A stretch of 64,000 nt of DNA from Diphasiastrum complanatum (lineage: Eukaryota; Streptophyta; Lycopodiopsida; Lycopodiales; Lycopodiaceae): NCBI GenBank assembly GCA_029204225.1, contig CM055098.1, forward strand, positions 5,263,246 to 5,327,245, written 5' to 3'. Shown piece after piece: positions 1 through 64,000 of this stretch (the first letter of the stretch is position 1; every line of letters begins with the position of its first letter). Under the pieces are notes generated by a model. The model saw only the letters and a list, made by a program, of their open reading frames with translations. It was not told the DNA's origin and did no database searches. The position numbers and the translations under genes were made by a program.

Positions 1-1100
1 ATTAGGTGTAGACCTAACCCTAGGTGGAGTTTGGTGAGTCATAGGGTTGGTGGCAATTCTCACCAAGCACTCCTAGATTAACTCGTAGATTCTAGGAACT
101 CGACTTGGGGCTCAAGAAATGCCAATGATTCCTATCTAAAACTGAATCCTTTTACTTCTAATCTGACACTTGTCAACCAAGATGGTACCATGTGGCAATA
201 ATCTACAGGTAGTTTTTATTATTTTAACACTGCTTAAAAAGTAGCTAGTTTAAGACATACATGAACTATTGCCATCAAGCATTGATCTAAACTTCAAGAG
301 TGAAGAATTTTGTTGTAGGTTGAGTGATCATATAAAAATCATTACTGAGCTAAATGAGACACTCTTTTGCAAACATTGAAAGCCAAACCTACCAAAACAT
401 ATCCAAAACATCAGTCATCTCAATAAGTGATTCCATCCTCACTTTTCACAATAAATAGTTGTTTGAGGTAAGCCTATCATTGGCCTTTCGACATGAATCC
501 ACTTGATGTAGTCATGTAGCAATGACCTGATCCTTCTCTTTCAACCTGTTCCAATGCACAAAGCACTCTTTTGAAATACAACAAATATTTCCAAAAAGAA
601 ATCACAAAGATATGGAACTTCTCAATTCTCTTCTAGCACTCATATCAAGCAAATCAACCTATGATCTATCCTCAATCTAATGACTTTTTTCACTTCCTAA
701 GATTGAAACACACTAAAATGAAGTTCAGAAAGCTCACAAATACTTGATATGCAATCTTGTAGCCACCACTTAGGCTTTTCTAATGCATCAAAAATAGGCC
801 AAAGCCAGTATGTGAAGTGTGAAATCAAAGTTGATCAAGTATATAAATCTAATTTGAGTTTTGATCTACAAAAGATCCAATCTACATATGCAAAGAACTC
901 AATTTTTGAGTAGGGGTCAATCTAGCATGCTTTAGCATGATATCTCCTCCAAATCCTTGGTAGATGTGATTGCTTCCTTCATAACCTAAAACAAAAGAGC
1001 TCTAATAACATGTGAAGAATTTAAGATCATTAAGATCCAAAATCCTCCCTTTGAACTTTGGTTAGAAAGAAAACAAATCACAATCTTGCCAATGTAGTCC
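1..1100 (-). mobile_element. Ty1/copia fragment: gag start, leader, PBS and LTR end
   Basis: Read on the minus strand this segment aligns by eye with the plus-strand copia element at 33.27-36.99 kb. The shared blocks are the LTR end, a degenerate PBS, the leader (roughly 600-990) and the first codons of gag (roughly 380-560). It is a second, more decayed copy of that family in opposite orientation. The gag frame is not open. Sequence below about 380 has no recognisable coding potential and continues out of the window. The match ends near 1100, inside the LTR, where unrelated LTR-like DNA begins. Confidence 0.7.
999..1010 (-). other. Degenerate primer-binding site
   Basis: The minus strand reads TGTTATTAGAGC, a two-base variant of the plant initiator-Met tRNA PBS (TGGTATCAGAGC). 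It lies immediately after an LTR end of the form CTTCACA, the same junction as in the copia copy at 33.70 kb. Confidence 0.6.
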
Positions 1101-1365
1101 TGTGCATGTAACCATGCAATCCCCATGCAGGTCAACTATAAATAGATCACATCTCTTCATGCAGTCCTCCTGCCTATATCCGTCACACAGACATGCAATA
1201 CTCCATATATCTCAATTAGAGTGTCTGGGTCCTCTCAAGGTAATTAGCTAAAAACAGGCCTTGACATGGAATTAAATCATGGCGTGACCAATAATCTCGA
1301 GTACTGGAGGGTCGGTCTACCATATTAGGACTATTCCAGGTCCTTAATCGAATATGGCCATAACA
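1011..1365 (-). mobile_element. LTR, possibly chimeric, minus strand
   Basis: On the minus strand this starts TGTTATGG directly after a purine tract and ends CTTCACA directly before a PBS, as an LTR should (355 bp). Only the last ~90 bp match the 743-bp copia LTR at 36.25-36.99 kb; the rest does not. It may be a chimera, or a gypsy-type LTR start abutting a truncated copia LTR end. Bounds are by inspection. Confidence 0.5.
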
Positions 1366-1380
1366 TTCTTCCCTCCTTAA
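1366..1380 (-). other. Polypurine tract
   Basis: The minus strand reads TTAAGGAGGGAAGAA immediately before a TGTTATGG LTR start, the arrangement expected at the 3' end of an LTR retrotransposon lying to the right. Confidence 0.55.
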
Positions 1381-4300
1381 ACTGCTTCTATCCTTAGAAG
1401 CTCTTCAAAACAGAAAAGAATTACAAAACAGTTCTTTTAACTTTCAATATTAACCGAGAAAACCATTATTCTTAATCTGACTTTCATATCAAACAAGTAC
1501 TGAGAGAAAAACTGTTTTTAACCGTTAATCCCTGTTTTGGAGTACAAACTCTGGTTTGGAAAAGTACATTAAGAGATATATGGTTACACTCAAAACAAGT
1601 TAGTGACATCACCTTCATGTAAAACATTTACATGAACCACTAGATGAAGTATACCTAACTTAGGAGAATAAAGTTAAAGAAAAAATAATATTTACGATCT
1701 AAAATTATTCACAAACTTTGGCAGACAATTCATAAAAAGCTTCCAAATACAACTATCCTTAGAATCCAATTCTAAGATATAATAATTCATTCAACTAGAA
1801 TCTCTTGGAGAATCATTAATATATAGAATGATTAAAACTCAACTCTGAGTATCCCAAATACTCTTTTGAGTTAAATGCTCCTGTTTCTAGCACCAAATGC
1901 AAGAAAATAGCATTCATTCATCTTAATAGACTTATCTATCTCCTATGGTAACTGGAGATCCAATCAAACAAAAAATTGTACTCAAGCATCTACAGACCAT
2001 AAACTGTAATAGAATAGCATCCACTAGATAAATAAAATAATGTCTGTGAGATCCATAGGTTCCCAATTAAAATATTGGAGTAGAGAGATTCAAAACACTG
2101 ATATGAATTCTTACTCAATTAATAGACCAAGACTTAATCGTCACACTTAAGAATCATTACAATTCCTTATAATCCTCTGACAACAATTAAGTATCTATTT
2201 ATGATCTGTCAACTATAAATATTTAGATTCGTATGATTCGTCAATCATAATTTTTTGGAATCCAAAACCATACTTAATCATTTAGAGGATACTGGAGTAT
2301 ATGTCCCACATAACTCAAGAAAAGTAAGAATCATTTCAAAATCTTTCCACTAAGAAAATACTGGATTTAGGAATATTCTTCAACCAGGATTCTTAAACTG
2401 AAGTGCAAGATTCAAGGTCTATAAATCATTGGTAATTAAAGACTGAACGCATACCAAAATGACAATCATCTTCAACTACAAAAACTTTAGATTACAATCC
2501 AAAATCACATCTAGATACCCAAAGTCCTGCTAAATATCAATTTAGTTATTATTCTTGGATCCATTATGATTCGTTATCCAATTGAGCTCTCTGGGATACA
2601 ATCACTAATGAGTTGAGTCCCTTCCGTAACTAAGGAATACTCTATCCCAAGAATAATGTATATCCAATGCACATAATTTTAGCTGATGAATTCCAATGAT
2701 TCACTAATCATGCATCTTACAAGCAATATAAAAACTATAAGTTTCTGGTGATTCCACATCACACTGATCGTTTTACCAATTAACTTCATCTTGGAGTAAT
2801 CAACTACTCAAGTTAATTGCCAATGATTCAAAAATCTCAAATGTCTAGGTGCAGATCTTAATTGTACCGTACAACACCACATTTAGATCCATATCCAAAT
2901 CATTCATAAGTTAATCCATAAATCTTCACACAAAGATTTGTTAACTCTACAAGTATCTGTCAAACAATATTTGATCATATGTCTATGTTCACCGACTAGG
3001 TTAAGTGCACGAAATAACTTTAGTAACCGGGAATACACAGTAGATTCATACAAGATTAATCGTGCACATATGTGAATAATCTCACTATGACCCAGTACAT
3101 AAACACATATTTATCTGACACATTCCTCCAGAACCCACATATGTTACTCACATATCTCACCGAGATCTTGTAACTCAGCTACAAAAGATTTTCTATTTCT
3201 CTGAGTAAATAACATATCCGAAAAATCCCTGAGACAAATAACATTCCTCTCAACAGTTTTCCAATCCAATTTTCTCTAATGCATAATTTCTTCTACTTAA
3301 TCAACCCCTCTCTAATCCTAGTACTCAAACTAAGATTAGGTTGATCCCATTACAGAACTCTCAGACTTAACTTCTGATAAAACTTACTTCTATTCCAACC
3401 AAAATGGAATTAGTAACCTTTGACCATTCATTGTACTACTTATAGATAATGATTTAACTTTCAAACCTTGTCTAGATCCAGATTGTCCATACAATCCCTA
3501 GAAAATTTCTCTTATTCGGAAAGTTCCAATTAGGTATCTTACTCTAAATTTATCCGAAATTACTTTCAGATCAAACTTCATTTCTAAACCACAGCTGGTT
3601 TTCTTCTGAAAACTATGCAACCCACAGATTCCCAAATAGAATTTTATCCCATCACTTCACCCCTCCTTTTAAACAAATTATCAATTTCAATAAAAGTTAA
3701 CTGGAAAGATGATATATGAAAATATCCAAACACATGAAAAAGTCAGTAATAAGTGCATTCCACAAAAGGATTCACTCAATTATAAACATGACTTTTCCTT
3801 CAAATATTTTCAACCCGAGTGACAGAAACCACCATTCCATTGAAATCCATTTTTGCAAAAAGAGATATTCAAGGCTTAATGAATAAAAATACTTAAACCA
3901 TAGAATTTATCTGAATTCCATGTCTATTCACACAAGTAGTAATTTATATGACATAACAGTCTTTCAGAAGAATAACTTCATGTTGGAAAGAATAATATAA
4001 ACCACTCTGATGTCTTATATTCAAGAAATTACTAAGGAGTAAAGGATTAATTAAGAAAGCCAAAAATAGATTTGAGGGCCTCTGATTTTGTAAATAATGA
4101 GATACCACATTGGGATCTAGACTAAACCTCAAAATTTTCCAAAATATCCCACATTTGATCAAACAGTTTTCTTTTTCCCATATTGCGACTAGGTACTAAA
4201 ACACACCATTGATTATCAGATCTTTACAGTCCAAGAATTTCCTTTCCAAAATTACTGATGTCCCATACCATCAGCTTTTTCTTCCAAAAAACTCTTAACC

Positions 4301-6690
4301 GCCTTATCTAATATTCTAGAGATCCACTGATCATCTAGCTGTCCTGTTATCCACATAGGATATTATCTCTTGTTCCCATACTCTGGAGAATTCCTTTATT
4401 TGGATGACTGGCATGCCTATTAGATGAATATCCAAATCCACACCTGATCTTGTGATCTAAACAGAAGGATTAACATGGTCCAACACTACATTCTGATCCT
4501 TACAGATTAATGATAAGCTTCAAATCCCCCTTGATCCCAAAACATCAACTCTAGGGACAAGCTTCTATCAATTAACAGATCCAATGTAATCCATGTATCA
4601 GATTCTACTTCTAACATCACAATTGACATCCAAAACTATGGATAACTCAATGGCCACAAAGTATTAGCTATGAATTCAACTAAATGAATCCTACCCAGGA
4701 AATTAATATTCAGTATTAAGCAATTATTTATTGGGATTACTAAAATCCTAATTGCGAAATACATTTCCCGATCACACTTACTACCATTGATGTCCACTCT
4801 TCTTCCCTCCTTAGAATTTTTAGTTCCCTAAAAATCTTTAAGCTAAGATATCAAGAAGACGTAACAACATTAATAAATGTTTAAAATTAATTACTGTAGG
4901 AAAAAGTCTAAAACAATTTCATTCTGTTCTATATCTGGACTGAATATCTGATATATCAAAAATCATTTACTAGTATGTGATGCAGTACTAGTCTGATTTT
5001 TTGAATATAATTCACCATAGGATTTAACTGGAAATGAAATCAGTTTTTTAATTCCTACAATTTTTCCAATAAAATTGAATTGTTTTCTTTTTTATTGACT
5101 AGTCTGGCATTACTCCATCAATATTGACAAAAATTAACCAAACTTAGAATATGAAATTTCATGAATGGAAATCCTACCAATAGGATTTCAGAACTCTTAA
5201 ACTGTATCCAAACAAGATTCCATTGACTGGATAAAAAATTCTATCATCATTCATTTTAACTAGCCATTTCATATTGTTTGATGATTTTAAATTCAATTTT
5301 GACGAGTATTTTGCACAAACGTTAATTTGATCCATTTCCAACGATCAATATTGATTAGAAATATTCTAGACAAGTAACAAATTTCAAACTTTAACCCAAG
5401 TTCGAAATTCAACAGAAAAGAAAAAACTCAATTTTAACTTTCAATCTGGGAAGAACTTAGCTTTTTTAATTTAGTCATCAACAAACATAGTACCAAAAAA
5501 TTAAATTTTCTTGAACCGGGTACCGTCTTAAAAAGCAATTCATGAGGAACGAATATTTTGCTCTCAATCCTGAATATATGAACCGAATTCATAGATGGCC
5601 TGTTAGGATAGCAAATTTTAATTGTTACCTCACAACGGTTAATGAATTCAATTCATTCACCCTTATCAATCCAGTCAGATTTACCAAATCGTCTTTCCGA
5701 ATCGATATTGGCTTTTTCCCATATGGTTTCCGCATTTAGACTATGACTTAATTCTCATGCGTTAACTGGAAAAGTAGTCGACGAATTGGAAATTCATTAC
5801 CAATCAGAGGCTCTCTTCACATGGAAAAAAAAAATAGCTCAAACCTCATGCAAGAGTTTTTTTTTTTCAATGACGCAAAAACCACAACCAAAACCTTATG
5901 GGCATGCAACTACCCCCACCCCTCTTTCTCAAAACCCTAGAAACAAACACCTAATATGTTTGTGCTTCCCACGGCGGCCCCTTCTCGAGAGAGAGACAGA
6001 AGCAGGACCTCGAGAGGCATAGCTCACTTATTTCTGCTGTAGCATCCTCTGGATTCAGTGTTTTACATTAGTTCAATAACCAAGATTTCAGCTCACAGAG
6101 AGAAACAAACGTCAGAGTGTTGATCATCAGCGAGCAATAGGAAGTGCAATATTTTTTGTACAAGGCAACGACACTCCAGTTACTCATTCCATAGCATGCA
6201 GGTTGTACCGATGCAAGCAGAAGGTCTTTTTTTTTTTTTTTTAAAGGAATAAAAATCTAGAACTGAGGTTGTAAGATTGCTTCATACCAGAGAATTTACA
6301 ACTTTGCAATTTCATTCTATGTCTTTAGTTAGCATGCTTCACGTGAGGATCAAATTTAGAGAAACTTCAATCCCTTACATGCAATGATTTGCTTCAGGAA
6401 ACATAAATTGCCCTTTAACAATCTATCAATAAACAGATGTTAATTATGCATGAATCAAATCTCCCAAAGCATTATGAATCTGTGCAACTATAAAACTCTC
6501 TATGTTATGAAGATTCATATAGCAAATTTTTAGCATTATGGTCAATGAATGTGTAGAAGGGCACTCTACCACCAACTTTGAAAAATCACCAAAAAATTGA
6601 AAAATTCCATTCCAACTTTCTTTGAGAAATCTGTACTCCAATCCAATGTAGAGCTTGCTTCCATCCCATCCCAAAACCGCATCTTAGTCG
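1381..6690 (-). mobile_element. Decayed LTR-retrotransposon interior
   Basis: This 5.3-kb AT-rich stretch has no long open frame on either strand. It lies between a minus-strand polypurine tract (1366-1380) and a minus-strand PBS (6692-6703), the order expected of an old minus-strand element. Part of it (about 2560-4340) recurs at 6890-8680. No RT, integrase or gag motif could be read, so class and true limits are uncertain; several nested elements are possible. The short open frames here are too small and unpatterned to call. Confidence 0.4.
2560..4340. repeat. Diverged dispersed repeat, copy 1
   Basis: Colinear with 6890-8680 in the same orientation. Recognisable anchors are GAGCTC(T/A)CTGGGATACA near 2585, TCTCAAATGTCTAGGTG near 2840, GTAAATAATGAGATACCA near 4090 and TGATGTCCCATACCA near 4257. 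Identity is patchy with many indels, and spacing between anchors is nearly preserved. Weaker similarity may extend rightwards towards 5.7 kb. Confidence 0.65.
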
Positions 6691-6691
6691 T

Positions 6692-6703
6692 GCTCTGATA
6701 CCA
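6692..6703 (-). other. Primer-binding site
   Basis: The minus strand carries a perfect TGGTATCAGAGC, the initiator-Met tRNA PBS of plant LTR retrotransposons. The expected CA of an LTR end is not obvious just before it, so the associated LTR (to the right) is decayed or separated by a spacer. Confidence 0.55.
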
Positions 6704-6889
6704 AGGTAAAGTCCTTAAAGGATTACCCCTAAGAGGAGGAATATAAGAGCAGATAATTAAAGAGAGATGACATACTAAAACAATTTTAACACTCGTCTTT
6801 AACAACATAAACTTTATACAATTACCTAGAACAAAATATAGATATTATAAAGTTATGTTGAATTCCATCTGAATTTAGTGACAACTCTT

Positions 6890-8680
6890 GGTATTTGTTA
6901 AACTTTGTCATCCAATATGAGCTCACTGGGATACAGGCAATAACTTAGAGTCTATTTTCCATTCGAAAAATATTCTATACCAAGAATTTCCTATATTCTA
7001 TGCACATAACTTTCATTGATGAATCCCAATGACTCACAAAGCATGTGTCTTACAAGCAATATAGATAAAAATAAAATAGTTCCTAGTGAATTCTTTTCAC
7101 ACCGCTTATTTGACCAATTAACTTTAACCAGGAGTAATCCAACTTTGCAAGTCAATTGCTAATGATTCAGAAATCTCAAATGTCTAGGTGTTGAATTCAT
7201 TTATCCTGGAACTTATTTCTCAACAACAACACATTTAGATCCTCTTCTAAATTATGTCTAAGTCAATTAATTCATCCTTTCTATAGAAAGAATCATTAAT
7301 TTGCAAGTAATTGTTCTAAACATTACTTGTTCATATATCTATGCCCACTGACTAGTTTAAGTATATGATATAAACTCAGTACATAGGAATCACATAGTAG
7401 ATGATTTAGACGTACGTGATCAAAATATTCCACAATGATCCAATACATAAACATAGGCTATAAACTAGCAGATTCTTCAATAATTAGCATGTGTTATTCA
7501 CATAACTCACTAAGAATCTTGCAACTCAGCTACAAAAGAGCTCTATTTCTCATGAGTAAATAACATATCTGGGAAATCTTTAAAGTGAATAATTCCACAT
7601 CATAAGATTTCCAACCATCAAAACTTTTACTAACAAAATTTCTTCACTCAATCAACCTACATTAGATCTTAGTATTCAAACCAAGATTAGGTTGACTTAT
7701 ACATACATCTTTAGACATAAGATTAAGATTAAAGCTTTATTTCCACTTGATCCAATCCATACCAAAATGGTACTTGGTAAGCCAATCACTGGAAGCTAAA
7801 TTTAATCTTTACTACTACTATCCATAATCATGAATAATTCATAGCTCAATACCCTCAAAACTCCTCTAGTTCCAAATTATTAGCAACAATCCCTAGAGAG
7901 TTCCTATATTTCACTAGGATAGTTCAACTTGCACAACTTACTGGATTTCTCAAAAGAAATCTATGCACCCAATTGATCCATTGAAAGTCTTATTATTATC
8001 TCTTCATCTCCCTCTTTCTAAAAGAAATTTAATAATTTCCCTTAAAAAGGTCCTCAAGATACAATGTATAAAATATCGAAGATCATAAAAAGTCAGTAAT
8101 GAGTATCCAATACTATTTTACATCGGACTTTCTCCAAAATCATAAAATATCTTATCCAGAGTGATAGAAATATTACATCTCAATAATCAACTATCAAATA
8201 AAGATAATCATTTTGGTCTAGAAAGTCTAAATTCCATGAATTCAGTCATTCCTTCACTGAATCTGAATCAATTGAAAATGTCATATGACCCATATTCATC
8301 ACCATATGAAAGTATAATTTCATATAACAATAATTAGTCCTTCATAGTTCCCCACAGGAAGGAGTTATATGAATTTCAATCCAATTGTCTTGTATTTAAA
8401 AAATTTCTAAAAAGTATGAGTCCAAATAAAAGAGAAATAGATTTAAGGGTCTCCAGATTTTGTAAATAATGAGATACCATTTAGGATCCAGATCTATATC
8501 TCATAATTCCCCAAAATACCCTAATAAAAAGAACCAATGGATTCATCTATTAGTATTACCATTACAGTGATCACTAACCATTGGTGTACAGATCACTCTC
8601 GCACAAGAAATTTTCTTTGAAATCACTGATGTCCCATACCACCAGCTTTCCCTTTAAAAAATTCTCTGCTTCTAGATCTT
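6890..8680. repeat. Diverged dispersed repeat, copy 2
   Basis: Second copy of the unit at 2560-4340, offset by about 4.33-4.38 kb. The near-constant offset over 1.8 kb shows a colinear duplicate rather than chance word sharing. No open frame survives. The flank to about 9.96 kb weakly resembles 4.4-5.7 kb and holds no gene I can support. Confidence 0.65.
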
Positions 8681-9779
8681 CAATAAAAAAGACCAACTGG
8701 CTATCCTATATCCAAATATAGGATCCGATTCATAACCAATTCCAGGAGATACTTCTAGCCATTGAATTCTCTCATGCTCCTTAAGCTTTTTTATGTAGAT
8801 GAACACATTATCTAAGAATACCACTATGCATTGACCCAGATATAGACGAAAAGTATTGCTATAGACTGTTGAAATGTGACAAGTGTATTCATTGAACCAA
8901 AAGGAACATTAAGAATTTTAATGCAACTGAATAAATATTGTAATCCATTTCAAAATTGGTCAAAAATATTTCATTCCTTCCAAAAGTTAGTACACTTGGT
9001 TGTTCAGTCATTATAAAGAATCTCTTTATAATGCCTCAAAAAGAATCCAAATTACTAGATTCATGTATGGAACCCATTCCATCTGCATGTCATTTGCAAC
9101 TTCCAAGGATTTAAACCAAATCCAATGGCAACACAAAATGGTTCCATAATTGGACTATTATCCGACTGTCATTACTTTTCTCTTAGAATTTTTTATTCCT
9201 CAGACTCTAAATAAATGTTGGGAAAAAAAAAACCAATTTTCAGAGAAAATTTAAAAATAATTTTAAAGCTTAATTCCCAATTGCATTCTCACTCGCTATC
9301 TCTTATACTTTAGGAATTCGAAGTAGATTAATGTAATTGGTCCACTTAGCCAACCCATCATCTACCCCTCATGCTTCACCTACTTCCTCACTTTCCAAAT
9401 GTGGTTAAAAAAACCTAAACTTGAATTAGTAGAATCTCTATCTATTGGTCATTCAGACTGTTTCGATTGTTCATTAGTCAAGTGTCGCACTCAACTACTA
9501 GCATATCTACACATAGTTTGGTATAGAAACCATTCCAATAAGACTGGCATTATTCTCAACCACTATTGATCACATAGACCAGAAATTGCTCTGTTTAGTT
9601 GATAGATCCCAAAATCTGCAACCAAAAGTGAGAAGTACTGTGACCTTACAAAAATGACTAATTTTATATCCATAAGGTCATTCACTTTGTAAGCTATTCC
9701 CACTTGATAAAAAATTGACGAATTTGAACAAATTCAAAACATCCATGGTTCTTTCAAAATTTTACTTAACTAGAATTGT

Positions 9780-10720
9780 CAAAATCCGTTCGACCTAGAC
9801 CAAAACTATGAAAATCGAATTATTGCATCGACTTGGCAATTTCATAGTTGCCATCCCATTTTGAACTGACTTCGAAATATCCAGCATGCATTAGACATGA
9901 CATGCAATGATTTATTAAAAAAAACTCAATTTTTTTTTACGTAAACTACCTGATAACTGGGAAATTCGCTTCTTAACTAGTTCTAACAGAAACTGTATTC
10001 ATGCATGAAATTTCTTTAATCAACCTATTGTTACATCAATACCATGTATCCAGACATGCAAACTGGTTCAAAAAATTATTTTCAAAACTAGGAATGCACT
10101 TTACAACTTTACCTACTTGCATGCAATCAGAACATCACAGAAAATTTGCAAATTTCACTCTAAAATCCACCAAACTTCTAACGACCGTAACTTTGCTACA
10201 GAACTCCGATTTGGTCATTGTAAAGCACAATACAAAGGAAGAGTGGGTTAGCAAGCTGATTGCCATGTCACCATTCCACCTGGACTTCACACATGCAAGC
10301 TATTTTTGCCCAAAACAATAGTAGGAGGGCACACTTTCTCAAGGCGGTATCATAAAAAATTCAACTCCTGCCCCCACATGCATTCAATCAGAGGTTACAA
10401 GAACTCTACTAAGGTTAATTAGAAAGGCATAGAATCTTCTAACAGGTCCATCAAGCAAGCATAGCTCCGGATCAAGCAAAACTAGCTTCTATGTAGGGCG
10501 CCAACAAGCAAAATTTCGGATAGACGATGCCTAAGCCTCCCACCACTAAATTGGGTGCTTGAGGGCTCAAGTCAAAGGAAATTATACCTACCTTTCAGCT
10601 TGTATGCAAGTTCAAGGGTTTTAGATCCCATATCAAGAGTTATTCACGCTCAAAAATCACCAAAAATACACTAATTTTTGACATTTAACAGTGTCCGAAA
10701 CTTTGAGATAGCCCCTACAT
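9780..10720 (+). repeat. Dispersed repeat family R, copy A
   Basis: Homologous to 32200-33000 on this strand and to 43950-45170 on the opposite strand. Shared landmarks are an ACGTAAA-containing AT-rich block, the ACATGCAA/GCATGCAA words, a TTGGTCATTGTAAAGC segment and a TAGGAGGGCACAC block. It contains a 106-codon open frame (10001-10321) matched in position and length by one in copy C but broken in copy B. Copy C lies behind a PBS-like site, so the family may be the untranslated leader of an LTR element. Confidence 0.6.
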
Positions 10721-11033
10721 AGCTTCATTACACAACTAAAACATACATGAAAAGTTTTGTTCAAGAATTTTGAGAAAATCTCCCAAAATAGTGAAAAAAC
10801 CATTAAAACATGTTTTTTTTTAATCTTTTTTCGACATGTTCAAGTGGATCCAACATGCAAGTGCAATCTGACCTGATATACTATAATTTAATCATATGCA
10901 AGCCCATGATTTATATCAATCATGGTTCATATAGCCCATTTCGAGTCCAAAATCACCAATTTTTTTTTTAACCAAAACTCACTATCTAGATCCAATTTTG
11001 ATCATTACACTAGCATGAAGTCATTAGACACTC

Positions 11034-11219
11034 TCATAATGATTGTATCAAAGTTTTCTTGTGATTGTTCCGTATTTTCATATCATTGTTGAGGAAGAAT
11101 GTAAATCTAGATGTGGATTTATGAGCGTCTACATTTCCTACCCAACTTGCATCTGAATAACCACCGAGAATATTGAGGTTTTCATTGTTGACTACTCCAT
11201 AACATATGCATAGGTCCAT
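11034..11219 (-). pseudogene. Copia RNase H fragment
   Basis: The translated stretch contains GGYSDASWVGNVDAHKSTS, the strongly conserved start of the copia-type RNase H (consensus GYSDADWAGDxDxRKSTSG), followed by FTFFL. Downstream residues expected in this domain degrade at once. Only about 60 codons survive, with no RT upstream on the same strand, so it is an isolated scrap of a minus-strand copia pol gene. Confidence 0.75.
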
Positions 11220-13036
11220 TTTTACAACTAGAAAGGTTTTCCCTCCAAGCTTTTAAGTTGATGTCCACCAATGCCTCCAAAGAGCCCTCCAAGGTTCTTT
11301 TCTTCCAATGTCCCTAAGATCCTTCCAAAGTAGACAATCAAATGGCCTCAAGAAATCACCACCACCAACCATAGCTAGATCCATGCATAAGCAAGCCAAT
11401 CTAGCACCCCCTTGCTACACCACTATCATTCACATAACCACCATCACAAGTACAAGCATACTCAAGATCCTACCCTGATCTAAGTCCCATACCAAAGATA
11501 GAGATCCTCACAAGAGTTATCTAGCAACAAAAATGCTCTCTACACCCTAGCCTCCACGCTAGTGCATAGAAGCAAGCACACCACAAGAATTCTCCCTTCA
11601 TATGGGTGCCCTCGTCGTCTCTTATAGATTGGAAATGACACCCTTCAAAGCACTAGAGAGTGTCCTCCCAAGCCAATGAGAAGAGGGGAGGCTAAGGAAA
11701 GGTCAAGAGCCTCATAAGCTAGTGGAAGGTCACGACACTCTTCCATAACTCATGTTTCTTGAATTATCATTTCTTGGGTGTTTTGGGGACATCAAGGGTC
11801 CATAGTAGGTGCACCCTCCTACTAGGTTCCAATGACCGCAAAATTTGGCCCAAGGCCAATTATGTGAACATGGCTTAAGGTTGAGGCCCAAGGTTTACAA
11901 AAATGACCAATACCCATGATAATGTCCTTCTAACATCTCACAAGGTTCCATACCTCCATCCAAGACATAGACATCTCCATGACCTTATCCAAGGACTCAA
12001 GTACCTTAATTCAAAGGCACCTAATCTTATGCAAGGGTGACATGCGATGATGGATTTGAAGTTGACTTTGGAGTGGATGCTTACTTGATTAAGATGGATG
12101 GTGAAGTGGTAGCAAGAGAAAGTAGATTTTGAAAGCTTCTTAAGCTGGTATATACTGAAGAAACTAACCTTTGTGGAAGAATGGTCAAGAAGAGCTTGGA
12201 TTATCTCAATAAAAATCCATGCTTTCCATGCTTAAGGAGGAGAAGGCAATTGGGTTGCCTCAATCTATGTTCCATGATGGTCACTTCGCCAATCAGATAA
12301 TGAGATTCAAGCTATGTGGTCCAATCATGGAGGGAGGTGCCAATCTTGAGGTCCAATCATTATGAGAGGGGAAATCCATGAGGTCCAATCAATTTAGAGG
12401 ATGTAATATGCTAGAACTCGGGCCTCTACCACATGGAAGTGTGCTCTCATTGTACATTCAGATTTTTTGAGAGATAATGCAATTTTGACTTGGAATCAAT
12501 TTGGTCTATTCTCTCTCTACCTAAGAGCAAGGTGCTTGGATTAAAGCCTCATAGTGAATTTTACTTATTTTTTTCATGTGGATGCAAGAAAACTACTTGT
12601 CTCTGGATGATTGTGTCTTTTGATGTGATTGAGCTCTTGCCTAGATTCAAAGTGTGGGAGATAGCTCTTCCAATCTTGAGTTGATTCATCCATCTTTGGT
12701 AGATGTGCAATCTCACATGCATGTAGGTCATGGTAGATCTTCATAAGGTCTTCAAATCTCCATTTTTGACATTTCAAAGTACATCTTCTAAGGAATTTTC
12801 ACAATGTCTCTCAATTCAAAACTTGAAATATTTTCAGCTGATAAAGTGGAGGACCCATCTTTTTCATCAAAGTCAACTGGCATAGCTTCTTTGAAATCAA
12901 TGTCCATTGTTGACAAGAAACCTTGTAAGTCAACTTTTCTCAATTGCGGATTTTATTCAGCCCATCGATCCAACCCTATGATTGGACTTAGATTTCATTC
13001 CAATTTCATTTTGGGTTGTTTTGAACCTTCAGTTGT

Positions 13037-13240
<204 letters not shown>

Positions 13241-13663
13241 TGTAGACTCTCATTTTTTCTGAGTAAATATGCAAACATGTAGAATCTAGTCTTGAAATTT
13301 TGTTGAATCCTCATATGGAATGAGAATAAAATCTAATACAAAACACTATAAATATCTATTTATTTTGCTCACATGATAGACATCTCCACGTTTTTGGATT
13401 TTAATAATAAGTTCTTTATATAATATATTGATATTTTGGGTAAAAATACATATATAATTTTTTTGTGAATTTAAAAAAAAAAAATTCAAAAAGCATGCTT
13501 TTGGCCACTAATTAGAAAACTACTAGATGGTTGTTATTTTAGAATTTTGACTAGTTTCAAAAGATTTCGTGTTAGAGGCTTTGAGTACCTCTACTTTTTA
13601 AAGTAAATTGAGTTATATTATCCTAAGCTGTCAAGTAAGAAATAGATAAATGCTTATGTACCA

Positions 13664-13667
<4 letters not shown>

Positions 13668-13722
<55 letters not shown>
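13668..13722. repeat. (TA)n microsatellite at helicase breakpoint
   Basis: A pure TA tract of about 55 bp. The codons immediately right of it continue the helicase reading frame whose other half stops at the TA tract near 15.81 kb on the opposite strand. Confidence 0.95.
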
Positions 13723-13724
<2 letters not shown>

Positions 13725-14590
13725 GCTGAAGTGTTCGTGTTTGCGGAAACACATGGAGGTGCATAAATTGACAAAGAACATGCGCGTCATGGGCATGGAG
13801 GGTGGCGATAAGGATGAGCAGTTGAGGTTTGTAAATTATTTGTTGAGTGTGGGAGATGGTCGTGAGCCCACATTCGTGCATCGTGATTTGGACCCGATTT
13901 CTCTGCTGGAGAGCATGTGCCTAAGGACGCGTGATGTAGGCGAACTGATTTCATTCACATTTCTTGATTTTGCGCGATGTTTTAAGGATGTTGAGTTTTT
14001 GAGGAGTCGTGCAATATTGACCCCATTGGACAAAGATGTGGATGAGATCAATGTGAGGGTTGTAGAGCAGCTTCCGGGTGACGTTTTCACCTTTTATAGT
14101 GCCGATAGTGTTCTTGAGTGTGAGGGCTCTAATGTCCACCCTATAGAGTATTTGAATAGCCTGCAACCAAGTGGGTGTCCTCCACATAAGTTAGTGCTGA
14201 AGATTGGGATGATTGTGATGTTGTTACGATCGATAGCATTGCACAAGGGATTGTGTAATGGCACAAGATTGATCATCCTCAGATTGGGTAGACAGGTCAT
14301 AGAGGCAGAGATAATGACCGGGAAGAATATAGGGAGTAGAGTCCTTATTCCACGTATCCCTATAGTGCCAAGCGATTCAAATATACCGTTTGAATTGCAG
14401 AGGGTCTAGTTTCCTATCAGAGCAGCATTTGCCATGACAATATACAAAGCACAGGGGCAAACTATGGACACGATTGGATTGTATTTGCCTTTGTTGTGTT
14501 TAGTCATGGGCAGCTGTATGTTGCACTTTCGAGAGTGCGAAATGCAGCAAGTCTTCGTGTGCTAATTATTGACAAGGACAATCGATTTAC
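13723..14590 (+). pseudogene. Helitron PIF1 helicase, C-terminal half
   Basis: The frame starts SLKCSCLRKHMEVHKLTKNM directly after the TA tract and includes ILTPLDKDVDEIN, LKIGMIVMLLRSI and GLCNGTRLIILRLG, the C-terminal half of Helitron PIF1-like SF1 helicases. A stop follows near 14407, then FPIRAAFAMTIYKAQGQTMD and, after a frameshift, GQLYVALSRVRNAASLRVL. These are the last helicase motifs (QGQT and the VALSR box). The pieces are collinear with the family, showing recent decay by point changes and small indels. It pairs with the minus-strand half at 15815-16494. Confidence 0.9.
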
Positions 14591-14654
14591 GGATGTGGAT
14601 GGAGTGGCGAGGTACACTCAGAAAATTGTGTATTCGGAAGTGTTGTAGTAGTAG

Positions 14655-14845
14655 GTTGGAAGTGATGTTTATGGTTTATGGTTTCAAGATGCAAGGTATA
14701 GTTAGAGTTGGAATTGGAGTTAGACTTAGCATTTGGGATGTAGGGTAGAGTTGGAGTAAGAGTTGGAGTTAGATTTGGAGTTAGACTTAGCATTTGGCAT
14801 GTAGGGTAGAGTTAGAGTTAGAGTTAGAGTTAGACTTGGAGAGGT
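14655..14845. repeat. GTTAGA/GTTGGA degenerate minisatellite
   Basis: Hexamer-based array of GTTAGA, GTTGGA and GTAAGA units. Two longer internal copies each contain TTAGACTTAGCATTTGG followed by ATGTAGGGTAGAGTT. It lies just 3' of the helicase C-half, inside the inverted segment. Confidence 0.8.
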
Positions 14846-14867
14846 CAAATTTTGTACACGGAGAAGG

Positions 14868-15499
14868 TTGTGTACATGTAGTTGTTTGGCGAGTAGATGT
14901 GGTGAGATAATGTGGTTGTTTTGTGAGTGGTCGCCTTCAACTTCCTACCGGCTTCAACTTCAAGTTGCCCTTAGTCTTCCTGCCTTGCTGCTAGATACTA
15001 TGCAGGTAATTGGTTATGTTAGTAATGTTGTTTCTGGTGAGTTGTTTGTTATATCAAATATATGACTTTAAATAGTTTGCAATTGTCGAATGCAGAGTTA
15101 TCACAATGTTGTTAAGATCATGTGCTGTTGTATGTACATTTTTTTTTTCTGACATTTTTGGTGTTTTTGCAGATGTCGAAGATCTACATAAATCATAGGT
15201 CTTTTGTGCGAGACCTGACGGAGTTATTTTGTTTTGGTGATGAGGTGTCTCGCAGCTCCATTTTGTGGTTAATAGAAGCTTATACAGAGTTCTTATTCCA
15301 ACAACAAAGGAGAAGATGTTTTATGCCAAGAGAATATCGATTCCTATTAGATGTAGATATGTTACTCAGGAATGTGGCATATGTTTGGAGACATGTTAGT
15401 GTTGTTAGACTTAATGACTTTGAGACACTGTTAGATAACCTGGTGTATGCCCAGGTATTGGTTTCTGAATTATCAGATGACATGATGTCTATTTCTTAA
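14868..15499 (+). other. Possible spliced ORF inside the inverted segment
   Basis: Not recognised. An open frame of 109 codons begins at ATG 15173, directly after a TTTTTGCAG acceptor-like site. It encodes MSKIYINHRSFVRDLTELF and continues, rich in Leu, Arg and Val, to a stop at 15499. Upstream, a frame ending DTMQ meets a CAG|GTAATT donor-like site near 15005, with another acceptor-like GAATGCAG near 15095. Helitrons often capture gene fragments, which would explain splice-like signals here; this is inference. No domain or membrane segment is evident. Confidence 0.3.
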
Positions 15500-15600
15500 A
15501 AATATTGGAATATGAAATTGTTGCTGCTTCAATTTTTTATAGTAGTTTGGATTTTTGTGATGAATGTTTTTCAAACACACACATTGAATACACGCATAGA

Positions 15601-15724
<124 letters not shown>

Positions 15725-15763
15725 AATCATCGGCCGCCACCTAGATCGGCCGCCATTGCTCGC

Positions 15764-15766
<3 letters not shown>

Positions 15767-15814
<48 letters not shown>
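15767..15814. repeat. (TG)n(TA)n compound microsatellite at helicase breakpoint
   Basis: A TG tract followed by a short TA tract. The minus-strand helicase frame runs to ...IINA and then enters this repeat. The short spacer to its left (15723-15766) holds two direct copies of ATCGGCCGCCA. Confidence 0.95.
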
Positions 15815-16494
15815 GCATTGATAATCTGCGCCTGACTTCCATGTGGCACCGCTGGTAGAATCTGTTGAAAATCACCCCCGAAAACAACTGAAACTCCTCC
15901 AAATGGAGCGTCGATACTCAATATATCTCGTAGAGATCGATCTACGCACTCTATAGCATACTTATGCGCCATGGGAGCCTCATCCCAAATGATCGGTTGA
16001 CATGCCATCAAAAGCGTACCTAATGCAGATTGCTTAGAAATGTTGCATGTTGAGCTCTCATTCAAATCCGTCGGAGGAATTTTAAACCGAGAGTGTGCGG
16101 TCCTACCACCTTTCATCAACAATGCAACAATCCCACTCGATGCAACTGCCAATGCTATCCACCCTTGTGCACGCACGTACGACAACATGACACTATAAAG
16201 GTGCGTCTTGCCTATACCACCCGGACCATCTACAAAAAACACTCCACCCACTCTCCGAACAACATGCTCATGTACTACACGGTTGAAAATCTTTCACTGA
16301 TCCACGTTCAATCTCTCGATGTCAACTTCAACCTCTGAAGGGTTCTCGTCGACAAACATCTCCTCGCGAAACAATGTAGATGAACCAAAAATGGCATCGG
16401 GGACCCTAAACCCAAAATTCACCAATGACTTTCCAGCTGCCTGCATGTGCAACTCCACATCAAGAATAGCTCTGTCTACCAAAACCTGACTCAC
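15815..16494 (-). pseudogene. Helitron PIF1 helicase, N-terminal half
   Basis: Starting near 16494 the frame gives VLVDRAILDVELHM...AAGKSLVNFG and then ERLNVDQ, the lead-in to Helitron helicases. After one in-frame stop it continues RVGGVFFVDGPGGIGKTHLY (Walker A GGIGKT), ASSGIVALLM, WDEAPMAHK (Walker B) and FGGDFQQILPAVPHG. The frame ends ...QIINA at the TA/TG microsatellite, exactly where the plus-strand half at 13723 resumes. ATP-dependent 5'-3' helicase of rolling-circle transposition by family. Broken by a stop and by inversion. Confidence 0.92.
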
Positions 16495-16499
16495 AATCT

Positions 16500-16735
16500 A
16501 ACCACCGCCCTCTACAGCCCTTTTCGTGATCATATCAGGTCCCTTGTACATGTACTTGTACAAATACTTCACACTACATATATGTACACATACCTCCACG
16601 TTCAAGTGGCACTAAAAATGTAGTGTCAACCACCTGTTGTACAGTACAACCCACCTGTTATCTAGCTCCACTCCGTGTGAACGCACCGTCACTTCGTTCT
16701 CCCTCCGCCTATATGAAACATACCCTTTCACCACC
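16500..16735 (-). pseudogene. Helitron central region downstream of Rep
   Basis: The minus-strand frame reads KGYVSYRRRENEVTVRSHG, then VELDNRWVVLYNRWLTLHF, a stop, and NVEVCVHICSVKYLYKYMYKG. This matches the well-conserved Helitron segment just after the Rep endonuclease region (consensus ELDNRWVVPYNPxLL, HxNVEVC, VKYLxKYxYKG). It is separated from the Helitron_like_N domain by only about 20 codons, so the intervening several-hundred-residue Rep core with the HUH and YxxxY motifs is deleted. Confidence 0.88.
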
Positions 16736-16754
16736 GATGTTTCATCAACGAAAT

Positions 16755-17534
16755 TCAATGGGTACCAAATGGAAATAACGATACAAAATGCAATGCATCA
16801 TATGACGAATGATGTTGTGTGATGAACTGCAAATCATCCTGAATGGAATGCAATATGATGTCACGCATTCCGTCGCTCAGGGTCTTGTCTAAAGGCATAA
16901 GCACCGCAATCTCATTGCTCGTGGGAGCGTTGAATTGCCTGCTCACTCTACTCTGCGAACAACCTGATACTATGCGGAGACGAATATCCTTTGTGACGTT
17001 CTCCCGCATGATCCACACAACGTTCTTAAAACGTTGCGCAAATGGACTCACATCCACCATCATGCTCTGCAAAATAGAGAGAACATCACGCCTAAGCTCG
17101 AGGTTCAGAGATAATCTCTGATCCATCTGCAAATCATCACCATCCATGAAGTAAATCTGCAAAAAGAAAGGCCTATCTGATGGCAACAAACCACCAATGT
17201 GATGATACAACCGCCCAGAGACTCGAAACGTGTATGCGTCGTCTATGGAGTTGGAGATGGATCTATCCAGATTCACCCCAAGAGATGCGAATGCCAATGA
17301 GTTATTGTAACTCTGAACACTCTTCCTAAAATGAGCTCCTGAGTCATCAGAGGACGTGTACAAACGAAATAGCTCAGAAGGCAGTGATGGCATCAAAGGC
17401 AAACGCACCTTGCCTTTCATGCAACAAAAATGGCTATTCCTTTCTACTTTCCATCGTAAGGCTGAACAACAACCACATGAAAACTCCATCCGTCCCAAAT
17501 CATGATGGGATGGAGTCAGGGGCGATCTGCCCAC
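16755..17534 (-). pseudogene. Helitron_like_N domain
   Basis: A 259-codon open frame. Recognisable features are CCMKGKVRLPLMPSLPSEL, then HFRKSVQSYNNSLAFASLGV, YTFRVSGRLYHHIGGLLP, FLQIYFMDG, and finally SSYDALHFVSLFPFGTH, all hallmarks in family order of the N-terminal domain of plant Helitron helicase-like proteins. The frame is intact here but its continuation drops the Rep core. Role by family: part of the Rep/helicase protein for rolling-circle transposition in the nucleus. Confidence 0.9.
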
Positions 17535-18356
17535 CTCAAATAACCTACCAACCCTATCTAGAGCTCTCCTCTTCGTCTGAAATCTGTGCCCCTGTCATCT
17601 AGCTCTAGCTGATCTAGACTTTGCCTCTAGAGTCCTATATGACGGGTGATTACGCACCTCCTCGGGTGTAACACAAGGTGTTGGTGGACCACCCCTAACT
17701 AAAAACCTCCTCTTCGCATAGTATCTATGCCTCAACCTTTTAGTCCTAGCTGATCTAGACTCGGCCTCAGGTGTCCTATACGACGGGTGGTTATGCACCT
17801 CCTCGGGCGTAACCACCTCTACAAAAGTCGAATCTGCACCTAAAGACGTCATCAAAACCGCCTCTCTTGACTCTACTCATCGGTGAGCAGACCTGTGTGA
17901 TCGACCCTACTCTTAATCTGCTCGGTGTAACATCCTTCTCAAACTCTAACCCTCTCACAGGCAAACCCACATCTACTCCAAGAGGAGTGTCATTATCAAT
18001 ACTCGCAATTGTGGCTGAATCAACTACATCCCTATGAACACCCTGCTGAACCTGCTCCAACTCATGAGGGAGAAGCCTCCTCTTCGCTCTTCTCCTCTGC
18101 TCTAATCTCCTCTACCCCTTGAACTACCCACACCACTGACACCAACAGTCACTATGTGCTTGACGCTTTGCAAGTTTGAACCCAAACTTGCAGTCGAACA
18201 TGTTGCCTCCTCAACAACACGAACTACAGGTGCAAGCAACAACGCCCTACGCATTGCTTGTCGCTTCCTATTCAACCTCCTCCTTCTTGCAGACTGGCTC
18301 TCACCCTCCGGAGTGATGTATGAAGGGTTGCTTCGCACACACTCGGGAGTGTCCAT
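17535..18356 (-). pseudogene. Helitron protein N-terminal region with PSY repeats
   Basis: Three open stretches (18356-18102, 18060-17791, 17855-17595) in differing frames encode a basic, low-complexity N-terminus. A roughly 35-residue unit occurs three times: a (T/D)PE(E/C)V core, then NPSY or HPSY, then SQSARRRRL, SRSARTKRL or SRSARAR, ending in a basic KRR or MRR cluster. It directly precedes the Helitron_like_N domain on the same strand. Nuclear targeting or DNA binding is a guess from the basic composition. Frame breaks make it non-functional as it stands. Confidence 0.65.
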
Positions 18357-18534
18357 GTCATGGAATCACTCCCTCAAATGCAACACCCACAAAAATTGGA
18401 ACAAAAAACCATCAGGTTTTATATCAAACATTGGAAAACAATCAAATACATGAAAACTTGTATTAAGAGAATGAGAGACAGATCAATGGTTTGGGGGTGA
18501 AGGTTACGTATAAGCAGATTAGGGTTTAGAAATT

Positions 18535-18735
18535 ATGGGGTGTGATTTTAGGCCCTTTCATACACAGTCTTGGCATTAGGCATTACCATTAGGCCTTACA
18601 CATTAAGCTTCATGCGTTACATTTTAGGCAGTAGGATTTAGGATTTAGGCATTACGTTGTACGCATTAGGTTTAGGCATTATGCGTTAGGGTCTAGGCAT
18701 TAGGTTTTAGGCTCTAGGATTAGATAAACACTAGC
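18535..18735. repeat. Degenerate GCATTAGG/TTTAGG array
   Basis: Irregular repetition of GGCATTA, TTTAGG, ATTAGG and GCATTACG words. Telomere-like by word content but too irregular to be an interstitial telomere. Lies just 5' of the Helitron coding remnants. Confidence 0.6.
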
Positions 18736-18912
18736 CTAAACCATTGGAATGGTTTTGCTATCTTTATGATGAATATTAAATTTTAGAGTAAAAACAAAAA
18801 AAAAAAAAAAAATTCATATGATTGAATTTTTCCAATGACTTGAATTTTCCAACACTCAAAATTTTTAAATTACTCGAATTTTTTCAATGGATCAATTTTT
18901 TGGAACATCTCT

Positions 18913-19099
<187 letters not shown>

Positions 19100-19352
19100 G
19101 AAATGAATGAAGTAGATCTATCTATTTGCAATTCGATGACACTGTAATTAGTTAGCTCAGCCATTTTCACATTAAGAAATTCAGACGAAGGTGTCAATGG
19201 AGATAGGTTCACATTATTTTTTCTCCCTCTTGTGCATAGAGAAGAATTGTGCCTTTGTGAGCTGCTGAGAGCAGCAGCATCTGAGAATTCGTACATCGCA
19301 ATTTGCGATCCTCCTTCCAGCAGACGAAGAAGAAGGTAGCAGGAGGATCGTA

Positions 19353-19924
19353 ATGGCAACGCTACCTAGCTGGTTAGATGTTAATCAAGGACGTAGTATG
19401 ATGGAGTCCAGGTTTGGTGTTGACAATATCTAGGATATGTTTGTTGAGTTCATTGATCGAATCGCTAGAGGCCCTTTACGTCATCTAGGCAGTGTTTCAC
19501 TACTGTAGATAGTAAGCAGTAGTGCACTGCACCATATAGCACCTTCTATTCGTCAGTACGCGCATGATGTAAGAGCGATTGCTAACACCAGAATCGACTG
19601 GTTTGAGACTCCCACTTCTCATGTGCTCAAGGCCGATTTTCCTGGCAAGTTCTCAAATTGTCCTGTCTGGTACCATAGCTAACAAGGAGTAAGGTTGGAT
19701 ATATTAGATACAACTACTTTGCAAGACACAATTAGCAGATGCAGATTTAGGAGTTGCTGTCTTTTTCATCTAACCTTGTCAAATGCAAGAGCTGTCTTTA
19801 TGTCTAATTTTTGTATTCTGACAATAGTTGGTTATGATTTCTCCCAGGTCTGACCAACGAAGACATACAGGTAATGGTGGAGGACGGCCGTATCTTGCAA
19901 ATCCTTGGTGAAAAGGAGCTTTGA
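19353..19924 (+). pseudogene. Small heat-shock protein (HSP20) pseudogene with intron
   Basis: From ATG 19353 the frame reads MATLPSWLDVNQGRSMM, hits stops at about 19431 and 19503, then reads [20 protein letters not shown], the start of the alpha-crystallin domain of plant class I-like sHSPs (consensus DWKETPEAHVFKADLPG). A G|GCAAGT site at 19644/19645 and a CTCCCAG|GT site at 19847/19848 remove 203 bp and restore FPGLTNEDIQVMVEDGRIL, ending at a TGA (19922). The second half of the crystallin domain is missing. Role by family: ATP-independent chaperone; here non-functional because of premature stops and truncation. Confidence 0.8.
19645..19847 (+). other. GC-AG intron of the sHSP pseudogene
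   Basis: Donor CCTG|GCAAGT and acceptor ATTTCTCCCAG|GTCTG. Removing it joins TTTCCTG to GTCTGACC and keeps the crystallin-domain reading phase. The donor dinucleotide is GC within the strict GCAAGT consensus typical of true GC-AG introns. Confidence 0.7.
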
Positions 19925-20156
19925 AGATAATAAGATTGTAGGCCATAACCACTATCAAAATAAGTATTATGCAATAACCAGTATGCTTACAAATTATATG
20001 TTTTGGATGGAGAACGCACCTGGTACTCAGGTTATACAGTCTGATTATAGAGCTAAAGCAAGCGGTTCAGTACACACAACTAGAGCAAGCGGTTCAGATA
20101 CGTTTTAGCTTTTATGTATGCTCCAGAAATTACGATCCAAACCCCGCACCAGTTGT

Positions 20157-20220
20157 CACTTCTGATTATGGATGCTTCAAAGTACACGCACTTCTGATTA
20201 TGGATGCTTCAAAGTACAGG
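20157..20220 (+). repeat. 32-bp tandem duplication
   Basis: Two near-identical 32-bp units starting CACTTCTGATTATGGATGC at 20157 and 20189. The DNA from here to the GA tract has further small echoes (GCAAGCGGTTCAG twice, CTGCAAACGCG twice) but no recognisable gene. Confidence 0.85.
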
Positions 20221-20311
20221 CAGCTAGAGCAAGTGCTTCAAGAAATGGATGTTCTGCAAACGCGCCCCATAGAATGGGTGCTGCAAACGCGATCCACATA
20301 GAGACTAGTTA

Positions 20312-20504
<193 letters not shown>

Positions 20505-21119
20505 TGGAAGTGGCCCGTTATTCTTAATCATAACTTGATAAGATAAATACAAAAGGTGGCTATATTAAAAAAATTGGCTATCTTGAAAAGTTGGTTAATA
20601 AAGAAAATGTGATTATCTTGGAATATGTACCGCCACTTGGAGGTCGGAGAGTGGCCAGTGCAAGCATGGGGAGGAGGGCCATGCATGCTCCTACCCATAC
20701 ATGCATCCCCCTCCCCATTATTGTTAGTGAAAAAATTGTGTATGCATGGGTGGGGGAGGAGGATGCATGGGTGCACCCACATGCGCAAAACTGTACATAA
20801 GTTTAAATATATATATAGATATATCTTTTATGAAATAGACTTGAATGTCTAATTGAAATTTTTATGAGTGCTCTTTGCATGTCCTCTTTCTTAAGCATAA
20901 CTACATTTCAATATTATTGTTTGAAATAGTGGGATTTAAATTGTCGACGTAGTGGAAGCTAATGTGAGATAAATTGTCAGGAGCTAATTTTTTCTAAAAC
21001 ATGGCTTGAATCAATCCAACTTGCAATAGCTAAAGTTTCCTTGAAATAATAAAATCCCAATAGCTTTAGACTTCTCAGAGAGATTGTTAGGAACAACATA
21101 ACCACAATAAGGCAAAGCT

Positions 21120-21610
21120 AGTCTGATCCACCCAACCAATGCACTCTCTTATAGAATGCCCCTCCTAGCCTAGTGTGAGTTTGCATAGATGTGGTAGGTG
21201 GCAGTTGACACCCGCATGGATTACTGATGCTTGCGAGATCCCAATCCCTCACTAAAGAAATACCCAGGAGACAACTTAGTACACACTCCTGTTTTGAGGG
21301 TTCTAGAGTCAGCTGGTACTCGAAGAAAGACTTTCTCACCAGGGAAGAATTGAATATCTCATCTATGTGGATCTACGTACTGCTTAACGCTACACTTAGC
21401 ATCTTCTACCATCTAGTTGAGGTCTTCTAAAAGTTTTTAGCTACTTAAAACTTTTTTCTATTTGAACCCTACTACTGTGAGTGAGCATGGTTGAAAACCA
21501 TACATCATCATAAATGGGTTGTATCTCATAGCTGAATGTTTGGCATTGTTGTAAGCACAGCCTAATATCGGAAGATATTCCTCCCAATTAGTCTGTTTTT
21601 TGTTGACGTA
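21120..21610 (-). pseudogene. Ty3/gypsy integrase C-terminal fragment
   Basis: The minus-strand frame reads YVNKKQTNWEEYLPILGCAY, then NNAKHSAMRYNPFMMMYGFQ, the end of the catalytic core and start of the C-terminal domain of plant gypsy integrases (consensus WxxxLPxxEFAYNxxxHSATGxSPFxxxYGxxP). After stops and frameshifts it gives QFFPGEKVFLRVPADSRTLK and TKLSPGYF, the GPY/F-like module. The N-terminal zinc-binding and DDE residues lie beyond the break near 21.61 kb, where unrelated LTR-like DNA starts. Non-functional. Confidence 0.85.
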
Positions 21611-21619
21611 TGCATGAAG

Positions 21620-22160
21620 TATATCCTCCAGCTATAACGGAAAGCTCCTCAAGATCCTGCTTAGAAGTCAAACACACCAGGAACACACTATGGAGCAAAA
21701 CCACCCAACCAAGTAGAAGCAACCGATCAATCTTCAACAGCTTCAACCCCGAGCCAATGAATAGGAAGCAAGAGTAGAGTGAGAGAAACTGGCAATGAAT
21801 TACCAAAACTGTGATAAAGTGGGGCAAGTTTCTACTAGTCTTTATAGACCCAAACCCCTCTATGCATGTGCCCATGCAAGGCCTAAACTCTCCAAAAGCA
21901 CTTTTAATTGATAGTGATAGTCTACACATAAATTAATCCTAAATCCATGTGCTACTCCACTTGGTGTGTCTAAGCCTCACAAGGTTATTAATTACACTAC
22001 TTGCCTCATGAAAGACGTGGACGTAACATTTTTTCCCTTTTGAACTGCTCCTGTCCACATAAGTGAAACTTGAAAATTTTTTCTTTATGCTATCAACTCT
22101 CTTCCATGAATCATCATCCTTAGTTTGACCCTTCCACGAGTTTAATAGAGGCAAAACGTT
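21620..22160 (-). mobile_element. LTR-like DNA interrupting the gypsy integrase
   Basis: No coding similarity. The minus strand has a promoter-like TCTATAAAGAC near 21840 preceded by short ATGCATG words, as in an LTR. Its left edge coincides with the loss of integrase homology, suggesting a nested insertion. Termini not determined. Confidence 0.3.
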
Positions 22161-22407
22161 ATTGCCTTACTCATCCGATTCCACAATGCTCAAGTTCCCA
22201 AGAGATGAGGTCTGCCCAACCATTCTCATAATCTCACCAATAATTTTGGAACAGAGGGAATACCCTTTCTACTCCTAAAATCAAAAGTTTACCTCATTTA
22301 ATGCTTCAATTTTTAGAATACAGAAGCAAGAAGAAGTTCACACGATTTTTGTGGGGGGGAAGGCCCTGCCTGAGGGCCCTTGCCCGAGGGCAGGCCTCGA
22401 CCAACAA

Positions 22408-22434
22408 GGAAGGCCCGAGGGCTTCGGGCCTTCC
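22408..22434. other. Perfect 11-bp GC-rich hairpin
   Basis: GGAAGGCCCGA, a 5-nt loop GGGCT, then TCGGGCCTTCC. It sits in a GC-rich island (22335-22440) with further GGCCCTGCC/GGGCAGGCC inverted words, unlike the AT-rich surroundings. Confidence 0.8.
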
Positions 22435-22637
22435 CCTCCGTAATACCATTGTGCGAAGGTTTTTTTTTTTTAATTAATTAATTTATTTTTTCTGTTTTTT
22501 GGCCGTACGGCCATACGCGTGGACCGGTTTTTTTTTTTTTTTTTTTTTTTTGCCATTTTTTTGGCAAATTTTTTTACGTTTGTGGAATGTGGATGTGGAC
22601 AGCCAATGACGGGCTGCCACATAGCACATGCACATTC

Positions 22638-22757
22638 CACCGGAGAGAGGAGAGAGAACGTGCATTGCACCGGAGAGAGGAGAGAGAAAGTGAATTCCAC
22701 CGGAGAGAGGAGAGAGAAAGTGAATTCCATCAGAGAGAGGAGAGAGAATGACATATT
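22638..22757 (+). repeat. 30-bp minisatellite, four units
   Basis: Units start at 22638, 22668, 22698 and 22728, each CACCGGAGAGAGGAGAGAGA or a close variant plus about 10 bp. The 30-bp period keeps a reading frame (TGERREKVNS-type decapeptide), but the surrounding frame (22519-22851) has no other sign of being a gene. Confidence 0.9.
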
Positions 22758-22859
22758 CCTAGGAGAGAGAAAATTGGATGGACATTATGCTCCTGAAGGT
22801 GGTCCCAAAATACAAAGGACACCTGAGCACAAGGCATTATGTTGGGAATAACAATTCCA

Positions 22860-23834
22860 AGGAGGAGATATAAGAAAATAGAGTCTCAAAAAACCAAAGA
22901 TCAATCCCTCTCTTCCCCGACTCGGATTTTTGTCAAGAGTAAGAAGAATGATTTTGTGATAGATTGCAACAACCTTTTAATCACACAACACAGTCACCAA
23001 ACATGGAGGAGAATTTTCCAGCTGTGCGCGCTATCCCGCAGCTTCTCTCTTCTCTTTCTTCACAACTTCAAACAAATTGCTATGGCGAAAAGGTTTCGGG
23101 CTGCACCAACAATCTGTTCCAGGTCTCAATCACCTCAACGACCACCCATAGCCTCTTAGCTATTGCTTTTTGTTGCTAGGGCACCCGGCTCTATGGCTTT
23201 ATTGATCCAAACTCTACTTCCAAATATGAAAAATCCATGGATTTCCTCCTTTAAACCCTAGCTCATGAAAAAAGAAGAGGTTCTTGGGTTTTTCTCAGGC
23301 TTTTCCTGAGATTCTTCTTGCAACCTCCTACACCACTGAGGTCGCCCTCCCTCAGGTGATGTGATCCAATTTACAGTTTATTAATTGATGCGGTATTTAC
23401 TGCTAACAAGCCGATTTTCCTAGAAATTCATCAACACTCCAAAAAACTGAAAATTTCCCAAATTTCCTCCATTTTCAACCAAATTTGTTCCTGTGAATTG
23501 CCATGGCTCTCCATCACTGCTCTTTGCATTCTCAAGCAAGCCCCGTTGTGCCAAACGGGTGTCCACATAGTGAATTATGAAGCCACCATCGATGATTTCC
23601 CTGAAACCACCGAAACTGCAAGTTTCTCTGTGAATTCTCCTCGGAATTCACCTACGACGATCGTTTTGATCTTCCCCGAAGCTTCGATCAAAGGAACTCT
23701 GTATCTCTTGCCATCCGGACTGTCGATACCCCGTATAGAGTCCTCTCTCCTAAGATGCTTTGAGTGCTATTTTTCATGGTGAAAGACGCTATCCCATAGC
23801 TCCACCGGATCGTGCATACTTGCATCACCCTGCC
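22860..23834 (-). mobile_element. Leader or gag-region DNA of the next LTR element
   Basis: Lies directly downstream (minus sense) of the PBS at 23835-23846. Open frames here are short, and no gag motif could be recognised in them. The end facing the minisatellite is undefined. Confidence 0.3.
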
Positions 23835-23846
23835 GCTCTGATACCA
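23835..23846 (-). other. Primer-binding site
   Basis: Perfect TGGTATCAGAGC on the minus strand, immediately after an LTR ending TTTTAACA. Confidence 0.8.
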
Positions 23847-24277
23847 TGTTAAAATCCTGTTAGGATCTAGTGCAGTATGCAGATCACATCAATCAATCAC
23901 CATAGACACTCCTCACAAGCTCTCAAAGATGGCACAACAAAAGCTTTAGATTACAAAGAGAAAACTGTACATATGCCAAAAGCCCAACATGCATGGGCTC
24001 GACAAGTGTCAACACACAAAAAAAGCACATGTCTGACTAATAGGCCCAACATGGGCTAAAATAATAACAAACCTAGGACCTGCCCCTGAGTATAGCATAA
24101 CGGAACCAAAATATACTGTACAGGCTAATTTTTCTACATGTGGCTACTCAGTTAGCCCAAGTAGCGGCTAGGGGACAAGTGCCCAAGTGCCCAACTAATA
24201 AGTCAATGATGGGTCATGTCCCGGTCACAATTGAATACAACAAATATAATTAACTGTATACTAATTACAGTATCACA
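23847..24277 (-). mobile_element. 5' LTR, minus strand
   Basis: Ends TTTTAACA directly before the PBS. The start near 24275-24277 (TGTGATACTG or TGATACTG) is the best TG candidate but is not proven. No paired LTR was found in the window, so this is a partial element. Confidence 0.6.
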
Positions 24278-24483
24278 TTTGAAGCTTACATAAAATGTAT
24301 ATCAGATTAACTCTGACTTCTAACTAGATCAACTGGTTTCAGTTCATGGCGGATACTTTTAGGGAGTGCATTGAAAAAATTATCGGATATGAACCAGTCA
24401 AGACCCTAGAGCACTCTCGAATCTTGATTTTTTCACTCACAATCTTGCTCAAAATGATCTACTTTCAAGCATGCATGGATCTA

Positions 24484-24495
24484 GATCTGATACCA
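24484..24495 (-). other. Primer-binding site, one mismatch
   Basis: The minus strand reads TGGTATCAGATC directly after an LTR ending TTTTTAACA. Only about 210 bp of leader follows before the next LTR (23847-24277), so this element's interior was displaced. Confidence 0.75.
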
Positions 24496-24742
24496 TGTTA
24501 AAAATAAGCATTTAAGGACCTCGAATTGATCTAATATGATCTACATGCATGAGAGATTGCACACTACCAAATCAATCTTGATCAACTTGGATTTTACTAT
24601 GTTATCGAACAAGATTTGGATCTTATCACGATCTCTTACACATAAATATAATCATGCATCAAAGACAAGCAAGTTTCATACATATGAGTGAAAAAAACTA
24701 AGTGTTACTCAAGATTTTAGAGAGATAAAATAATCCAACTCT

Positions 24743-24841
<99 letters not shown>

Positions 24842-25220
24842 TATGAGCTCTCGGGTGGAGAGAGAAGATGCAAGAGTTTTGAAAACACAAAAATAATTTT
24901 ATCTCCCAAAAGTGTAATGAGTACAATGAGAGCTCACTCTATATAGTTGTAGCTCGATTTTCTACTCTAAAAAAGTATGTGGTGACCTCTTAACATGATT
25001 GGGCCCCTCATTACGCACCTCTTAATATGATTGGACCTCAAAAAACCAATAGGATGAGGATTTAGATTGAGATGCACCACTTGAATTTTTGCATTCTTAC
25101 AAATTTGGACATGTGTCAACATCTCATAGAACTTGAGATGGAGGTCATCTAGCTTATGCCAAATCAAGATCGTGATATGTACAAAAAGGTGGTGGATGTA
25201 GGTCCAACCCCATGATGACA
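24496..25220 (-). mobile_element. Copia-type LTR, minus strand, with internal (CT)n
   Basis: About 725 bp, from TGTCATCATGG (right edge) to TTTTTAACA (left edge) on the minus strand. It has a TATA-like CTATATAGAG near 24940 and a pure CT tract (minus sense) at 24749-24838 about 100 bp downstream of it. Copia pol remnants lie immediately upstream in minus sense, so it may serve as their 3' LTR although a PBS also follows it. Confidence 0.65.
24749..24838. repeat. (GA)n microsatellite inside an LTR
   Basis: Pure GA tract of about 90 bp in the presumed R/U5 region of the LTR. Confidence 0.97.
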
Positions 25221-26480
25221 TCTACTTTGGAAAATAACTAGCTTATGTTTATTCATTTTCATAGAGGCCTCATTATCATTTTTTTGTTCTTCAGCCAGCA
25301 ACATTCTTTTTTACCTATACTCTACCTTCATGCTCAAATGATGATTCATACAAGTCTACATTTCTAATGCAACCATCAAGCTCCTTAAGAATAACATCAT
25401 GACTAATAATAGATTTGTTGGTATCTTGATCTATAATTTGTACTCTTCAGCTCTATCATCATTTTAAGAGAAAAATTATTCAGTAGACTCTGCACTGAAT
25501 TTCTTCCTATTATCTTTGGTATAGTGCATAAGCTTTACGCTTGAATACTCAAAATTGTGAAACTTTTGGTTGTACTCGTGTGAAGACTTCTTCAAGCGTT
25601 TTGAGCTCTACTACTTTAGTTGGACACATGTTCAAGATGTAAAGTGCTTTTGTTGCAACCCAAAAGCTGTCAGGTAAATCCTTGTTCTTTAACATAGTTC
25701 ATGCCATTTCCACTATCTTTGTTTCTTAACAATTCCATTTTGTCTAGGTGTATGAGAACTAGTAACTTGTTTTTGGATATTGTAGTCAATGTAGAATGAT
25801 GCAAACTATTTGTCTCATACTCACTACCTTTACTTCATCGAAGAATCTCGTTTGTTTCTCAGCCATTTTTTTTGAATTCAACAGATTATTCAAATACATC
25901 TAAATCCAATACTTATGATCGTTCGGTTCTTAGCGATTCCATGTTGTTTGTATTTTCTTGTAGCCATCTATGTGAGTTATCTCAAGTATTTGTGCAGCTC
26001 TCCTATATCATGATTTTAAAAAAAATTCTTTGTGTTGCTTTCTCATTACACAACTCTCACAAAAATTTCCATCATGATTTAAATCAATGGTTCATTTATC
26101 AAAACATGCCTCTTCAAAATTTGAATACTTTGAGCATTAAGATGTCCGACATTAATCCCAGAGCTCAAATTTGTTATCACTTCGGATTGTTAGAGCTTTT
26201 GTAATTGTCGTAGTATCAAGTCAACATAATCTGTTACCATTAACATTGTCCAATTACAATCATCTTGTAGTGATCCTTGATGTCTTTAACAAAACATTGT
26301 TGTCTATTAAACTCCATCAAGTTTTGGTTTGACTTATTTCATCTTGATTCTCAATTGGACTAAACTCATTAAACCACTCATAGTGTGAAGTCATATGTTT
26401 TGTAACACCTCTATTGATATACCATGTGTTATGGTAATCATCACTTGACATCAAAAATGAAAAAAAAAAAGAAGAAGATC
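25221..26480 (-). pseudogene. Copia pol remnant: protease, pre-integrase, integrase
   Basis: Minus-strand frames, in copia order: a protease-like WYINRGVTKHMTSHYEWF near 26.42 kb (family D-S-G-A turned to N-R-G-V). Near 26.1 kb follows the GAG pre-integrase module, including CESCVMRKQHKEFF. Integrase core fragments at about 25.5-25.75 kb include DLPDSFWVATKALYILNMCP and TKVVELKTLEEVF; KSIISHDVILKE lies near 25.4 kb. RT and RNase H are absent. Many stops and frameshifts. It belongs with the adjacent LTR at 24496-25220. Confidence 0.8.
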
Positions 26481-26729
26481 AAAATATGCACTTTCACCAT
26501 TATGATAGTCTTGGTAATCTTTGGTCATCATCCTCTTGATGATGTGGGTCCGCGTAGCGACTCACTTATCATTTGCCTTTTTGTTGCCTTGAGTCAAATT
26601 GTTTCTTTTTACACTACGTTTTCAATGTCTTGGCTTTTAACAATAGTGACGATTATTGGGTTTCTTTTGATTGAATTGTTATTGCTCACATCTTTGTTGA
26701 TTATGGAAATTTTCCCTTCCACGTGATTA

Positions 26730-27290
26730 CTCAAAACTAGGTCTTGCTCGACTTTGCACCTTCTTTTGGAAATCTCTCTAACTCTTGCCTCTAACTACAA
26801 AGTCTTGATCCAAAGACCGTTGCAATATCAGATATTTTCTCTTTGCTCCTCCTAAATTATAAGAAGTGGTTCTCACCAGTCATTACAACAACTTTTAGTT
26901 AAAACCACTAACTGAAAGCTCATTGGTGTAGGTTCACATTTGGGTCCCCACTTGCAATCTGCAAAAGATTTAAGGATTTATAGTTACACCTAATAGGGCC
27001 CCACCTATGCCCATTAGTGCACCCATTAATAAATTCCTTATGTTAATTTCTTAATTGTGCCACACCATTAGTTAAAGGCCCTCCTTTGAGTCCATTTGAA
27101 TTGCTACCACTAATGCATTACAACTGTTAGTGCTAATGGTCAGCTAATTCATTGAAGATACTGGGTTGGTGGGGCCACTCGAAGACCGACTTGACTGCAA
27201 TAGATGGAGACTTAGTATTTTTGTAGATCTGTGTTGATTATAACCCACAGAGGCAGAGCTTTCTACTACCAAAAAGATCATTACAACAAA
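26730..27290. other. No gene recognised
   Basis: AT-rich DNA between the copia remnant and the non-LTR element. 26900-27140 carries repeated ACCTA/CCCATTAG-type words but no motif. Confidence 0.4.
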
Positions 27291-27299
27291 GAAGGGGTT

Positions 27300-28130
27300 A
27301 GTTGAGGGCTGTAGGCAGAAGTAGAGACTTCTTGTCAGGGTTTTACAGACTTTCGAAGAGCATAGCGAATGTTCCAGCCGCCAGATCAAGTTCATGTAAA
27401 GAGCAAAAATGGTCGCATTTGTCTCGTCTATATTCCGACCGACGCGATTGTGCAGATTTAGTCGGATTCAGAAGTTCTCAGTGTTTTTGTGAAGCTGCCT
27501 GTAGAATTAGGATCTGCCTCTTTGTCTCCCTTAGCAGAACTTTGGAGGCAACAAGATTGATCGCTTTACTTCGAGTTTTAGTGGGCACTTTTGTTTACAC
27601 AAGTCCTTCGATATCTATTGCTAAAGGTTTACTGTCGGCCAACAGCTCCATCGAGGTTTACGACTTTCCGTGTGTAGATATATCCAAAAAAAAAAAAAGG
27701 GAGGTCTCGGTTCAGTTGGTGAGGTGGTCCATCACATGGATCCCTTTGTACAGTTGTTCTCATGGCTTCGGACATCTCTCAACTTCGTCCTCTCAGTCTC
27801 AAACGACTTGCTTCCACTGTCTCTCCTCCTCCAGACTCCCCTCTTCATTCGCGTCAGGCTGTGCCTTTTGCTAATGGTTTCACACTTGCCTCAACACCCT
27901 CTGTTCCTCCTTCGGCCACCTCTTCCCATGGCACTGTTGCCCCCTCTCTTGGTTGTGAACCTCCTTCGACCCTTGTCAGTGCGCTGCCTTCTCAACCTCT
28001 TGAACGGGTTCCTTGCCTTGCTTGTGGTCGTTTCTTCTCTCCTAGAGGAGGTCTTGCCCGTCACCAATGTTCTTGTCCTATGTTGCCTCAGCCATCTCAG
28101 GATCGGCCTCCTCTCCCAACACCCCATACG
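27300..28130 (+). pseudogene. Zinc-finger N-terminal region of an RLE-type non-LTR retrotransposon
   Basis: An open frame from ATG 27762 encodes a Ser/Pro-rich N-terminus and one Cys2-His-Cys finger, CLACGRFFSPRGGLARHQC, with C85, C88, H101 and C105. This resembles the single DNA-binding fingers of R2-like elements. Upstream DNA from about 27.3 kb would be the 5' UTR. The frame runs to about 28130, where it meets the 3' end of the RT/endonuclease reading frame lying on the opposite strand. An intact element would have the finger followed by RT on the same strand. Family assignment rests on that neighbour. Confidence 0.6.
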
Positions 28131-28133
28131 GCC

Positions 28134-30420
28134 TTAAGTCCTCAAAGCGCCGATGCAAAGTGCCATAAGTCTCAATAGCCAGGGGAAGGAAAGCATTAGT
28201 GGGGTGTCTGTCGGAGTCTTTTCCTTCTCTTGTGTTGCGACACATGCTGCTTCTCCTGGTGTGAAGGCAGAGCGAGGCAGTAGGTCACCATGAGTGGGAT
28301 CAGCAACAACAACATCTGCCAAAGTACGAAGCCCATCCCGAGAGAGGACAATGTCAACACATCTGCGAGAAGAGTGGGATGCGGTAGAAGGAAGAACATG
28401 AAACCGCTCTCTGAGGACGTGGAATCTTCCATCTCTGGCTATAGCGGCCGTTGCATCTCTGACAACATCATGCGTAGCTGTGCGCTCACTCCCAGAAGGA
28501 TAGGGGAGGAGGTGGATAGCAAGAGCATCAATAGGGTGACCACAAACACACTTGGAGAGACCCAAAACCGAAGGATGAGGTAGCTCCAAGCGAAGACGAA
28601 GAGTCGTATTGAAGATGGCTGAGGACAACCGAAAGGAAGGAATGACAGGCCGAGCTGACAAACAAGCCCCCGCACCTGGACCCGCACAAGAAAGAAGTTG
28701 AGCTTGATGGAATGCCGAAGGAGCCTCAAAGAGCATGCTTGGAAAGGGTTTGCTTGTGCACGCGCTCCAAGAGGGTCTCTTGCAGGTGAGCTGAGCTGAA
28801 AGTGAGGAGTTGCTCAAAAGGGAGAAGACAAGCTTGGGCAGAGAGGGGGAGTAGCTCTCGCGCAATGATGAGGAGGTGCTAGAAAGGCAGAGAAACGCAA
28901 TTCACATGAGCAATGCAATCCGCCAAGAGAGGACGACAGTTAGAAAGAACCGGGAAGACAAAGCATGGGCAACAAGAGCATAGGAAAAGCTACAGGTGCA
29001 GAAGAAGCCGTAGAGAGGAGACCCACACCTCCACAAGAAATGGGTAACCGAGCCAAAAACATCCATAATAGAGTTGTCAAAGGAAGAGAGAAGATGCAAA
29101 AAGTCCTGAGTAGGGGGAAAAGTGCACAACAAATAAGAAGGACACTGGATAAAGCAAGATGCCAAGATGCCAAACGTGACCTGAGTGTCGCCCAACCAGG
29201 GAAGCAGATCAGAATGAGCAACATCCTCCTGGAGAGCCTCACCAAGAAAAGTAGAGCTGAAGGAAGCAGAATCAAAAGGAACACCCAAAATGTGAATGCC
29301 ATCCGAAGGAACAAGGAAACCTGGAGGAGGACAAAGGCCAGGGGAAGACCTGCTGGAGACCACACTGAACACTTGTGAGGTCGAATAGACAAACCAAGAG
29401 AAGCCAGCTGCTCAGAGAAATGTTGAAATGCGAGGAGCACTTTAGGAGCAGGACCAACAATATGAGTGTCATCAGCAACCGAAGGAAATAAGCAGGAGGG
29501 AAAGGCCTCAGCTGAAGCTCGAAGTGCATGGAAATGAGCCAGAGCAAAAAGAGGACCACCCAAAGGATCACCCTAACGAGTACCTGCTGCAGACTGGATA
29601 GTAGAAAGATCCCCAGAGTGCACACGGTGACTGTAAAAGAGAGGAGTCTAAGTAGCATAGAACAATCGCACAAAAGGGATAAGCTGAGCCAACTCACCAC
29701 CAGCCGCCCGGAGCTCCCGAAAGATCGCAGCTCTAGAAACAGAGTTAAAGGCATTGGAAACATCCACTTGGAGAACAACCCAATCAGGATGAAGATCAAG
29801 GGTGGCACGCAAACCATGAATGACAGCTTCACAACTGCCAGGAGTAGAGACGCCAAACTGATGAGGGGAGAGAAAAGAGACGAAAATATGGTGAAACTGA
29901 CAACAGATAGAACGACTCACAAGATGGAGGAGGACTTCGCCAACAGCGATGGGACGGACGCCACCCGAGGCCTTAGTCATGGCAATCAAACGAGACACAG
30001 ACAAGAGACGAGCAACAGACGAAGGAATGTGACCAGAGGCTATAAAAGAGCAGACTTGAAAGAGTTGAACAAAGCCACTAGCAGAGTCCTCAGGTGGAAA
30101 ACAATCACGAAGGTGTTCATAGACCAAATTGCGAGTTGCGAGCAGCAAGTGCCTGACAATGGGCAAAGTGTTCATCATGAAGCGTTTCCCAGTCTCCTGA
30201 TAGAAAGCGACGAAGGTGAGCACGAGTTTTCCTGTGACCAGCATCCCCACCCCTCGGAGGGAGGACTAGACACCAAAGGGGGAAAAAGAAGAAACAAGTT
30301 CCAAGCCGCAATGTCAAAGGGGTCAATAGCCAAGCGATCAAGAGAAAGACGCAAAGCGAGTTGAGTTTCACAACTGAGAGCGAGGGGAATATGAAAGTAG
30401 AGCCTTGGACGAGGGAAGCC
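28134..30420 (-). pseudogene. RLE-type non-LTR retrotransposon RT and endonuclease
   Basis: Minus-strand pieces in order: RLSLDRLAIDPFDIAAWNLF and LRRFLSGDWETLHDE (N-terminal part). RT motifs follow: RLIAMTKASGGVRPIAVGEV, LSPHQFGVSTPGSCEAV, VLQVDVSNAFNSVSR, GDPLGGPLFALAHFHALRA (after a stop in R-Q-GDP), and the catalytic box VADDTHIVG. A thumb-like region follows, then a restriction-like endonuclease: SKCVCGHPIDALAIHLL, RRCVDIVL, LADVVVADPT and a frameshifted FLPLAIETYGTLH. The CCHC cluster with a following (R)xxVD box is the R2/NeSL-group signature. Stops and frameshifts throughout; inactive. Confidence 0.85.
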
Positions 30421-30560
30421 CAACAAAAATGCTCTCTGAACATGAGTGAGAAAAGTAAAGTCGGATTGCTCATGTTCAGTTCAAGCCTTGGCTTACATTG
30501 CAATATATCATAGACACACAGATTTTACATATAAACTGAGTATATCTGGATGATAGCACT
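30421..30560 (-). repeat. Partial duplicate of the SOUL gene 3' flank
   Basis: Matches 30757-30900 over about 140 bp in the same orientation, including CCTTGGCTTACATTGCAATA and the following ATCATAGA. Its left edge coincides with the loss of retroelement coding, so the duplication and the insertion may be linked. Confidence 0.8.
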
Positions 30561-30756
30561 AATCTGCAAACACCTCAAAAAGTATGTAACACAAAACAGG
30601 AAACACATGATAATGCACAAAAGCACTGGGTAGTATTCTCTTATCAAAATATTATAGAATTCTATCTTCATCTCAATACTGCAAAGCAATCACTCATAGC
30701 AAGAGTGCATAGATCGCAATGTAGCGCTTCCTAAATATTTCAAGATTCTTTGAGAG

Positions 30757-30900
30757 AAAACAAAATTGCTCTTTCTGAACCTCAATGGAAAAGGTAAAGC
30801 AGGAATGCTCGTGTTCAGTGTCAAACCTTGGCTTACATTGCAATATATCATAGATACAAAGAATTTACATATAAACAGAGTATATGTGGATGACTGAGTA
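30757..30900 (-). repeat. Second copy of the 140-bp duplication, in the presumed SOUL 3' UTR
   Basis: Direct repeat of 30421-30560, with about 195 bp between copies. It begins 32 bp after the SOUL stop codon in the gene's sense, so it is probably transcribed as 3' UTR. Confidence 0.8.
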
Positions 30901-30931
30901 ATGGGTATGGCAAATATGCACAAGCAGGCTA

Positions 30932-31669
30932 CTAATCTACAGGAAGGAGGACCTCATTGGTTCGAAGAAAAGGAACAGTCCATGGTGGATTATACTGGGC
31001 AAGTATATGCTCCCCTGTGATATTGTAGCCAGCTTCCTGCAGAGTCTTTCTCAGTTCTTGCACCTTCTTTTCAGTCAGGCTGTCATTAGCAATCCCACTG
31101 AAGGTAAGAACACCATACTTTCTTCTGGGTAGCTCCTTCACTGACACTCTCGGATCAGTTGGGCGAGGCACACTGTCTACAGTGTATTGAGAAGGCAAAA
31201 CAAACTGCATCGTCATCATCGTTTTATTCTCGTTTGCTGTTTTGCCATCACTTTCATGCATCAGCACTGGCGCAGTCATCTCAATTCTTTCGCCTTCTGT
31301 ATTAGCTTCACCTTGTGATGTCAGAACGGGAGCAGTCATGGCAATCTTTTGGCCATCTCTGTGTGCAGTGGCCATTCCTTCCTGCATAAGAACAGGCGCA
31401 GTCATGGCAATTTTCTCTCCTTTTGAATCCTCATCTGCGATATCCCCGTCCTTGGATTGCGCCTTCACATTGTTGGGTTTTCCAAGGGCTCCTATGTAGT
31501 TGGCAAGGATCATGAAGCCACCGCCTCTGCCATTCTTCATCTGAGATGGATCGTAAGTTACCTCCGCAATCAAGGCAGGAACATACTCTCTGATTTCATA
31601 ATCTTTGCCTTTAGCCAGCACTTCATACTTTGGGGTTTCAACATTGATCTTTCCAAGAATCAGGCCCAT
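30932..31669 (-). CDS. SOUL-family heme-binding protein
   Basis: A complete, intronless 245-residue protein. It starts MGLILGKINVETPKYEVL; the frame is open for 28 more codons upstream, but this ATG gives the family's usual N-terminus. Core SOUL features are YEIREYVPALIAEVTY, GGFMILANYIGALGKPN, and a C-terminal half with MMTMQFVLPSQY, PRPTDPRVSVKELPRRKYGV, LTFSGIA and LAQYNPPWTVPFLRTNEV. A KIAMTAPVL-type motif occurs three times (about residues 86-94, 108-116, 128-136). Closest plant type, from memory, is Arabidopsis SOUL-1 (At2g37970), presumed cytosolic. Family role: tetrapyrrole/heme binding. Intact amid transposons, so probably active. Confidence 0.93.
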   Translation of the reverse strand: MGLILGKINVETPKYEVLAKGKDYEIREYVPALIAEVTYDPSQMKNGRGGGFMILANYIGALGKPNNVKAQSKDGDIADEDSKGEKIAMTAPVLMQEGMATAHRDGQKIAMTAPVLTSQGEANTEGERIEMTAPVLMHESDGKTANENKTMMTMQFVLPSQYTVDSVPRPTDPRVSVKELPRRKYGVLTFSGIANDSLTEKKVQELRKTLQEAGYNITGEHILAQYNPPWTVPFLRTNEVLLPVD

Positions 31670-31679
31670 GCTTAAATCA

Positions 31680-31795
31680 CCGATCCTGCAGCAAAGAAAA
31701 GTAGAGATTCTGACACCAAAGAAGAGCAAATCAACGATCCCGCAGCAAAGCAAATTTTATAGTCTGACACCAAACAAAGAAGAGCGAGCGAAACA
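31680..31795 (-). promoter_or_regulatory. SOUL 5' leader with imperfect 50-bp tandem duplication
   Basis: Two adjacent copies of a segment containing CGATCC(T/C)GCAGCAAAG followed by TCTGACACCAAA. Just upstream of the start codon, so likely 5' UTR or core promoter. No clear TATA box was found. Confidence 0.55.
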
Positions 31796-31813
31796 GAGAG
31801 AAAGGATCGATGG

Positions 31814-31816
<3 letters not shown>

Positions 31817-31856
<40 letters not shown>
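31817..31856. repeat. (GA)n microsatellite upstream of SOUL
   Basis: About 40 bp of GA, reading as (CT)n in the sense of the SOUL gene, roughly 150 bp from its start codon. Such tracts can act as GAGA/BPC-binding or Y-patch promoter elements in plants; that role is inference. Confidence 0.9.
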
Positions 31857-31857
<1 letters not shown>

Positions 31858-32199
31858 GTGATGAATTTTATTGTTTTAACAAGGAAGGCTCTTGTGTAGC
31901 CACATCTACCCCTTATCCCAAATGGAAAGTGTTTATCATTGTGTTTGGCTTTGGAGGGTCCTATTCTATTACTTTCATGTTTGCTTTTAATCTCCTTGTG
32001 TTTCTCTTCCCTTTTGTGTTTTTCGAAGGCATTTTCTTCATGCTTTTCTTTTGGGCTCATTAATTTTTGCGTGCTTGCAATGTGTTTTTTCTGGCTCTAT
32101 AAAATATGTCTCACGGGCTTCTTCTCTTTCTTTTTTTTTCCTTCACAAATTTGAGAGACTTTTTTCTTTAAAATTTTAATTTTTAACAAATTTTATGTA

Positions 32200-33000
32200 A
32201 CTAAATTTTTTTGATGAAAATACTGATAGTATAAAAGGCGATCGAAATCAAAAAATCAATATATTGTTCGATTTCTGATGTCACTAACCCAATGTCAAAC
32301 TAGCATGCAAAGCACAAGACATCAGTCACGAAACGTCATTACGCACTCACACTGGTCTATGACAGAACAGTCATAGTACATGCGTATAACCACTCAAAAC
32401 AATTGTAGACCTGCCAGCATGTCAGAATCACTCACAGAATTGCCATGCAACTAATGTCCACAAGCATAGTGCACTAAAGTTGGGAAAGAGTACACATGCA
32501 TCAAAACAATTCAAGATTTCGGCAATTTTACACACAAAATTGTCAAAATTTTAAACGGCCATATGTTGCACCAAATTGGTCACTATAAAGCATAGTATAG
32601 AGGGAGGAAAAGTTTCCAAAATGAATGCCACATCATCCTACCAACTTAAGGAAACAACTGAAAATTCTATAGGAGGGCGCACTTTTTCAAGGAGGCTTCA
32701 TGCAAAATTACCAAAACACCATCTAACACTATTTAACAGTCCATTAGACTTATGTGAAGCCTTCAATCAGGTCCAAAGATGCAGTATAGGTTGAGAACGA
32801 CGAATTTTCATCTTGTGAGAAGGAGCTCTAGCAACAAATTCATGGAGACGGAGCATAAGCCTCCGGCAACCAATTTGCAGGTTTGATAGCTTGTCGAGAA
32901 GGCCAAGAGGAATAAAAAATAGGTTGGATTGACTCCATGCACGATTCTCTTGTGGATTTGTAGCAAAAAAATCCCCCAAAAAAGCATTAAAAAAAAGATA
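32200..33000 (+). repeat. Dispersed repeat family R, copy B
   Basis: Aligns with 9780-10720 and with the reverse complement of 43950-45170. Shared landmarks are ATGCGTATAACCACTCAAAAC, GTCAGAATCACTCA, TTGGTCACTATAAAGC, TAGGAGGGCGCAC, and a GCATAAGCCTC...TTTGATAGCTTG stretch further on. The frame open in copies A and C is broken here. Its right end runs into the (TC)n tract at 33272. Confidence 0.65.
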
Positions 33001-33268
33001 ATTTTTAGTCATTTTTGGGCCTCCTACACCCTTTGTTCTTTGAATTATCAGCTCTTAACTTCTTGGAAAGGTTCAAAAGATGTTGATCTACTCTCATGCA
33101 AGGTTTACAAGGTGATTTTTAGCAACATGTAATCAAATCTATGAATAAACTTGCAAAAATCATCAATTTTAGCAATATTTTCAGTTTTTTTTTTTCCATT
33201 ACATAAAGCCGATTTCTACTTCATGCATTTTCATACCACTCACATGCAACTCAAATTACATACCTACA

Positions 33269-33702
<434 letters not shown>

Positions 33703-33714
33703 TGGTATCAGAGC
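33703..33714 (+). other. Primer-binding site
   Basis: Perfect TGGTATCAGAGC directly after the LTR end CTTCACA. Confidence 0.92.
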
Positions 33715-34276
33715 TCTTGTGTTTCAGGCTATGAAAGGAACAACCACATTTATCAAAGATTTGGAGGAGATACCAATGCTAGAGCATGCTAGATTGATTT
33801 CTACTAAAAAATCGAGTTCTTTCCGTATGTAGATTGGATCTTTTGTAGGTCAAAACTCAAATTAGGTTTATAAACTTGAGGAATTCTGATTTCACACATG
33901 GCTTATTGGATTTGGATGATTTTTGATGCACTAAGAAGGTATCATTAGAGGCTACAAGATTCTAGATATCAAGTTTTAGGTAATTGCATATAGAAATTGG
34001 AAGATTCAATTTTTTGTGATTTTGTCAAAACCCTAATTTTGATTGGATTTTTATTTTTTGAAGTTGCTGGACTTTAATAGAGTGTGTTTCATTCTTAGAA
34101 AGTGGCAAGATTCATTATATTGTGTGTGGATCATAGGTTGATCAAGAATTCTTCATTCTATGTGTTGATTTGCTAGTAATAGTGCTAGAAGAGAATTGAG
34201 AGTTTTCATATCTTTGTGATTTCTTTTTTAATACATTTGTTGCCATTCAAAAGAGTTATTTGAGCATTGGAACAGT

Positions 34277-34903
34277 TTGAAAGGAGAAGATCAGGTCACT
34301 TCAACATGGCTACAAGTGGAGGCTTTAGGTTGCAATGATAGGCTTACCTCAATCAACTATTCTACTTGGAAGGTGAGGATGGAGTTCTTATTGGAGTTGA
34401 ATGAGTTGATGGAGATTGTTGCAGGTGTGGAAGAGAGGCCTCAAGCACCTCAAGATCAAGGGAGGTATGACAAGAGAGCAAAGAAAGCTCTACACCACAT
34501 GATCAAGATGAATGTTACCAACGAGCTACTCAAGGAGCATTGTAAGAGCAATTCATCTCGAGAGGCTTGGGAAGCTTTGAAGAAGCTTTATGAATCCAAG
34601 TCTACATTTAGAGTGTTGACTGTAAGAAGACAAATCTTTCAAAGTTTTCAAAAGAAGGAAAAGAGTGCTCATGCTTTTGTGTTGAGAGTAAAAGCATTTA
34701 ATGATGAGTTAGCATGCATTGATGAGAGCATTAAGGAAGGAGAACTTGTTCAAGTTAGTCTTAATGGTTTGTATGATCATTCTAACCTTGTTCAAAGCTT
34801 TGATATTCAAAAGACTTTGCCAAGCATTGCGGATTTGCAAGAGTTTTTGGTGAATGAGGAGTTTAGGCTTCAAACAAGAGGTAGATCTACATCAACAATA
34901 TGA
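34277..34903 (+). CDS. Copia gag polyprotein, N-terminal part (UBN2-type)
   Basis: 208 codons open. Diagnostic segments are LTSINYSTWKVRMEFLLE, KRAKKALHHMIKMNV, SREAWEALKKLYESKSTFR and SFQKKEKSAHAFVLRVKAF, the gag-polypeptide/UBN2 domain of copia elements (capsid-like, packages the RNA in cytoplasmic particles). The frame stops at 34901-34903; after a frameshift a basic linker and a CFYCGIKGHFANECLKKQ zinc knuckle follow near 35030, so the nucleocapsid part is out of frame. The first ATG is taken as start; an ATG near 34305 is not in this frame. Probably non-functional because the element lacks pol. Confidence 0.85.
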   Translation: MKGEDQVTSTWLQVEALGCNDRLTSINYSTWKVRMEFLLELNELMEIVAGVEERPQAPQDQGRYDKRAKKALHHMIKMNVTNELLKEHCKSNSSREAWEALKKLYESKSTFRVLTVRRQIFQSFQKKEKSAHAFVLRVKAFNDELACIDESIKEGELVQVSLNGLYDHSNLVQSFDIQKTLPSIADLQEFLVNEEFRLQTRGRSTSTI

Positions 34904-34904
34904 A

Positions 34905-36240
34905 GAGGAGGCTATGTCATCAAAGCCAAGTTCAAGGGCAAAGGTAAAATCAAACGGTCTAAAGGTCAAGATCAAGGTGAGCCTTCCTCTTTTGTTAGTA
35001 AGAATAAAGATAGATCAAAGTTAAAGTGCTTCTATTGTGGAATCAAAGGGCATTTTGCTAATGAATGTTTGAAGAAGCAAAGAGATGAAGGTAGCAAGCA
35101 AATCAACTTTGCTACTAATGATGAGGATCTAGGTGGTTGTCATTATCTTTTTATGTGTTCTTCAAGTCCAATATCAAGTGAAGGTGACAACGATTCATTG
35201 TGGATTGATAGTGGAGCGTTCACACATGACTAGTCACAAGGAGTTCTTTACTTATTTGGTCACTTATGATGGAGCCAAGAAATTGATTCACATGGCCAAT
35301 GGTGGTGAGTGTGTGATTGAAGGTATTGGTTCAGTTCTTATTTGTCTTTCTACTAATAGGAAAGCAAGACTTGATGGTGTTCTTTACATTCCTTCACTTT
35401 CAAAGAATTTGCTGAGTGTTGGTCAAATGATAGAGAAAGGATACATGGTAAAGTTTGGTGGTGATGCTTGTTTCATTACAAAGGCAAAAATCTTGGTTGC
35501 TAGGGGAAATAGACAAGGTAGACTTTTCAAGCTTGATGCTTTTTTTATGGCTAACAAAAAGGATGGAATGGAAAAGGAGATTGATCTAAGCTTTTCAAAG
35601 TTCCATTTTAGCATCAATAAGATTGGTGGATCTTATGCAAAGTCTAACAAGCTTTCTTATCCTAGATCTTTTGTTCAAGTTTACTTTACTTCTTTTATCT
35701 CATGTTTGAACTATTTCATGTGGATGTGTGCAAATTGTCAAGATATGGTAAAACTAGCTACATTGGTTTGCATCATTTTGATGTTGGAGTTGTACTAGCA
35801 TTCTTGGCTGGTTTTGTTGACGGAAATGAATCTTTTGGAGGTTCATTATGTCACTCATTCATAGACAACTCATCAAGTGTTAATGATATCTTGTGGCAAG
35901 ATGGCAATGGAGGCTCATTCATGGAGTTTTATGTTGGAGACATATCAAGAAAGGAAAAAGTTGGAGGAGACAAGCAAGCAAATGGTCAACTTTCCAGAGA
36001 GTTCAAAGTTTGAAACATGGAGAATTATTTCATTTACATTCTATTTGGTTCTTCATGTTCTAGTCACATCTTGACATGTAAAATTGATGTAAGAGATAGT
36101 GAAACATCCAATTTTGACACTATTCTCTATATCAATTATGGAAACTACTCTAGAACCTTAGAAAGGAGGTCTATACTTAGGATGGAGATCATTCTAAAGT
36201 TGGATCAAAGTAGTATGGTTAAAACTATGCCAAAACTAGT
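34905..36240 (+). pseudogene. Copia zinc knuckle, protease and pre-integrase remnant
   Basis: After gag: zinc knuckle CFYCGIKGHFANEC (C-x2-C-x4-H-x4-C), then SLWIDSGAFTHD, a protease active-site box (D-S-G-A). KARLDGVLYIPSLSKNLLSV and EKGYMVKFGGDACFI, the region between protease and integrase, follow. ELFHVDVCKLSRYGKTSYIG near 35.7 kb may be the start of integrase; DDE, RT and RNase H are deleted. The remaining open frames up to 36240 have no pol motif. Confidence 0.78.
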
Positions 36241-36243
36241 TGA

Positions 36244-36251
36244 AGAGGGAG
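36244..36251 (+). other. Polypurine tract
   Basis: AGAGGGAG immediately before the TGTGAGAAAT start of the 3' LTR. Confidence 0.8.
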
Positions 36252-36994
<743 letters not shown>

Positions 36995-37224
36995 TGAATA
37001 TCATGCCTAGGATATGCAGCTTGTATTCAGATTGAGAAATCAGTATGAGTAGGTGTTCAAGCCAGTTCCAACTCCTCCACCTGCTCCTACAATTAGAGGT
37101 CCAATGCAAAAGAGAAGGAAGTAGGCCATGTCAATCATGTTAGGAACCAAGGCCAGCCAACAAAAGATCAAATTGGACAAGCTAGCATAAGATGAAGTTG
37201 GGCCATCTAGGCCACGAAAAGAAA

Positions 37225-37377
<153 letters not shown>

Positions 37378-37443
37378 GAGGAAGAGGAGAAGCATCACGT
37401 GAAAGGATGAACATGAGAAAGATCAGGTAAGTTTTTTTTTGTG

Positions 37444-38215
37444 TTTTCAATGGAAGTTTGCAGATGCGCCAGTGTAGATGCTTGTCATGGCGCCTTGCAA
37501 GTCTATTTTGCATGTAATAGCACTTTTGTTGATGACCAGACAACCATCTGTGCTAGCGCAGATGGTTGTCAAGGTGCACCGTGCAATAATATGGCAATAT
37601 GTTGTTCCACTAATAATGACTGAAAAGACATGGAAACGTTTTTTTCAATGTCATAATTGTACGAGAGGGGAGTGGTAGCAAGAAACAATGATGATTAGCA
37701 CACGTAAGAATCTTTATACCTTTCCACAGTAAGTCAAAATTATGCTTTGAATCACAAAGTTGTCGAATCTCAAATGTCAAGCCCATCGAAACCTCCATAT
37801 ATGATTTATGGATGCATGTTCTTGAAGCCTTTAGTGACTTTGGATGATACAACTGCTAAAAAATGGCAAAAATATTAAAGAGCGAAAGCAGATTTTGTAG
37901 AGGCCTTCCGACATTTCCCCCGAGATGCTCCATGCACACTTGATTACAGATAAGATACACTGAGTGGTCTCAGTGGAAGATAGAATGGCACGTGTTTATG
38001 AATCGAACTAAGCTCAAGCTGGAGAACTGGTTATCTGCCAGCAATCGTAATACTGCATCAAGAAAAAAAATTTATCTTCAATGGAAGTTTGTAGATGTGC
38101 CATGGCAAGCATCTACGCCATCAAGAAAAATTTTTTATCTTCAATGGAAGTTTGTAGATGTGCCATGGCAAGCATCTGCGCCAGCGTAGATGCTTGCCAT
38201 GGTGCATGACAAGTA
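37444..38215. repeat. Hairpin-forming repeat family (three units)
   Basis: A motif TTCAATGGAAGTTTG(C/T)AGATG followed by GCGCCA or TGCCATGG words occurs at about 37445, 38077 and 38135. Two strong hairpins are present: 37540-37569 (11-bp stem ACAACCATCTG, 8-nt loop) and 38163-38202 (15-bp perfect stem CCATGGCAAGCATCT, 10-nt loop, extendable to ~22 bp with two mismatches). Downstream, TAGCACTTTT(G/A)TTGA and GTGGCAAT(A/T)TGTTG-like words recur after both hairpins, so ~200 bp is duplicated. MITE-like or inverted-duplication origin is possible; no coding role seen. Confidence 0.7.
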
Positions 38216-38590
38216 TGTCTTTCACCATGTTTTTCATACCCATAGCACTTTTATTGACGATTGTAATGTGGCAATTTGTTGTAATATTTTTTGTGTGTTC
38301 CATGCCAGGTTGCAATAATGTGGAAATTTGATGTGTTTTGTGTGTTAAAAGGGCTCACATACTGCCATTGAAAGCATATGTGCTAGGTGATGATTGTCCT
38401 TGACAGCATTTTGGTGGTTCAGGTGCAGTGTGAACTCTTCTCTGGATCAAAATTCTTTTTGATGTAAATCTCATCCACTGTTCAGAAGTCCTTTAAATTG
38501 GATCTTGTCGAGGTTAATAAACTTGGCTTAGGAGTGAATCTGGGTTAATTTGATATTTAGAATGATTGACATTGAATTCTTGCGGCTGAA

Positions 38591-38785
38591 ATGGTTTGTG
38601 AGTATGAGACCACATTGGCACCAGCTGCTCCCTCAACCTCAACGAGAGTATTTAGTGGATCCAGACCGAGTCTGAGCTTCTTTTCAAGGGGGGACTCGGC
38701 TTCAAATGGCAACCAAGCCTCGAGTAATGTGAACAAATTCCCAGCAAAAACAGGGTTTATTGATATTTTTTATAGGATTTTCTAA
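38591..38785 (+). other. Unassigned 64-codon open frame
   Basis: Encodes a Ser/Pro-rich stretch including PSTSTRVFSGSRPSLSFFSR with balanced composition, not a repeat artefact. It could be an exon of a plus-strand host gene ending near 41.72 kb, but no firm splice sites or family match were found. Confidence 0.2.
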
Positions 38786-39272
38786 ACATGTTTTACTAGA
38801 AATTTGACTAAAAAATTTGCAAAGGTTGCTTTGGTAAGGTTTTACAATGGAAAGATTCTTTCCTTCAAAATGGGGTCTTTGGGAACTCTGTTATTTTGTT
38901 AGTTGATTGAAAGCTAACATTTACCATCTTGACAGGGACTAGACCTGAATCAGAGGAATATTTGAAAATATCAACAAACATTCTTGCTTGTCAAATGGGA
39001 TCTTATTGAGATTTTTGAAGGTTACTTGAGAAGAAAAAGAACTTGGAACTTATTGGGAACATTCGCAACATAATCGATTCATAAAAAGAATGTTCACAAT
39101 ATAGTAAACTAACTAAAAATAGTCAGATTTGTCTGGAAGAATGTTTTACAAATGTTTTTTAGATAGAAAAAATTGGTTCTTTACAAAATTTCTCTTTTTT
39201 TTTTTTTTGTGAAAGATTAGACAGAAAATTGAAGAACGCTCACAAGACTTTCAGGCGCAAAATTAATGTTTG

Positions 39273-39756
39273 TGTTGTGGGTATTTCCTGCATAATAATG
39301 AGCAAGTGGGTCCCACCACTTGAAATACTGTTCGCCAAGCCTTACCTAGTGGGCCTCGCCACAGTACATTGTAAGTAGGGTAATAAGTGCGAGGGCACTG
39401 GCGTCCTGCATGTGTAAGCCCAACCCAATGAGCACACTGGTTAAATAGTTTAAGTTGTGTTCTAGTGACTTGGGCCCTAGTTATAAATAAATAAGTTTGA
39501 GGACCAGCTCACAAAGTCAAGCTGAAAAATAAGGAATCTAAGTTGCACAAAGTATAACTCACATGAATCATGTGAGTGCCCTTGTGCTTTCTTAGAACCA
39601 ATAGATTTAAGTTGTGTTTATTTGAAGGGCTTGGATTAGAATCCTTGTCCCAATGAAGTGGCCAATGAGAGTGAAAGAGGCTCACCTCTAAAATCTATAA
39701 GAGGAAGTCATTTCTTTTGTATTGTATCATCTTTCATTCTCTTCTTAATAAAACTC

Positions 39757-39849
<93 letters not shown>

Positions 39850-40488
39850 TGGGATAGAATAGCTTTGGGTAGGCGCTCGAGCCCCCAAGGCCTTTCTCAA
39901 CCTAGGCATTCCCTCTCTCTCTTCTCTCCTCTCTCTAAGTAGCGACCGAATAGTTTGAGGAAGGTGGTCGGGCCTCCCAGACCTCTCGCTACTTGGTGGT
40001 CGTCAATAAGAGGGAGCGGCAACCTCGCCTTCATTGAGGAAGGTGGTCAGGCTCCCTCTTATAGATTTTAGAGGTGAGCCTCCTTCACTCTCATTGGCCA
40101 CTTCATTGGAGCAAGGATTCTAATCCAAGCCCTTCAAATAAACACAACTTAAATCTATTGGTTCTAAGAAAGCACAAGGGCACTCACATAATTCATGTGA
40201 GATCTACTTTGGCCACCTTAGATTCCTTATTTTTCAACTTGACTTTGTAAACTTGGGCCTCAAACTTATTTATTTACAACTAGGGCCCCAAGTTACTATA
40301 ACACAACTTAAACTATTTAACTAGTGTGCTCAGTGGGTTGGGCTTACACACGTAGGACACCAGTGCCCTCGCACTTATTACCCTACTTACAATGTGCTGT
40401 GGCGGGGCCCACTAGGTAAGGCTTGGTCAACAGTATTTCAAGTGGTGGGACCCACTTGTTCATTATTGTGCAGGAAATACCCACAACA
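39273..40488. mobile_element. Palindromic LTR-like element with 5-bp target duplication
   Basis: Two arms of about 436 bp (39273-39710 and 40053-40488) are inverted copies. Outer ends are TGTTGTGGGTATTTCCTGC and its complement GCAGGAAATACCCACAACA, i.e. TG...CA termini, and the element is bracketed by GTTTG on both sides (39268-39272, 40489-40493). The left arm looks like an LTR U3: TATA-like CTATAAGAGG at 39695, AATAAAA near 39750 and a (TC)n tract at 39765-39846. The ~340-bp centre holds the (TC)n and a GC-rich segment with duplicated GAGGAAGGTGGTC. No ORF. Confidence 0.8.
39765..39846. repeat. (TC)n microsatellite
   Basis: Pure TC tract of about 82 bp in the central spacer of the palindromic element. 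Confidence 0.95.
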
Positions 40489-41463
40489 GTTTGTTGAGTC
40501 ATTTGTAAGCTATGCACAATGAAGGCAAAGATTTAGCAGGACTAGTGAATATTCTTGAAACTGTAATTGGGAATACAAGGGTTTAGAAGTAGTTGGCTTG
40601 TTACAAGCTTGGGAAGCTTCGGAGGTACTCAAAATTACTGAAGTAACATTTGTTGAGTCATTTGTAAAGTACGCACTATGAATGGAAAGCTCTAGGACTG
40701 GCAAATGTTCTCATCAGTGTTCCAAATTTATGTTTTTTTACAAGTGCTTATGGATTTATATGGAGATTTTTTGAATTGCAAATTGTTAGTTGTGAAGTGA
40801 TGTTTCCACCTGATACAAAAAGTACTAAATGCTATTCTGAACTTGTCTATAGTTGGAAAAATGATAGTTTTAGAGGAATGAAAAGTTATGAGCTCTAGAG
40901 ACATTCTTTTAGAGTTTTTCCTCCATTTTTGTAAAAAAAAATTATATTTGGATTTTTTTCAAGGTTTATCTAAAATTTGCAGGTTGCTAGGATAATCCTA
41001 GGCTTTTTCCACTTCAGAACATCCTCCCATCATCAAGCAACAATCAGAACAAGCATAAACAACAACAAAAAGTGTTGTACTATCCACAATCTCTATTTTA
41101 ACACTACTTTTGAACAAGAAAGAAAGCTGAAAACAAAAAAGAAATGTTGCCTATCTTTGGCAATGATGCCAAAAATTGTAAGAGTTTTTGCCCAAGCAAA
41201 ATGCTATCTGAAGGACATTCATATTCCGTTTGCTGCATTTCATTGAACAAAATTATGTTTTTAACCATAAGCATGGCTCCAATAAAGATGCATGTCTACC
41301 GGTTTCTTGTGTTTAAACAGACATGATATTATTAACATATATTAGTTCAAGGCATCCAAATCTTCTTTCACAATCAATATGGTGGTTTGTTTTAATTTCC
41401 AGGTCTTGTATTGAGGTCTAACGGACAAGCTGTAAATGTTGACGTGAGTTTATTTTTGCAAAG

Positions 41464-41727
41464 GTGTCAAGTAGGTACAACCTGCGTTCACCAGTTTGTG
41501 AAGACCCATGTGCAATTTCACATCAAAGTGCAGAAATAGTGAATGAACAAGATTTTGGTTCTGTTATGGAATGCTCGCATACTATTGTGGTTCAAACTGA
41601 AGTTTCAGTTGTTGAACCTTCTCATCCACAAGGACTAGAAGCATTCGTAATGGGGATCAGGATGTCACCGAGAGCGGCAAAGAGCCATGAAAACATCAAA
41701 AGGCCTCTTCGTATGAGAAGGTAATAC
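41464..41727 (+). other. Possible 3'-terminal exon of a host gene
   Basis: An open frame preceded by TTTTTGCAAAG|GTGTCAAG (acceptor-like) encodes VSSRYNLRSPVCEDPC and continues to MSPRAAKSHENIKRPLRMRR and a TAA. The mixture of acidic middle and basic C-terminal tail is protein-like. The C-terminal RAAK...PLRMRR resembles the basic C-terminal box of plant shugoshins as I remember it, but similarity over 20 residues is weak evidence. Upstream exons were not securely found (another acceptor-like TTTGCAG lies at 40981). 40.5-41.4 kb otherwise shows no feature. Confidence 0.3.
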
Positions 41728-41781
41728 ATACTGACATTTTGCAAGCCGTAATAGCCTCGTTTCGTGTGTGCAAGAGAACCA

Positions 41782-41796
41782 CCCCCCCCCCCCCCC
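41782..41796. repeat. Poly-C run
   Basis: About 15 consecutive C, a likely sequencing-error hotspot. Confidence 0.9.
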
Positions 41797-42299
41797 AACC
41801 AACCAATTCCTCTGTGTAGACTATGTTGGAATTCGATGCTCAGCCTCAAATTTATTCATTAATAAGCATCTTGAAAGTTGTACAAAATCCAGAAAAAGAA
41901 AGCTCGAATTTCTGAGCAGAGGATCGAAAAGTTCAAGATCAAATTTTCTAGAATTTTTTGATACTGGATCGACTCAAAAAATTCTATTTTTTTCGAGCCA
42001 GTGTATATCTTTTGATACTTGTAAATTTCGATACTATCGGACCCAACAACTTCGCGTTGACAGTCCGCCCACTTTGTGTATGCAACTATAATGAGGCGGT
42101 TCTAATAACTGTAACAAATGGTAGTTGTAGATATTTTGTAGGATATCAATCCTAGAATCTTCGTCATAAAACTTCTTTCGAATGGAGGCCTATAGGGGTG
42201 TTCCAACATCCCATGGCTTGACCATCCCAGGTGGCCAATGGGGAGTAATGTAGGGATTGGAGGCGATAGAGGTGTGATGAAGGCGATGGTGGTGAGGTC

Positions 42300-43222
42300 G
42301 AAAAAACTGTGATAGCTAGAGGGATTGGGATAGAAACAAGGAGAATGATAACTGCAATTGGAGGAGATGAATGATAGATGATTGGAGAGGACAGTAAGGG
42401 CGAGGAAAATGGGTGGAGAAGGGACAAAAGTAACAAGTGGGGACGTAGAGATAGTGGTTTTCTGAGCGACGGGCATAGTTAGAGTGAGGGTAGATAGTTT
42501 GTGTGGAGGGTGAGGAGTGGGGAGGAGTCACATGGGTGATGATAGGTGGTGGAAGGGGAGATTTGAAAAAATCAGAGGTCTGTTGGTGAGCTTCAAGCTT
42601 GTGCTATGGCATCCTCAGTTTGGGTGTGGGGTAAAGTGGCAGTTTGGTCAGACTAGCTAGGAGTTAGGAAATCAATGGCTTCTAGGTGTTGAAGTTCAAA
42701 TGGTAATTAGACCACTACAAGTTATCTAGGCTGGGCATCTAAAAGCTATTTGTAGATCGTTGATCAAATAGTAGCCCAATCGTAAATGACGTGAGGGCCA
42801 TCTAGCATGGTCACCATGACCACAATCAGCTTGGAGATGCGTAAAGGGTAATGGGAACTGACAAGAAGAGTGATGGAGAGAAACTCAACAACTTTCTCTG
42901 ATGTTTGGGTTTCAGATATGTGAGATCGGATAGCCATCATTTGTCTTGGTTTTGGTATCGGTTGATCGAGCAAGAAGAAGGTGGATACATTGTATTTGGC
43001 AAGGGTGCAAGTTTTTGCTAAGAAGTCTAAATGTGGGATACTAAAGGCCTTGGCTAGCAACTGGCGCTCAAGAGAGATGTCGTAATCCTGACCTTTGAAG
43101 GTGATTGTGAAATGTTCTGTGGCAAGGTGGAGAAGGCTTGTTGGACAAGTGTTATGTCCATGACCAGTACATAGGATACAGTATACTCCTCGTTTTGGAT
43201 ACACGGTACTCCAGTGAAACAA
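42300..43222 (-). CDS. Putative plant transposon-type protein (hypothetical)
   Basis: The best frame (43222-42764, 152 codons) encodes HFTITFKGQDYDISLERQLL and ends in a segment including KLIVVMVTMLDGPHVIYDWA. This resembles the conserved domain of uncharacterised plant transposon or Athila-type ORF proteins (a KG...D...L-x-IP box followed by a D-W-A box). After a stop the reading continues into a Pro/Ser/Thr-rich tail (42476-42102 in other frames). It is not host-like, and the gene is probably broken. Next to a plus-strand LTR/PBS on its right. Function unknown. Confidence 0.4.
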
Positions 43223-43224
43223 GC

Positions 43225-43586
43225 TGTTAGTTATGCCACGTCATACTGGACGTGACCCGAAAGTAACTAATATCCTTGTGAGGCCCAGAACACACTAAGT
43301 GGAGTTTAGACAAGGTAATGAGACAGTGTATGCATGTGTAGAGTTATCAATAGCAATTCTATGAATAGTTGGTCCATGCATACGACTCTATTCTAGGTGA
43401 ATCTATGTAGGTTCTTGATTCATTGTCAGGCTCTCACTCTACATTCATGCTTCTTGTTCCTTGGCTTGGGGGTGAGGCTTCTAGAGATTGATTGGATGCT
43501 TCTACTTGGTTGGGTGGTTTCTCCACACTGTGTTATCCTTTTGTGTTTAGGGTTTGTAAGCAGGATCTAAGGAGCTTCCCTTATAG
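43225..43586 (+). mobile_element. LTR-like segment before a PBS
   Basis: A plausible start TGTTAGTTATG at 43225 precedes a stretch with short direct repeats and ends ...CCTTATAG directly before a PBS-like site. Canonical CA is missing at the end, so the exact LTR limits are unsure. Confidence 0.4.
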
Positions 43587-43598
43587 TGGTATTAGAGC
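43587..43598 (+). other. Primer-binding site, one mismatch
   Basis: TGGTATTAGAGC, one transition from the initiator-Met PBS, oriented plus. Confidence 0.6.
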
Positions 43599-43949
43599 AA
43601 GGCTTACAAGCTTGGAGAGGTGGTGCTTTTCATTGGAGCTTGGTGGTATTCAGCTAGTATTCTCATCCAAGGAGAGGAGCAAGGTTGCAAGTTGGTGGAT
43701 CTTCCCAAATTCAATTTGCATGTTCCATATCTCTCTCAAATTTCATTGCGTTTGTGGTGAATTGTGCTAGGAAATCAATTTTGGTGTCTTTTTTGGAGTT
43801 TTAGCATGTGTAGCTCAAAACTAGTGAAGGATCTGAAATTTCTAGCAAGTTAATTCACTTTGAAATATTTGAAATTCAGTTTGCATGTTGGATCTTCCCA
43901 TGTATTTGGATTCTAGGCTCTTTTGTGGCCAAATTTGGCTTGTTTTCCA

Positions 43950-45170
43950 TGTTTTTGGCACAAAATTGAGGGTAGAATTCAAAATCTAGTAAGATCAGAT
44001 CAATTGATTGGTTGCAACTCTATATTCTGGATTGCATGTGGATTTGGTAAACGTTCTTGCCATTAATTTTCAATTGTGCATGGTGAAAAAACCTAGAAAG
44101 GACTAAAATTCATGATTTTTGCTTGTTTTTTCATGAAATTGGATGGTAGGAGGTTGTTAAACATCAATTGAAGCTGGTAAAAGATGAATCATAGTCTTTT
44201 GAAGCTGTCTTCGAAGTTAGAGCCAAGATTTCTAGCAATTTGGTTTGTAGGAAGTCAAAAAGTGTCAAAAATTGACCAATTTTGGTGAATTTTGGGGGAT
44301 GGATTTCTCTAAATCCATAAGAGAGCATGATTTGTATTCCTTTTTACCTTCCCAGCAAGCTATCAAAATTGTAATTTGATGGGTTGAGGCTTATGTTTCA
44401 ATTCCATCAAGTTTGTAGCAATTTTGACTTCTAGAAACCAAGAAATCATGGTTCTCAGCCTAAACTGCTTCATAGGATCTGTATAAAGGCTTCATTGAAC
44501 TCTTTTTGACCATTTAAGACTGTTTGGATCATCAATTTTAGGCTTGGTTGAGTGTTTGCATGTTTTTGAACAGATTGGTCTAGAAAAAGTGCGCCCTCCT
44601 ACAACTTAATTGGCTGTTCTGAACTCGCACGTGTGAATCCTAGGTGGCAGGCCGATGTGGCAAGTGTCTTGTTCACTGGGTCTCCCTCTGTATAGAGCTT
44701 TACATCACCCAATTTGGTGTCCTGTAGCCAAAGATATGAGCATATAAAGTTTTGCAATTTTGTGTGCAAAATTGGCAAAATTTCCAATTGTTCTGATTGC
44801 ATGCATGACAATTTGCTATTTTGATGTACTGTGCTTGCATGGAATGCCTGCACGTGGTTTCTTTGAGTGATTCTGACATGCATGAGTTGGTTAGATTTGT
44901 TTTGAGTGGTCATACGCATGTACTCTGACAGGTAGATACAAAACTGGATTTTATAGTTGACAATTTCTGTGACACTGAATTTTTACGTAAAATTCCGTAA
45001 AGTAAAAAAACAATTTAATGTTGCATGTCTTGCATGCCTGATAGACATTAATGAAGTAAAATTAAGAATCGAACAGTGAATCAAATTTTCAATTTCGATT
45101 GTTTAATAATTGACTATAATTTTTTATGAATTTTTAGAAAACGCTGGAGTCGATTTCAGTAAGGTTTTTG
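43950..45170 (-). repeat. Dispersed repeat family R, copy C
   Basis: Reverse complement of the repeat at 9780-10720 and 32200-33000. It lies between a plus-strand PBS-like site (43587) and a plus-strand gag-like start (45243), consistent with an element leader. A 106-codon frame antisense to that (44919-44599) matches the position and length of one in copy A. Confidence 0.65.
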
Positions 45171-45242
45171 GTCAACAATACTTCACTATGAGTTAATCAG
45201 ATATTAACTAAATTTAGTAATTTCCAAGATAGATATATCAAG

Positions 45243-45560
45243 ATGGCCGAAAAAACTTCAAATCGGGCTACAAATCCAGATGCACCATCTTATATGGTGA
45301 TTTGTTAGCAGTTGAGTACGACACTAAATGACATGAATAACCATAACCAGATGAGAGATCAACAGATGGAGGTTCTTTTGAATCAAGTCAAATTGATGTC
45401 TTCACCCAATCTCGGTTTTCAACTGAAGCTTTATTCAGACGAGAAGAAGTAGAAGAAACCTGAGGTCGTCAAGGACTGGCTGGCCAAGTGGAGTAGTTAC
45501 TTCAATCTGCACGGTGTTCATGATGGTCCTCGACGATAGTTGGTTGAGTCGACAATTAGT
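45243..45560 (+). pseudogene. Retrotransposon gag-like start
   Basis: From ATG 45243 the frame reads MAEKTSNRATNPDAPSYMV, with stops at about 45307 and 45448, then KPEVVKDWLAKWSSYFNLHG, which resembles the DWL...YF box of plant retrotransposon gag proteins. The tract between is rich in Asn, Gln and Met. Broken by stops. Its link to the copia pol 0.5 kb further on is by position only. Confidence 0.45.
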
Positions 45561-46049
45561 TGGTCGTCCCCGACAAGTCGAACTTCTTCGATAAGTCAGT
45601 TGCCTTCTGGTGCCTGTCTTCGATAATAAAGTATTTCTGTAGACTGTGCGACAATGCATGTAAAACTGCAGCACTATGAGAGGAACTAGATTAACATGTA
45701 ATTTAGGCGAGTGGAGGAATAAATCCAACAACAGGCATAGTACATTGCACAGAGGAAACAGATCTTTTTCGATTCGAGCCAGTCTTCCCAACATTATATA
45801 GACAAGGCTAGGGTTTGATGGACCCAAAACCATGTGTGCATTTACACACCTATAGATGGATTAATATATTATATAAATAAATCTAGAAACTAGGCTTAAA
45901 TCATTAGAGTACACAAAATTGGGATAAACAACAATCTAGAAAGTCGTCATTTGTGCAAAAAATGACATTTTTATATTTTAATGGCTTTCTTTGTTGATTC
46001 TTTGGCTTTGCTATTTGAATGTGTCTTGCCGGCTTGAACTTGTACTTGT

Positions 46050-47928
46050 AGGTTAAGTTGCATGACGATGCAACCTCTAAACCAAAAAGGTTAAGTTGTA
46101 TCTATTCAAGGCCCACCAAATCCAAGAGATCTACAAAGTCAGGCTATATTGATAAGAAGAGCAACATGCAGTCTGGACCAAATTTTGATTCAGGATTGAA
46201 TTCAAGCTCTTCATCGTTCCAACCTATGCAAAAACTATTCTGCAAATATTGTAAGAGGACTGGTCACGACATCAAGGACTGCCAAACTTTGAAGTACAAC
46301 AACGAAAAGAAGAAACAGTTCCAACAACAAGCACGTAGTGCTACAACCAGTCACTCAAATCAGTAACAACAAAAAGAAGAAGATGAAGCAACTTTCATGA
46401 CCAAAGTCGGAGAACAACAGGATATCAATTTCTAGTATCTAGACTTTGGAGCAACACAACATATGACTCACCATCACGACTGGTTCAAAGACTACAAGTT
46501 GTTCACCCACTCTTGAGTTGTGTAACTTGGAGACAACTCATCGCATTCAATCAAAGGTGAAGGATGGAGGGAGAGAGTACATCTCCACATAATTCAAGTT
46601 CTTCAAGCAGTTCAAGACGTCTGCAGAAAATCAGACCCAGAGGAAGATCAAGACTCTACGCACAGATGGAGGGGGAGAGTACATCTCCATAGAATTCAAG
46701 GAGTTCTGCAAGGCCAACGTGATACTTCAACAATACACAACCAGCTACTCACCTCAGTCCAATAGTGTAGCTGAGCGGAAGAATAGGACAGTCATCGAAA
46801 GTGCCAAGAGCATGATGGCCCAAGCCTCTCTTCCAAAGAAGTTCTGGGCAGAAGCTGTTATTACAGCTGTCTACTTATAGAATCGATCCATGACCAAAGC
46901 CCTGAATGGCAAGACACCTTATGAGATGTGGACATGATCAAAACCATCACTCAAACATATTCGAGTATTTGGATGCATCGCTTTCACTCAGATCCTTGAG
47001 GATCTAAGAAGAAAGCTAGATGACAAGAGCAGGAAAACAATTTTCATCGGTTATCCCAAAATCACAAGGCATACAAGCGATATTGAGAAGGCATTCACCA
47101 GTAGAGATGTCATTTTTGTGGAAGGCCAGTTTCTCGACCACAAAGGAAAAGCTGCTGGTAATTTTAGACTCACGGATCGAACACCCAGTCAATTTCGATC
47201 TAGAGATTCAACTGCAGAATCTTGACACTAACGAGTCAACCCACATCAGAGGACCGAAGTTCAACCCAAGAGGTCGAACAGGTCCAGAGAGCCTCCATCC
47301 AAATCTATGGATGATCCAGCCTGCTACTTTGTGCAGGAATCGACCACAGTTTCTGAGGCGATGTCTACTCTTAATGCTAACCAGTGGCAATTAGCGATGG
47401 ACACCGAATTCGATTCTCTTATGGAGAATCAAACATGGACACTCACTGAGCTGCCAAAGGATCGGAAACCAGTTCCATGAAAATGGATATTCAAGACAAA
47501 GTGGGACGCTGAAGGAAGGCTAAATCGTTACAAGGGGGCTAGTCGCCAAAGGCTTTTTCCAGATTCCAGATCTGGATTATTCAGAAACCTTCAACCCAGT
47601 CGTCAAATATGCATCGATCCGCCTACTCCTCTCATTTGCAGCTGCAGTAGACCTCAATCTTACACAACCACTTCCTACAACAATCTATTGTGACAATCGA
47701 AACACAATAGCGCTATCTCTCAATTCGAGATTTCACTCTCGAAGCAAACATATAGAAATCAGGTATCACTACCTTAGAGAGAAAGTGCACAGTAAGGTAG
47801 TATTGATTTTCGGCAGAACAAATCACATGGCAGCAAATTACTTCACAAAGGCTCTATCAAAGGAGCAACATTTCAGATTTAACGATATGTTAAATCTGAA
47901 GATCAAAGTTTTTCAAGATCCACATTAA
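46050..47928 (+). pseudogene. Copia gag-pol remnant with deleted RT
   Basis: In order: zinc knuckle LFCKYCKRTGHDIKDCQTLK (46235-46290); protease-like YLDFGATQHMTHHHDWFKDY near 46440 (D-S-G-A changed to D-F-G-A). Integrase: QYTTSYSPQSNSVAERKNRT, SMMAQASLPKKFWAEAVITA, LNGKTPYEMW and IRVFGCIAFTQI (46.7-47.0 kb). RT start: MDTEFDSLMENQTWTLTELP, KWIFKTKWDAEGRLNRYKG, DLDYSETFNPVVKYASIRLL. It then jumps directly into RNase H: IYCDNRNTIALSLN, FHSRSKHIEIRYHYLREKV and TNHMAANYFTKALSKEQHF, stop at 47926. The middle of RT with YVDD is deleted. Stops and frameshifts present. Confidence 0.88.
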
Positions 47929-47935
47929 GGGGGAG
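47927..47935 (+). other. Polypurine tract
   Basis: AAGGGGGAG directly before the TGTTAGATTT LTR start and overlapping the pol stop codon, as usual in copia elements. Confidence 0.85.
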
Positions 47936-48785
47936 TGTTAGATTTCTTATGCTCAGTCTTAAAACAAATCGTTCAAGTAATGAGCATCCTGAGAAACCGA
48001 AGGCCGACAACATATTTTTTTGCCTTCACATTTTTCTCCTTTGAGATTTTTTCTATGCCTTAGAAATCATTTTAAGACACCCTCACCTTTTCTTAGCGAA
48101 AAATGCGACACACTGGCCAAGTGGCCAGAATACCTTAAAAATCATTTTTTAAGGCACCTTCGTCTTTTTCGCTCCTCAGCAAAAAATACGACACACTGGC
48201 CAAGTGGCCAGAATACCTTGGAAATCATTTATAAGGCACCTTCGTCTTTTTCGTCTTTTTTGTTCCATAGCGAAAAATGCAACACACTGGCCAAGTGGCC
48301 AGAATACCTTAGAAATCATTTTAAGGCACTTTCACCTTTTTTGCACTTTTGCTGACCGACTTTGCCAATGGATGAGTAACCCTAAAACAGCTGGACAAAC
48401 AAATATCCCAAAGGTGGTTGACGGTTACCAACTTTTGTACATATGCAAAGACTAGTATAAATAGCCGTAAAGGCTTGTAAGATATTTCCTCTCTTGTAAA
48501 TCTCTATATTAGCTGAAACAAGCTATGTAAGTGTTAATTTTTGAATTTCTCTTTCAATCAGAGTTATTTGTAGCCAGTGTTATCACGCTCAACAAGCTGA
48601 AATTATTACTTCAAGCCATTGTACTCACTGTTGATACTTTTAATCAAAGTGCAATTTTTGTCTCACTATTGCGTCGTTCATTTGTGCAAACTGTATGAAT
48701 TCTTCTACTTGAATATTTCTGCTCTACACACCTACGCTCTGAGCAACTGAGCCTCCACTGTGCTCACGACCACCGTTTTATGACA
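47936..48785 (+). mobile_element. 3' LTR with tandem repeats in U3
   Basis: Starts TGTTAGATTT after the polypurine tract; a likely end is TTTTATGACA near 48785 (about 850 bp). TATA-like AGTATAAATAGCC at about 48453 marks the promoter. U3 contains the 75-91 bp tandem array at 48058-48350. No matching 5' LTR was found upstream of the gag remnant. Confidence 0.75.
48058..48350 (+). repeat. 75-91 bp tandem repeat in LTR U3
   Basis: Units start CCTT at 48058, 48133, 48216 and 48307 (last partial). Each has AAATCATTT, a CACCTTCGTCTTTT-like block, and a CACACTGGCCAAGTGGCCAG core, a 14-bp near-palindrome TGGCCAAGTGGCCA. Position just upstream of the TATA box suggests repeated enhancer units; that is inference. 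Confidence 0.9.
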
Positions 48786-50150
<1,365 letters not shown>

Positions 50151-50158
50151 AACATGTC

Positions 50159-50860
50159 TAAAGATGCACAACAAACTTGTAATCTCTTGGACGAGGATAC
50201 TACTAAATTTCTAGTCCAAAGGGTCATATTAGATAACTATAACTTGATGGTGCTTCTAGGAGCCACCCAAGTTACCTGCAGGTTGTAGTTGGTCGAACTC
50301 CTACTAGAGGTCATGAGTTTCAAAGCTGTGATTTTCTCCAATGCCATAAATGAGGAGTTTAAATCCATGGCCTATGCAACCTGAAAAATCAAGGAGAAGT
50401 ATCGATTCTTTATCGACTCAGCACACTTTCCATGTGCGAGTAGCCATTCTTGAAGCTATTGGCATTTCCTTAGGGCCACGTCCAACACCACCACATCGTC
50501 AAGCGCCAATCAAATAGCGTCCTTTGTGGATTTGATTGCTTCCAAGGTGCACACCAATGATGGGTAACTCATTGAGTATATCATTGATTTGCTTATTCAA
50601 GTTCACAATTTCATTGAGTATATCACGGATTTGAGTACATCATGGGTACCTCATTGAGTATATCATGGGTACCTCATTGAGTATATCACATATTTGCTTA
50701 TTCAAGTTGTCACGCACCTACTACACCAATTTGATAGCTTCCAAGGTGCACACCAATGACGGGTACCTCATTGAGTATATCACGGATTTGCTTATTCAAG
50801 TTGTCATGCACCTACTACACAATTTCATCATATTAAAAAATATGTGCAAGGAGCAGATCA
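50159..50860 (+). repeat. Degenerate ORF with internal tandem duplications
   Basis: From ATG 50156 a frame encodes SKDAQQTCNLLDEDTTKFLV and later AVIFSNAINEEFKSMAYAT with several stops, weakly like a retrotransposon gag start. From about 50525 the DNA consists of duplicated blocks: CTTCCAAGGTGCACACCAATG at 50549 and 50732, TCATTGAGTATATCA at least five times, TTGCTTATTCAAGTT three times. The product is not recognised and cannot be functional as it stands. Confidence 0.5.
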
Positions 50861-51016
50861 GCACATCACATTGGAGCATAAGATTCCAAGATTTAATTTG
50901 ACAGAAGGTTCTAGGATTCAACACTGGAGTAGAAGGTTCTAGGATTCATCTTTCTTCCAAGGTAGCTTCCACCAGCTAAGCCTGCTCTTGCTCCTTGTAC
51001 ACCCTCCTATAGCCAC

Positions 51017-51337
51017 ATGCACAATTCGATTTTTTCATCCACCTTTTCGTCACCCCCATCCTTCCACCATTGCACTACCATTGTTTCCCCAACTACTATT
51101 TATGTTTCTGCTACTCCCTCTATACCATCTACTCTTGTCGTTCCCTCCACTCCTGCCACTACATCCATCACATCATCCCTTCTTGAGAGCTCCCAACCTA
51201 CTTCCACCATTATACCTCCATTTCCAGTGTTCGGGAAAGTCGGCATAGTCCAAGAATGGAACCGGCATCTTTCCCCAAAAACTGGCATGGCAAAAATTGT
51301 ACAAGATTTTTTACATCATAAATCTTGGGTTTTATAG
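51017..51337 (+). other. Ser/Pro/Thr-rich open frame
   Basis: 106 codons, STP-rich (PSIPSTLVVPSTPATTSITS) then VFGKVGIVQEWNRHLSPKTG. Composition and mixed surroundings suggest the linker part of a decayed transposon protein. Not recognised. Confidence 0.2.
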
Positions 51338-51339
51338 GG

Positions 51340-54300
51340 GGAAACCGACAAGTAAGAGCATGTCACTCAATAGAGGCCGAAGAACTTTTTTACATATGGG
51401 TTTTGGAGGGAAACCTCAAAAAGGTTTGCCGAACACTGCTCCATTCCGCTACCACTTCCCATAGTTTTCCCTTGTATTTTAGCTATTTCCATTTCTTCTA
51501 GCCAATAACGTCACCTCGCACTTCTCTTTTTACACAATTTTTGAATTGGACTTTCAACGAATCCCCCACATCTCCTTCTGTATTCTCAATTTTTTAATTG
51601 GACTTTCAGAATTCCCCCACATCTCGTTCCGTATTCTCAATCTTGACCTACAATTCAAGATGCCCCAATCACTTCCTAACTTCTCCTTTTAACCTTCTCA
51701 AGTTGCCCTCCCCATAACTTTGGATCTCCATGCTTTCAATAAGCAAATAGTTAGGTCATGACTCTATCCAAGCATCCTCCAACTCACACCACCACAGGAG
51801 GATGTCATCGTGCCTAAATACTTCACACATCAAGACAACTACGAAGAAGAGGAACCAAAAGTACAACCAGCACCAGTTTCCACAAATGGGCGGCCTAGGA
51901 CCTCCACCACACCACCAATCGATTCCTCATACATCCAAGGGGTGTGTATCTTAGCTTGAATCTGAGTCAATTTCCATCCAATTTCGTAAAGAATTGACAA
52001 AGTATGCAAGTTCTTGTGATAGAAGTTCATTTTTAGTTTTGGTTGGATTTTTAGGAGAGAAGCACATCAAATTTTCATTTATGAAATTTTATTCATTTGT
52101 GATCCTTTTTGTGCCCATCAAATTAAAGATACAGTTAAAAAAAATTCTAGCCCTACCCTCACTAACCCTAACCCTACCCTCCCAACCCAGTAACCCTCAC
52201 ATATTAGGACTACAAAAAAAGTGAAAAAAATTTCTTTTTTTTTTTTGTCCATCTATATGGTGTTATATGAATTTGGAATTTGTATTAGGAAGGCTTAAGA
52301 TCCAACTGTAGCTTGAGAATCAATGGTTCATGCAGAGTTCAGGATCAGGGTTTTCAGGCAAGAATAAGCCTAATTTTCAAATGCCAGTCCACAAAAAAAT
52401 GTTAAATGTAACTAGAAAATAGTGATTTATCTTGCAATTAACATGAATTACTTCTTAGTATAGTGTAGTACCTAGATAATATAGAATGTTCACTTGCAAG
52501 TGATGACTTCCAAGGGCACACAATAATTGACTGCATTTGACAAATTCAAGCTCAAATATAACTATAATTCAAAGATAAATATGGACATGATTTGAACTCC
52601 ATATAACCTTGGTCCCATTAACATTATAACCAAGATTCAAATTTAAATATGACCTCGATCCGTTTTCCACCATACAGTTAAATAGGGTAGAACAGCAACA
52701 TGGTAGGATGGAAATACCCCACTTGTGACTAACCAGGTCCATAAGCAAAAGGTTTTGATTCTTTAATGTTTGAGATAGATCAAAACTTTTCAAAGGGAAA
52801 TGCAAATCAGGACTGACCAGCTTCTCAAGCCAATGAAAGTGAGCTTTGAACTGCCTTGTAGCAGGGTAGGACAACTCCCTTGGCACACCGACTATGTCTC
52901 TCAGGTATCCCGTGGCTGATAGGGTATTTGTATATGTATAACAAGATCAAAGTTCTATTAGTGTCTCTACATCTGAGGTTTAAAATGTGTCTTGAAGAGC
53001 ACCTAAGGCCACATGTTGAAAAGGCTGTGTTAGACCTAAAAAATGGAGTTTCCTACTGCTCTCATACTTAACTTAGATAGGGGCAAGAAACTGGACCAAC
53101 AATTGAAAACATATGCATCAAAGAAACTATAAAAACGAAGAAGGAATTTCACACATCAGGGGTTTTTTTTTGTAAAAAAACACTTATTTTTTAAATTCTT
53201 TTGGGGGTCCCGTTCCAGAACAAAACGTTTTCCGTTCCGGAAATGAACAACTAAGGATATATCACAAGAAGTTTTGCCTTAGCCAGGCATTCAAATAGTT
53301 GAAAAATGAAAACCCAAGGATTGCATTTCAAAAGAATTAAAGAAACTCATTTCAATGCTCAAACTCACCTAGAAGTGGCACCTAAGCTTTTAGCAAATCA
53401 TCACAAACTCAAGAATGCCTAGTAGCTTAGGAGTTGATAGAAACCAAAGCCAAAAAAACATTCAATGAGATGCGAAACCAAAGTCCAATAACAATTGTTG
53501 CCACTTCTATTACTTTTGGTGCATCCAAAAGTAGATGCCTGCTGTTGTGAACATTGTCTCATGCAGCTTACATGTGAACGCAGCCTTGGCTATAGTCAAA
53601 TATGGTTTTTGTTTGCGCCTCCCTTGTGAATGAGAATGCTATAGCCTATTACCAACACAAGATGATCGTTGCTACTGATGGGCCATTGTCTCGTGATGAT
53701 CACTTGCTCGAGGTGGACACTAGTACCTACTTGGGTAGCATCTTGTCTGCCTTGAGATCAATATGCTTCCTCCCGTTGGCCTCCTAATATACCATTTTTG
53801 GACTAAACTGTGAACACACCAAAAAAGATCACAAGAATTCATGATGAAATTTGCGACGACAACATAGCTAGGTTGCACTCTTGCAAGCATAGAGTTGACC
53901 AAATGACCTGATTAGGAAAACCATGTTAGATGGGCTCAAGTTCTGCACACATATATTTGGAACATCGGACCCCCCCCCCAAGTTCCAACTTGCAGTCTGG
54001 GGATTCATTTATCACAGTTTCATCCAATACATATAGATTCTGAATGTTGCCTTGTCCATTGAAAGTACTTAAGAATGTGGCAATGGTGGATTTTCGGTTC
54101 AAAACTCTTCTGAAAGCCTGAGTAACAAATAAAACTACAATAGAACGACATGCATTTTTGTTGCTATTTAAGTCTGGCTTGTTGCACTGCAAAGCTCCAT
54201 GCCAAAGCTCTGCTCTATAGCTCATGAAGCCCCACGTACGGGTTTTAAAATACACATAAAGCTCAAAAAGACGGATTGCTTTTATTGTACGTTCACTATA

Positions 54301-54826
54301 AAGGATGTACGATTTATTTCTCTGCCCTCAAATGAAGAAGCTTTCATTGAAAATTATCATCCAGTTAGTCATAATGTTTTAGATAGTCTGGAAATATTCT
54401 GTACTTAAAGTGAATAAGCCTGCAGACTGGTGCAAGATTTTGTACATCTGGGCAGGGATGGCTAACAAGAGTCGGGAACGTGACAAGGAAACAATAGCAA
54501 TGTGTGCTACTGGGGCCTGAGAAATAGTTGGCGAAAACTACAGGATATCACAGCAGTTCGCAGGTGAGGAAGCACACGCTTTCAAAATTCACTGATATCC
54601 ACAAAGGTATAAAATTATCTTCAAGCCGTTGATGTTTTTGATACATGTACATTTATACACAATAGTTGCTTCGACTCGATGGCTCTACAATATGCTAAAG
54701 AGATCTAAAATAAGTAAAGATACATAATTTCAACAGCTAGCATGAAAACCTATGATATGTGAAGCCAGTGCAGTAACTATATCTACGCACTGACCTCCAA
54801 AAATGCTGAATTCACTATTCCAAGCA
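51340..54826. other. Intergenic DNA, no supported gene
   Basis: Short frames only (largest 52569-52886 minus, 53926-54255 minus), none with a family motif. 52145-52200 has a few CCCTAA/CCCTACC words, weakly telomere-like. A run of nine to ten C lies near 53970. The last few hundred bases before 54827 should be the 3' UTR of the minus-strand coiled-coil gene. Confidence 0.4.
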
Positions 54827-55099
54827 TTATACTTGTTTGGTTGCTAAATTTCTTGAATATAGCCCGGAGCATGCAACTAAATTCTCTCTTGGCCTGTCTA
54901 AGCAGCATGAAGCACTTTGTGCGCTGTCTTCTAACACAGTGTCTGTTGGTAAATCAAGCCTGCTGAGATGGCCTGTTCTTCTCACTGTAGAGCTGAAGCT
55001 TTCTGTATATACTGGAGTTGAAGGCCTGGAATTTCCCAGTACCCCAAGATGCTGAAGTCGGGCTCTTGCCAGTCTTGAAGCCAGCTCTGAATCCCCAAC
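54827..55099 (-). CDS. Terminal exon of the coiled-coil gene
   Basis: Acceptor GTGGAAATTAG|GTTGGG. Encodes VGDSELASRLARARLQHLGV then a Ser/Thr/Arg-rich tail, SRPSTPVYTESFSSTVRRTG, ending ...NLATKQV and TAA at 54827-54829; 90 residues. Joins in phase to the previous exon (...MAASNK). Confidence 0.75.
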   Translation of the reverse strand, partial: VGDSELASRLARARLQHLGVLGNSRPSTPVYTESFSSTVRRTGHLSRLDLPTDTVLEDSAQSASCCLDRPRENLVACSGLYSRNLATKQV

Positions 55100-58000
55100 C
55101 TAATTTCCACAAAATAGAAGCTATGAGTTATGTTTTCAGATGCTAGATGCTTTTGAAGTTTTACAAGTTTCTTGGCAGTCAAAAAACTATTGCAACCTCA
55201 ATGGTGCTAAGCAATGTGCTGAACAATGGTGGGCAACATAAACAAAAAGAAAAGTTCTCCCACTTTGTTGGATGCAGCCATCTCAACATCTCGAGTAGTA
55301 ACACCCTGTTTCACACGCTCTCGTACTTGGAATCGACGTTGGTTCTTGAGCTCTTCTTCTAGAGAAACCTTTTCACTTTTAATTTGATTCACTTCGACCA
55401 ACAGTTGGTTCACAGTGTTCATAAGATCCATTTTCTCAGGAGGAATCCTACCATTTCGAGGTTGCCGTACCAAAAACTGTGAAGGGGTCCACAAGTCAAT
55501 ATGATCATAATCTTGTTACTCTAATTCAACGTAAGCATATTCAAGTATATACAGATAAATACCAGGTTAATGTGGCAATCATTGCGCCAGGCTTTTTAAA
55601 AATAATATGTTTATTATTTATTTTTCAGCAATTGGTACTTGGAATGAGAAGGCATTCAAAACCAGACCAATTAAAGATCTAATTATATGTGTCAATTAGA
55701 TATCCCACTAAATAAGTGACCATGGACTTATGGGGCCAAGGAAGGTATACAGTGTACTTATTTTGGGTTATCGGTTCCTGTGTAATCCACCTAGCAGATT
55801 AACAATACTAGGGTGTAATCTCCGGAGTCCGAAGATAACCAAAATATCATTAAGATGATTGATAATTTTTGGATTAAGGAAACTATAAATGTTTTCATAT
55901 TTCTGTGAAGTCAGCTCAAACCCCAACGATAATTAATGCTTTATTGGGACAACCTTGCAGACTTATGTATCCAACTCGAGCTGAAACGATAATGAGGATG
56001 TCTTGCAAGTGCTTTGCTTGTATATTCAAGGCTTTCTGCTAAGTGAATAGTTGGGGTCTTTTCTCTCCTCTATCAGTTCACGCCAGTCACTTTTTTTCAG
56101 AAGAAGAACAAGCACACTAATCTTATGAAAGGACGAACTAGGGAATCGCCAATTAAGCAGCAAGGACCTGCACTTCTCATAGAACAAACTTTACATGCAA
56201 TGTGCCTTCTCCATTAACGAAGGTAGACTTAACTGCCAAGATGAAATACCTTTTGGTTCAGTTTCAGGGTTTCAAGTTCTGTCTTGATCTTCTCATGTTC
56301 CTGTAGAAACCAGCATGATGTAAGGCAGTTAAATGTCTAGTTAGAGGTATGCTTGCAAACAGAACCAAGACCATATAGCAGACATCAACAGATAGTAGCT
56401 CTCATTTGGACAATATCAGCACGAAAAATGTTCTCTGCTTCAGGTTTCCCCGCATGAGATATCAAAGAATGATCAGGAAAAGCTCTTCTCAAACTACTTG
56501 CAGCTATTTTAGCTCAAAGAACTGTTGCACGGATGTGCCTGAGATTGTTCCCAAGAAACTGTAATTTGGTCTTGCAAATTGCAACAAATCACAGTGATCT
56601 GACTCCTGAGAAGGCACTCAATCTTAGTTGCACAAATACCCAGATCTACGGAAGATCCTTCAAATTGATTGCCTACTTGCATGAAAATATGTCAAACACC
56701 AAAAATAATGAAGCTAGGGATTATATAGAAACTAAAGCATAAATCAATCAAACCTTTCGCAAGCTGAACAGCTCACAAAGCAACTGAGATCGTGCAGTAG
56801 TTTCTTCCTTCAGGCTTGCTTCAAGAAAAGACCTAGAAGCTTCCACTGAATCCAATTTCTCCTGTAACGTTGCAATCTCTTTTTGAACTTCAAAAAGACG
56901 GCCTTGTCCTTGTTGTTCCTCTGTCTCATACATCTTCAGCTTCGCTTTCAGTTGTTTGACTTCTGCATTGAAAAGTTCCTGTGATACCAGATGTCTGATC
57001 ATGCAACTGCACCTTCTAGTAACTTCAAAAGTCTATGTAATGCCTTTTAATCCTTAATTTTGTTTTCTTCATAGTTCTTAGTTAAAGCTATTTGATACTT
57101 TTTCTCTCTTTAGGTTGACTTGTTCTTCTTCTTATCTCTCTTAGGTCCCCGGTACACTGCATTCCAGAACGCATACAGAACAAGCATACAAGAACGCTCT
57201 TCAATTTCATTTTGTTTTGATTTTTTGGAACGTACTGAAACATACTTCTTTCTTTGTTGTTTTTGGCAGAGAAACAGGAATTTGGGAGTTGAAATATAGT
57301 GCATAAAAAATGAATAAATTAAGTGCTTAAAAAATAACATTTTACAATTCTAAAGTTGACACCATCCTTCGACTTATCACATATATTCAGCAAATTAGAT
57401 TGTTTCCCAACAGCGAAGCAAAAGATACACATAGGCAATAATCACCTCAGCTTAGCACCTTACATAAACAAGGTCATTGACTATCATGGTTGTCCCAAGC
57501 CTACCTTTACTTTGACATACTTGGCATATCCTTACATGAGGTGGAGTCTGAGGATCACTTTTTACTCAAAGGCCCAATCTACTATGAGATCAAAGGCAGA
57601 TATTACTGCCTTTTCTAAGATGCACCTATTACACTGCAATCCATGATAGCATATGAGGATCCACATTGTATTGCACTCATGATTTGGGAGATGTTCCTAC
57701 TACGATAGAACTAATGTCAACCAATTCAGCAAAGTCACATCGACACACAGCTCCAGATTACATACTTCTTCTGTCACAAAAGACCACGAATAGATCCAGA
57801 AATAGATGATGGGGTCAGTGATGGTGATATTTCTCGACATAGAGACCAGAGACAACATACCACCCTGATTTATCTTGTGGGTAGAGCCACATGTCCTACC
57901 ATGAGGAGTCACACATCTCAGAAACGACCTCCTCAACAATGTCAACAATGTATGCAACCATAGTCTCCAATACATCTTTCTTCATCAACAACAAGATATG

Positions 58001-58191
58001 ATTACAGATGTTATATTGTTATATTTGTTACATACACTTGCATTATATTTGTCTTCGATCTTAACAGTTTTATTTACATGTATCTTTTTCTTTTGTGTTT
58101 CGGAGACATTTCATATGCTCTCATTGATACCACATACTTGACATGTACTCTTTCATCTTATATGTCTTTTGGCATGGAAAAACCATTAATA

Positions 58192-58251
<60 letters not shown>

Positions 58252-61200
58252 CAATATCCCACTTGGGATCATGTACGTGATTGCTTTGGGATACAAAAGC
58301 TACACCACAAAGAGATGGACATACCTACATGGGTGGTCGATACGAACAGGTACACATCTCCTGAGTGTGTGTGGCTATGACACCAATGCTTTCAAACAAG
58401 CACCACTAGACATTGGATTGGCATTTTGGAGGCCACTCCTAGCACTGTCTCATTTAATTTTTGTTTCAGTCATGTTAGAAACATTGATGTAGCATCATAT
58501 CACATGGCTAGAGCAATGGCATGTACTATATCATTGTCTCTTCCTAGTCCAATTTTTCTCGATTTCATTTGTTCTTAATTTTTTTTAATTATATTAGGAC
58601 CATTTGTGTGATCACTAGAGTGTTATAACAACCTATTGAAAGTTGGGGGTGGTAACTCATCTATATATAGTCTACCAATTTATGCTAATGCTAGGAAACG
58701 CCATGATCATCTTTGTGTCATCTTGTAGGGGCACAAAGTTTCTTGAAGTCCATGGACACCTCTAGGGCAGGCACGATCTTGAGGGGGAGGTACATGTTTA
58801 AATTATTCAAGAGGCCACGAGGAGATGGAACCATCCAACTTGTGTGAGTACTCGTACGAGGCTTTGATATGTAACTTTTAACGAACAATAAGTTGTAACA
58901 TGTTGAATGTTCCAACTTCCAAGCATTTTAAGTTTTAGGCTTTAGCTCAAGCATCGGGTTTCAGAACTCCAATATGCTTTGATGCTTGATGAGCTTTGGA
59001 TTTGGATGTTCAAAATTTGATTTGATTTATCCATCATCAATGTTGTACATGTGATCGCTATCAATGGAAAGCTTGTCAATGAGAATAATACCCACATTTT
59101 TTGGAGTTCTTGTGCAACACAATTCCTTGACCTTCTAAGCGAAGACATTGTCAAATTTCCATGAGCCAAGGATGCGGTTGACATGGTATATTTTTTGATC
59201 AAGTTTGTCACCAAGTGATCTGATATCCTTGCTATTTTTAGTGTTGCGAATGTTTCGCGAACTGATTGTTGTTGCGAACTGATTCTTGTCGCGAACTGAT
59301 TGTTTTCAAGTTTGTTTAGTTTTCTTTTGCGGAAGCTTTCAAGATCCTAAGCATGCGACTACAGATCACAAAACATAAAACATTCTAGCAATCAAGACGA
59401 TGAAAAACAGTGAGATGGAGAAGAGAGCAATTGCATTATCAGTTTTTGAGTTTTGAGTGAGATGGTCAGTGTCTCGCTCGTTGACGGCCTGACACTCAGC
59501 TCAATCGCTGTGTTCTGCTCGTTGGCAGACTTTCATGCACATTTGTTTTCGTCTCTCTATCTTCTTTCTGCTCTTCTCTATTTCGTGTTGATCAAAATTG
59601 TGTATATATCTCCACTGTGTGGAGTTTACAAGACAGCTAAACAGAGAATTACAAGATAAGTCAACGCTAATCAACTAGTTAGTTATTCTCTGTTATGGCT
59701 AACTCTTTCAGCTGAGCGTGAAGTACAATACGCCACGCTCGTCGAGCTGCCAGTTGGCAGCGCGAATTGTTTTCCCTCGTGTTGTTTCGTTTCTTTTCGT
59801 GCTTTAGGGTTTTTGAGGTATGTTTGCCATTCACTTCGTAACAAAGTTGCAGGAGTTCACAATTTCTGACACTCCCTCTTGAACCTTGCAACTTTGTATG
59901 TTTATTAGATGCAAAACAATGAAATTGAAAGCTTGTTGTTTGACTAACAATTCTTGTAAATTTCTAGTAAAGTGCTGAATTTTTCATTTGCATTACAATG
60001 CAATGTTTGTTTGCTACAATCTTACATTCTTCAAGAATCCTCCTTCTTTGCTATTTTTAGGGCATGCTCCACCTCATAGATCCTAAAGCCTACCGTCATG
60101 AGGTTTGCCTAGATGCTCATGTTTTGGAGTGGTTACTGAAGTTATATATGATCATATCTCTAACTGATAAGTTTATGATATGATGAGCTTTTCTCCTACA
60201 TCTCTGTTACTCCCACAACTCCCTGGCAGTGTTAGGAGGTATCTCGACACCTGTGACGATCTCTCAATATTCTCGATCCTGCCATTGTTCATATCCATAA
60301 CAATTCTTAGTTACCTGATTTTCCAGCAAATAGATCACCAATTCTTTAGACCTGTAACCCTGCCTATGAACTGACTCAGAAGAGCAAATCAGCTCAACAT
60401 TACTATGCACACCTCTGATGATAACAACTAGATTCAGATTTGGTCCAACCCAGCAGTGATCAGTAGTCAGCAGACAGATCTATAGGCAGTAATCAACATT
60501 GCAGACAGCGATCTGATTCAACGATCTAGCAGTAGTTAGGTATCTGCAGTCAGATTACCCAACCAGCGAACAATCTGTGATTCAGATTCTTGATCAGGTC
60601 TACTGATCCAGCAGACAATCAGCCAGCAAAACAGTCCAGCGATCTGTTTCTATGCTGTAGCAGCAAACAGTCGATTTAGGTTCTCAGCAAACAGTAAACA
60701 GCTATCAGTTTTGATTCTAACAACAGGTCAGATCTGCTTTCAACTCAGCGATCCACCAAGTTTGATTCCAGTGAACTGATCTCCCAACAGGTCTGATTTC
60801 CCAACAGCTAGCCAGCGATCTATTCCTACAAACTCTTCTTCTTGCAATCCTGCAAAAGCAAACTCTCTTTCTCTTACCAAAAAGCCTGCTCTGATACCCT
60901 GTCAGAATTTGTCATACAAATTCTAGACGGGGTTACTAGTGCTACTAGCACTCACACAAAACCAAGCATAGAGATTATAGAGAATTCAATTTATAGAAGA
61001 ATTGAGCAAAGCTCTAAAACACTCGAATGAATTGTGGTGGGCACCAGCCTACATATATAGTTTCTCTAATCTATGTGACAAGCCAAAAGCCTAAATCAAA
61101 TAGCAAAAGAACAAAAGCTAATTGCTAAAATTACTACTTATATTGGGTAAACACTCAAGATGTATTAGTAATAAAACAAGTCCTAATCTAGTAGTAGTGC

Positions 61201-63926
61201 GCCCACCTACATGCATAAGCAATAAAAGAATAAATTTACTATAAATAGTAATGGCTCCTATAATAGCACGTAGGCATGGCCAAATTCACACTAAGGGGTA
61301 CCAAATAAACATTAATTCCTAACAGCCCCTTCTAGGAGATTGTCCTTGTCAAGTGAGGACTTTTTATCTTCTATAGCTAGTTTTCAAGTTTTTGCGACCA
61401 GATGAGTCTTCAAAAGGTTTCAATTAATGTCTTTAGAAAATTTTCATTAGCAAATAGATCATATTCAAATTGCGCTTCTCATCTCTATTAAAAAAAACAT
61501 CAATTACCATAAGAAAAAATTGACTAGCTTGCTCATCCTAATGGACACCCAAGAAATTATGTCTAGCCGTGTTTTTTGTTATGGTTATGAATAGAAGTGA
61601 CATGTTGGGCTAGGTGAACACCCTTTTCAGCCTGACTTTGTCAAATAAGTAGCAATCGCTTTCTCAAACTCAACAATGAACGTATCTGGATAATAATGAT
61701 GTTTTCTGAAGGTGGAACCTGCAAAGATTGCAGTTCTTGTCGAAGCATATGTTTCTCAAAACCGCCATCGTGATGTGCTGCTGGCACAGGTTGTGGTGTA
61801 CCTTGCTTCATTTCACGAGCAACCTGTAGTTCTGCCCTAAGTTCCTCATTTTCCTGCTTTAACTGCACAACATATTCCAAACACCACCAAAAGACAACAA
61901 AAAATAGATTAAGCATGTTACACTAACTCTCAAAATTCAGACCTCTAAAATATTGACACTAATGGCTTATTATACAATATCATGGTACAAGTAATCTTAA
62001 ACGTGCAATCTACAAATAAGATGCCATATTCTTAAGAAATAGTCTCCAGATAGAGTACACCAAGGCTAAATACATTGTCCATTCGCACAGCTGAATGCCC
62101 TCAGAATGTGACATCAAACTAGTTCTGGAAACTTGCAAAATGAAAATGCAGGCACTCTACGAATAATGTTGATGTAAAGTCTAGGATAGAACCTAGACAT
62201 AACCCAAAAATGAGGCATGCAAAACTTTGACTCTAAAGAATCCACCCACAAAGGTACTAGACATCAACTCCATAATGCATACTATGGACTATATGCTACA
62301 TCCCTACTCAACTCATCAGCACCCAGAATAGCTGCCAGTCACATGAATGAAGAACACTCCACATTAGGTTTCCTAACACCTCAGGTTACTTAAACAAAAT
62401 GTACAGTTCTAGTAGCTCTAGTGGTTTATACAAACTTGCTACTAAAAGTAGAGTGAAGCTTGTAAATCAGAAAGATCACAAAAACCAAAAAGTACGATTT
62501 TCTGTGCAAATGCTTGCATTCATAATTCTGTTGAGTTTTAAATGGACAAGCACCTTGATACATGTGATGATGATCTTGTACTACAAACTATTCCCTGTTC
62601 CATATAGAATAGGTAACCAACATGGGGGTACAGGAACCATGCATATACATGCAAAAAAATGCGTGACATAACTCTCCGTATCAAGATTCATAGAACAATC
62701 ACGACTCAAGTGTTAGGTCCAACCTTGCCACGGATCAAAATAAGTGTATCGTTTTTAGCATCCACTATAACCCTCAGTAAGGTAAGCTCGTTCTCCAGCC
62801 TTGTTAACTGCCCAAAAACAATTTTGCACATTAAGTCGACTATTCAATATTGCAAACTTTTGTTCCTGTGTGAAAACCCATCTCTTGACTTAATCACTTT
62901 AAACTTGGCAAAATATCAGAAATCCCTTATAATACAAGATATGCTCCTATATCCTAATTAAAGAATCTACAGACAAAGTGTGACAATTATCCAAAAATAC
63001 ACCCACTTGGAGCTAAGTAGATAACCATATCCAGCTTAGTATCATCTAAGAAGAGTTGACCAGCAAAATGAGCAAGTCACTTCATTTTACACATGCACTA
63101 AGTTCACGATTCAAACCAAGGATGCAAAACCTAAGTTCCTCATGAAAGTTCACCACTAACCTGTTCCAGTAGCAATTTTCCCTCCCCAGCTTCAAGGACA
63201 ACCTTTGGTGGTGACTTCCCAGTTTCAAAGCCAGATGGTTTGAAAGTAGGTAGAACATGGCGTTGGAAGGCATGGACACTGTTAGCAAGAGCACTTACTA
63301 GCCCAGCACCCTTGCTCAATGCATCTTCAAGAGATTGAATATGACCAACCATGGAGGCTTCTTGCGCAGCTGTATTTTTCTTTGCTTCCTCCAAAGCAAG
63401 GACAGACTGCTCCCTGTGATTTCTTGCTTGTTCCTTTTCGCCAAGAGCTTGTAGCAGTTGGCTTGATGTGCTTTGCAACATGGTCTTAAGCTGGTCCACT
63501 TCTAACTTAAGCTGCGATGTGCCAGCTTGCACTAATGATGCCACCTCTGCATCAAAGTGCTGGCGGAGCCTCTGGAGTTCTACACGCTGCCACAAGAAGA
63601 GGTTCTGTAAGCAAACAAAGGGTGGGCATGTAACAAGATTATGTTCATGTAGCAAGTCAGTTGCCAATGTGTCCTTTTTTGAAACATTGCTTTTGGAGAA
63701 CAGAAGAATCTAAACATTTTGCACATTAAAAGTTTTAAAGAATATTGTAATGAAATATGATTTCACACACGCATGCATATTCCTAGCTGTAGATTTCAGA
63801 TTAAATCACCTGATTTTTTTCACGATTAACAAGGTCATTTAGCTGACATTTTAACAAGTCGTTTTCATTGCGAAGTGAATGAGACAAAGCGTTTTCCACC
63901 TCAGCTGCTCTTGGATGGTTTTTCTT
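54827..63926 (-). CDS. Coiled-coil protein gene, 3' part (eight exons)
   Basis: Eight minus-strand exons were assembled from GT-AG sites and reading frame: 63926-63810, 63604-63161, 62807-62724, 61862-61719, 56978-56754, 56300-56250, 55476-55264, 55099-54827 (stop). All are multiples of three and all introns are phase 0; together they give about 516 residues. The protein is almost wholly predicted coiled coil (QRLRQHFDAEVASLV, LKQENEELRAELQVA, EIATLQEKLDSVEAS) with a break at a Pro-containing VLPTFKPSGFETGKSPP and a Ser/Arg-rich non-helical C-terminus. I do not recognise the family; a cytoskeletal, Golgin-like or nuclear scaffold role would be guesswork. The 5' part lies beyond 64000. Undetected small exons in the 4.7-kb intron cannot be excluded. 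Confidence 0.85.
55264..55476 (-). CDS. Coiled-coil gene exon, 71 codons
   Basis: Acceptor CCCTTCACAG|TTTTTGG, donor AACAAA|GTGGGA. Encodes FLVRQPRNGRIPPEKMDLMN then a heptad region NQLLVEVNQIKSEKVSLEEE, ending TTRDVEMAASNK. Confidence 0.8.
56250..56300 (-). CDS. Coiled-coil gene micro-sized exon, 17 codons
   Basis: Acceptor TTTCTACAG|GAACAT, donor CAAAAG|GTATTT. Encodes EHEKIKTELETLKLNQK, a single uninterrupted heptad stretch. 51 bp, phase 0 on both sides. Confidence 0.8.
56754..56978 (-). CDS. Coiled-coil gene exon, 75 codons
   Basis: Acceptor GTATCACAG|GAACTT, donor GCGAAAG|GTTTGA. Encodes ELFNAEVKQLKAKLKMYETE ... EASLKEETTARSQLLCELF, ending SLRK. Confidence 0.85.
58195..58248. repeat. 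(CT)n microsatellite
   Basis: Pure CT tract, preceded by AATAAAGCTCTCT, the same polyA-signal-then-CT order seen in the palindromic LTR at 39.75 kb. Confidence 0.95.
59242..59871 (-). mobile_element. LTR, minus strand, in an intron
   Basis: About 630 bp, TGTCAGAAATTG to TTCGCAACA on the minus strand. It is preceded by a purine tract (GGTTCAAGAGGGAG, 59872-59885), has TATA-like GATATATACA near 59600, and is followed at 59217-59228 by a degenerate PBS (GGATATCAGATC). Confidence 0.6.
60888..60899 (-). other. Primer-binding site, one mismatch
   Basis: The minus strand reads GGGTATCAGAGC directly after an LTR ending TTCTGACA. Confidence 0.75.
60900..61324 (-). mobile_element. LTR, minus strand, in an intron
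   Basis: 425 bp, TGTTAGGAATTAATG to AAATTCTGACA, immediately preceded by the purine tract CCTAGAAGGGGC (61325-61336) and followed by a PBS. It differs from the LTR at 59242-59871, so the two are not a pair. Contains a GTGGGCGCACTAC word. Confidence 0.7.
61719..61862 (-). CDS. Coiled-coil gene exon, 48 codons
   Basis: Acceptor TATGTTGTGCAG|TTAAAG, donor TTGCAG|GTTCCA. Encodes LKQENEELRAELQVAREMKQ, a Pro/His linker (GTPQPVPAAHHDGG), and FEKHMLRQELQSLQ. Confidence 0.85.
62724..62807 (-). CDS. Coiled-coil gene exon, 28 codons
   Basis: Acceptor TTTTTGGGCAG|TTAACA, donor GGCAAG|GTTGGA. Encodes LTRLENELTLLRVIVDAKND and TLILIRGK. Too short to be found as a standalone open frame but it fits both splice consensus and phase. 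Confidence 0.75.
63161..63604 (-). CDS. Coiled-coil gene largest exon, 148 codons
   Basis: Acceptor TTTGTTTGCTTACAG|AACCTC, donor GAACAG|GTTAGT. Encodes NLFLWQRVELQRLRQHFDAE, long heptad segments (QLKLEVDQLKTMLQSTSSQL), and then ALANSVHAFQRHVLPTFKPS before KVVLEAGEGKLLLEQ. An alternative acceptor TTGTGGCAG 24 bp further in would drop 8 codons in phase. Confidence 0.85.
63810..63926 (-). CDS. Coiled-coil gene first visible exon, 39 codons
   Basis: Acceptor TTGAAATTCCAG|AAGAAA, donor AATCAG|GTGATT. Encodes KKNHPRAAEVENALSHSLRN and ENDLLKCQLNDLVNREKNQ. Earlier exons lie beyond the window. Confidence 0.8.
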
Positions 63927-64000
63927 CTGGAATTTCAAAACTTAATAAGTTGTCTCACTCACTAGCAAAGCTTCACTCTAGGGAAGTAGTAAGTAGCACT

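What the first reader, a model, noticed from the sequence alone, without database searches (positions are those of the whole stretch)
39268..40493. 1.2-kb palindromic LTR-like element with TG...CA ends and 5-bp target duplication
Both ends read TGTTGTGGG... inwards, the arms are ~436-bp inverted copies, and GTTTG flanks both sides. TG/CA ends plus a 5-bp duplication are marks of retroviral-type integrase, yet LTRs are normally direct, not inverted. This could be a head-to-head LTR dimer that integrated as a unit, or a solo LTR with an inverted copy of its own U3. Either would be an unusual non-autonomous foldback form with two outward-starting, convergent promoters.
Basis: partly seen in the sequence, partly recalled or inferred. 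Interest (0 to 1): 0.75.

Follow-up and report, generated by a model that had tools for sequence, protein, structure and literature searches.

The report
Inverted LTR-like insertion, 1.2 kb
A 1.2-kb mobile-DNA insertion in a land-plant chromosome has the end marks of a retrotransposon but two mirror-image arms; it is real, but whether it is an aberrant retrotransposon product or a small DNA transposon needs the whole genome, which could not be searched.

Summary
Window 39273-40488 (1,216 bp) starts TGTTGTGGG, ends CCCACAACA, and is flanked by an exact 5-bp duplication, GTTTG. Its arms (435 and 437 bp) are inverted copies, 93.1% alike. Arm homology stops exactly at TG/CA outside, so it was most likely inserted as one unit; 30 differences between the arms argue against an assembly duplicate. 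Each arm carries CCAAT boxes and a TATA motif near its inner end, pointing inward, as in an LTR's U3. The 344-bp centre holds AATAAA and (TC)41. No PBS or known protein domain was found. Two explanations stay close. One is an aberrant LTR-retrotransposon DNA with two U3-type ends, joined by a retroviral-type integrase (my choice, 0.45). The other is a non-autonomous inverted-repeat transposon of the Ginger/GingerRoot kind, described with TG..CA ends and 4-6-bp duplications and known from a clubmoss (0.3). Copy number in the genome would separate them, but 12 of 12 genome requests did not complete, and no relative was found in the non-plant collections at hand. A maize array of two inverted TRIMs with a 5-bp duplication is in print, so I rate this a new variant of a known kind.

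The parts
39268..39272 (.). left copy of 5-bp target duplication GTTTG
39273..40488 (.). whole element, TGTTGTGGG...CCCACAACA
39273..39707 (+). left arm (435 bp), U3-like
39598..39666 (+). three CCAAT boxes (39598, 39650, 39662) of the left arm, mirrored in the right arm (40161, 40109, 40097 on -); a fourth in the left arm (39425) has no counterpart
   Evidence: motif match only: 143 of 2544 stretches of 435 nt in the window have three or more
39696..39701 (+). TATA motif TATAAG, near the inner end of the left arm
   Evidence: 0.08 expected per arm and strand at the window's rate
39699..39707 (+). purine tract AAGAGGAAG at the inner end of the left arm (AAGAGGGAG in the right arm, 40060-40052 on -); not followed by TG, so not an LTR polypurine tract by position
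39747..39752 (+). AATAAA, possible poly(A) signal (could be chance: 3 on + and 2 on - in the element)
39765..39846 (+). (TC)41 array
39708..40051 (+). centre between the arms, 344 bp
39955..39973 (+). 19-bp direct repeat, first copy (second at 40034-40052, at the inner edge of the right arm)
40003..40017 (+). 15-nt inverted repeat with 40051-40065 at the inner edge of the right arm: possible template-switch site
   Evidence: I4; role inferred
40052..40488 (-). right arm (437 bp), inverted U3-like copy
40058..40063 (-). TATA motif TATAAG of the right arm, on the - strand
40489..40493 (.). right copy of 5-bp target duplication GTTTG

Best explanation
A foldback derivative of an LTR retrotransposon. 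Shown: one unit with two U3-like ends (TG...), flanked by a 5-bp duplication. Inferred: during reverse transcription a growing LTR strand switched template at a short inverted repeat (40003-40017 and 40051-40065) onto a U3 copy of opposite sense. That gave a linear DNA U3-R-(TC)n-X-U3(inverted) with an integrase-ready TG end on both sides, which a copia- or gypsy-type integrase supplied in trans then joined to the chromosome. Lacking a PBS and a second direct LTR it could not be reverse-transcribed again, so this reading predicts one or very few copies. Likely effect, inferred: two convergent promoters and a read-through transcript that folds into a ~435-bp RNA hairpin, a possible source of small RNAs against the parent family.
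For: TG/CA ends with a 5-bp duplication; LTR elements make 3-6 bp, in plants usually 5 (recalled). Left half is in U3-R order: TG, CCAAT boxes, TATA, AATAAA 51 bp on, pyrimidine array. A copia LTR in the same window has a similar layout: TATA 36529, (TC)51 from 36566. Arm identity (93.1%) is close to that copia LTR pair (93.8%), which would fit a similar age if the arms were alike at insertion. Precedent: a maize tandem-arrayed TRIM with 'two inverted TRIMs' and TSD CTTCA.
Against: No parent element found; the genome was not searchable. No PBS match for five tRNAs on either strand. Purine tracts of 9 nt or more exist but none stands before a second direct LTR. Only the U3-like part is duplicated and no U5...CA end was recognised. 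CCAAT, TATA and AATAAA matches can be chance. A ready alternative (Ginger-type) needs no aberrant event.
Confidence: 0.45

Rival explanations
1. A non-autonomous terminal-inverted-repeat DNA transposon of the Ginger/GingerRoot kind: the arms are its TIRs, moved by an integrase-like transposase made elsewhere in the genome. Inward promoters in the TIRs would be leftovers of those of the autonomous element.
For: Ginger in plants: TG..CA ends, relatively long TIRs, TSD 4-6 bp. Ginger termini TGTNR; here TGTTG fits. TDD-4/5 have 5-bp TSDs. GingerRoot is known from the clubmoss Selaginella lepidophylla; the window is from a land plant. A 13-nt motif occurs twice in each arm (2 of 1000 shuffles of the left arm reach that length), as transposase-binding repeats may.
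Against: TIR 435 bp against 40-270. TSD is 4 for Ginger1 and for the Ginger2 families other than TDD-4/5, 6 with mostly TA..TA ends for GingerRoot. No transposase domain in the ten frames scanned; no second copy in 64 kb.
Confidence: 0.3
2. A solo LTR of a family whose 1.2-kb LTR itself contains an inverted copy of its U3; ordinary retrotransposition and LTR-LTR recombination explain the single unit.
For: TG/CA and 5-bp TSD; U3-like left half.
Against: No LTR pair of this kind and no family member in the window. A strong internal hairpin (whole-arm pairing, -832 kcal/mol) would hinder reverse transcription (inference).
Confidence: 0.1
3. A non-autonomous Mutator-like element with an atypically short duplication.
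For: [quoted passage not shown] inward TIR promoters are known for MuDR (recalled). MuDR and its prokaryotic kin IS256 together are given 4-10-bp TSDs in one paper.
Against: Plant MULE TSDs are 7-12 bp; here only 5 fits; TG..CA ends are not typical (recalled).
Confidence: 0.1
4. Two independent insertions, or an inversion or assembly artefact that mimics a unit.
For: Neighbouring DNA carries repeats (40490-40536 and 40649-40695).
Against: Homology stops exactly at TG/CA on both sides and a 5-bp duplication abuts; 30 differences between the arms.
Confidence: 0.05

Closest known systems
Inverted tandem-arrayed TRIM in maize (Zma-SMART, PMC4717578 Fig. 2C)
   Same: Inverted LTR-type units flanked by one 5-bp duplication, short (section 8 and its legend read; the paper says such arrays were checked by PCR and sequencing)
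   Different: There two inverted TRIMs; here only a U3-like arm is doubled, no direct LTR pair, no internal domain recognised
Ginger / GingerRoot DNA transposons
   Same: TG..CA, inverted repeats, 4-6-bp TSD (passages)
   Different: TIR longer, no transposase domain found, TSD length not that of GingerRoot (6) or Ginger1 (4)
Solo LTRs of plant Copia/Gypsy
   Same: TG/CA, 5-bp TSD, U3-like promoter order
   Different: Inverted arms; no matching complete LTR known
DIRS-1 (inverted LTRs, Dictyostelium)
   Same: Inverted terminal repeats with promoters giving sense and antisense RNA (passages)
   Different: DIRS-1 codes for a tyrosine recombinase and RT; here no such domain found, and a duplication is present
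Mutator-like elements
   Same: Long TIRs
   Different: TSD 7-12 bp

Membership tests
LTR retrotransposon / solo LTR | TG...CA ends | tested here: met
LTR retrotransposon / solo LTR | 3-6-bp, in plants usually 5-bp (recalled), target duplication | tested here: met
   only length 5 fits of 2-12; chance 111 of 62,774
LTR retrotransposon / solo LTR | direct terminal repeats, PBS, gag-pol (full element) | tested here: not met
   arms inverted; no PBS prefix of five tRNAs (PBS strings recalled); ten of the 28 open frames scanned with Pfam: nine with no family, one below-cut-off Atrophin-1 match that covers the TC array
LTR retrotransposon / solo LTR | arm matches the LTR of a full-length element | not testable with these tools
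   12 identical genome-search requests unanswered; none in the window
Ginger/GingerRoot | TG..CA (TGTNR) ends and terminal inverted repeats | tested here: met
   TGTTG; arms 435/437 bp
Ginger/GingerRoot | TSD 4-6 bp (Ginger1 4; GingerRoot 6; TDD-4/5 5) | tested here: inconclusive
   5 bp lies in the plant range but not at the typical values
Ginger/GingerRoot | integrase-like transposase, own or in trans | not testable with these tools
   no such domain in the ten frames scanned; genome not searchable
Mutator-like element | TSD 7-12 bp | tested here: not met
   lengths 6-12 do not match
TRIM (criteria of PMC4717578) | two or more copies with different TSDs, under 1,500 bp, no retrotransposon protein | tested here: inconclusive
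   size met; no protein domain in the ten frames scanned; copy number not testable; terminal repeats inverted, not direct
DIRS | tyrosine recombinase and RT; no target duplication (last recalled) | tested here: not met
   no such domain in the ten frames scanned; 5-bp duplication

The most novel reading that the evidence does not exclude
A family of foldback elements with two like U3-type ends that a retrotransposon integrase inserts as DNA in trans, i.e. LTR-derived MITEs: an LTR element parasitised at the integration step alone, without reverse-transcription signals of their own.
Probability: 0.1. Interest if true: 0.75.

Novelty: new variant of a known kind. Interest (0 to 1): 0.4.

Why it matters
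If LTR-derived and multi-copy, it would show that a retrotransposon integrase can mobilise DNA with two U3 ends, blurring class I and class II elements, and would be a natural hairpin-RNA source. If Ginger-like, it adds a very long TIR and a 5-bp duplication to what is described for integrase-type DNA transposons of plants. As a lone copy it is a curiosity with a printed precedent.

Tried and rejected
Searching the genome: 12 identical genome-search requests ('own', the element), all unanswered as 'busy or cannot be reached'. Public collections, none of them of plants: an exact 20-mer and a 21-mer, 0 in genome contigs and 0 in viral contigs; a 16-mer of the end hit 11 viral contigs, all 11 matching the element over only 16-17 nt, i.e. 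chance; plasmids, none at E 1e-5. Proteins: the 81-codon open frame of the left arm, no candidate; the copia gag, four unnamed 'ena' proteins, so no help with the host. Rfam: nothing in the window at gathering scores or in 39200-40560 at E 1. Pfam on ten of the element's 28 frames: one below-cut-off Atrophin-1 match over the TC array, else none.

Empty-site test: the flanks joined without element and one duplication were to be aligned to the nearby repeat at 40649, but the target stretch overlapped the query's own right flank, so that alignment is trivial; the left flank alone gave no meaningful match (score 22), so no paralogous empty site was shown. Clustering of arm differences (recombinant arms): not significant (largest gap reached in 330 of 5000, densest 15 columns in 1000 of 5000; difference positions there were entered by hand and may be off by one or two after the gaps). 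Deamination as main source of differences: 3 CG and 4 CHG of 19 transitions; the arms hold only 4 and 3 CG, so some deamination is possible, but it is not telling. Motif control: three or more CCAAT in 143 of 2544 stretches of 435 nt, so the boxes alone prove little. The bacterial promoter/terminator scan is not made for plants and was not used.

Papers: searches listed none; others gave listings (22 and 64 listed 20 of 28 and 20 of 27). PMC10952607 was looked through for Ginger (passages); the single count of the word is not among the 12 passages as a transposon. The GingerRoot paper (PMC6839031) is not held, so its description comes from passages of PMC10045372 and PMC10741241.

Full report
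Observation. The element spans 39273-40488 (1,216 bp). It begins TGTTGTGGGTATTTCC and ends GGAAATACCCACAACA, with GTTTG directly on both sides. Duplication lengths 2-12 were tried and only 5 matches; in this window the 5-mers flanking a 1,216-bp stretch are equal at 111 of 62,774 positions. The arms, 39273-39707 and 40052-40488, align over 437 columns with 30 differences (19 transitions, 9 transversions, 2 gaps), 93.1% identity. The outer 20 nt are the same in both arms, and homology stops exactly at the ends: outside, 5 of 20 bases agree. Its ungapped pieces are the two longest of 97 inverted pairs at spacing up to 4 kb (25 shown). Of 22 rows in a scan for inverted ends with duplications it is the only one with a 5-bp duplication; of the other 21, five are inner registers of the same arms, eleven are AT-type simple sequence and five are other pairs with 3- or 4-bp duplications. 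The unit is real, and the 7% arm difference argues against an assembly duplicate.

Anatomy. Each arm has CCAAT boxes and TATAAG near its inner end (left: 39425, 39598, 39650, 39662, TATA 39696; right, - strand: 40161, 40109, 40097, TATA from 40063). TATAAG is expected 0.08 times per arm and strand at the window's rate; three or more CCAAT occur in 143 of 2544 stretches of that length, so these are hints, not proof. The motifs face inward. The centre, 39708-40051, has AATAAA at 39747 and (TC)41 at 39765-39846; the 205 nt after the array fold somewhat better than shuffles (z -2.4; 4 of 200 shuffles as good). It holds a 19-bp direct repeat (39955, 40034) and a 15-nt inverted repeat (40003-40017 with 40051-40065), both reaching the inner edge of the right arm. 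A 13-nt motif, TTTAAGTTGTGTT, occurs twice per arm; 2 of 1000 shuffles of the left arm have so long a repeat. Of 28 open frames of 30 codons or more overlapping it, ten were scanned with Pfam: nine gave nothing and one a below-cut-off Atrophin-1 match over the TC array. No PBS prefix of five tRNAs occurs. Purine tracts AAGAGGAAG and AAGAGGGAG end the arms inside, not before a TG. As RNA the whole unit folds into one arm-length hairpin, -832 kcal/mol, without shuffle control at that length.

Setting. The window lies on a 75.1-Mb contig: a SOUL gene at 30935-31756 (-) finds itself there, and the next nine rows are 54-62% identical, among them Riccia; Adiantum is at 60%, and gymnosperms and flowering plants follow (only the 7,997 candidates sharing most words were scored). 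The host is a land plant; that it is probably seed-free is a guess from those rows, not a test. The window also holds a degenerate copia element whose intact-looking 3' LTR (about 36252-36994, read) has a TATA and then a TC array, like the left half here; its LTR pair is 93.8% alike over the 434 bp aligned, close to the arms' 93.1%.

Interpretation. Three facts are firm: TG/CA ends, a 5-bp duplication directly outside, inverted arms that stop exactly there; a single insertion follows. LTR elements explain the ends and the 5 bp; inverted arms then need an aberrant DNA. A template switch at the short inverted repeat at the inner edge of the right arm would make one with a TG end on both sides, open to integrase in trans. 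This is inferred. A maize TRIM array with two inverted TRIMs and TSD CTTCA is a printed precedent (section 8 of PMC4717578). Ginger-type DNA transposons explain the inverted arms and the TG..CA without any accident: they are described with TG..CA, TIRs of 40-270 bp and TSDs of 4-6 bp (PMC10741241 passages), Ginger termini as TGTNR and TDD-4/5 with 5-bp TSDs (PMC2836005 passages), GingerRoot in a clubmoss with 6-bp TSDs and mostly TA..TA ends (PMC10045372 passages). Here the TIR is longer and the TSD untypical. MULEs fit the arm length but not the duplication (7-12 bp; though 4-10 bp is given for MuDR and IS256 together). I put 0.45 on the aberrant LTR DNA, 0.3 on Ginger-like, 0.1 on a palindromic solo LTR, 0.1 on MULE, 0.05 on the rest.

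Limits. The test that would decide, copy number and parent element in the genome, could not be run: 12 of 12 identical requests were unanswered. The other collections are not of plants and gave no relatives (only chance 16-17-mers). The protein search with an arm frame reached none. No statement is made that the structure is absent from print; in the held library, searches brought up the maize precedent (opened) and DIRS-1 as the nearest that I opened.

Noticed in passing
33271-36994: Degenerate copia element: gag (Retrotran_gag_2) and Pol_BBD remains, PBS TGGTATCAGAGC at 33703, purine tract before the 3' LTR (about 36240-36251); the LTR match begins in the 5' copy at a (CT)n array, with no U3 before it, while the 3' LTR has U3 and a like array.
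   Followed up: partly
13639-16293: PIF1-like helicase fragments on both strands (13639-14406 +, 15730-16293 -), possibly Helitron remains, with AT, TC and GT arrays nearby.
   Followed up: no
whole window: Many long, mostly perfect GA/CT arrays (40 to 185 nt; e.g. 18918-19101, 20317-20501, 37227-37374), some in LTR leader positions.
   Followed up: no
30935-31756 (-): SOUL heme-binding protein gene, open in one frame; homologues in liverworts, ferns and seed plants.
   Followed up: partly
40490-40536 and 40649-40695: 83% direct repeat beside the insertion, starting within the target duplication; no empty-site paralogue could be shown.
   Followed up: partly
29651-30265 (-): RVT_1-like reverse transcriptase fragment, just below the Pfam cut-off.
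   Followed up: no
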